A stretch of 38,234 bases of DNA from Sulfurospirillum sp. GTDB taxonomy: Bacteria > Campylobacterota > Campylobacteria > Campylobacterales > QNZT01. Each line of letters begins with the position of its first letter. Within the stretch, counting starts at the first letter, position 1. Location of the stretch: assembly GCA_024762875.1 (NCBI GenBank), contig JANTGR010000005.1, positions 1 to 38,234 of the forward strand. Direction: 5' to 3'. Below the pieces are notes generated by a model. It did no database searches. It saw nothing but the letters and a program-made list of their open reading frames with translations, and was not told the DNA's origin. Shown here in pieces: positions 1 to 38,234 of the stretch. The translations under genes and the position numbers were made by a program.

Positions 1-362
1 CTCTCTTTGATCCGCATCTCTCCTGCGTCACACTCATGGTCATAACCTAACAGATGCAACATACCATGGGTAAAAAGCAAAGCAATTTCATCTGCAAAAC
101 TATGCCCCATATCAGCAGCCACTTCCTGGGCTCTGTCTGCACTTATCATGATAGAGCCCAGAGGGAAACCTTCTATCATCTCAAGTGGGAAACTGAGTAC
201 ATCTGTTGCCTTGTCTTTACCTCTTTGGGCAAGATTGACAGCCTGTATCTCACTGTCATCTGTGATGATAAGTTCTACCTCATCATCACTCAGATAGGCT
301 CTAATTTGCTCCAGCAAAGCCAGCGGAATTTCTTTGTCGGTTTTATTTTCACATGCTATCAT
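1..362 (-). CDS. ybeY: Endoribonuclease YbeY, 3' end beyond window (partial)
   Basis: This gene is not in the ORF track because its stop lies outside the window. I translated it from the minus strand: it starts MIACENKTDKEIPLALLEQ and continues through KATDVLSFPLE to THGMLHLLGYDHE. The HGMLHLLGYDHE stretch is the three-histidine zinc site (HGxLHLxGYDH) of the YbeY/UPF0054 family, a single-strand RNase that acts in 16S rRNA 3'-end maturation and ribosome quality control. About 120 codons are visible and only a short C-terminus should be missing. The ATG at 362 is preceded by AAGAAGGG at good spacing. The TATCATGATA palindrome at 144-153 encodes part of GSIMIS. The plus-strand ORF 54..407 in the track is its shadow. 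Confidence 0.93.
   Translation of the reverse strand, partial: MIACENKTDKEIPLALLEQIRAYLSDDEVELIITDDSEIQAVNLAQRGKDKATDVLSFPLEMIEGFPLGSIMISADRAQEVAADMGHSFADEIALLFTHGMLHLLGYDHECDAGEMRIKE
144..153. repeat. TATCATGATA palindrome, site 1
   Basis: In ybeY, read as I-M-I codons on the minus strand (GSIMIS). Flanks T..G. Confidence 0.9.
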
Positions 363-363
363 A

Positions 364-417
364 ATAACCCTTCTTTAAAGTGGGATATTTTATCTAAAAT
401 ATTTTAAAGAGGGTTAT
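364..417 (-). terminator. Inverted repeat between the MCP gene and ybeY
   Basis: Arms ATAACCCTTCTTTAAA (364-379) and TTTAAAGAGGGTTAT (403-417) pair with a one-base bulge around an A+T-rich loop. On the minus strand it follows the MCP stop and includes the ybeY Shine-Dalgarno sequence in its 3' arm. It may terminate the chemotaxis operon or hide the ybeY ribosome site in read-through RNA. No long U tract follows, so the terminator reading is uncertain. Confidence 0.4.
387..392 (-). promoter_or_regulatory. Putative -10 element for ybeY inside the hairpin loop
   Basis: The minus strand reads GATAAAAT, with TAAAAT 25 nt before the ybeY ATG. It sits in the loop of the 364-417 inverted repeat, so RNA started here would lack the 5' arm and leave the ribosome site open. 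Campylobacterota sigma70 promoters rely mainly on the -10 box, so no -35 is expected. Confidence 0.35.
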
Positions 418-424
418 AGCGCTG

Positions 425-1873
425 TCAAGCCAGGGCTTTTGCTTTGTTGCAGTTTTCAACCATCAAATCTAGATTCTCAAAGAGTTTTTGACTATGCTCT
501 TCTGCTTTGGTAAAGCGCTCAACAATGATACTGTTGTCTCCGCTTGCCAGACAGTGCCCATCATGAACACATTCAATATTTTGTGTAATCTCATGATGCA
601 GGGCATGATGTTCCTGGACAATTGTTTTAAAGTATGGTGATTTACCAAAGAGTTTTGCTCCCTCACCATCCAGCCATTTGCCAAAATTACAATGGTGTGC
701 ATCGGCAAACTCATCCAGATCAACACTAGAACTTGCCACAGCTGAAAATGCCCTATTTTTAAAATAAATATGATCTATCTTCATCATCGTCGTTAACAGT
801 TTGTAATAACTGTAATTTGATGCATTAGTTGACTCTTTGATCTCCTGATCAAGCGTTTGTATCATGTCATCAAAACTGATCATCGTCTCTTTTGCTTTGC
901 TTGAAACCGTACTCATTTTTTCAGAATTGCTTTGTATCTCATTTGACTGCTGCTGCAGGCTGTTGATACTCAAAGCGATTTCTGAAGTCGCTTTTTGTGT
1001 ATTTTCTGCCAATTTTCTCACTTCATCTGCCACAACAGCAAAACCACGTCCATGACTTCCTGCACGTGCTGCTTCAATCGCAGCATTGAGTGCCAGTAGA
1101 TTGGTCTGATCTGCGATATCTTTGATCAGATTGATGATGGAAGTGATACTGCTGACATTTTCATTTAAGGCTTCGATCGAAGCGCCGTTATCTAAAACCA
1201 TATGTGTTAAATCTTCTAATTCATCTACTACCTGATTGATAGAAGTTGAACTTTTTTGTGAATTTTGTGAAACATCGACTAATTGTGAAGCAATATCAGA
1301 AGAGATAGTATTGGCCATTTTGACATCAGCTGCAATGGTATCCAATCCCCCTTTGATGCCATCGCCGATATTGTTAAATTTATCAGTCAAGTTGCCCCGT
1401 ATCTGGTCTTTTCTGTTTGCGCGCATGATATTGATTGCCTGATCAATTGCTTTGGAAGTAATGTAAAACTCATTGTGCAGGCCTGCAGGAAAAAGAGACC
1501 GGTATGTTTTCCCCTGGTTGATTTCTCGAATTGTATTGCGGCTTTCACGTAAAATAACTTCTACCTGATCCAGCATATCATTGATAGCCCAGGCTATCTG
1601 TCCCTCTTTTGAGAATTCATCCGTTGTTTCTATCCGAGAAGAGAGCTCACCATTGCCCGCCTTTTTAGAAATACGCAGTATCTCATCCAAAAGCGCTGTA
1701 TCTTCTGACTGGCTCTTTTTAGCCGCAGGCAAAAAGAGTGTCACCATCATCATAACCCCCAATATACCTGCCGCAATAAAATCTGACTGAAACCATGCCA
1801 GATAGCCAGCAGCAAGAGCGACACTGACAAATAAAACCGAAAAGCTGATACTGTTAAATTTTTTATCAATCAT
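425..1873 (-). CDS. Methyl-accepting chemotaxis protein with C-terminal CZB domain
   Basis: 482 aa. Two hydrophobic segments (about residues 9-28 and 32-50) are joined by only a few residues (WFQSD), so there is no periplasmic sensor domain. A HAMP-like stretch follows (about 55-115), then the MCP signalling hairpin whose tip [18 protein letters not shown] lies near 255-272. The C-terminus (about 365-450) carries a chemoreceptor zinc-binding pattern: DHIYFK (H368), HHCNFGKW (H393/H394, C395) and EHHALHH (H422-427). The start overlaps the stop of the PAS gene by ATGA, implying translational coupling. The arrangement resembles the bipartite CetA/CetB energy-taxis receptor of Campylobacter, in which an MCP takes its signal from a separate PAS protein. 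CetA itself has no CZB domain that I recall, so this is a variant. The ligand or redox input is unknown. Confidence 0.93.
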
Positions 1874-2418
1874 GCCACAACTCCTGTCTGCAGTTCATGC
1901 ACAAATTTTTCATAAGTGGTTTTGTTATCCAGAAGGTAGGTGTTAAGCAGTTTTTCAGATGCTTGCATCCCGCCTCTCGCTTCTGCTTCATTGAGTAATT
2001 TATACACGGATCTGATCTCTTCAACTCCAGATGGGGAAGGTTTTCTACGAAAAGAGGTATATCCGATGATATTGCCTTGCTTATCTACATCTGCCGTAAT
2101 ATAGGCAAATACCCAGTAAAATCCTCCGTCTTTACATAGATTTTTAACAAATCCGAAAAATTCTTTTTTCTGTGCAATCAGTTCCCATGCCAGTTTAAAA
2201 GCAATCTGAGGCATAAAAGGGTGTCTGATGAGATTATGATTGGCACCGATAATCTCTTTTTTGTCATACCCGCTCATTGACACAAAGCTGCGGTTCCCGT
2301 AATGAATCACACCTTTGGTATCTGTTTTAGATACAATAAAGTCATTTTCCTGCATCACTTTTTCATGATTGGTTATCTGTTTGGGAGCATCATTTTTATT
2401 TAGCTTTTTTAACGACAT
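1870..2418 (-). CDS. PAS-domain protein, Aer/CetB-like energy-taxis sensor
   Basis: 182 aa, soluble. A PAS core runs from about residue 28 to 140: [36 protein letters not shown], then [33 protein letters not shown]. The [11 protein letters not shown] and FxWVxA(Y/N) motifs are typical of the Aer-type PAS domain, which binds FAD and reports redox state. A short helical tail follows. Length and gene order match CetB of Campylobacter jejuni, the PAS partner of the CetA receptor. It is coupled by a 4-nt overlap to the downstream MCP. The flavin is inferred from the family and not visible directly. Confidence 0.87.
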
Positions 2419-2463
2419 ATTTACCTTTCTGCTGTGAATAAAAGTAATATCGTCTATTTGGTA

Positions 2464-2874
2464 TTATTTTTGAATGAAGTGTGTAGGTACTTTGATGATG
2501 AAGTGATTAGGAGATGAAAAGTGTTCTTTATCTGCTTCCAGATCTTCTCTGTAGACAGCCAACTGGTCACTCACAGCAATCAGCCAGTCAACAAGTTCTT
2601 TGCTGCCTCTGCCTTCTACAAGCCGGCACTCTTCAAGTATCTCTTCGCCCAGAGTGACCAGTTTATTGATAGGTACAATTTTCAGATAACCAGAAGCTGA
2701 TTTGATATTGTGAAAGATGCGAAAAAGCTGATTGATATGACTGACATACAAAGCTTCATCCCTCAGGCCCAAAATCAAGCGTTCCATTGACTCAGTCATA
2801 ATCGTATAATGTGAAAAAAATTCTTCTACAATTTCATAGTCAAATTCACTCTCAAGATCTGTAAAAACACCCAT
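2464..2874 (-). CDS. Stand-alone Hpt (histidine phosphotransfer) domain protein
   Basis: 136 aa from the chosen ATG at 2874 (MGVFTDLESEFDYE), which has AAGGA seven bases upstream. The ORF track begins earlier at a GTG lying inside the neighbouring MITE inverted repeat, which is unlikely to be the real start. The protein is helical and holds the Hpt signature FHNIKSASGYL with the phosphorylatable His near residue 55. It has no kinase or receiver domain. Placed first in an operon with a PAS protein and an MCP, it could pass phosphate between a histidine kinase (CheA or other) and a receiver, or act as a sink. Which kinase it serves cannot be told from here. Confidence 0.8.
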   Translation of the reverse strand: MGVFTDLESEFDYEIVEEFFSHYTIMTESMERLILGLRDEALYVSHINQLFRIFHNIKSASGYLKIVPINKLVTLGEEILEECRLVEGRGSKELVDWLIAVSDQLAVYREDLEADKEHFSSPNHFIIKVPTHFIQK

Positions 2875-2892
2875 ACACATTTCCTTGTCAAT

Positions 2893-3164
2893 TAAGGGCA
2901 CCTCTAAAAAGCCCAGATACTCATAACATCACTAGCTTTTTATTAGGCTAGGCACTCTCTCGCAGGACTAGCCGTAGCTAATTCAAGAGTGAGTAACGAC
3001 GCATAAGAAAAAGCTAGTTATGCCCACAGGGTGGGCTTTGAAAAAGCAATCTTCACAAAGATATTTTCTCATCTTAGCTACGGCTAGGATTTCAAAAATC
3101 TCTTTGCAAATCTTACTTTTTCAAAGCCCATTATGAGTATCTGGGCTTTTTAGAGGCGCCCTTA
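2893..3164. mobile_element. MITE-like element, 268 bp, 32-bp TIRs, TA target duplication
   Basis: Left end AGGGCACCTCTAAAAAGCCC... (2895-2926) and right end (3131-3162) are inverted repeats matching at 31 of 32 positions. Both are flanked by TA (2893-2894 and 3163-3164), the duplication made by IS630/Tc1-mariner-type transposases. The interior is a set of perfect inverted repeats: CTAGCTTTTT 2932-2941 with 3008-3017, CTAGCCGTAGCTA 2968-2980 with 3075-3087, and TGGGCTTTGAAAAAG 3032-3046 with 3116-3130. No transposase or plausible ORF is present, so it is a non-autonomous element. It lies between the divergent hpt and DUF234/flgS operons, directly beside a -10 box. Confidence 0.8.
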
Positions 3165-3173
3165 TGCTATAAT
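3165..3173 (+). promoter_or_regulatory. Extended -10 promoter for the DUF234-flgS-hemH operon
   Basis: TGCTATAAT is a perfect extended -10 (TGnTATAAT) starting directly after the TA that flanks the MITE. It is about 36 nt before the TTG start of the DUF234 gene. Any -35 or upstream contact would fall inside the MITE right end, so the insertion may have changed expression of this operon. Confidence 0.5.
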
Positions 3174-3208
3174 TATAACATAATAATATAAGTGAGCTGT
3201 AAAAGTAT

Positions 3209-4096
3209 TTGAAAAGTAAAAGATTTAAAACATTTTATAAACATATGCCTTATCTGGAGATGGAAGAGTTGATCTCCTATTTTTCCGTCTTTGACGGATA
3301 TAGTGACTTAAGTGTTTTAAATAATCATGAAGATTTGATACAAAATATAAAACACAATATTCTCAGACAATACAACAACATCAAAAAGCAGCTTGTTTTC
3401 AGCAGTGATCCAGGATTGCAGGCTGATATAGAAACTACCCTGCACAGGCTTGCCATCGGTACCAGAAAACACTACTCCATCTATAAAGATGTCAGCCAGT
3501 CCAGAGGCCGGGAAATTTATAAAATCCTTTATGACCAGGATATCATCCAAAAAGAGTATACCAGAGAAAAACCACTGCTTCGACATCTGGGACCGCTCAA
3601 AAAAGAGTTTAGAGGCTACAAAAGAGAAGACAAAATAAAATTTTCAAAAGAATTTTACCGTTTTTGGTTCACCTTTATCTATCCCCATGCTGCCGCTTTA
3701 GAAAAAAATGAGTATAATCAGACTTTAGACGATATTCAGGCTGATTTGGACTATTTTGTCAGCAGCTTTTTTGAAGAACTCTCCAATTCTCTGATCGCAT
3801 CTTTTCATCAAGGAGAGATCAAAGAACTCGGCGGATACTGGGACAAAGATGTTGAGATTGACCTGCTGATCAAGCTGAAAAATGGCACAACAATCGTGGG
3901 TGAATGTAAATGGAAAAATCATAAAATCAGTAAAAATATACTCAATAAATTAAAAAAAGTCACACAAAAAGCGCATTTGCGTGCAGACAGTTATGCACTC
4001 TTTTCCAAACGCGGTTTTAGCAAAGAATTGCAAAAAGGTGAAGATAAACAAGTGTTCTTATATGATTTAAAAAGCTTTGAAAGGCTCTTGTCATGA
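3209..4096 (+). CDS. DUF234-family protein with PD-(D/E)XK-like C-terminal domain
   Basis: 295 aa from a TTG start; the next in-frame ATG is codon 13 and has no ribosome site, while AAGTGAG precedes the TTG. The middle (about residues 75-160) resembles the winged-helix linker of archaeal-type ATPase/DUF234 proteins, ending in KFSKEFYRFWFTFIYPH. The C-terminus holds ELGGYWDKDVEIDLLIKLKNGTTIVGECKWK, a nuclease-like EIDxx...xxGECKW core of the PD-(D/E)XK type. The P-loop ATPase domain usual in this family is absent. The 4-nt ATGA overlap with flgS shows translational coupling. No biochemical role is known to me; nuclease activity is only suggested by the motif. Confidence 0.75.
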   Translation: MKSKRFKTFYKHMPYLEMEELISYFSVFDGYSDLSVLNNHEDLIQNIKHNILRQYNNIKKQLVFSSDPGLQADIETTLHRLAIGTRKHYSIYKDVSQSRGREIYKILYDQDIIQKEYTREKPLLRHLGPLKKEFRGYKREDKIKFSKEFYRFWFTFIYPHAAALEKNEYNQTLDDIQADLDYFVSSFFEELSNSLIASFHQGEIKELGGYWDKDVEIDLLIKLKNGTTIVGECKWKNHKISKNILNKLKKVTQKAHLRADSYALFSKRGFSKELQKGEDKQVFLYDLKSFERLLS

Positions 4097-5121
4097 TAGA
4101 TGAAAACCTGCTCAAACATCTCAATGAAAATGAGAAAGAGCAACTCAAAAGTACACTGGATACGCTCATATCTCAAACATATGTAGTAGAAAAAGAGTAC
4201 AAATCCCTCAATGAATCTTATCAAAATCTCCAGGATATTATCACACAGATCATCGAATCTTTACCCAATGCAATCTGGGTACTGGCAAAAGACTATTCGA
4301 TATTTTTACAAAATTCAAAAGCGGAAAAGCTCCCTGACCTGCTCGATCAAATAGACATTGAAAAAAATAAATTTGAATTGGAATTTGCACAGCATATATA
4401 CCTTATCAATATCACAAAATCGTCACAAAAGCTGGTAATCTCCGCTACAGATATCACTGAACAAAAAAGAGATGAACGTCTGGCTTCTATGGGAAAAGTG
4501 GCAGCCCATCTGGCACACGAGATCAGAAATCCCATCGGTGCTATTTCACTGCTCTCATCCACACTCCTGAAAAAAGTAGCTACCCCCAACAAGCCCCTCG
4601 TTTTGGAGATCAAAAAATCACTCTACAGGGTAGAACGCATCATCAAATCCACCTTGCTGTTTACCAAAGGTGTACAGATCAAAAGAGAGATGCTCCCGCT
4701 GCTCTCACTCCAGGAGGAGATCGAGGATGCTTTTGAAAACTATGGCTATACCAAAGAGATAGCGTTAGAGATTGATTTTCCCGATGTAGAGATATTTGCA
4801 GATTTGGATACGCTCTCTATGGTCATGCAAAACTTTCTTTATAATGGCATTGATGCGATAGAAGAAGATGCCTACGCCAGTGGAAAAGTTACGTTTACAT
4901 ACAGCAAAAATAAAAATTATGATATCATAATTGTCAAAGATTCCGGCGCAGCGATCAAAGATGAAAATATTTTATATGAACCGTTTCAAACCACCAAAAC
5001 AAAAGGGCATGGTCTGGGGCTGGCACTATCTGGGGAGATAGTAAAAGCACACCAGGGTTATATCACACTGCTGTCTGGGGAAAAAGGCTTTGAGATTTAT
5101 TTAAAAAAGGGAGTATCATGA
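4093..5121 (+). CDS. flgS: Flagellar two-component sensor histidine kinase FlgS
   Basis: 342 aa, soluble, with no transmembrane segment. An N-terminal coiled-coil/PAS-like input region (about 1-125) ends in ATDITEQKRDERLASMGKVAAHLAHEIRNPIGAISLLSS, where H142 is the phosphorylated His. The HATPase domain follows with N box NFLYNGIDAI, G1 KDSGAAI and G2 KGHGLGLALSG. Length and H-box region closely resemble FlgS of Campylobacter and Helicobacter, which senses the flagellar export apparatus and phosphorylates FlgR to switch on sigma54-dependent rod, hook and basal-body genes. FlgR is not in the window. The gene is coupled to the genes on both sides by 4-nt overlaps, an unusual linkage to DUF234 and hemH. 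Confidence 0.86.
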   Translation: MIDENLLKHLNENEKEQLKSTLDTLISQTYVVEKEYKSLNESYQNLQDIITQIIESLPNAIWVLAKDYSIFLQNSKAEKLPDLLDQIDIEKNKFELEFAQHIYLINITKSSQKLVISATDITEQKRDERLASMGKVAAHLAHEIRNPIGAISLLSSTLLKKVATPNKPLVLEIKKSLYRVERIIKSTLLFTKGVQIKREMLPLLSLQEEIEDAFENYGYTKEIALEIDFPDVEIFADLDTLSMVMQNFLYNGIDAIEEDAYASGKVTFTYSKNKNYDIIIVKDSGAAIKDENILYEPFQTTKTKGHGLGLALSGEIVKAHQGYITLLSGEKGFEIYLKKGVS

Positions 5122-6071
5122 AAGAGGGGAAAAAGGCAATCGTCTTTTTAAATATGGGGGCACCACACAATCTGGATGAAGTGGGTGTCTTTTTAAAAAA
5201 TATGTTCAATGACAAAAACATCATTACTGTCAAAAAAAAATTTGTTCGTAAAATCATTGCCACATCCATCGTAACAGCCAGAGGAAAAGAAGCGAGAGAA
5301 AACTATAAAAAGCTAGGTGGTTTTTCGCCGCTGGTAACCCAAACACAAAAACTGCTTGAAGCAGTCAGAAAAGAGTACCCGGATCATATTGTTGTCAATA
5401 TTATGCGCTATACACCGCCATTTGCCGAAAAAGAACTGCGTTGGCTGAAAGCCAAAAAAGTAGAAGAAATTGTACTTTTTCCACTGTATCCACACTACTC
5501 AACTACTACAGTCAAATCCTCTTTGGAAGATTTTTATGAAACTTGTGAAATGATCAACTATCTGCCCAAGGTCAAAGAGATCAAACCTTTTTATAAAAAT
5601 GCACACTACAATCAGAGCGTTTTAGACACAATCAAAGCAAAAATATGCCCCCAAAAAGACAATTTGGAAGAAATTGATCTCATTTTTTCTGCCCACTCTC
5701 TTCCCAAAAAAATCGTCTGTGATGGAGACAGCTATAAAGATGAAATAGAAGAGCATGTCAAGATACTTTCAAAACTGCTAACAAAAGAGGGACTGATATT
5801 TAAGGATATCCACCTCGCTTACCAATCCAAACTAGGGCCCATTCCATGGCTCGAACCCTCTCTTGGAGACACCCTGGAGAAACTGGAAAGCAAAAAAGTA
5901 CTCATCGTCCCACTCTCCTTTGTCCTTGACAATTCTGAAACGGAGTTTGAACTTGACATAGAGTATCGTATCGAAGCAAAAATGATCCAATACGCTGACT
6001 ATCGCGTAGCAAAATGTCCCAACGATTCAGCTGGCTTTATAGAGACAGTGAAAGCACTGGTAGACGCATGA
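5118..6071 (+). CDS. hemH: Ferrochelatase
   Basis: 317 aa. It inserts ferrous iron into protoporphyrin IX, the last step of protoheme synthesis. Family landmarks are VFLNMGAPHNLDEVGVFLKNMF at the N-terminus, MRYTPPF, LFPLYPHYSTTTVKSSLEDF, the catalytic-histidine motif FSAHSLPKKIV, LAYQSKLGPIPWLEPSL, and the C-terminal VPLSFVLDNSETEFELDIEYR with the conserved acidic residues. It is full length. The start overlaps the end of flgS by ATGA, with GGGAG upstream, and its stop overlaps the cvfB start in the same way, so these genes are translated together. Confidence 0.95.
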   Translation: MKEGKKAIVFLNMGAPHNLDEVGVFLKNMFNDKNIITVKKKFVRKIIATSIVTARGKEARENYKKLGGFSPLVTQTQKLLEAVRKEYPDHIVVNIMRYTPPFAEKELRWLKAKKVEEIVLFPLYPHYSTTTVKSSLEDFYETCEMINYLPKVKEIKPFYKNAHYNQSVLDTIKAKICPQKDNLEEIDLIFSAHSLPKKIVCDGDSYKDEIEEHVKILSKLLTKEGLIFKDIHLAYQSKLGPIPWLEPSLGDTLEKLESKKVLIVPLSFVLDNSETEFELDIEYRIEAKMIQYADYRVAKCPNDSAGFIETVKALVDA

Positions 6072-6904
6072 ATCATACTATCATGATAGGTACAGTCAAT
6101 ACGCTGACTATCAATAGAGAGAGTGACAACGGTCTGTATCTTCTCTCTGGGGACAACAGTGAAGTCCTGCTTCCAAATATCTACGTCACAGATGCAATGG
6201 AGTTGGGTGATACAATCGATGTCTTTGTCTATACGGACTCTGAAGACCGTATCGTGGCCACAACACTCACACCAAAAGCCATGTTGGGAGATTTTGCCTT
6301 TTTAAAAGTCATCGATACCAATCCACACGGTCTCTTTCTAGAGTGGGGTCTGCCAAAAGATCTCTTTGTGCCTCTGCGTGAACAGAAAAATCTCAAAGTG
6401 GGAGATGAAAGACTTTTTTATATCACCCTCGATGAAAAGACAAACCGGCTCATTGCTTCTCAAAAAATAGGAAAATATCTTGACGGTGATATCAAAGATC
6501 TCAGTACAAACCAGAAAGTATCTCTGCTGATCATGGCATCCACACCACTGGGATATAAAACGCTCATCAATAAAAGCTATGAAGGAATGCTCTATAAAAA
6601 TGAGATCTTTGAACCTATCATGATAGGAGAAGAAAAAGAAGGCTATATCAAAGAAATCCGAAAAGATGGCAAGATCGATCTTTCTTTACAACCGATAGGT
6701 AAAGAAAAATCAAATGACAATGCCACGGCTAAAATAGAGGCATTGCTCAATCAAAACGGCACTTTGCCCTACAATTATAAAAGTGATGCCATAGCAATTC
6801 AAAAAATATTTGGATTGAGTAAAAAAGCATATAAACGTGCATTAACCACGCTGATAGATGCCAAAAAAATTACAGTGGATGAATCGGGGATGAAAAAGCT
6901 TTAA
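6068..6904 (+). CDS. cvfB: S1-domain RNA-binding protein, CvfB/YitL family
   Basis: 278 aa from the ATG at 6068, which overlaps the hemH stop (gcATGAat). The longer track ORF from 6014 would overlap hemH by 58 nt and is unlikely. The order matches CvfB: several small S1-like beta-barrels (LGDFAFLKVIDTNPHGLFLEWGLPKDLFVPLREQ; EPIMIGEEKEGYIKEIRKDGKIDLSLQP) followed by a winged-helix end (YNYKSDAIAIQKIFGLSKKAYKRALTTLID). In Staphylococcus and Streptococcus, CvfB binds RNA and affects virulence and mRNA stability; its role in Campylobacterota is not established. Two TATCATGATA palindromes lie in this gene, each encoding I-M-I. Confidence 0.85.
   Translation: MNHTIMIGTVNTLTINRESDNGLYLLSGDNSEVLLPNIYVTDAMELGDTIDVFVYTDSEDRIVATTLTPKAMLGDFAFLKVIDTNPHGLFLEWGLPKDLFVPLREQKNLKVGDERLFYITLDEKTNRLIASQKIGKYLDGDIKDLSTNQKVSLLIMASTPLGYKTLINKSYEGMLYKNEIFEPIMIGEEKEGYIKEIRKDGKIDLSLQPIGKEKSNDNATAKIEALLNQNGTLPYNYKSDAIAIQKIFGLSKKAYKRALTTLIDAKKITVDESGMKKL
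6079..6088. repeat. TATCATGATA palindrome, site 2
   Basis: At the 5' end of cvfB, full CTATCATGATAG; read as I-M-I. Confidence 0.9.
6616..6625. repeat. TATCATGATA palindrome, site 3
   Basis: In cvfB, within a perfect 14-bp palindrome CCTATCATGATAGG; read as I-M-I. Confidence 0.9.
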
Positions 6905-6934
6905 GCAAACAACACCTTATGCCGATTTATATAG

Positions 6935-7201
6935 ATGCATAAAAAATATAAATTTGAACGAAGAAGTCACTCTTATCTTAAGCCTTTGCTCTATCTTGCT
7001 TTGCAAGTAGTATTGGTATGGGAGATTTTTTGGATAGTCACAGGAGACGCAAAACTTCGCTCCTGGAGTTACCTAGAACTCTTTTTCTGCACTATCATGA
7101 TAGTCTATTTTATGGTTCAAACAAGACGTATTTTAAAAAGAACCAACAAAAAAACCAAATGGGATGATGCAATAGATGCCCAAAAATTTCTCAATTCTTG
7201 A
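6935..7201 (+). CDS. Small two-helix membrane protein, unknown function
   Basis: 88 aa with two likely transmembrane helices (about LKPLLYLALQVVLVWEIFWIV and LELFFCTIMIVYFMVQT) and charged ends (KKYKFERRSH; RRILKRTNKKTKWDD). The positive residues suggest both ends face the cytoplasm. It follows cvfB by 30 nt on the same strand, but the ribosome site is weak, so the start is not certain. It overlaps the convergent lipoprotein gene by 11 bp. It carries one palindrome (ACTATCATGATAGT, a perfect 14-bp palindrome) within the second helix. I do not recognise the family. Confidence 0.6.
   Translation: MHKKYKFERRSHSYLKPLLYLALQVVLVWEIFWIVTGDAKLRSWSYLELFFCTIMIVYFMVQTRRILKRTNKKTKWDDAIDAQKFLNS
7093..7102. 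repeat. TATCATGATA palindrome, site 4
   Basis: In the small membrane protein gene, within a perfect 14-bp palindrome ACTATCATGATAGT; read as I-M-I. Confidence 0.9.
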
Positions 7202-8180
7202 AAATAATTCCTTTTCTTTTCCCCCTGCCATCATCAATCATCCAGTTGATTCTGCCTGCATCTTTGATCACACCAAGTAACTCTTTTTCTACATTTTTCG
7301 ATAGGTTCTCACTCTTGGAAACAATATCAAGCATCTTGTTTATGCGTGCATTTTGATGTTCCAACAGCTGCATCTGACGCTCTTTTAAAATCTCTTCCTC
7401 TTGTAGTTTCAGTTTTGTTTCGCGGTTTCTTTTATTGATAAAATAAAGTACAAACAACCCTATCAATATCAAGCTTGCTACAACTATCATGATAAGCTTA
7501 TAAAGTGCCATCTTTTCATGTTCTACCAAGACCCTATTTTTTTGCTCCTGCAAAGAGAGCGCATTCTGCAATTGAAGCTGCTGCATTTTATTACTGAGTT
7601 CCTGTTCTTTGATTAGTTTATCAATCTTGGACTTTTCCACACTTGCAGCAATCTCCTTTTCTTTGATACTGTTTTGCAGTTTTGCTGATAGTAGAGAAGA
7701 TTCCAACTCTTTTGATTTGAGAATTTTTGTTTTTTCAGCATCAATGCGGGCTAGTGCAAGAGTCGTATTTTTATCTATTTTGGCAACTAAAATATCTTTT
7801 TGTATTCTTTTCTCTGCTATTTTATAGGCATTTTGAAATTTTGAAAGTTGGCTCTTGTTGCTCTCAGCAATAGCCACGCTTTTGGCTCCCGCAGATACAG
7901 GTTTTGAGAGATTTGCTTCTTTAGTAGAAACTTTTTTAAAAAAATGTTCTAAACTTTTAGAATGCTTAACAATTTTCTCTTTTTTAGGCAAGGGTGCTGT
8001 CTCTATTTTGGTTGGTACTGCTGCCGTTTTTTTATGCTTCTTGACAGAGAGATCTGTTAGATTATGTTCACCCTGCATACTCTGCTTTAAATTAACATTT
8101 CTTTTTTCCGGTGCAATTTCATGCACATCTCCGCAACCAAACAAAAAAAGACTCCATGCAGCCATTATAATCTTTATCAT
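7191..8180 (-). CDS. Coiled-coil lipoprotein with a C-proximal membrane helix, unknown function
   Basis: 329 aa. It starts MIKIIMAAWSLFLFGCGD, a type II signal with lipobox LFGC. Residues about 40-110 are lysine-rich and low in complexity. A long coiled coil (about 115-225, rich in K, E, Q and L) leads to one transmembrane helix, LYKLIMIVVASLILIGLFVLYFI, then another coiled coil and a C-terminus ending INWMIDDGRGKRKGIIFKN. A lipid anchor plus a transmembrane helix implies inner-membrane retention, with the first coiled coil in the periplasm and the tail in the cytoplasm. It begins 3 nt after the ttcA-like gene, so it is the last gene of the fabD operon. No function is suggested by similarity I recognise. 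Confidence 0.7.
   Translation of the reverse strand: MIKIIMAAWSLFLFGCGDVHEIAPEKRNVNLKQSMQGEHNLTDLSVKKHKKTAAVPTKIETAPLPKKEKIVKHSKSLEHFFKKVSTKEANLSKPVSAGAKSVAIAESNKSQLSKFQNAYKIAEKRIQKDILVAKIDKNTTLALARIDAEKTKILKSKELESSLLSAKLQNSIKEKEIAASVEKSKIDKLIKEQELSNKMQQLQLQNALSLQEQKNRVLVEHEKMALYKLIMIVVASLILIGLFVLYFINKRNRETKLKLQEEEILKERQMQLLEHQNARINKMLDIVSKSENLSKNVEKELLGVIKDAGRINWMIDDGRGKRKGIIFKN
7485..7494. repeat. TATCATGATA palindrome, site 5
   Basis: In the transmembrane-helix codons of the coiled-coil lipoprotein gene; read as I-M-I on the minus strand. Confidence 0.9.
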
Positions 8181-8183
8181 GCC

Positions 8184-8939
8184 TTATCTCCTTAACTTTT
8201 CATCATCAAAAAATGTACTCTCATGGATATGTTCAAAAGCCGCTTTGAGTGAGACAAAGAGTTGTTTATTGTTTTTCTCCATCTCATGCAATAATCGTTT
8301 GGTTTCAGCTCTGGCATGGGGCAACTTCGCTTCAAAGTTAAACCCAGGGCACGCTTCATCACCGATGGTTGGCATCGCGTTATTCACGGCGGCATCGATG
8401 AGTTGACGCTCACGCACATGGATGAGTGGTCGGATGACCAAAAGCCCATTGTCTGCCTTGTATATAGGCGGCATAGAACGCAGTGCGCCATTATAAAGAA
8501 AATTCATAAAAAAACTCTCTACAGCATCATCCAAGTGATGTCCGAGTGCGAGTTTCCCATAGCCTTTATCAAGAGCGACCTGATAGAGTGCTCCCCGACG
8601 CATACGAGAAAAATAACTACAATAAGAGGAGTTTTCGCGTATCGTATCTTTGGCGACTTCATAGATGTTTGTCTTGTGGACGATATGCGGTATATCATGT
8701 GCCTTACAATGTGCACTTAAAGCAGAAAAATCTGTCCCATCCCCATAATCCACCGTCACCGCCAAAAAATCAAAATCAAAAGGCACCACCTTACGGCGAT
8801 GGTTCAGGGCATGGGCTAAAGTCAGTGAATCTTTCCCGCCGCTTAAACCCAAAAGTACACGATCCCCCTCATTCATCAAGCTATACTTTGCGTTGGTGCG
8901 TCCAACGATACTGAGAAGTTTTTTAGAGAGTTGTACCAT
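8184..8939 (-). CDS. ttcA: TtcA-like tRNA 2-thiolation PP-loop ATPase
   Basis: 251 aa. The PP-loop LLGLSGGKDSLTLAHAL lies near residues 29-45, and LGHHLDDAVESFFMNFLYNGALRSMPP matches the TtcA/TtuA group, which adenylates and thiolates cytidine 32 of tRNA with help from a [4Fe-4S] cluster. In Escherichia coli TtcA the cluster is held by the CxxC of CxLCSRLRRG and a later Cys near CNLCG. Here the first site reads CSYFSRMRRG (C107, F110) and the second ACPGFNF (C197, F200), so both CxxC motifs have become CxxF. Only two of the usual ligands appear to remain. It could be a divergent TtcA with an altered cluster or a relative with a different target. The start abuts mtnN. Confidence 0.75.
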   Translation of the reverse strand: MVQLSKKLLSIVGRTNAKYSLMNEGDRVLLGLSGGKDSLTLAHALNHRRKVVPFDFDFLAVTVDYGDGTDFSALSAHCKAHDIPHIVHKTNIYEVAKDTIRENSSYCSYFSRMRRGALYQVALDKGYGKLALGHHLDDAVESFFMNFLYNGALRSMPPIYKADNGLLVIRPLIHVRERQLIDAAVNNAMPTIGDEACPGFNFEAKLPHARAETKRLLHEMEKNNKQLFVSLKAAFEHIHESTFFDDEKLRR

Positions 8940-9631
8940 TAAACAGCTAATTTATCCAGCATCTTCATCACAAATGCAGCACTCTCTTTGGCAGAACTCT
9001 CTAAAAATGCATCAAAGTTAAATCCCGCATCCATATCGGCCGCATCACTGATAGCACGCAAGATAAAAAATGGTACATCCAGTGCATCACACACAACCGC
9101 TACACTCGCTCCTTCCATCTCCAAGGCATCAGCATCAAAGGTTTTTGCAATCCAGTTTTTTCTCTCTTCATCTGCGATAAACTGGTCACCTGTTGCAATG
9201 ACTCCTTCAAGCAGACTTTTATCCATCTGCATGGCAACTTCTTTGGCCAGTGACAATAGCGTTTGGTCACTCTCTATAAAAAGTTTTCCTTCAGGGATAA
9301 AGCCATCAGGATGACCAAAGGCTGTAATATCAACATCATGTTGACACAAAGCCGTAGCAGCGATCAAATCCCCAATCTTCAAAGCAGGATTTATCGCACC
9401 TGCCACACCTGAAAAAAGTAATTTTTCTGCACCAAATTTTTCTATCATCGTAGTCGCTGTCAGGGTAGAAAATACTTTTCCTATCTTTGAATAGGCAATA
9501 ACCAGTTCAAGCCCTTTATACTCCGCTTCATAATAAACATTGCCTGCATATTCACACTTTTTATACTCTTTTAATGTCTCCAGCAAAGGTGTAATTTCCT
9601 CAACCATAGCTCCCATTATCGCTATTTTCAT
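8939..9631 (-). CDS. mtnN: 5'-methylthioadenosine/S-adenosylhomocysteine nucleosidase
   Basis: 230 aa, the normal length. Landmarks are MKIAIMGAMVEEITPLLE with the catalytic-region Glu near residue 12, FSGVAGAINPALKIGDLI, ALEMEGASVAVVCDALDVPFFILRAISDAAD with the ribose-binding Glu and the catalytic Asp. It hydrolyses methylthioadenosine and S-adenosylhomocysteine, and makes the autoinducer-2 precursor. In Helicobacter and Campylobacter relatives the same enzyme also cleaves 6-amino-6-deoxyfutalosine in the alternative menaquinone pathway, which may be its main task here. It lies between the nitrilase-family and ttcA-like genes in a tight operon; its stop shares a base with the ttcA start codon region. 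Confidence 0.95.
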   Translation of the reverse strand: MKIAIMGAMVEEITPLLETLKEYKKCEYAGNVYYEAEYKGLELVIAYSKIGKVFSTLTATTMIEKFGAEKLLFSGVAGAINPALKIGDLIAATALCQHDVDITAFGHPDGFIPEGKLFIESDQTLLSLAKEVAMQMDKSLLEGVIATGDQFIADEERKNWIAKTFDADALEMEGASVAVVCDALDVPFFILRAISDAADMDAGFNFDAFLESSAKESAAFVMKMLDKLAV

Positions 9632-9640
9632 CTTGCTTCC

Positions 9641-10402
9641 TTAGTTTGCTCTGAGTAAATATTTTTGTACATCAGATAGATTTTTATCAATCTTGAAAAT
9701 CAATTGTTCTTTTTCAAACAATGCTGCCTCAGCTGCTACTTTTCCGCTGGGATTGATCACTTTGCTTCCGCCCCAAAATCCCAAGCCGTCTTCAAAACCT
9801 ACACGATTTGAAAAAATGACATGTGCGCCTGAGAGTATGGCAGTTGTCGATAAAATGCGTGTCCACTGTTTTTCTATTCCCAGCAACCCATCCGCAAAAT
9901 CTCTCGCTGGAGAATTGGCAATCACATACAAAAAATCCGGTTTTTGACTGGCTACCTTCTCAATAGTCGAAGCATGCCATAAATCTTCACAGATTACCAT
10001 CATACAGCTGCCATGTACTGTTTCAAAGCTGCACATTTCTTCCCCGGCAAAGAAAAATCTGGCCTCTTGAAACATACCATAGTTTGGCAAATTGTTTTTA
10101 TGGTGGATAGCATGGAGTTTGCCCTTGGAAAAATAAAGTGCAGAATTATAAATCCGATGCGACTCTTTGGTCACGGCACCAATCAGGATATCACACTCCA
10201 GACTCAACTCTTCAAATAGACCAAACTCATCCAGTAAAAAAGCATCTTCATACACAGAATCCATCAAGATATAGCCATTCATTGACAACTCCGGGAAGAT
10301 GATGAGATCAGCCTGCCCCTTCACCTTCTCTATCTCTGCTGCATGCAGTTCAAAATTGTCCCGGCTGAGTCTGGGTGAGATTTGAGAGATCGCTACTATC
10401 AT
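9641..10402 (-). CDS. Carbon-nitrogen hydrolase (nitrilase superfamily amidase)
   Basis: 253 aa. The Glu-Lys-Cys triad is visible: E38 in LIIFPELSMNGY, K102 in HHKNNLPNYGMFQEARFF, and C138 in VICEDLWHAS. The NLPNYGxFxExRxF and ICEDxW signatures also occur in the glutaminase-like domain of NAD synthetases, but no synthetase domain follows here. Substrate unknown; a deamidase role is likely. The ATG overlaps the fabD stop (TCATGA), and the TATCATGATA palindrome sits exactly on this junction (10397-10406). Confidence 0.88.
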   Translation of the reverse strand: MIVAISQISPRLSRDNFELHAAEIEKVKGQADLIIFPELSMNGYILMDSVYEDAFLLDEFGLFEELSLECDILIGAVTKESHRIYNSALYFSKGKLHAIHHKNNLPNYGMFQEARFFFAGEEMCSFETVHGSCMMVICEDLWHASTIEKVASQKPDFLYVIANSPARDFADGLLGIEKQWTRILSTTAILSGAHVIFSNRVGFEDGLGFWGGSKVINPSGKVAAEAALFEKEQLIFKIDKNLSDVQKYLLRAN

Positions 10403-10406
10403 GATA
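10397..10406. repeat. TATCATGATA palindrome, site 6
   Basis: Spans the overlapping fabD stop (TGA) and amidase start (ATG). Confidence 0.9.
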
Positions 10407-11325
10407 ACTCAGAAAATGTACTTTCCAAACTTTGCATATCAGTAATGGAGATTGTAGGATTTTTTACACCTCTTCTATTGAGCCCTTTTAAAACACCACC
10501 GCCAAATTCTACAAAAAGATCAACTTCATCTTCAAAAGCTTTGATAGATTGTTTATATTTAACCGGCATAGTCAACTGTTTACCCAGCAATTCAATTGCG
10601 TCTGCTTTTGTATTGTACTTTTGGGCTGTAACATTTGAAACAACCGGTGCCAGAAACTCATCTTTTAAATATTTCTCCAGGCTCTCTTTCAGCGGTGTGG
10701 CTGCTGATTCCAGAAGTGGACAGTGGCTGGCGATAGACATATTTAAAAGCAATGCTCTTTTAGCTCCCGCTTCTTTAAAAGTGGTAGCCATATCATTCAA
10801 GTCTGCCTTGGCTCCTGCCGCAACAATTTGTCCGTCACTGTTGTAGTTGGCAGCCCAAACCTGCTTGCCCGCATCTCTGGCTTCCTGGGTCAATGTCTCC
10901 ACTTTATCATCATCCAAACCGATCAGTGCCATCATGCCGACATCCACTCCCTTACAGGCTTCTTGCATGAGTTGCCCACGCTGATGCACCAATGCAACAC
11001 CATCCAGATAATCCAATGCACCGACACTGACCAATGCAGAAAACTCTCCCAAAGAGTGACCCAATGCAAAAATAGGCTTGATTGTCATCTCATTTTCAAA
11101 TAATTTATATGCAATCGATGATACCAGTAAAATAGCAGGCTGTGTAAATTCTGTTTTTTCCAAGTTGTTATTTTCATCAAACATCAGTGATTTGAAGTCA
11201 AACTCCACTCTGTCACTGGCGGCTTCGATCATCTCTTTTGCCAATGCACTGTTATCATAAAAATCTTTTCCCATACCAATAGATTGTGACCCTTGTCCCG
11301 GGAATATTGCAGCGATTTTTTTCAT
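10399..11325 (-). CDS. fabD: Malonyl-CoA:ACP transacylase
   Basis: 308 aa, normal length. It moves malonyl groups from CoA to acyl carrier protein for fatty-acid elongation. Diagnostic parts are AIFPGQGSQSIGMG, TQPAILLVSSIA, the nucleophile-elbow GHSLGEFSAL with Ser91, HQRGQLMQEA with the malonyl-binding Arg, and SIASHCPLLESA with catalytic His201. AAGGA precedes the ATG. It is the first gene of a five-gene minus-strand operon (fabD, amidase, mtnN, ttcA-like, lipoprotein) that has its own promoter upstream. Confidence 0.95.
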   Translation of the reverse strand: MKKIAAIFPGQGSQSIGMGKDFYDNSALAKEMIEAASDRVEFDFKSLMFDENNNLEKTEFTQPAILLVSSIAYKLFENEMTIKPIFALGHSLGEFSALVSVGALDYLDGVALVHQRGQLMQEACKGVDVGMMALIGLDDDKVETLTQEARDAGKQVWAANYNSDGQIVAAGAKADLNDMATTFKEAGAKRALLLNMSIASHCPLLESAATPLKESLEKYLKDEFLAPVVSNVTAQKYNTKADAIELLGKQLTMPVKYKQSIKAFEDEVDLFVEFGGGVLKGLNRRGVKNPTISITDMQSLESTFSELS

Positions 11326-11352
11326 CTAGTATCCTTCTTATAGAGTAAAGAT

Positions 11353-11361
11353 ATTGTAGCA
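11353..11361 (-). promoter_or_regulatory. Extended -10 promoter for fabD
   Basis: The minus strand reads TGCTACAAT, an extended -10, ending 27 nt before the fabD ATG, with a T-rich stretch upstream as is usual for Campylobacterota sigma70 promoters. The identical 9-mer lies before the lipoprotein gene at 38030-38038. Confidence 0.5.
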
Positions 11362-11399
11362 GTTTAATGGTAAAAAAAAGGAGAAGTAAAAAGAGGTTT

Positions 11400-11424
11400 T
11401 GATTAGAGCGTTATGCTCTAATCA
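11400..11424 (-). terminator. Hairpin terminator after slyD
   Basis: A 10-bp perfect stem TGATTAGAGC/GCTCTAATCA with loop ATAAC (minus strand) lies 19 nt past the slyD stop. A broken U-rich stretch (AAACCTCTTTTT) follows on the minus strand, so termination should be partial to good. Confidence 0.6.
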
Positions 11425-11442
11425 TTTTGTAGTGTAGCAGTC

Positions 11443-11952
11443 TTAGTGACAGCCACATCCTGTACCACAGCTTCCGCCGGCATCAGGTCCGCCAACTTGA
11501 CCGCTGAGTACTTCATCTGCTGTTGCATCTCTTACCTCTGTTACAGTAACAGAGAACAATAAATCTTTTCCAGCCAATGGATGATTGTAATCAATAGTTA
11601 CTTTTTCATCATCAAATGCTTTCACAACAACCTGTACAGTCTGTCCATCTTCACCTTGACCAAAAAGTGGTAAACCTTCTTTTAGATCAATTCCCGCAAA
11701 TTGTTCCCGTGGTACATCATCAATTGCTTCTGGGTTGTACTCACCATATGCATCTGCAGCCGGAACCATGATATCAGCACTTTCACCTTTTGAAAGTGGT
11801 GCCAATTGGCTCTCAAGCCCTGGGATGATTTGTGATTTTCCAGTGATAAATTCTAAAGGTGCTTGTCCTTTATTTGAATCTAAAACATCACTTCCACCCG
11901 CTTCTGTTAATTCATACTCAATACCAACTACCTGGTTTTCTGTTATAGCCAT
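11443..11952 (-). CDS. slyD: FKBP-type peptidyl-prolyl isomerase SlyD
   Basis: 169 aa. It begins MAITENQVVGIEYELTEAGGSDVLDSNKGQAPLEFITGKSQIIPGLE, the FKBP core of SlyD interrupted by an insert-in-flap chaperone domain (about residues 65-130, AAEAYGEY-like DAYGEYNPEAIDDVPREQF through VTIDYNHPLAGKDLLF). The C-terminus GGPDAGGSCGTGCGCH is a Cys/His metal tail, as in the nickel-binding SlyD proteins that supply hydrogenase maturation. It is transcribed alone, between a promoter in the gap before it and the hairpin at 11400-11424. AGGGG precedes the ATG. Confidence 0.93.
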   Translation of the reverse strand: MAITENQVVGIEYELTEAGGSDVLDSNKGQAPLEFITGKSQIIPGLESQLAPLSKGESADIMVPAADAYGEYNPEAIDDVPREQFAGIDLKEGLPLFGQGEDGQTVQVVVKAFDDEKVTIDYNHPLAGKDLLFSVTVTEVRDATADEVLSGQVGGPDAGGSCGTGCGCH

Positions 11953-11990
11953 ATTATGCCCCTATATTGTTTTTTTATTTTTCAGCGATC

Positions 11991-11996
11991 ATTCTA
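11991..11996 (-). promoter_or_regulatory. Putative -10 element for slyD
   Basis: The minus strand reads TAGAAT about 39 nt before the slyD ATG, after a T-rich run (TTTTTTTAGG). The palindrome CTATCATGATAG at 12027-12038 lies about 30 bp further upstream, where an activator or repressor could bind. Confidence 0.35.
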
Positions 11997-12027
11997 CCTA
12001 AAAAAAGTAAAATCTACTAATCATTCC

Positions 12028-12037
12028 TATCATGATA
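12028..12037. repeat. TATCATGATA palindrome, site 7
   Basis: Intergenic, just past the cpoB stop and upstream of the slyD promoter; full CTATCATGATAG. Confidence 0.9.
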
Positions 12038-12040
12038 GTG

Positions 12041-12871
12041 TTAATTCAGATATTTTTCTGCAATATTAGCCTGTGAACTCTCAGGATAACTTGTCAGTAT
12101 CGTATCAAAAAAGCGCTGCGCATTTTCATTATCACCCAGGTTTTTAAAACTCAAAGCCGTATGCAGCAGCAATGTCGGCATATAAGATGCCTGATCATAA
12201 AAACCTACACTCTTTTTAAAATAGGCAATTGCCTCTTCATAATTTTTCTGATAATACGCAATCTCACCCAAATAATAGTGCGTTTTTGCCGGCTTATAAT
12301 TATTTGCAGCCAATAGCTGAAAAGATTTTTTGGCTTTTGAATAACGTTTTGCCCGGTAGTCGCTGATAGCACGCTGTATGATGGCACTGTTGCTTTTTAC
12401 TTTTGTTTTTGCTTTAGTCTCTTTTTTTTTAGATGATTTTTTACTGTTGCCCATCGCCGCAGTCAAATTTTTTAATGCCTGGTTGATCTTTTGATAATTA
12501 TTTTCACTCTTTTTTTTCAAAGTATCAATTTGTGCCTGCATGGCAGCAACTTCTGTTGCATCAGCTTTACTGTTTTGGGCATTGATCTCACTCAGTTTTT
12601 GACCCGTTTGACCTATCTTACTGCTGATAGAATCAATCACCGTACGCAGTCCTTCAACTGTCTCTTGTAACTGTTCTATCTTTAAGGCCTGCTGACGAAT
12701 CAGTTTTTGATTGGAGAGTGAAACTTGTCTGTTTTCTACAACAGAGCGTTCTGTCTGGGTTAAACCGTAAGGGTTACTACTGTCCATACTTCCAGCCCCA
12801 AAGGCAGAAGGTTCATCTGCCTGCACTAAAACAGCGGCTAACAATATCCCTGCAATAAAATATTTCATCAA
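12041..12871 (-). CDS. cpoB: Tol-Pal accessory protein CpoB (YbgF)
   Basis: 276 aa. A signal peptide (MMKYFIAGILLAAVLVQA) is followed by a coiled-coil region (about 45-145, QALKIEQLQETVEGLRTVIDS...) that in CpoB forms trimers, a lysine-rich linker, and C-terminal TPR repeats (AISDYRAKRYSKAKKSFQLLA; HYYLGEIAYYQKNYEEAIAYFKKSV; LLHTALSFKNLGDNENAQRFFDTIL). It is periplasmic and links Tol energy to outer-membrane constriction and peptidoglycan synthesis in E. coli. It lies 3 nt after pal, the standard end of a tol-pal operon. The palindrome CTATCATGATAG lies just past its stop. Confidence 0.9.
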   Translation of the reverse strand: MMKYFIAGILLAAVLVQADEPSAFGAGSMDSSNPYGLTQTERSVVENRQVSLSNQKLIRQQALKIEQLQETVEGLRTVIDSISSKIGQTGQKLSEINAQNSKADATEVAAMQAQIDTLKKKSENNYQKINQALKNLTAAMGNSKKSSKKKETKAKTKVKSNSAIIQRAISDYRAKRYSKAKKSFQLLAANNYKPAKTHYYLGEIAYYQKNYEEAIAYFKKSVGFYDQASYMPTLLLHTALSFKNLGDNENAQRFFDTILTSYPESSQANIAEKYLN

Positions 12872-12874
12872 TAC

Positions 12875-13429
12875 TTACTGAGCCATCACTTTGACATCAG
12901 CACGTCTGTTTTTTTGCCAGCATTCAGCATTGTGTTCATCACACAAAGGTTTGCCTTCACCATATGAGACAATCGACATCCTAGCACTGTCAACACCTGC
13001 TGCTATCAATGAGTCTTTTGTAGATTTTGCTCTTTTTAAACCCAGTGCGTAATTATATTCGTCCGTACCCCACTCATCACAATTACCCTCAACATTGACA
13101 GCAAGATCCGAAGCCAACGCACCATTTAATACATTGGCATCCAAGTCTATTTTCTCACTCTCAGTCACAGAGATGTCATATCGGTCTGTACCAAAATAAA
13201 TCGGTTCCAGCTCATTTTCAATAGCAGCAATTCGTTCATCTTCTGTCGCATAAGTGACAGCAGAACTATCCATACCTGCCATTTTATCGATATTGCTGTC
13301 TACACCTTCACCTGCTGATTCATCTAAGCCGGCATTGACAACTGCTGTATCAATCTCAGGTGCTTTTTCAGAACACCCGCTTAAAAGAACAACACCTAGG
13401 ACTACACTAAAAATTATACTTTTTTTCAT
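12875..13429 (-). CDS. pal: Peptidoglycan-associated lipoprotein Pal
   Basis: 184 aa. It starts MKKSIIFSVVLGVVLLSGCSEK with lipobox LSGC, so it is lipid-anchored in the outer membrane. An acidic linker (about 22-75) precedes an OmpA-like domain: PIYFGTDRYDISVTESEKIDLDANV, VNVEGNCDEWGTDEYNYALGLKRAKSTKDSLIAAGVDSARMSIVSYGEGKP and NRRADVKV, which binds peptidoglycan through diaminopimelate. A Cys pair (LCDEHNAECW) is present as in many Pal proteins. It lies between tolB and cpoB. Confidence 0.95.
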   Translation of the reverse strand: MKKSIIFSVVLGVVLLSGCSEKAPEIDTAVVNAGLDESAGEGVDSNIDKMAGMDSSAVTYATEDERIAAIENELEPIYFGTDRYDISVTESEKIDLDANVLNGALASDLAVNVEGNCDEWGTDEYNYALGLKRAKSTKDSLIAAGVDSARMSIVSYGEGKPLCDEHNAECWQKNRRADVKVMAQ

Positions 13430-13482
13430 TTATTTTCTCCTGCATTTATTAAATTCTAACATATTCGATATTAAAGCGCTAT

Positions 13483-14751
13483 CTACCAGTCAATCGACTG
13501 TATCTTTCCGGCTGAGAGTGGAAAGAGAAAGCTTCTGTTGGCATTGAGACGCAAAACACCCAGCGAACTGCTTCTGCCCTGATCTTTGATAAACAAAATC
13601 GTTTCACCGTCGGATGCAAACCGTGGAAACATATTTTTACCATTGGTGGTCAATTTTCTGATAAAATCAGTTTGTGTTGAGATCAGATAAAGATTAAAGA
13701 CACTGTTGCCAAAAGCATTTTGCTTTTCACGGCTTGAATAGACGATATATTTGCCACTGGTTGTACATGAACTGTTATTTTTACCATGATACACCATCTG
13801 CTCTACCCTGCCGCCATTTATATCCTTGTGAAAGATATTGGGATATCCCAATCTCTCCGAAATAAATACAACACCGCTGTCATTATCAACAAAACTGCCA
13901 CTCACATCAATCCCGCGATATTTTGTGATACGTTTTTTACTGCCGCTGATCTTATCATACAGATAAATATCAGGCTGGTCATTTGGTGCCATCGTGATCA
14001 AAAGTTTTGTACCGTCATCACTCACATCCGAACAGACTATCATCCCAGAACTTGAAGCGATTTTTTGACGTTCACCACTGTAGAGGTTGAGCAGAAAAAG
14101 TGTTGGTTTTCCATGATTGTAAGATGTATAGTAAATTGAATCCTGTTTGTCACTGGACCACTTTGGAAAGATATTTAATCCTCCTGAAACTATCTGCTTT
14201 TTAAATGACAGGGTATAGTCTGAAACAATAATATTACTTTTTCCTGAAGCAGTATATTTTGCAAAAACAATATATTTATTCATCCAGTCAATAGGCGGGG
14301 CACCAAAATAATTATTGATATCAATTGCTATATTATGTGCTAAAAACGGATATCTGTTTGGTTTGGAGATGGCATATGCTTTTTCATAGACCAAAGCACC
14401 ATTTTGGGCATTAGCCAGCTTGACTTTGGCATTTAGCTTGCCGCCAGGAGTTTGTGACAATTTACATTTGACCAGCAGCTCTGTCTTTTTTTTCACTAGC
14501 TCCCCGATGAGATTTGATCCATCATATCTTGTGTTTATATAATTTTCTGAAACTTTAAAATTAGAGCTGACTTTCAAATCACCTATCAGCAATTTAAGCA
14601 ATTTTCTGTTGACAACAGCATCTATACCTGCTTCACTGGCATTTGCCACCACAATTGTGGGATTTTTTTTGATTTTTTTAACAATTTTAATCGTTGCATC
14701 TGAAGCCAACATTGTCAAAGCAAACATCACTATCATGATAACTACACGCAT
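13483..14751 (-). CDS. tolB: Tol-Pal system beta-propeller protein TolB
   Basis: 422 aa. A signal peptide (MRVVIMIVMFALTMLASDA) is followed by the N-terminal TolB domain and a six-bladed propeller whose WD40-like repeats are visible as SGGLNIFPKWSSDKQDSIYYTS, ICSDVSDDGTKLLITMA-type blades, DVSGSFVDNDSGVVFISER and GKNMFPRFASDGETILFIK. It is periplasmic and bridges TolA and Pal. AGGAG lies before the ATG, and a TATAAT box upstream suggests its own promoter in addition to read-through from tolA. A TATCATGATA palindrome lies within the signal-peptide codons. Confidence 0.93.
   Translation of the reverse strand: MRVVIMIVMFALTMLASDATIKIVKKIKKNPTIVVANASEAGIDAVVNRKLLKLLIGDLKVSSNFKVSENYINTRYDGSNLIGELVKKKTELLVKCKLSQTPGGKLNAKVKLANAQNGALVYEKAYAISKPNRYPFLAHNIAIDINNYFGAPPIDWMNKYIVFAKYTASGKSNIIVSDYTLSFKKQIVSGGLNIFPKWSSDKQDSIYYTSYNHGKPTLFLLNLYSGERQKIASSSGMIVCSDVSDDGTKLLITMAPNDQPDIYLYDKISGSKKRITKYRGIDVSGSFVDNDSGVVFISERLGYPNIFHKDINGGRVEQMVYHGKNNSSCTTSGKYIVYSSREKQNAFGNSVFNLYLISTQTDFIRKLTTNGKNMFPRFASDGETILFIKDQGRSSSLGVLRLNANRSFLFPLSAGKIQSIDW
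14731..14740. repeat. TATCATGATA palindrome, site 8
   Basis: In the tolB signal-peptide codons; read as I-M-I on the minus strand. Confidence 0.9.
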
Positions 14752-14782
14752 ATATATTTCTCCTACTCACTAAATAGGATCT

Positions 14783-14788
14783 ATTATA
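14783..14788 (-). promoter_or_regulatory. Putative -10 element for tolB-pal-cpoB
   Basis: The minus strand reads GCTATATAATAG, with TATAAT 31 nt before the tolB ATG, in the 67-bp gap after tolA. This would give tolB-pal-cpoB a second promoter inside the atp-tol gene string. Confidence 0.45.
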
Positions 14789-14818
14789 TAGCTATTTTAA
14801 TAATAAAAAGATAATGGA

Positions 14819-15685
14819 CTATAAAGATTCTTCTTCTTGAAATAAAATATCTTTTTCTGTATATTTTCCATGCTTATATCTTGGAAAGGTTTCATACTCC
14901 AAATTTTCCAAAAATGTTTGCAGTTTTTGATCAAAGAGTCTATTATTTGAGAGCCGCTTGATACGATAGGACAGGCGGCCGGTGTTGTCAATGCGGATAC
15001 GTACTTCCGCACTTAATCCCGCCTGTGTTCTAATCGTCCTTTCCCAAAGTGAAGCAATTCTATTGGATACCGGACTCCAAAAGGCATCTTCTACACCACT
15101 TTTTTTATGGGATGCGGCGGAAGAAGATTCCAAACTCTGCATCGCTTCACGCATCTTTCTTAAGGCTTTCTCTTTGCGTTTGCGCGCACGTTCTTCTATC
15201 TCTTTTTGGCGTTTTTGTTCAGCTTTTTGTTTTTTTAGACGACTTGCCCGTGCTGCATCCTGCTTATGACGCTCTTCTATGATTTTATCATATTTCTTGG
15301 TCCGTACAGTTGAAAAGAGATCTTTTGCACTTTTGGCAACGATATCACGACTCTCTTTTTTGATTTGTTTTGGTGCTTCTTCTATCTTTTCAAGTGGCTT
15401 TTTTTCTTCCTGCTTTTGGATAGGCTTTGTTTCAGGCAGAGGTGGTTTTATAGCTTCTTTTGCTGGAGGTTTGGGTGTGATTTTCTTTTCTTCTTTTTTA
15501 ATAACCGGCTTTTGGGCTTCTGGTGTATCCAGTTCTACAACGATAGCATCCTCGACATTATAACCAAAATTTACAATAACATTTTTATGGTCTTTGATAA
15601 AATCTACTAGCAGATAAGCAAAAAAAAGGTAAATGAAAACTGCTCCAATGGAAGCAATAATTTTGTAGATTCTTTTTTCAACCAT
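14819..15685 (-). CDS. tolA: TolA/TonB-like energy-transducing protein
   Basis: 288 aa. One N-terminal membrane helix (IYKIIASIGAVFIYLFFAYLLVDFI) is followed by a Pro/Lys-rich rigid stretch (about 60-105, ITPKPPAKEAIKPPLPETKPIQK), a charged coiled coil (about 120-190, RASRLKKQKAEQKRQKEIEERARKRKEKALRKMREAM) and a small C-terminal domain with SLWERTIRTQAGLSAEVRIRIDNTGRLSYRIKRLSNNRLFDQKLQTFLENL. The long coiled coil and position before tolB favour TolA over TonB. It spans the periplasm and couples the TolQR motor to TolB/Pal. It overlaps tolR by 8 nt. Confidence 0.85.
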   Translation of the reverse strand: MVEKRIYKIIASIGAVFIYLFFAYLLVDFIKDHKNVIVNFGYNVEDAIVVELDTPEAQKPVIKKEEKKITPKPPAKEAIKPPLPETKPIQKQEEKKPLEKIEEAPKQIKKESRDIVAKSAKDLFSTVRTKKYDKIIEERHKQDAARASRLKKQKAEQKRQKEIEERARKRKEKALRKMREAMQSLESSSAASHKKSGVEDAFWSPVSNRIASLWERTIRTQAGLSAEVRIRIDNTGRLSYRIKRLSNNRLFDQKLQTFLENLEYETFPRYKHGKYTEKDILFQEEESL

Positions 15686-16070
15686 TGGTAACGAGCGAAA
15701 CTTTTGAAAAACCGGATTCTTTGATAACTTTTAATAAAAACATGACATTATCATACTCGAGATGTTTATCTGCTTTGATGTAAACAACTGTTTCTTTGGG
15801 ATATTTTTGGGACAGGAGATTAAAATCATCTGCAAATGTTTTAATACTATAAGATTCATCATCAATATGGATACGCTTACTGGCATCAATTCGTACTGTC
15901 AAATCCGGTATTTTTTGCATGGATTTGGATTTGGATCCCTGCGGTAAATTAATGTTATCCTGATATTCCATCACAGGGGCTGTCACCATCAAAATAGCCA
16001 TTAAAACCAACATAATATCTACCAAAGGCGTGATATTTAAATCAGGAGATTCATCCCAGTCAAAGTTCAT
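15678..16070 (-). CDS. tolR: TolR/ExbD-family proton-channel subunit
   Basis: 130 aa from ATG 16070 (MNFDWDESPDLNITPLVDIMLVLMAILMVTAPV). The track start at 16142 lies 83 nt inside tolQ and is unlikely. The N-terminal DLNITPLVDIMLVLM helix carries the conserved Asp that takes protons from the channel, followed by a periplasmic domain (DLTVRIDASKRIHIDDESYSIKTFADDFNLLSQKYPKETVVYIKADKHLEYDNVMFLLKVIKESGFSKVSLVTNG). It works with TolQ. ExbD would look alike; gene context assigns it to Tol. Confidence 0.9.
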   Translation of the reverse strand: MNFDWDESPDLNITPLVDIMLVLMAILMVTAPVMEYQDNINLPQGSKSKSMQKIPDLTVRIDASKRIHIDDESYSIKTFADDFNLLSQKYPKETVVYIKADKHLEYDNVMFLLKVIKESGFSKVSLVTNG

Positions 16071-16659
16071 ATTTCTTGATACTCTCAACAGATTCGTTGG
16101 GTGATACAACCTGTAGCAAATCAATTTCTCGCTGAATAACACTCAGTACTTCATAGGCTTTGCGCTTCACAAAAATATGCGCACTGTAGGCAGGTATAGC
16201 GACAAAGATTCCTGCAGCAGTAGCAACGAGTGCTTCACTAATGGCAGGTGCAATAACAGTCAATGATGCGGTATCAGAACCACCCAGTTGACTAAAAGTT
16301 TCCAAAATAGAAACTATCGTGCCAAAAAGCCCAATAAAAGGAGAAGTAGATGCGATGACAGACAACATGGCAAGATATGAAGTCGCTTTCTTTTCTGCCA
16401 CACTTTTACAAATATCCAGTGTAGCGATATTGTGTTCGCGAGCGCCAACACATTTGCTCAAGATTGAGTTTCTTTTTATTTTAGCAACACCTTTCAATAG
16501 TGATTCTAACGAAGATTTCTCCACACGCTCCCAATTTGTCAGTGTTAAAGTGCGAGAAATATAAATCCACATTGTGATGATAAAATAAACAGAAAGCCAA
16601 ACTAATACAATGGTGGAAATAAATCCACCTTGCGTAAGATATGTTAAAAATATATCCAT
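16060..16659 (-). CDS. tolQ: TolQ/ExbB-family proton-channel subunit
   Basis: 199 aa, inner membrane. Three helices are visible: GGFISTIVLVWLSVYFIITMWIYI, ATSYLAMLSVIASTSPFIGLFGTIVSILETF, and IAPAISEALVATAAGIFVAIPAYSAHIFV. The TSPFIGLFGTVxGI-type and SEALxATAxGLxxAIPA motifs are the MotA/TolQ/ExbB signature. It forms the pentameric proton channel with TolR. It follows atpC by only 12 nt, so it may share transcription with the ATP synthase operon. Confidence 0.92.
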   Translation of the reverse strand: MDIFLTYLTQGGFISTIVLVWLSVYFIITMWIYISRTLTLTNWERVEKSSLESLLKGVAKIKRNSILSKCVGAREHNIATLDICKSVAEKKATSYLAMLSVIASTSPFIGLFGTIVSILETFSQLGGSDTASLTVIAPAISEALVATAAGIFVAIPAYSAHIFVKRKAYEVLSVIQREIDLLQVVSPNESVESIKKYEL

Positions 16660-16671
16660 TATTTATGCAAC

Positions 16672-17058
16672 CTAAAAGGCTTTTGCAGCTGCTTCTAATT
16701 TTGCGGTAGCAGAAGCAATCGCAACATCAGAGTTACTCATACTTTGAACCAATGCTTTTGCTTCTTCCAAAGATTTGGCTATATCTCCGCCACTGCCAGA
16801 TATTGCAACAGCACCATCTGCCAATACAGTAATTTTTGTCTCTTCTACTTTAGCTGTACCCCAGTTGATTGCCACCATCTCTTCAGTACCGTCTGCTTTA
16901 ACGATTTCAATCACGCCGGCATTTAGTATTGTCACCGTACCTGCATGTTCTGGAAGTACACCAAATTCACCTTCACTACCTGGTAATGTGGCTGATTTTA
17001 TATCACCACTAAAAATAATACCATTTGGAGTAACCAGTTCAAGTTTCATTTTTTCCAT
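16672..17058 (-). CDS. atpC: ATP synthase F1 epsilon subunit
   Basis: 128 aa. The N-terminal beta-sandwich is clear: MKLELVTPNGIIFSGDIKSATLPGSEGEFGVLPEHAGTVTILNAGVIEI. The C-terminal helical part is reduced and alanine-rich (SLEEAKALVQSMSNSDVAIASATAKLEAAAKAF). It sits in the central stalk and limits ATP hydrolysis. It is the last atp gene, after atpD. An in-frame Met at position 4 (MKLEL) is an alternative start. Confidence 0.95.
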   Translation of the reverse strand: MEKMKLELVTPNGIIFSGDIKSATLPGSEGEFGVLPEHAGTVTILNAGVIEIVKADGTEEMVAINWGTAKVEETKITVLADGAVAISGSGGDIAKSLEEAKALVQSMSNSDVAIASATAKLEAAAKAF

Positions 17059-17113
17059 CTATTCTCCTTTAAAGACTCACAAGAAAGTACACACTTTCTT
17101 TGAGAGCAAAAGC

Positions 17114-18517
<1,404 letters not shown>

Positions 18518-18547
18518 CTAGACTACTCCTTCTTAATTTCTTATTAT

Positions 18548-19432
18548 TTATTTTAATGATTCCATACCAGAGATGATTTCAATAAGCTCTGTGGTAATAG
18601 ATTCTTGTCTTGCTTTGTTATATGAAACCGTCAACTTCTTCACTTTTTCTTTGGCATTATTTGTAGCTGCATCCATTGCCTGCATACGGGCACTGTGTTC
18701 TGCTGCCAATGAATCAATAAGTGCATAATGCATATTGTACTCAAAGTATTTACGTACTAATTCATCTAACATTTTTTCTTCATCTTCAGCTTCGATTTCC
18801 ATCATTGAAGCTGCTTCATCACCGCTTTGTGTTTTCATATCAACCGGGATAAGATCTGTTTGTCTTACTTCCTGTGTAATCATATTTAGATAACCATTAT
18901 GCACCAAGATAATTTTATCACTTTCACCTGCTGTAAAATCATCAACAGCTTTATTGATCACTTCTTGTGCTTTTTGAAAAGTTGGTGCTGAACTCACACC
19001 AATATCTTTTTCCAGTAAATCTACACCTTGAAAAGAATAAAAATCTATACCCTTTCTTCCTACTGCACGTAATCTTACATGTGCACCTTTGTCTTTATAC
19101 TCTTTGACTAGAGCATTGACTCTTTTGATTGTCTGTATGTTAAAACCACCACAAAGCCCTTTGTCAGCAGTAACAAATACAATGTCCACTACTTTAGGGT
19201 TTTCAATTTCATTAAAAAATTTAGAGCTACTTCCGCCTACTTTAAATTTATTAATTTTTGCAGACATTTCATTGAGCATCTCATTTAATTTGACTGCATA
19301 TTGCCTTGAACGCTTCGCTGCTTCTTCTGCTCTTTTTAATTTAGCAGTAGAAACCAGCTTCATCGCTCGTGTTGTCTTTTGTGTGTTCTTAACACTTGAT
19401 ATATTTCTTTTAATCTCTTTTAGATTTGCCAT
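18548..19432 (-). CDS. atpG: ATP synthase F1 gamma subunit
   Basis: 294 aa. It has the N-terminal ANLKEIKRNISSVKNTQKTTRAMKLVSTAKLKRAEEAA and C-terminal ARMQAMDAATNNAKEKVKKLTVSYNKARQESITTELIEIISGMESL helices that form the rotor shaft, with FVTADKGLCGGFN between. The gene order atpA-atpG-atpD is standard. Confidence 0.97.
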   Translation of the reverse strand: MANLKEIKRNISSVKNTQKTTRAMKLVSTAKLKRAEEAAKRSRQYAVKLNEMLNEMSAKINKFKVGGSSSKFFNEIENPKVVDIVFVTADKGLCGGFNIQTIKRVNALVKEYKDKGAHVRLRAVGRKGIDFYSFQGVDLLEKDIGVSSAPTFQKAQEVINKAVDDFTAGESDKIILVHNGYLNMITQEVRQTDLIPVDMKTQSGDEAASMMEIEAEDEEKMLDELVRKYFEYNMHYALIDSLAAEHSARMQAMDAATNNAKEKVKKLTVSYNKARQESITTELIEIISGMESLK

Positions 19433-19442
19433 CTATGCAACC

Positions 19443-20960
19443 TTATTTTACAACAAATGTTGCTTTAAATTCTTCCAATACAGTTTTTAACAATGCATCA
19501 CTATCATCTGTGATTTTTTTATCATTTCTAATTGCTTCTAAAAGATTAGAATATTTTGCTTCAATATATGGAATCAATTCAGATTCAAACTTCACAACAT
19601 CACCAGCTGGAATATCATCCAAATAACCATTGGCACCCGCATAAATGATAACAACCTGTTTTTCAATAGAAACAGGAGAATATGGTCCCTGCTTTAACAC
19701 TTCCACCATTCTCTGTCCACGTTCAAGTTGATTTCTACTTGTTTCATCAAGGTCAGATGCAAATTGGGCAAATGCCTGCAATTCTCTATATTGTGCAAGA
19801 TCCAGTCTTAATGTACCGGCAACTTGCTTGGTCGCTTTGATTTGTGCAGCACCACCGACACGAGAAACAGAAAGGCCGACATTAATCGCAGGTCTGATAC
19901 CTGAATTAAAAAGATCTGTTTCAAGGAAAATCTGTCCATCAGTAATGGAAATAACATTTGTTGGTACATAAGCTGCAACATCTCCAGCCTGTGTTTCGAT
20001 GATTGGCAGTGCAGTCATAGAACCTGCTCCCAGTTCATCTGAAAGTTTTGCTGCACGTTCAAGCAGTCTTGAGTGAAGATAAAAAACATCACCCGGATAA
20101 GCTTCACGGCCTGGTGGACGTCGAAGAATCAATGACATCTCACGATAAGCAACCGCATGTTTTGATAAATCATCATACACAATAAGCGCATGTTTGCCAT
20201 TATCTCTGAAGTATTCACCCATTGTAACACCGGTATATGGTGCCAAGAATTGCAGTGCTGATGAATCAGATGCTGCAGCATTGACCACAATCGTATAATC
20301 CATTGCACCGCTCTCTTCAAGTCTTTTCACAACTTGCGCTACACTAGACTGTTTCTGTCCTATTGCAACATAGATACAGATAACATCTTGACCTTTTTGA
20401 TTGATAATGGAATCTAACGCAACAGTTGTTTTACCAGTTTGTCTATCACCGATAATCAGTTCTCTTTGTCCTCTACCAATTGGTACCAGTGCATCAATCG
20501 CTTTAATACCTGTCTGCAATGGTTCATGAACTGATTTTCTCGCCATAATACCAGGTGCTTTTTCTTCTACAAATTTATGCTCAGTAGCTTCAATTTCACC
20601 TTTTCCGTCTATTGCATCACCAAGGGCATTGACAACTCTTCCAACTAGACCCTCACCTACTGGAACCTTTAAAAGTCTTCCCAGTCTTTTGACAGATGAA
20701 CCTTCATGGATACCAGTACCTTTACCTAAAACAACAACACCTACGTTTGTCTCTTCAAGGTTAAGTACCATTCCTCTTTCGCCGTCTTCAAATTCAACCA
20801 TTTCACCTGACATAACATTGTTTAAACCATAAACTCTTGCTATACCATCTGCATATTGTACGACTTTACCCGTCTCTTCGATATCTACATTTAGCTCAAA
20901 ATTTTCAATTCTCTCTTGGATAAGAGAACTAATCTCATCAGCTCTTACTTTTGCGCTCAC
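19443..20960 (-). CDS. atpA: ATP synthase F1 alpha subunit
   Basis: 505 aa, normal length. Walker [69 protein letters not shown] and the signature [17 protein letters not shown] are intact. It binds nucleotide at the non-catalytic sites. It lies 20 nt after atpH and 10 nt before atpG. Confidence 0.98.
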
Positions 20961-20979
20961 TCAAATCTCCTTTAATTTT

Positions 20980-21510
20980 TTATATAGCTTTTAATATATG
21001 TTCTGCTAACTGTGATTTAACTCTTGCTGTGGACAGACCAACTTCCACACCCAAATCTGATATCTCAACTTTTAAACCCGGATATTCTGTTACAGAATTC
21101 TCAAGTTTGATTGTCGATCCCAATTTAGTACTTAAGTTTTTTTCAATTTCAGCAATCTGTTTACTGTCCACTGCAAAATCACTGATTAAAACACCTGTGT
21201 ATGTATTGTTTTTTATGGCAATCTGTTTTTCAAGTTCTTTAGACATTACAGGGATATCACTCAATCTCCCATTGTCATTTAAAAGTTTGATAAAATTGCT
21301 TAATTTCTCGCTTGGTGCCTCAAGCATAGAAAGAACAAATGCTTCTTTTGCGGATTTGCTTACATCATTTGACAATATAATATCATTAAATTTTTTGCTT
21401 GAAAATGCATTTTTCAAGCTTCCTAATGCACTATTTATACTTGTAAGCTCCTGATCATCAACTGATGCCATCAATGCCTTGATATATCTTTTCCCAATTG
21501 CTTCACTCAT
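20980..21510 (-). CDS. atpH: ATP synthase F1 delta subunit
   Basis: 176 aa. The N-terminal helical bundle begins MSEAIGKRYIKALMASVDDQELTSINSALGSLKNAF, and the C-terminus carries the conserved LSTKLGSTIKLENSVTEYPGLKVEISDLGVEVGLSTARVKSQL. The usual DxSIxGGxxIRIGD motif is weakened to PGLKVEISDLGVEV. It joins the peripheral stalk to the alpha subunits. Its start directly follows the atpF stop. Confidence 0.93.
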   Translation of the reverse strand: MSEAIGKRYIKALMASVDDQELTSINSALGSLKNAFSSKKFNDIILSNDVSKSAKEAFVLSMLEAPSEKLSNFIKLLNDNGRLSDIPVMSKELEKQIAIKNNTYTGVLISDFAVDSKQIAEIEKNLSTKLGSTIKLENSVTEYPGLKVEISDLGVEVGLSTARVKSQLAEHILKAI

Positions 21511-22035
21511 TTATGCAACCTTCTTTTTGATAATGTTTAATAAATCATCATTAGAGATATTGGCACTGTCACTAGAAAACATTGTTTCTAAAACTTCATT
21601 GACGACTTCTTTTTTCATCTTTTTAGTTTCAATTTCAATTCTTTCTTCAAAAGATTTCTCTAATTGTGCTTTGTCATGAGCCAATGCCTGATTGATTTTA
21701 TCAGTCATTATATCTGCCTCTTTTTTAGCAGCTTCTATTAAGTCTGCAGCACTGCTCTCGGCATCTTTTGCCTTCATTGCAGCTGCTTCTTTTTCAGCTT
21801 TTGCTTCTTTCAGCTTTTCTTCAACTTCTGACAATCTCCCTGCAATTTTATCTCCTCTGCCTTTGAAAAAAGCTTTTATTTTATCTGCAATCAGATAATA
21901 CAAAATCCCAAAGAAAATAACAAAGTTAAAAAGTCTCCACCAAAAGTCAGTGCCGCCTTCATGTGTACCCTCAGCATCACCAGAAGCGAAAACAACTACA
22001 GGCAAAAGTAAAAGTGTTAAATATTTAATTTTCAT
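21511..22035 (-). CDS. atpF: ATP synthase Fo b subunit with extra N-terminal hydrophobic leader
   Basis: 174 aa. A signal-peptide-like leader (MKIKYLTLLLLPVVVFASGD) precedes the b-subunit membrane helix (FWWRLFNFVIFFGILYYLIADKIKAFF), followed by a long charged coiled coil (about 65-160). The leader is a feature I associate with b subunits of Campylobacterota. It pairs with the b'-type subunit encoded upstream to form the peripheral stalk. Confidence 0.93.
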   Translation of the reverse strand: MKIKYLTLLLLPVVVFASGDAEGTHEGGTDFWWRLFNFVIFFGILYYLIADKIKAFFKGRGDKIAGRLSEVEEKLKEAKAEKEAAAMKAKDAESSAADLIEAAKKEADIMTDKINQALAHDKAQLEKSFEERIEIETKKMKKEVVNEVLETMFSSDSANISNDDLLNIIKKKVA

Positions 22036-22046
22036 TTTCCAAATCC

Positions 22047-22469
22047 CTATATATTTTTTAATTTTGTTTGCAGTGAATTTTGATAAGTTGAAAGATTTGA
22101 TACTAACTCAGTTTTTAGCATCTCTCTGTCACCTTTTAATTCATTAAGAAAAGCATCATATTTGTCTTCAATCGCTTTTTGTGCTATTTCCAACTCTTTT
22201 GCTGCTGCTTCTTTTGCTCGAGTGACTGCACTCTCTCTGATTTTAGCTGCTTCACTTTTTGCATTTGAAATAAGTAAATTTGCTTTTTCCAGAGAAGCTT
22301 CAACATCACCACTGTTTTGCTGAATGTTCTCCATATCACTTTTAATTAAATCTTCTCTTTTTTGCATAAAACCCAGTAGTGGCTGATACAAAATATTGTT
22401 GAGAAAATAAACTAAAGTGAAGAAAACAATTGCCGTAAAAATGAGTAAACCTAGATTGATGTCTAACAT
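22047..22469 (-). CDS. atpF': ATP synthase Fo b'-type subunit
   Basis: 140 aa. One N-terminal membrane helix (LGLLIFTAIVFFTLVYFLNNILYQPLLGFM) is followed by a coiled coil (KREDLIKSDMENIQQNSGDVEASLEKANLLISNAKSEAAKIRESAVTRAKEAAAKELE). Two dissimilar b subunits in tandem indicate a heterodimeric stator, as in Campylobacterota and cyanobacteria. It is first in the atp gene string; atpB and atpE are not in the window, which is normal for this phylum. Confidence 0.93.
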   Translation of the reverse strand: MLDINLGLLIFTAIVFFTLVYFLNNILYQPLLGFMQKREDLIKSDMENIQQNSGDVEASLEKANLLISNAKSEAAKIRESAVTRAKEAAAKELEIAQKAIEDKYDAFLNELKGDREMLKTELVSNLSTYQNSLQTKLKNI

Positions 22470-22502
22470 TCATAGCCTTGTAGTAAATTTTTATAAGTAA
22501 AT

Positions 22503-22556
22503 ATAATACTGTTTAATACAAACAAATATATATACTATAAAAGTGGCCTGATTTTA
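22503..22556 (-). promoter_or_regulatory. Putative atp operon promoter region
   Basis: The 135-bp gap between parB and atpF' is very A+T rich. On the minus strand it holds GGTAAAATC (TAAAAT at 22551-22556) and GTATTATA (TATTAT at 22503-22508), both reasonable -10 boxes, 82 and 34 nt before the atpF' ATG. No terminator hairpin for parA-parB is evident, so read-through is possible. Confidence 0.4.
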
Positions 22557-22604
22557 CCATAAAAAGTATAAATTGTAATTTAAATTTATAAAATATCTGG
22601 ATGC

Positions 22605-23471
22605 TTAAGAAAGCAGTTCTATAAAACGTTCAATATCTTCTTCATTATCAAAATCTATAATTAATTTATTTGAACTTTTTTTTGATTTTATACCATAATC
22701 CAATAATTTGTCAACTGCCAGCTTGATTGTTTCATGTGTTGTTTTACTATTTGATTTCGGTGTCGCCGCAGTTACTGATTCATTGCTTTGTTTGAGATTT
22801 TTCACCAGTTCTTCACTATCACGGACACTCAGCTTCTGTCCAATGATAGTATCAGCGATAAGCTGCTGTTTCTTATCCTCAAGTCCAATCAAAACTTTGG
22901 CATGCCCTTGTGATATCTTTCCTTCAGTTAGTAAATCCTGGGTATAGGTACTTAATTTTAACAATCTTATTGTATTGGTGATTTGTGTACGGCTTTTATG
23001 GATGATATCACCCAGTTCATCCTGTGTAATGCCATATTGCTCAATCAGTTCTTGATAGGAATTGGCCAGTTCGATAGGATTAAGGTTTTCACGCTGGATA
23101 TTTTCGATCAATGCCAATTCTCGTAAATTGTCTGCTTCAAAATCAGTTACGATAGCTTTGATAGTGTCAAGATCTGCCAATTTTGAAGCACGCAGTCTGC
23201 GCTCACCGGCAATCAACATATACCCGTCACCTTGTGCAACAACAACAATAGGCTGTAATAAGCCATGTTTTAAAATCGAATGAGAAAGATCCCGTAAAGC
23301 TTCCTCTTCAAATACTTTTCTGGGCTGATACGGGTTTGGACGGATACTCTCCAGTGGGATATTCTTCACCAAATCATTGTGTCTGTTTTCATCCAAATCC
23401 TGCTTGTAGGCATCTTCTACATCTTCTAAAATCGCAGAAAGACCTTTTCCTAATCCACTTTTTTTAGCCAT
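22605..23471 (-). CDS. parB: Chromosome partitioning protein ParB
   Basis: 288 aa. The N-terminal box GLGKGLSAILEDVEDA interacts with ParA in this family. The ParB/CTPase domain runs from NIPLESIRPNPYQPRKVFEEEALRDLSHSILKHGLLQPIVV through AGERRLRASKLADL and ENIQRENLNPIELANSYQEL, then the helix-turn-helix (ITQDELGDIIHKSRTQITNTIRLLKL) that reads parS and GQGHAKVLIGL-like SQGHAKVLIGL. A C-terminal dimer domain ends the protein. I saw no parS-like TGTTTCACGTGAAACA site in the window. Confidence 0.96.
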   Translation of the reverse strand: MAKKSGLGKGLSAILEDVEDAYKQDLDENRHNDLVKNIPLESIRPNPYQPRKVFEEEALRDLSHSILKHGLLQPIVVVAQGDGYMLIAGERRLRASKLADLDTIKAIVTDFEADNLRELALIENIQRENLNPIELANSYQELIEQYGITQDELGDIIHKSRTQITNTIRLLKLSTYTQDLLTEGKISQGHAKVLIGLEDKKQQLIADTIIGQKLSVRDSEELVKNLKQSNESVTAATPKSNSKTTHETIKLAVDKLLDYGIKSKKSSNKLIIDFDNEEDIERFIELLS

Positions 23472-23484
23472 TATAAATCACCTT

Positions 23485-24270
23485 TTATGCTGATGCAAGT
23501 ATTGATTGTGCGAGATGCTGATACGCCATAGAGCCTTTTGATTTGATATCATAAAGGATGATAGGCTTCCCAAAACTCGGACTTTCAGCAAGTTTTATAT
23601 TTCTAGGTATGACGATAAATTCTTCTTCTTCATTTTCAAACAGTTTGTTTTTAAAATGCTGCTGCAAATCCAGTAATACCTGTCTGGAAAGATTATTTTG
23701 TGAAGAGTACATCGTCGGTAAAAAACCTTTGATACGCAGTTTTGGGTTAATCGTTTTTTTGATCAATTTCACTGTGTTTAATAGTTGTGCCAAACCTTCA
23801 AGGGCATAAAACTCGCACTGTATTGGGATAATCACCGAATGTGCTGCAGAGAGAGCATTGACCGTAATTGGTCCCAGTGCCGGCGGTGAATCAATGATTA
23901 TGTAATCATATTTTCCTTTGACTACTGAAAGGTTCTTCTTGAGAATCAACTCCTTGCCATTGGTTGTATCATCATAAAAAGCTTTTTCAATTCCTACCAA
24001 ACCGATATTTGACGGTACAAGATCCAATGTTTTAAGTTCTGTTTTCAAAATGACTTGTGATAGATTTTTTCTCCCTATCATGACATGGTAGATATTATAC
24101 TCGTAATCACTTCGTGAAAAACCCAGGCCGATGGTAGCATTGGCCTGCGGGTCTGCATCGATAAGCAGTACTTTTTTTTCTGCAGCAGCCAAAGATGCAG
24201 CAAGGTTGACCGCTGTTGTTGTCTTCCCCACACCGCCCTTTTGATTTGCAATTGCTATTATTTCACTCAT
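23485..24270 (-). CDS. parA: Chromosome partitioning ATPase ParA (Soj)
   Basis: 261 aa. It starts MSEIIAIANQKGGVGKTTTAVNLAASLAAAEKKVLLIDADPQANATIGLG with the deviant Walker A KGGVGKTT, then YDYIIIDSPPALGPITVNAL and IPIQCEFYALEGLAQLLNTV. It is the non-specific DNA-binding ATPase partner of ParB for chromosome segregation. It lies 13 nt before parB and overlaps birA by 4 nt. Confidence 0.97.
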   Translation of the reverse strand: MSEIIAIANQKGGVGKTTTAVNLAASLAAAEKKVLLIDADPQANATIGLGFSRSDYEYNIYHVMIGRKNLSQVILKTELKTLDLVPSNIGLVGIEKAFYDDTTNGKELILKKNLSVVKGKYDYIIIDSPPALGPITVNALSAAHSVIIPIQCEFYALEGLAQLLNTVKLIKKTINPKLRIKGFLPTMYSSQNNLSRQVLLDLQQHFKNKLFENEEEEFIVIPRNIKLAESPSFGKPIILYDIKSKGSMAYQHLAQSILASA

Positions 24271-24911
24271 CTTAGACTGTATATCCTTCTTTGTTCTATC
24301 ATGATAGAGCCATCATCCAAAAGAGTGGCCTTTGACAATGGTACTTTTTTTTGATGCTTTAAATCTGTATAAAAAAAGTGCCTCGATTTTTCAAATTCTA
24401 CCTCATATTGTCTAAAAACATGCTTCCATGTCGGAACTTGTTTTAGTTTTAAAAAATAGTTTTCAAGCAACTCTTTTTTTTCGATATTTATATCAATTAT
24501 TTCAAAATTTTCTGGTGCTTTTTTCAGATTAAGTCCCATAGAACAGAGTATGATTTCATCACCAATAACCCGTGTAATGGTACCTCCGATCTTTTTATCT
24601 TTGAGGTAAAAGTCATTGGGCCATTTCAGCCATACAGCAGATCCCATCTCCTTCAGCATCTCTATCATGATAAAAGAAAAATAGATCGATGTAGAAGCCA
24701 GAGGCAAATCACAGGGCAATGTATTTTTATAGAGAGAAAATGATAAAAAAAGATTGCCATCCAGACCTTCCCAGTTATTACCGCGTGAGCCGACTCCCGC
24801 ATACTGCTCTCTGGCAACAATGGCGATAGGAGGAAACAATGTTTTTTCGCGTAACTGCTCTTCTAGATAATGATGTGTAGATGGCAAACTATCATGATAA
24901 GATATCTCCAA
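24267..24911 (-). CDS. birA: Biotin--[acetyl-CoA-carboxylase] ligase, monofunctional
   Basis: 214 aa, without the N-terminal helix-turn-helix of bifunctional BirA, so it should act as an enzyme only. The ATP/biotin site VAREQYAGVGSRGNNWEGLDGNLFLSF, AVWLKWPNDFYLKDKKIGGTI and SMGLNLK are intact. It biotinylates the acetyl-CoA carboxylase carrier protein. The start overlaps fmt by 20 nt and the end overlaps parA by 4 nt. Three TATCATGATA palindromes fall in its 645 bp. Confidence 0.92.
   Translation of the reverse strand: MEISYHDSLPSTHHYLEEQLREKTLFPPIAIVAREQYAGVGSRGNNWEGLDGNLFLSFSLYKNTLPCDLPLASTSIYFSFIMIEMLKEMGSAVWLKWPNDFYLKDKKIGGTITRVIGDEIILCSMGLNLKKAPENFEIIDINIEKKELLENYFLKLKQVPTWKHVFRQYEVEFEKSRHFFYTDLKHQKKVPLSKATLLDDGSIMIEQRRIYSLR
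24297..24306. repeat. TATCATGATA palindrome, site 9
   Basis: In the 3' end of birA, full CTATCATGATAG; read as I-M-I (GSIMIEQ). Confidence 0.9.
24663..24672. repeat. TATCATGATA palindrome, site 10
   Basis: In birA; read as I-M-I (SFIMIEM). Confidence 0.9.
24890..24899. repeat. TATCATGATA palindrome, site 11
   Basis: In the overlap of the birA start region and the fmt 3' end; read in the other frame as Y-H-D in BirA. Confidence 0.9.
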
Positions 24912-25806
24912 CGTTCAACCTTTGTCCGCGTAAATACGATGCGATATCAACACTTTTTTTAGAAGGAGCCTGTACTGTTTTTACTCTGAGTGAACCTTTT
25001 TCACAGCCGATAACAGCCTGATCTTCATCTATCGCCAATATCTCACCTTTTTTAAACTCTCCTGCACTGCTTGCAAGTTCTACATCTTTGAGTTTCAAGC
25101 CGCTTGCACAAAATATACCCGGCCAGTAGATAAATGCTCTGTACTTTGCATCGACTTTCTGTGCATTTGTGAAATCTACCATGCCATCCTCTTTTTTGAT
25201 TTTTTTGGCATATGAAGAATCACAGTCTATTTGTTTGATGGCTTCAATATTCTGATAGTCTTTAACGACTTTTACTGTTAATGAAGCAGCCATAGTTGAT
25301 AACTTTTCAAAAAGTTCAATAGCATTGAATTTTTCTATATTCAGATAGGAAAATCCCAGCATATCCCCCGTGTCCAGTCCAACATCCATCTTCATCGCTG
25401 TAACACCAGAATATTTCTCCCCAGACAAAATTGCATCCTGTATAGGACTTGCACCACGAAATTTTGGCAAGATAGAAGCATGAAGATTGATACAAGGCGC
25501 ATAATCCAGAATTTTTTGAGGCAGTATCTGACCAAATGCAGCCACTACAATAAAATCCGGTGCCTGTTCTTTGATAAAATCATATGCTGCATCATTTCTT
25601 AAATTATCTGGTTGATAAATCGGAATATTGATAGCATGTTCCAAAAGATAAGCCTTCGTATGGGGTGGCGTTAAAATCTGTTTTCTGCCAACAGGTTTAT
25701 CCGGCTGTGTAATCAGTCCTGTCACTGTGATATCACTATCATCAATCAAAGCAGTTAAAATGGCCGTGGCGTAGTCTGGTGTTCCCATAAACAATACACG
25801 TATCAT
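24892..25806 (-). CDS. fmt: Methionyl-tRNA formyltransferase
   Basis: 304 aa. It formylates initiator Met-tRNA. The N-terminal formyltransferase fold shows [39 protein letters not shown], and the catalytic and folate loop [44 protein letters not shown]. The C-terminal OB fold ([23 protein letters not shown]) is present. The ATG overlaps the proB stop (TCATGA), and the TATCATGATA palindrome lies on this junction at 25801-25810. Confidence 0.97.
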
Positions 25807-25810
25807 GATA
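25801..25810. repeat. TATCATGATA palindrome, site 12
   Basis: Spans the overlapping proB stop and fmt start codons. Confidence 0.9.
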
Positions 25811-26576
25811 GTGCCTTTTTAAAGTATGTTCCACCTTTATGTTGACCTTCTAGTAAAAAACTACGTACATCTGAGAGATCAAAACCGCTGGCTAAAAACA
25901 TCTCCTGATTGGCAGAGAGTAAAAATGCTGCAGCCTTGAGTTTTGTAACGATACCGCCTGTTGCAAATTCATGGTTTGGTGTGTGCATCTTTTCCAGATC
26001 TTCCTGATTGATATCATGTACTATTTTCAACATACGCGCATCTGGATTTTCTCGCGGATCACTGTCGTAGTAGCCATCGATATCTGATAAAATCACTAAC
26101 AAATCCGCATCAAAATGGTGTGCTACATGTGCAGAAAGTTGGTCATTGTCACCAAATACCAACTCTTCAGTCGTGGTCACATCATTTTCATTGATGATAG
26201 GCAACACTCCATTTTTAAACAATATTTCTACCGTATTTTTAGCATGTCTCGTGCGTCTTCTAGAATCAAAATCATCTGCACCCAATAACATCTGAGCCAC
26301 TACAATGCCCTGCTTTTCAAACTTTTTTTGATAAACAGAGATAAGATAGGGCTGTCCAACGGCAGCAATTGCCTGTTTATTTCCTACTATAGACTTATCC
26401 AGTTTAAGCTTTGTATAGCCGGCTGCAACAGCGCCGGAAGAAACCAATACAACTTCATGTTCCAACATCAAATCTGCCAAAAAATCACACAGATTCATGA
26501 TGCGATCCCGTGCCAATCTGCCCTGCTGGCTCAATACATGTGAGCCCACCTTAATCACTATTCTCTTTTTTTTCAT
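25803..26576 (-). CDS. proB: Glutamate 5-kinase, short form without PUA domain
   Basis: 257 aa; E. coli ProB is about 367 aa because of a C-terminal PUA domain that is missing here. The amino-acid kinase core is complete: [86 protein letters not shown] and [15 protein letters not shown]. It makes glutamyl-5-phosphate for proline synthesis. The short form is common in Campylobacterota. It overlaps obgE by 4 nt and fmt by 4 nt. Confidence 0.95.
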
Positions 26577-27682
26577 GACTCTTCTTGCTCATCCTCTTTG
26601 ACTTGATTGACCACTTCTAACAGAGCATATTTCAAAGGCTCAACATTGGTTCGCACGACTGATGAGATAGGTGCTATAAAAAATGCTTCACGCTTGTCAT
26701 AGCTGTCTATATCCTGAATATAGACTGGATACTCTGGATCAAATTTATATAGATTGTCTTTTTGATCCACTTTTTTGCCCAATGAATTAATAAAATTTTC
26801 TATTCGTTCATCTACTTCACTCTTATCCGTTGCATCCAGGCGGGTCAAAGCAATCGCAAAGCTTCGTGTTTTTAATGTATCTGAAAATTTTGCCAACTCT
26901 TCCTTTAGAACACGATACTGCTCCTCCAGTGGACGATAATTTGCCAAATCCAGCATAAAAAGCAAAAATTTTGTCCTCTCTATATGTTTTAAAAACTCCA
27001 ATCCCAATCCACGACCATCACTGGCTCCTTCAATAATACCCGGTATATCTGCCATCACAAATGAAGCAAAATCATCCGTACTCACCACACCAAGTTTGGG
27101 AGTCAGTGTTGTAAACTCATAGTTTGCTATCTCTGGTCTGGCATTGGATATCGTTGAAATCAGTGTTGATTTTCCAACATTTGGCACCCCCACCAAACCA
27201 ACATCAGCAATCAACTTTAATTCCAGTCGTACAGATCTCACTTCGCCTGGAAGTCCGGGCTGAGAGTAAGTGGGACGTTGATTGGTAGAACTTCTAAAAT
27301 GCCAGTTGCCCAGTCCGCCTTTCCCACCTTCTAAAAACTTGACACGCTCTCCATCTTTTACCAAATCCAGTAAAAGTTCTCCTGTTGTCACATCAAAGAC
27401 TTGGGTACCCGGTGGAACAACAACATCAATTGACTCACCTTTTTTACCGTATTTTTTGCGTCCCTCACCTGGTGCGCCATTTTTGGCTTTCATATGGTGG
27501 CGGCCGCGAAAAGATGAAAGTGTGTGCGAGTTTTTATCTACAACAAAGTAAACATCTCCGCCGCGTCCACCGTCTCCGCCGTCAGGCCCGCCTTTTAAAA
27601 CAAATTTTTCCTGACGAAATGAAGTTGCTCCAGGTCCGCCTTTTCCAGAGCTTAATTCTATCTCTGCATTATCGATAAACAT
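26573..27682 (-). CDS. obgE: GTPase Obg/CgtA
   Basis: 369 aa from ATG 27682 ([26 protein letters not shown]), with AAGG upstream. The track start at 27724 begins inside the 92-bp repeat and is unlikely. The N-terminal glycine-rich Obg fold (about 1-160) precedes the G domain with [15 protein letters not shown] (G1), [11 protein letters not shown] (G2), [29 protein letters not shown] (G3) and ALTRLD (G4-like, where NKxD would be usual). It acts in 50S ribosome assembly and stringent control. It normally follows rplU-rpmA; here rpmA is missing. Confidence 0.96.
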
Positions 27683-27700
27683 TGAATACCTTGATTTAAG

Positions 27701-27794
27701 ATTGAGTGTTTTGAACAAACCCACTTGTGAACGGCTCTACAGCCATTTTAGGGCGCAGCCTTAGTGAATAAGTGTGTTTGTTCAGAACACTCGA
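27701..27794. repeat. 92-bp hairpin repeat, copy A (upstream of obgE)
   Basis: It matches copy B at 33218-33309 at 82 of 92 positions with no gap and in the same orientation. The ends are inverted (TTGAGTGT...ACACTCGA) and the centre holds CTACAGCC and GGGCGCAGCC with a small inner hairpin. It is non-coding and lies in the obgE leader. It resembles a REP- or MITE-type short interspersed repeat. Confidence 0.75.
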
Positions 27795-27800
27795 GTGTAA

Positions 27801-27855
27801 AGAACCCTCTGAACAAATAGAAGAAACAAAATAGGCTAGTTGTTCAGAGGGTTCT
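27801..27855 (-). other. Large perfect hairpin in the rplU-obgE gap
   Basis: AGAACCCTCTGAACAA (27801-27816) and TTGTTCAGAGGGTTCT (27840-27855) form a perfect 16-bp inverted repeat with a 23-nt loop. On the minus strand it starts about 10 nt after a TATAAT box and ends before copy A of the 92-bp repeat, so it would fold at the 5' end of an obgE leader RNA. It could also be a terminator for rplU, though only TTT follows. Confidence 0.55.
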
Positions 27856-27864
27856 ATTGTGATT

Positions 27865-27870
27865 ATTATA
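27865..27870 (-). promoter_or_regulatory. Putative -10 element for obgE-proB-fmt-birA-parA
   Basis: The minus strand reads TTCAATATAATAATC, with a perfect TATAAT. Transcription from it would give obgE a leader of about 175 nt that contains the 16-bp hairpin and the 92-bp repeat. The remaining part of this 268-bp gap, 27871-27950, holds a weak stem (CAGTATC/GATACTG, 27910-27937) and no ORF resembling rpmA. Confidence 0.45.
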
Positions 27871-27950
27871 TTGAAGTGTGTGTAAATAGTTGCTTGAGGA
27901 TAAGTTCACCAGTATCCGTGCATTCGCTCAGATACTGATAAAAGGTGTTA

Positions 27951-28256
27951 TTAAGCTATTTTAGTAACTTTAACTCTAGTGTGCTCTCTTCTAAAACCTT
28001 TTTTCAGTTTAGAATCTTTTCTTCTTCTCTTTTTGTAGATGATGACTTTTTTGTCTTTTCCATGAGAAACTACTTCAAGCTCAACTTTTGCACCTTTTAC
28101 AAATGGTGTACCAATAGTCAGTTCCCCGTTATTGACAGCGAGAACTTCTTCGACAGTGATTTTGTCTTTCGGCGAAGCGTCAAGTTTATCGAGATCTAAA
28201 TAATCTCCCTCTTGAACTTTATATTGCTTTCCACCGTTTTTAATGATAGCGTACAT
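27951..28256 (-). CDS. rplU: 50S ribosomal protein L21
   Basis: 101 aa. [25 protein letters not shown] is the standard L21 start, with [63 protein letters not shown] at the end. It binds 23S rRNA. In most bacteria, including relatives of this organism, rpmA (L27) follows directly; here the next 268 bp to obgE are non-coding. Confidence 0.97.
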
Positions 28257-28284
28257 TTTATGTCCTTATTTAATTTAGAGGCGG

Positions 28285-28292
28285 ATTTTATC
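28285..28292 (-). promoter_or_regulatory. Putative -10 element for rplU
   Basis: The minus strand reads GATAAAAT, 28 nt before the rplU ATG, after an A+T-rich stretch. The track ORF 28196..28387 across this gap is low in complexity, overlaps rplU and is not believed. Confidence 0.35.
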
Positions 28293-28355
28293 TTTTTTAT
28301 GTTTAAAAGTTTATTAAGAAAGAGCAATAGGGGAAGGAATTTAAGTAAAATTATC

Positions 28356-28378
28356 AAGCAGAGGTAGTATCTCTGCTT
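28356..28378 (-). terminator. Hairpin terminator after ridA
   Basis: AAGCAGAG/CTCTGCTT form an 8-bp perfect stem with a 7-nt loop, 5 nt past the ridA stop. On the minus strand it is followed by GATAATTTTA; on the plus strand it is followed by TTTT, so it may work in both directions. Confidence 0.6.
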
Positions 28379-28383
28379 TTTTA

Positions 28384-28773
28384 TCAAAATGAATAATTCT
28401 GCTCTGATACAGCAATTGCATCAATTTCAATATCTACATTTTTAGGTAAAGTTTTTACAGCAACTGTACTCCTGGCAGGATATGAGCCAGCAAAAAATTC
28501 TCCGTACACTGTATTGACAGCAATAAAATCATCCATATTCGTCAGATAAATCGTAGTTTTTACAATTTGAGCCAAACTGCTTCCCGCTTCTTCAAGTACT
28601 GCCTGCAGGTTCACCAAGATTTGTCTTGTCTGTTCATGAATGTCACCCGCTACCAGTACGCCATCTGCCGTCATAGGAATTTGACCGGATGTATAGATCA
28701 TATCTCCCACTTTCACAGCTTGCGAATAAGGTCCGATTGCAGCCGGAGCTTTTTTGGTTTGTACTCTTTTCAT
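28384..28773 (-). CDS. ridA: RidA-family enamine/imine deaminase
   Basis: 129 aa, usual length. KKAPAAIGPYSQAVKVGDMIYTSGQIPM, NLQAVLEEAGSSLAQIVKTTIYLTNMDDFIAVNTVYGEFF and PARSTVAVKTLPKNVDIEIDAIAV match RidA/YjgF, with the catalytic Arg in PARSTV. It clears reactive 2-aminoacrylate and related imines made by PLP enzymes. It is transcribed alone, divergent from the outer-membrane protein gene, and followed by a hairpin. Confidence 0.95.
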   Translation of the reverse strand: MKRVQTKKAPAAIGPYSQAVKVGDMIYTSGQIPMTADGVLVAGDIHEQTRQILVNLQAVLEEAGSSLAQIVKTTIYLTNMDDFIAVNTVYGEFFAGSYPARSTVAVKTLPKNVDIEIDAIAVSEQNYSF

Positions 28774-28850
28774 TTTATCTCCTTAAAATTAATAATATTG
28801 AAATTATAGCCAAAATATTTGAACTAAATATTATTTTAAAGTTTTTATTA

Positions 28851-28856
28851 TATAAT
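28851..28856 (+). promoter_or_regulatory. -10 element for the outer-membrane protein gene
   Basis: TATAAT lies 31 nt before the ATG at 28888, after T-rich sequence (AAAGTTTTTATTATA). CGGAG precedes the ATG. Confidence 0.5.
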
Positions 28857-28887
28857 AGAGTTAATTAAATTATATATCGGAGTTGTT

Positions 28888-29409
28888 ATGAAAAAATTAT
28901 TACCCGCAATTTTATTAACTTTCTCATTGACCTCAGCATCATATGCAGAAAACTTTTTAGATTATGTAGGCGTAGGAGTGGCATTGCAGGATGTTGACAA
29001 TCCAAACATTGACAATGGTACTGCCGTTGTATTAAATGGTGGTAAAACGCTTTTTCAGGGATTGGGTCTGGAGTTTGAAGGTACTGCCAGTATTCAAAAG
29101 ATGGAAGGCACTTTAAATGATGTCAAAAAAGATGTTGATTTCTGGTCATTGGGTATGTACAGTACGTATATCTGGAAGCTTGGCAACCTCAGCGTCAAAC
29201 CAAGAATCGGTCTTGTCTATGAAAGCATCCAGTCTGATTTAAGTCTCCAGTCTGACAGTACTGATGCAACAGATAAAAATGACTTAGGGTTAAGTGCCGG
29301 TATCGGATTTGCCTATCAACTGGGAACAAATTATAATATTTATACAAATTATACACGTATAGAAGATGACATTGATCATTTAACCTTTGGAGCAGAATAC
29401 AAATTCTAA
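28888..29409 (+). CDS. Small outer-membrane beta-barrel protein
   Basis: 173 aa. A cleavable signal peptide (MKKLLPAILLTFSLTSASYAEN) is followed by alternating hydrophobic strands, for example VGVGVALQDV, GLGLEFEGTASIQ, WSLGMYSTYIWKL, VKPRIGLVYESI, LGLSAGIGFAYQL, YNIYTNYTRIE and HLTFGAEYKF, about eight strands in all. It ends in Phe, the recognition signal for the BAM complex. It resembles OmpA/OmpX-like or porin-family small barrels. It has its own promoter and hairpin terminator. Function unknown. Confidence 0.85.
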   Translation: MKKLLPAILLTFSLTSASYAENFLDYVGVGVALQDVDNPNIDNGTAVVLNGGKTLFQGLGLEFEGTASIQKMEGTLNDVKKDVDFWSLGMYSTYIWKLGNLSVKPRIGLVYESIQSDLSLQSDSTDATDKNDLGLSAGIGFAYQLGTNYNIYTNYTRIEDDIDHLTFGAEYKF

Positions 29410-29435
29410 AAGTTAAGCTCCAAAGAGCTTAACTT
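29410..29435. terminator. Bidirectional hairpin terminator
   Basis: AAGTTAAGCTC/GAGCTTAACTT, a perfect 11-bp stem with a CAAA loop, sits between the converging outer-membrane protein gene and galU. Short T-rich runs lie on both sides (TTTTAG on the minus strand). Confidence 0.75.
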
Positions 29436-29436
29436 C

Positions 29437-30270
29437 TTACCCTTCACTATTTTCTAGCTGATGAAGGTGATTTGTCGCTTCAACATATCCTTCAACACTT
29501 CCACAATCAAACCTGTTACCTTTAAACTTATAAGCTAAAACCATTCCATCACGGGCAAGGTTCATCAAGGCATCTGTTATTTGTAACTCTCCATTTTTAC
29601 CCGGCTTTGTCTGCCGAATCACATCAAAAATCTCTGGAGTCAGGATATAACGACCGATAATCGCCAAATTGGATGGTGCTTCATCAGGTTCCGGTTTTTC
29701 TACCATATCAGAAATCATAAAAACACCATCTTCAATCTCTTTACCGTCAATCACACCATATTTATACGTTTGATCTTCCGGTACTTCCATGATAGCAACG
29801 ACAGAACAGCGGTATTTGTCATTTAAAGCAATCATCTGCTTTAATACACCGTCATCGCCAGGATTGATACACAAGTCATCTGCCAGCACAACACCAAATG
29901 GTTCATGCCCAATTAACGCTTCTCCTTTAAGAATCGCATCACCCAGACCTTTCATCTCAACCTGTCTTGTATAGGTAAATGTACATTTACTGATCAAATC
30001 TCTGATTTCTGTCAAAAGATGTTCTTTAGAAGTTCCCTTGATTTGGTTTTCAAGCTCATATGAGATATCAAAATGATCTTCAATCGCACGTTTACCACGA
30101 CCGGTGATGATCGCCATCGTATTCATACCTGCTTCAACTGCCTCTTCCACACCATACTGAATCAATGGTTTTGTCAAGATCGGCAGCATCTCTTTGGGCA
30201 TCGCCTTTGTAACAGGCAAGAATCGTGTACCATATCCCGCAGCGGGGAATAAACATTTTGTAATTTTCAT
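29437..30270 (-). CDS. galU: UTP--glucose-1-phosphate uridylyltransferase
   Basis: 277 aa. The nucleotidyltransferase start KCLFPAAGYGTRFLPVTKAMPKEMLPILTKPLIQYGVEEAVEAGM, ARQVEMKGLGDAIL-type RQVEMKGLGDAILKGEALIG, VVLADDLC and DMVEKPEPDEAPSNLAIIGRYILTP match GalU. It makes UDP-glucose. It is the last gene of the minus-strand operon that contains gpgS, 1 nt from the upstream phosphorylase gene (its start follows that stop directly), so UDP-glucose supply is tied to glucosylglycerate synthesis; UDP-glucose also serves envelope sugars. Confidence 0.96.
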   Translation of the reverse strand: MKITKCLFPAAGYGTRFLPVTKAMPKEMLPILTKPLIQYGVEEAVEAGMNTMAIITGRGKRAIEDHFDISYELENQIKGTSKEHLLTEIRDLISKCTFTYTRQVEMKGLGDAILKGEALIGHEPFGVVLADDLCINPGDDGVLKQMIALNDKYRCSVVAIMEVPEDQTYKYGVIDGKEIEDGVFMISDMVEKPEPDEAPSNLAIIGRYILTPEIFDVIRQTKPGKNGELQITDALMNLARDGMVLAYKFKGNRFDCGSVEGYVEATNHLHQLENSEG

Positions 30271-31986
30271 TTAGTTTCCTTTATCAAATTTTATCCACAT
30301 TGTATCAAATAATTCAATTTTTATTTTCTTATCTTTAATTTCTTTATTTTTTATTAATTCAATTGCACCTTCTGTTATAAAAGAAGGCAACTGCAACCAT
30401 ATCGACTTATTTGTAAAATTATTTATCGCCAATATCTCAAAGCTGTTATTTTTTGTTTTTCGATGTATCGCAAAAATCCCCTTATGCAAATCAATGATTT
30501 CAAAATCACTATAAGGATCAAAAGCACTCTCCTGCTCTCTTATAGAAAGCAGCTGCTTGTAACTTCTAAAAATCAATGAACGTAAATTACCACTTTGGGC
30601 AAGCTCCTTCTTTAAGATATCGTAATTTAACTTCTCTCTATTGATAGATCGCAGCACTCCACTGCGTCTTACTCCCTCTCTATCACTGCTTGATCCCACC
30701 AGAGAATGAAAATAGATCCCTGGTACACCCGGCATTGCCAATTTAACAGCCTGTGTAAGCATAAACTTCTTGGCCCGCATCCCAATTGCTTCTTCTTGCG
30801 ATGAAATGATATCAATATAGCTGGCATTGAGTTCATAAGGAGATTTACTGCCATCTCCCATATCCCTGTATGAAACATAGCCGCCATTTTCTTCAACATG
30901 TGAGATGATATTGTCAAGTTCTTTATCCGTCAATAGATCTGCTACAGGGCGTACCCCGCAGCCATCATGACTGGCTAAAAAATTAAAGAAGCAGACTTTA
31001 TCACTAGGCAGTGTCAAACTTTTTGCCCAGGTGTTGAGTTTTGTTGTATCAGCAGAAAGAATAGTATGTGCCACCAAAGGAGGCAGTGCAAAGTTATAAA
31101 CCATTTGTGCTTCATCTTCTCCTGATCCAAAATAGGAGATATTCTCATCATGCGGTACATTGGTCTCTGTGATGATCACAACTTCAGGCGCCACTTTATG
31201 AATCACTTCCCGCATTAACTGAATCATCTCATGTGTTTGGGGCAGATGGATACAACTGGTGCCTATCTCTTTCCACAAAAAAGCGATTGCGTCCAAACGA
31301 ATCAAAGTCGCACCCTGCTCTACATAAAAAAGCAGCACATCCAAAACGGCAATGAGCACATGGTAGGAAGCATAGTTCAAATCAACTTGATCTTTTGAAA
31401 ATGTTGTCCAAATGTAACGTAATTTTCCATTTACATCTTTATACTCATGCAGCAGTGGTGATGTCCGGGGTCTGACTACTTGTGAAAGATCTGTTTTGGG
31501 ATCCACTTCAATAAAAAAAGTTTTATAGCGAGGATTATCTTCCAAAAAACTCTTAAACCAGTAAGAATATTGTGAAACATGATTGATAACACCATCAAAC
31601 ATCAATCTGAAATTTTCTCTTAAATGCGCAATATCTTCCCATGATCCCATTCTGGGGGAGACATCTTTATAATCAATCACTGAAAAACCATCATCAGAAG
31701 AGTATGGATAAAAAGGGAGCAGATGTACAGTAGTAATACTCTCTTTTACCTCTTCCAGTAAAAATTGATTTAAAGTAGCCAGAGGTTCGGCTCCCGGCTG
31801 AATGACCTGATCCCCATAGGTGATAAGAATCACATCTTTTTCACTCATTTTATACGGTTTTGATGTTACCGTCTTTTGATATTTCTCTATCAACTCTATG
31901 ATTTTAGTATATGCTTTGGCACTCTCTTCTGCATTATACAGAGCTGCTAAACGCTCTTGAATACTCTTTTTCTTAAACACTGTCAT
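30271..31986 (-). CDS. GH13 sucrose-phosphorylase-like enzyme, probable glucosylglycerate phosphorylase
   Basis: 571 aa. It shows the GH13 subfamily 18 pattern: HLLPFYPYSSDDGFSVIDY, DGVINHVSQYSYWF, the nucleophile Asp in ATLIRLDAIAFLWKEIG, the acid/base Glu in VVIITETNVPHDENISYFG, and FFNFLASHDGCGVRP with the third Asp. This group includes sucrose, sucrose-6-phosphate and glucosylglycerate phosphorylases (E. coli YcjM type). The neighbours gpgS, the HAD phosphatase and glycerate kinase point to glucosylglycerate: with phosphate it gives glucose-1-phosphate and glycerate. Substrate is inference. It overlaps gpgS by 4 nt. Confidence 0.85.
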   Translation of the reverse strand: MTVFKKKSIQERLAALYNAEESAKAYTKIIELIEKYQKTVTSKPYKMSEKDVILITYGDQVIQPGAEPLATLNQFLLEEVKESITTVHLLPFYPYSSDDGFSVIDYKDVSPRMGSWEDIAHLRENFRLMFDGVINHVSQYSYWFKSFLEDNPRYKTFFIEVDPKTDLSQVVRPRTSPLLHEYKDVNGKLRYIWTTFSKDQVDLNYASYHVLIAVLDVLLFYVEQGATLIRLDAIAFLWKEIGTSCIHLPQTHEMIQLMREVIHKVAPEVVIITETNVPHDENISYFGSGEDEAQMVYNFALPPLVAHTILSADTTKLNTWAKSLTLPSDKVCFFNFLASHDGCGVRPVADLLTDKELDNIISHVEENGGYVSYRDMGDGSKSPYELNASYIDIISSQEEAIGMRAKKFMLTQAVKLAMPGVPGIYFHSLVGSSSDREGVRRSGVLRSINREKLNYDILKKELAQSGNLRSLIFRSYKQLLSIREQESAFDPYSDFEIIDLHKGIFAIHRKTKNNSFEILAINNFTNKSIWLQLPSFITEGAIELIKNKEIKDKKIKIELFDTMWIKFDKGN

Positions 31987-33197
31987 GATTTTTCATTGTC
32001 CAGTTTGACGGTTTCGTTGTAGCGGTATGAAAAGTTGGGCAATACAGAGCGGACATTGGTCCAGGCTGCCAAAGAGGGCACACCCATTGGGTCTTTATGA
32101 AAATCTTCATTGGCCAGACGCAAAGACTCCGTAAATGTTTTAATCGCCTCAATCTCTTGTTTACGGTTATACTGTAAGCCATTGACTTCTGATATGGCAG
32201 AATACTGATCAATAGCCCGGCGTGATTCTTCAAAATAAGTCGTTAAAAGAGAGTTAAATTTTGCTCCGGAAAATGTCACGCCGCTTTGACTCATAATCCT
32301 AAAAATCGTCTCTGCAATCTCCTTGGTCATCTTTGCCACACCACCTCCTGCTTCACTCCCGAGATTTTGGTGTTTGTGTTCATAGGTTTGCATGATTTCT
32401 GATTGGCAGATACGCTTTTTGGAAGTATTGTTATACACTTCGGACAGGGTGGATACTTCCAGACCCCAGGTCGGTGAGATACGAATACCGCGTGCAAGAG
32501 AACGGATAAAAGCAAATTCACCTGAAAGGGCATAACGAAAGGAAGACATATAGTCAAGATAGCGGCTTTTTCCAAAATTGCGTTCGAGTGATTTTAAAAG
32601 CGGTGTATAAAAGAGTCTGGTGGCACGCCCATGCAGTTTCTCTGTTACCCTGGAGTAGTAACCTTTGTTAAACTCAAAATCAAATGCAGGATGTACGATT
32701 GGATAAAAAAGGCGCGCAGGAATTTCCCTGGTATAATTCACAATATCACAATCATGCAGTGCGATGGCATAGGCATTGGAGTCGGAGAGGATATATCCCA
32801 TCATCATCCATACATTCAGGCCTTTTCCTTTGATATCTGTACTTTGAAAACCCGCTTCTTCCAACTCAGCTTTCAATGCCATCATACGCGGTCCGTCATT
32901 CCATATCACATCAACAGGGGTGGGAATGACGGACATGATTTTCTTGACTTCTTTAAATTGCTCTTCATTGGCGGCATCCAGCCCCAATACGATACGATAT
33001 AGATACTTGACATGTTTTAACTCTTCTATGATCGTATGCATTGCTTCTGTTTCAAACTCACTGTAAAGTGCCGGCAGTATCAAAACCATATTACGCCGCT
33101 TTGAAAGTTTTTCAAGTTCTGTTTCCATCTCTTCAAGACTTCTATTGCCCACATTAGGAATCGTTGTGATCACACCATTTTGAAAAAAATCTGACAT
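31983..33197 (-). CDS. gpgS: Glucosyl-3-phosphoglycerate synthase-like glycosyltransferase (GT81-like)
   Basis: 404 aa from ATG 33197 (MSDFFQNGVITTIPNVGNR), preceded by a strong GAAGGAGG. The track start at 33311 lies within the upstream gene and repeat. The GT-A fold shows MVLILPALYSEFE near residue 40, KGKGLNVWMMMGYILSDSNAYAIALHDCDIVNYT (DxD-type metal site), and HKHQNLGSEAGGGVAKMTKEIAETIF downstream. The order matches GT81 glucosyl/mannosyl-3-phosphoglycerate synthases, which join UDP- or GDP-sugar to 3-phosphoglycerate. With galU beside it, UDP-glucose is the likely donor. An extra C-terminal extension (about 340-404) has the pattern DFHKDPMGVPSLAAWTNVRSVLP. Confidence 0.78.
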   Translation of the reverse strand: MSDFFQNGVITTIPNVGNRSLEEMETELEKLSKRRNMVLILPALYSEFETEAMHTIIEELKHVKYLYRIVLGLDAANEEQFKEVKKIMSVIPTPVDVIWNDGPRMMALKAELEEAGFQSTDIKGKGLNVWMMMGYILSDSNAYAIALHDCDIVNYTREIPARLFYPIVHPAFDFEFNKGYYSRVTEKLHGRATRLFYTPLLKSLERNFGKSRYLDYMSSFRYALSGEFAFIRSLARGIRISPTWGLEVSTLSEVYNNTSKKRICQSEIMQTYEHKHQNLGSEAGGGVAKMTKEIAETIFRIMSQSGVTFSGAKFNSLLTTYFEESRRAIDQYSAISEVNGLQYNRKQEIEAIKTFTESLRLANEDFHKDPMGVPSLAAWTNVRSVLPNFSYRYNETVKLDNEKS

Positions 33198-33217
33198 TTT
33201 ATCCTCCTTCTTTTTTG

Positions 33218-33311
33218 ATTGAGTGTTCTGAACAAATACACTTGTGAACGACTCTACAGCCGTTTTACGGCGCAGCCTTAGTGAATGAGTGTGTTCGTTC
33301 GGTACACTCAA
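33218..33311. repeat. 92-bp hairpin repeat, copy B (glycerate kinase 3' end/gpgS leader)
   Basis: It is 82/92 identical to copy A at 27701, with inverted ends TTGAGTGT/ACACTCAA and an inner GCCGTTTTACGGC hairpin. It runs through the last codons and the stop of the glycerate kinase gene into the gpgS leader. The last 14 residues of that kinase (ECTERTHSFTKAAP) are read from the repeat. Confidence 0.78.
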
Positions 33312-34548
33312 TTGCTATCATGATATCCATCACATTGGTACCACTCTCCCCGGTGATAATCAAAGCATCCTGTGCTTTTAGATAGTGATATGAATCATTA
33401 TTTTCCAAATATCCATCTATGCTATCATGATAATTCTCTACACTGACAACAGCACCGGCGGCATCACTGTTACCATCTATACCATCACTGCCCGCACTTA
33501 AAAATGTAAACTTGGTTTCTTTTTGCATTCCTTTGAGTACCCATAAACAAAGCTCCTGATTTCGGCCACCTTTACCGCTTCCTTTTACTTCCACCGTAGG
33601 TTCACCACCAAAAAGCAGTACATTGTAGTTGGAAGTTTCATGCGCAGCGTCAATGATCTTTTGAGCAACTTCTTTCACATCACCATCCAGTGTATGTGAC
33701 ACTATCTTGGCCTGCAAGCCCATCCTGGATGCTTCTTTCTGCGCCTCTTGCAAGGCCAGATAATTGGAAGCGATGAGAAAATGGGGGAAAACAGCTCTCT
33801 TTTTATCAAGCTGCTCTTTTTTCTCTTTGAATACAGTTTGTACACTTTTGGGCAATAGAGCCAAAATATTGTATCGATCTATAATCTTGCTGGCATCTTC
33901 CTTACTGCTTGTACTCTCTAAAAGCGGCGCAGAACCAATTGCCTGCAAATCATCACCAATCACATCACTTACCACTAGAACTACCCCCTTTGCACGGGTT
34001 TTTCCAGCCAAACCGCCTCCTTTGATTTGTGAAAGTGACTTACGGATGACATTGATTTCTTCAATAGAAAGTCCACTGTGAAGCAAAACTTTTGTTGTTT
34101 CTATAAAATCCTCTAAACTCACTCCTGCAACAGGCTGTTCAATCAAAGCAGATGAACCGCCCGAGAGAAGATAGATAAAAAAGTCATTCTCTTGCATCTC
34201 TTCAAAGGATGTTATCAGTTTTTGGGCTGCAGCAATACTCTTTTTGGAAGGAAGGGGATGTGTACTTTCGATCACTTCTATACCGCTGACTGCTTCATGA
34301 TAATTGGAAACTACCATATTTTTATGGATTCTTGAGCCCATGACTTTTTGCAAAGCCTTTGCCATCTCTATTGCAGCTTTGCCTGAACCAAAAATGGATA
34401 CATGACGATACTGACGCAGATCAAATGTCTGATTTTCTATCGTCAACAAATCATCATGATAATGTACAACAGAGGGTATCAAAAAAGAAGGCATCACCGC
34501 ATGCAGCGCTTTTTCAAATAATCTAACAGCTTCTTGTTTAGGAGACAT
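33265..34548 (-). CDS. Glycerate kinase, MOFRL type
   Basis: 427 aa. The N-terminal DUF4147 domain shows VSIFGSGKAAIEMAKAL, GIEVIESTHPLPSKKSIAAAQKLI, FIYLLSGGSSALIEQPVAGVSLEDF and VIRKSLSQIKGGGLA; the C-terminal MOFRL domain shows LLFGGEPTVEVKGSGKGGRNQELCLWVL and FLSAGSDGIDGNSDAAGAV. It phosphorylates D-glycerate, normally at C2. It overlaps the HAD phosphatase gene by 11 nt. Its natural end should be near TGESGTNVMDIMIAI; the extra CTERTHSFTKAAP tail comes from the 92-bp repeat. Confidence 0.92.
   Translation of the reverse strand: MSPKQEAVRLFEKALHAVMPSFLIPSVVHYHDDLLTIENQTFDLRQYRHVSIFGSGKAAIEMAKALQKVMGSRIHKNMVVSNYHEAVSGIEVIESTHPLPSKKSIAAAQKLITSFEEMQENDFFIYLLSGGSSALIEQPVAGVSLEDFIETTKVLLHSGLSIEEINVIRKSLSQIKGGGLAGKTRAKGVVLVVSDVIGDDLQAIGSAPLLESTSSKEDASKIIDRYNILALLPKSVQTVFKEKKEQLDKKRAVFPHFLIASNYLALQEAQKEASRMGLQAKIVSHTLDGDVKEVAQKIIDAAHETSNYNVLLFGGEPTVEVKGSGKGGRNQELCLWVLKGMQKETKFTFLSAGSDGIDGNSDAAGAVVSVENYHDSIDGYLENNDSYHYLKAQDALIITGESGTNVMDIMIAIECTERTHSFTKAAP
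33316..33325. repeat. TATCATGATA palindrome, site 13
   Basis: Near the 3' end of the glycerate kinase gene, 5 bp from the 92-bp repeat; read as I-M-I. Confidence 0.9.
33423..33432. repeat. TATCATGATA palindrome, site 14
   Basis: In the glycerate kinase gene; read as Y-H-D. Confidence 0.9.
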
Positions 34549-35284
34549 TTTTGAGTATCTCTTTCAAACTTTCATTCCATCCAAGACTGCCCTTGTGCGG
34601 AGCTTTGTAGAGCTTATCTATATGGGTATCGATATATTTTCCTTGGTGATGGGGAATCAAAACCGGTGTATCTACCACTTTTAACATATCTATATCATTG
34701 TAATTATCACCTAGTCCAACAGAGTGTCTATCATGATAGATATCCAAAACTTTTGAAACTGCTTTGCCTTTATCCTGACCTATTCCCACACAATGATAAA
34801 ATCGCCCGCCTTTGAGAATCTTCATGCCTACTTTTTCTGCCAGCACTTCAAGCTCACTCAGTCGTCTCTCATCTTTGATCAAAAACGGTTCTGAAAAATC
34901 CCGCTGCTTTGCCATCACTGCCAAATTATAATCAAAGCCTGTGTATTCCATCACTGATTCGACACTCATATCTGAAAAAGCTTTGATCGTAAAGGCTTCT
35001 TTGATACTGTCCATGAAAACCCGGATATCGCTATAGTGTAGTCCAAGCTGGATATCTCCATCCTCCAATCCAAAGATGCAGGCACCGTTTTCTACAATAA
35101 AAGGAGCCTGTATACCAATTTGTTCTTGTAGAATTTCACACTCTTTTTTCGTTTTACTTGTTGTAAAAATAAGCGGTATATTTTTTGTTTTGATAAAATC
35201 AAGCATCTCTTTTGCTTCATCAAAGCTATAATCTTCATGATTGAGCAAGGTACCGTCTAAATCTGTAAAGATTATATAAGCCAT
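34538..35284 (-). CDS. HAD phosphatase of the mannosyl/glucosyl-3-phosphoglycerate phosphatase family
   Basis: 248 aa from ATG 35284 (MAYIIFTDLDGTLLNHEDYSF); the track start is a TTG inside pgi. HAD motif I is FTDLDGTLL, motif II FTTSKTKKE, then the C2-type cap, and motif IV GLGDNYNDIDMLKVVD. FIVENGACIFG and GRFYHCVGIGQDKGKAVSKVLD are typical of MpgP/YedP (TIGR01486-like) phosphatases. With gpgS two genes away it probably removes phosphate from glucosyl-3-phosphoglycerate (a GpgP role). Whether it prefers glucosyl or mannosyl substrate cannot be read from the sequence. Confidence 0.85.
   Translation of the reverse strand: MAYIIFTDLDGTLLNHEDYSFDEAKEMLDFIKTKNIPLIFTTSKTKKECEILQEQIGIQAPFIVENGACIFGLEDGDIQLGLHYSDIRVFMDSIKEAFTIKAFSDMSVESVMEYTGFDYNLAVMAKQRDFSEPFLIKDERRLSELEVLAEKVGMKILKGGRFYHCVGIGQDKGKAVSKVLDIYHDRHSVGLGDNYNDIDMLKVVDTPVLIPHHQGKYIDTHIDKLYKAPHKGSLGWNESLKEILKNVS
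34731..34740. repeat. TATCATGATA palindrome, site 15
   Basis: In the HAD phosphatase gene, full CTATCATGATAG; read as Y-H-D (DIYHDRH). Confidence 0.9.
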
Positions 35285-35285
35285 A

Positions 35286-36533
35286 CTATTTTTCAAACTT
35301 CTTTTGCAATATCACTTTGCCCAGTTCAACACCTGGCTGATTATAGGTATTGACATTCAGAAAATAACCGGTCAAAGAAGTCAGCAGCTCATAGTAAAAT
35401 ATCATCTCGCCTACACTTTTTTCATCCAGTCCATTCAGCGTGATCATATCCACATCTACTCCCTGGTCTTTGATACTTTCCATAGTAGCATCACACTGGG
35501 CATTGATCAATTCATTGAAACTGTGTTCGTTAATAAAATTCGTCTTTTCCAGATGAGGAATCGTTATATCAGGAATTTTCATCTCATTGTTAAAATCTTC
35601 TACTTTAATCATCGTCACTGTTTTATTGAGCGGTCCTTCGATGATCAGCTGCAAAAACGAGTGTTGATCTACACTCCCTACCAATGCGATTGGCGTCAAT
35701 CCTACCTTTTTACCATCACGGTTAATTTTCCCCAGTGACTCACCCCAAAGCTGCACATACCAGTCATTGAAGTATTTAAAAGAAGAACTGTAGGAAAAAA
35801 GAACATTAATCGGTAAATTTTCCTGACTACTTGCGTAAAAATAGGCTTTTTTGATCAGCGTATCTTCATTTTTGGCAAAAAATGACTCTTTCAATTCCCG
35901 TGCACCAAAGAGTATCTTTTCCACATCATAACCCAAGATCATCAAAGGCAGCAGACCCACTGGTGTAAATACAGAAAATCTTCCCCCTACATTTAACGGC
36001 AGATGAAAAGTCGTCAGAGTGTGCTCTTTGGCAAATTGATCCAAAGGAGAAAGAGGATCGGTAATGATGGCAAAATGTTTCACAAATGCCGCATCCCCCA
36101 AACTAATGTCATATCTATCCAGAATATACTTGACATGTGAAGTCGTTTCTATTGTCCCTCCTGATTTGCTTATCATGATAAAAAAGCTCTCTTCAAAATT
36201 GACATTTTTAAGATTGTGTTTTATTTCATTTGGATCGACATTTTCCATAAAAATAAGATTTTTGTCATTTCTGTTTTCAGTGTGAGCGAGCATATAATCA
36301 ATCGCTTTTGTCCCCAAAGAAGAACCGCCTATCCCAATCACCACCACATTTTTAATAGCGTCAAAATCATAGTTTTCACAAAACTGCCTGATTTCTGTCA
36401 ATGTTTGCATGTCTTCGGGCAAAAGATAGTATCCGACTTCACCGCTCTCAGACTCCTCGATGATTGCTTCATATGCTTCATCGATATCGTTTTGCATCAA
36501 TTCACTTTTAAAAAAGAGTTCAGTTTTACTCAT
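35286..36533 (-). CDS. pgi: Glucose-6-phosphate isomerase
   Basis: 415 aa, shorter than the 549-aa E. coli enzyme and similar to the compact bacterial form. VVVIGIGGSSLGTKAID, FFIMISKSGGTIETTSHVKYIL, NVGGRFSVFTPVGLLPLMILG, and NVNTYNQPGVELGKVILQKKF are Pgi landmarks. It interconverts glucose-6-phosphate and fructose-6-phosphate, feeding gluconeogenic carbon to sugar synthesis in an autotroph. It lies 13 nt after dapE. Confidence 0.96.
   Translation of the reverse strand: MSKTELFFKSELMQNDIDEAYEAIIEESESGEVGYYLLPEDMQTLTEIRQFCENYDFDAIKNVVVIGIGGSSLGTKAIDYMLAHTENRNDKNLIFMENVDPNEIKHNLKNVNFEESFFIMISKSGGTIETTSHVKYILDRYDISLGDAAFVKHFAIITDPLSPLDQFAKEHTLTTFHLPLNVGGRFSVFTPVGLLPLMILGYDVEKILFGARELKESFFAKNEDTLIKKAYFYASSQENLPINVLFSYSSSFKYFNDWYVQLWGESLGKINRDGKKVGLTPIALVGSVDQHSFLQLIIEGPLNKTVTMIKVEDFNNEMKIPDITIPHLEKTNFINEHSFNELINAQCDATMESIKDQGVDVDMITLNGLDEKSVGEMIFYYELLTSLTGYFLNVNTYNQPGVELGKVILQKKFEK
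36171..36180. repeat. TATCATGATA palindrome, site 16
   Basis: In pgi; read as I-M-I at the conserved FFIMISKSGG. Confidence 0.9.
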
Positions 36534-36546
36534 AATATTATCCTTG

Positions 36547-37644
36547 CTATGAAAATTTTTCTATCACTTTGGCAAAAATACGTGCCAAATCTTCTACCTC
36601 TTTGATCGATGTACGTTCATTGGGTGCATGAATCGTGTCATTAATGACACCAAACTCTACCGTATCCACACCGTACTCACCAAAAAAACGGGCATCGCTT
36701 GTTCCACCGGCAGTTGACAGCTTTGGCGTAATATCGACTATATCTTTAATCGCTTCAACCATGATCTTGACCACTGGTGAATTGTGATTGGTGACAAAAG
36801 GTTTGGCAGACTGATTGAGAATGAGCGAATAGTCCATATTTTTAAAATATTTATCGACAAAGGCTTTGATATCTTCTGCTGTTGTTTTGGTAGAGTTACG
36901 GACATTAAACATCATCTTGAGTTTGCCTGGCGTCACATTGGTCACTTCCATCCCCGCACGGATGTCAGTGATGACAAATTGGCTGGGTGCAAAGTCTTCA
37001 TCCCCTTCATCCAGATTTACTCCTGCCATGTACGGCAATACCTGTGCTACGATATGAATAGGGTTTTTGGCTTTTTGGGGATAGGCAGCATGCCCTTGAC
37101 GTCCCATTTTTTCGATCACTCCATTGATAGAACCCCGCCGCCCGATCTTGATCGCATCTCCAAAAACTTCTTCACAGGTAGGTTCTGCCACGATCGCAAA
37201 ATCTGGTAAAAAATTGATTGATTTGAGATGTTCAAGCATCTTGACCGTGCCGTTTATCGCATCACCTTCTTCATCAGAAGTTAACAGCAGTGAAAGCGTA
37301 CCCTTAAAGTCTTTTGCATCATGTGCAGCTTTTAAAAAGGCAGACAAACCGCTCTTCATATCCTGTGCACCTCTGGCATAGATATAGCCCTCTTGCTCTC
37401 TAGGCTCAAACGGATCACTATCCCAGGTATCTCCCGGCGGAACAACATCGATATGCCCGGCAAAACAAAGATGCGGGCCATCAGCGAACTTTTTATAAAA
37501 AAAACGGTTTTTTACCCCATCCAGATCCAAAGTAATGACTTCAAAATCTTCCAGATACCCTTCGATAAAAGCAAATGCCCCGTCATCATCGGGTGTTAGG
37601 GACTTAAATCGCAATATCTTTTCAAATAACGGTATAACTTCCAT
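36547..37644 (-). CDS. dapE: Succinyl-diaminopimelate desuccinylase
   Basis: 365 aa. M20 metallopeptidase motifs: LCFAGHIDVVPPGDTWDSDPFEP, YARGAQDMKSGLSAFLKA with the bridging Asp, LLTSDEEGDAINGT with the catalytic and metal Glu pair, IVAEPTCEEVFGDAIKIGRRG, and the C-terminal STAGGTSDARFF and VEFGVINDTIHAPNER. It makes LL-diaminopimelate for lysine and peptidoglycan. It starts directly after the lipoprotein stop. The dapE-pgi pairing is common in related genomes as far as I recall. Confidence 0.95.
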   Translation of the reverse strand: MEVIPLFEKILRFKSLTPDDDGAFAFIEGYLEDFEVITLDLDGVKNRFFYKKFADGPHLCFAGHIDVVPPGDTWDSDPFEPREQEGYIYARGAQDMKSGLSAFLKAAHDAKDFKGTLSLLLTSDEEGDAINGTVKMLEHLKSINFLPDFAIVAEPTCEEVFGDAIKIGRRGSINGVIEKMGRQGHAAYPQKAKNPIHIVAQVLPYMAGVNLDEGDEDFAPSQFVITDIRAGMEVTNVTPGKLKMMFNVRNSTKTTAEDIKAFVDKYFKNMDYSLILNQSAKPFVTNHNSPVVKIMVEAIKDIVDITPKLSTAGGTSDARFFGEYGVDTVEFGVINDTIHAPNERTSIKEVEDLARIFAKVIEKFS

Positions 37645-38001
37645 CTATTTTTGTGGACTTTCATAAAATATATAAGAGGTAGAATAGTCTGAAAACTCAA
37701 AATAGACCCGTTTTTCACCGGCATCAACTTGATCATTGAGATTGAGATCAAGTACACCATATCCATAACGATAAGGCCTGTTAGCATCACCATCCGTACT
37801 GACAGCTGTTGAAAGTTTGTCGATCTTCATAAAACGTCTGACAAGTTTATCTCCCGCATACACTTCCAAAACACCATTGGTTCCTGTCCAGTTTTGAATG
37901 GCACGACCAAGTTTATTTTGTGTCTCCTGTGTACAACCAGAAAATGACAATAACGTAACAATAGTAACAACAATCATAAACATAAGTGATTTTTTCATCA
38001 T
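37645..38001 (-). CDS. Small lipoprotein of unknown function
   Basis: 118 aa. MMKKSLMFMIVVTIVTLLSFSGCTQETQNK carries a type II signal with lipobox FSGC. The mature part is a single small beta-rich domain (GVLEVYAGDKLVRRFMKIDKLSTAVSTDGDANRPYRYGYGVLDLNLNDQVDAGEKRVYFEFSDYSTSYIFYES). AGGAG lies before the ATG pair, and an extended -10 lies upstream. It abuts dapE and opens the operon. I do not recognise a named family. Confidence 0.8.
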   Translation of the reverse strand: MMKKSLMFMIVVTIVTLLSFSGCTQETQNKLGRAIQNWTGTNGVLEVYAGDKLVRRFMKIDKLSTAVSTDGDANRPYRYGYGVLDLNLNDQVDAGEKRVYFEFSDYSTSYIFYESPQK

Positions 38002-38029
38002 ACGATGCTCCTAATATTTTATTTTTTAC

Positions 38030-38038
38030 ATTGTAGCA
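38030..38038 (-). promoter_or_regulatory. Extended -10 promoter for the lipoprotein-dapE-pgi-gpg-galU operon
   Basis: The minus strand reads TGCTACAAT 28 nt before the ATG, the same 9-mer as before fabD. Eight genes follow on this strand with gaps of 67 nt or less, down to galU. Confidence 0.5.
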
Positions 38039-38127
38039 AAAAAGATTTCAATCCCCTGTTAGAAAGTGATGATAAATTGTACATGCATGAAAATACTGCA
38101 ATATTTAAAGTCCACCTTTTGGCAGAT

Positions 38128-38234
38128 TTACTTGATTCGTTTTTCATCCCTGCGAATAAAATCCAACATTTTTTTGGCCTCTGTTGAATAGCATATCAGC
38201 TGCTCTTCTGCCACAAAATGAGAGTTTTTACACT
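38128..38234 (-). CDS. C-terminal end of an unidentified protein (partial)
   Basis: On the minus strand an open frame enters from the window edge and ends in TAA at 38128-38130. It reads CKNSHFVAEEQLICYSTEAKKMLDFIRRDEKRIK. There is no clear motif. It is on the same strand as the lipoprotein gene, 126 nt upstream of it. The plus-strand ORF 38005..38187 is its likely shadow. Only 35 codons are visible, so this is uncertain. Confidence 0.5.
   Translation of the reverse strand, partial: CKNSHFVAEEQLICYSTEAKKMLDFIRRDEKRIK

Follow-up and report, generated by a model that had tools for sequence, protein, structure and literature searches.

Separation of rpmA from rplU throughout a family of Campylobacterales, and a palindromic repeat that did not cause it

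In the window (the whole stretch of DNA that was analysed, 38,234 nucleotides, from G000, a draft Campylobacterales genome of 2.28 Mb in 213 contigs, about 89% complete) rplU, which encodes ribosomal protein L21, is followed by obg without rpmA, the gene for L27, which lies intact on another contig of the same genome. The two genes were found on different contigs in 18 of the 18 genomes of the window's Campylobacterales family (f1) that have both. We hold it very likely that rpmA left a RidA-rplU-rpmA-obg-proB cluster once, in the ancestor of f1, that the junction closed, and that a hairpin and a palindromic repeat of about 97 bp were inserted there later.

In the window rplU (27951-28256, minus strand; TIGR00061, E = 8.8e-37; PF00829, E = 2.3e-35) is preceded by a RidA-family gene (28384-28773, minus; PF01042, E = 6.6e-44, and gene order), and obg and proB still follow it downstream. 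The start codon of obg (26573-27682, minus; ObgE GTPase, TIGR02729 and NF008956; start reading MFIDNAEI) is at 27682, which leaves 268 bp (27683-27950) between the two genes. A search of the whole genome with the Pfam L27 profile gave no match in this gap, in agreement with a preliminary description of the sequence that had seen no L27 frame there. The single match of that search was rpmA on contig C67 (9649-9888, minus), the frame of which is open and free of stops and the product of which scores 135.6 bits with TIGR00062 (cut-off 90.35; E = 4.3e-40). That rpmA had moved, as the same description supposed, is therefore borne out by an intact copy elsewhere in the genome.

On C67 rpmA lies between mrp/apbC, with which it is convergent, and an oppositely directed flavin oxidoreductase gene. 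The order mrp - rpmA - oxidoreductase - proA is also found in G001, a genome of the same genus, and in G003, both independently assembled. In the rest of f1 rpmA is usually divergent from an adjoining proA, often convergent with a nearby mrp and mostly away from contig ends. The identity of proA rests on NCBIfam TIGR00407; the mrp product is of the ApbC/Mrp type (Pfam PF10609), its NCBIfam ApbC match being slightly below the cut-off. In outgroup genomes in which mrp and proA could both be located, they lie on separate contigs or are more than 180 kb apart, which indicates that the new neighbourhood of rpmA is derived. An empty target site, with mrp adjoining proA, was not found in the outgroups, so that the move would have involved more than a simple insertion of rpmA between the two genes. 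The mrp-rpmA interval on C67 contains a strong hairpin resembling an intrinsic terminator (17 perfect pairs, z = -7.9), and L27 is presumably made from a transcription unit of its own. The L27 of G002 (L107:6557-7069, contig G002:C120) has 170 amino acids and, unlike the other f1 L27 proteins, is extended at its C terminus by a stretch that ends in a helix-hairpin-helix domain (HHH_5, E = 1.8e-07).

Family f1 has 22 genomes in the collection, every one of which was searched; four are without one or both genes and could not be scored. All are fragmented drafts, so that the split is seen as a location on different contigs and not as a measured distance, but usually several kilobases of other genes flank rplU and rpmA on both sides, and contig breaks therefore do not explain the split. 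Outside f1, rplU and rpmA adjoin each other in all 37 genomes from 22 further families of the order, with a gap of at most 152 bp, and in all 80 named loci retrieved with L27 from a second collection (at least 36 of them from Campylobacterota or apparent Campylobacterota) rplU is close upstream of rpmA, within about 450 bp. The usual order in Campylobacterota is RidA-rplU-rpmA-obg-proB; this ancestral cluster, with rpmA beside rplU, was found neither in the window genome nor in the 18 scorable f1 genomes. In trees of L21+Obg+ProB and of L21+L27+Obg f1 forms one clade (support 97 and 87), placed near Sulfurospirillaceae, Campylobacteraceae and family f9, and in the larger tree the branch uniting f1 has only 87% SH-aLRT support.

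This distribution is most simply read as a single move in the ancestor of f1. From the cluster rpmA would have departed once; it now stands by itself between mrp/apbC and proA, and in three genomes including G000 the flavin oxidoreductase gene adjoins it. The RidA-rplU neighbourhood, common across the order, is kept in most f1 genomes, RidA remaining with rplU. In many f1 lineages obg probably came apart from rplU later: rplU is followed by polysaccharide genes in G003, G007 and G010, and by peroxiredoxin and metK genes in other f1 genomes. By NCBIfam the genes are orthologues of those in the known rplU-rpmA (L21-L27) operon with obg downstream; the difference is that throughout f1 rpmA sits in another transcription unit. 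The L21-L27 neighbourhood, among the most stable in bacteria, can thus apparently split once and remain split family-wide. Because the split has persisted across the family, co-transcription of L21 and L27 is not strictly needed. For draft genomes of f1 the split is a simple gene-order marker. Our literature searches found no paper on it or on the 97-bp repeat.

The unrelated neighbours of rpmA at its new location would also fit a loss of the ancestral gene and its replacement by a horizontally acquired rpmA. We regard this as very unlikely, since the L27 of the window genome resembles that of Campylobacterota: its best named matches are from Sulfurospirillum and other Campylobacterota (85-88%), whereas clear non-Campylobacterota L27 reach at most about 72%, a comparison that bears on donors outside the order and not on those within it.

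The fate of the old junction can be followed in two genomes, G001 and G002, in which obg comes directly after rplU and both rpmA and the repeat are absent from the junction. When the 20-nt-arm hairpin and the repeat (both described below) are subtracted from the gap of the window, 113 bp remain, which align with the 118-bp rplU-obg spacer of G001 with a score of 68.5 (1000 shuffles: mean 26, maximum 55); the spacer of G002 is shorter still. Among the features kept between the window and G001 are ATTTACxCAxACTTC and, after it, a TATAAT-like sequence, which in the window (27865-27870, minus) may be the -10-like element of a candidate obg promoter. This reading is drawn from the sequence and the alignment; a sigma-70 scan that needs a -35 box did not list the TATAAT. 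Directly 3' of the rplU stop the window contains a hairpin (27905-27942, minus; -19.4 kcal/mol, z = -5.4) that the preliminary description had overlooked, and hairpin-like sequence is also seen in G001 at the same place after rplU. It possibly forms the 3' end of the rplU mRNA; without a U-run it is not a canonical intrinsic terminator. A search of the gap against Rfam gave no family at the gathering score, the weak matches being generic hairpins. We infer that the junction closed from rplU to obg in the lineages to which the window, G001 and G002 belong, and that the remaining spacer measured about 40-120 bp; in its G001-type form it would hold the hairpin after rplU and the candidate obg promoter. 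The obg of G001 (L124:2866-3969, contig G001:C45) appears to be split in two frames, with an open frame of 228 amino acids; this frameshift may stem from a sequencing error or may truly disrupt a gene that is normally essential.

Two further elements lie in the gap of the window, both of which the preliminary description had rightly noticed. One is a hairpin with 20-nt arms (27801-27855; arms 27801-27820 and 27836-27855, 95% complementary; folding z = -7.6), which has no second full-length copy in a search of G000 and is not present in the G001 spacer. The other, about 16 bp upstream of the start codon of obg, is a copy of a multi-copy repeat (27699-27796, plus) whose core is conserved and whose stem covaries; described earlier as 92 bp long, it measures about 97 bp. 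At least 46 unique copies were recovered from G000 by genome pattern searches and from retrieved stretches, whereas the 58 relatives searched, G001 included, contained none. The hairpin and one repeat copy would thus have entered the spacer, beside the obg ribosome-binding site, in the window lineage only, among those sampled, and so have extended it to 268 bp.

With a multi-copy repeat exactly in the gap, the preliminary description had proposed either that rpmA moved by recombination between repeat copies or that the assembly had wrongly joined two copies, rpmA being truly at this site. The number of copies and the state of the draft would allow a misjoin, but G001 and G002 have the same junction without any repeat, so that a misassembly is not needed; RidA before rplU and obg-proB after it are arranged as in the ancestral cluster, which shows that the two flanks of the repeat go together; and rpmA adjoins mrp in G000 as in independent assemblies. 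An assembly error is therefore extremely unlikely. Just as unlikely is a recent move in this species via repeat recombination, since C67 yielded no copy of the repeat, the split is family-wide and the 58 relatives searched lack the repeat. The repeat is therefore younger than the move of rpmA and cannot be its cause, unless it once existed in all of G001-G021 and disappeared from every one. More generally, a repeat inside a gap need not be what produced the gap. The probable departure of rpmA in the f1 ancestor is a modest piece of genome history; the repeat, restricted to G000 among the genomes searched, merits a study of its own.

Every copy of the repeat is a single long, imperfect palindrome in which the core is conserved and the arms measure about 23-30 nt. 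In 43 aligned copies 14 of the 30 consensus pairs show two-sided changes that preserve pairing. These compensating changes may reflect selection for the hairpin; correction of either arm from the other during replication of the palindrome would yield the same covariation, and RNA function is not proven by the pattern. Among 41 copies scored on mechanical gene calls, 30 lie between genes of the same direction, 8 between diverging pairs and 3 between converging ones. The repeat often lies within about 10-30 bp of a start codon. That it acts in RNA, as a functional 5'-leader or intercistronic element, its stem selected at about 50 loci and here acting on obg, the control of which was rewired after rpmA had left, we consider improbable. 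The second copy in the window (33216-33312, plus) lies immediately ahead of a glycosyltransferase gene. A glycerate kinase open reading frame (33265-34548) apparently reaches into it with its C-terminal end, and the copy may supply the stop and the last residues of this frame.

Being short, non-coding and multi-copy (46 copies recovered) with terminal inverted repeats, the element has the general make-up of a MITE. With the known bacterial MITEs and small palindromic repeats such as Correia, ERIC and RUP (review PMC10969869) it shares a length of about 100 bp, inverted-repeat ends, a mostly intergenic and dispersed location and dozens of copies. It differs from MITEs in that the palindrome, long, imperfect and conserved in its core, takes up the entire element, its stem varying in a compensating way. 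Neither an autonomous partner nor a clear target duplication was found for it. The flanks of the copies have a weak excess of matches (for example at 2 bp, 11 observed versus 5.9 expected). Beyond the short elements the arm pattern (at most 3 mismatches) recovered only two solitary arms, on C42 and C3, and no arm pair enclosing a transposase was found with it in G000, as far as this genome is complete (about 89%). Like the repeats of REP/RAYT (Y1) systems the element is palindromic, extragenic and present in high copy number, and G000 has one Y1 transposase gene (on C52); yet REPs are 20-40 bp long (PMC3733652), and no copy of the repeat is listed on C52. The Y1 transposase was rejected as partner, the gene not being linked to the repeat. 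An identity with integron attC sites was likewise rejected, since the copies are scattered in either orientation and do not form arrays.

The Y1 gene (L309, contig G000:C52) adjoins a chemotaxis receptor gene and lies between copies of the motif GTCAGGTGAT. In the window, a 272-bp element (2893-3164) has inverted ends of 34 nt that are 97% complementary, contains a further, nested inverted repeat and looks, from its sequence, like a different MITE, and the palindrome CTATCATGATAG recurs at 6058-6089, 7092-7123 and 12006-12059.
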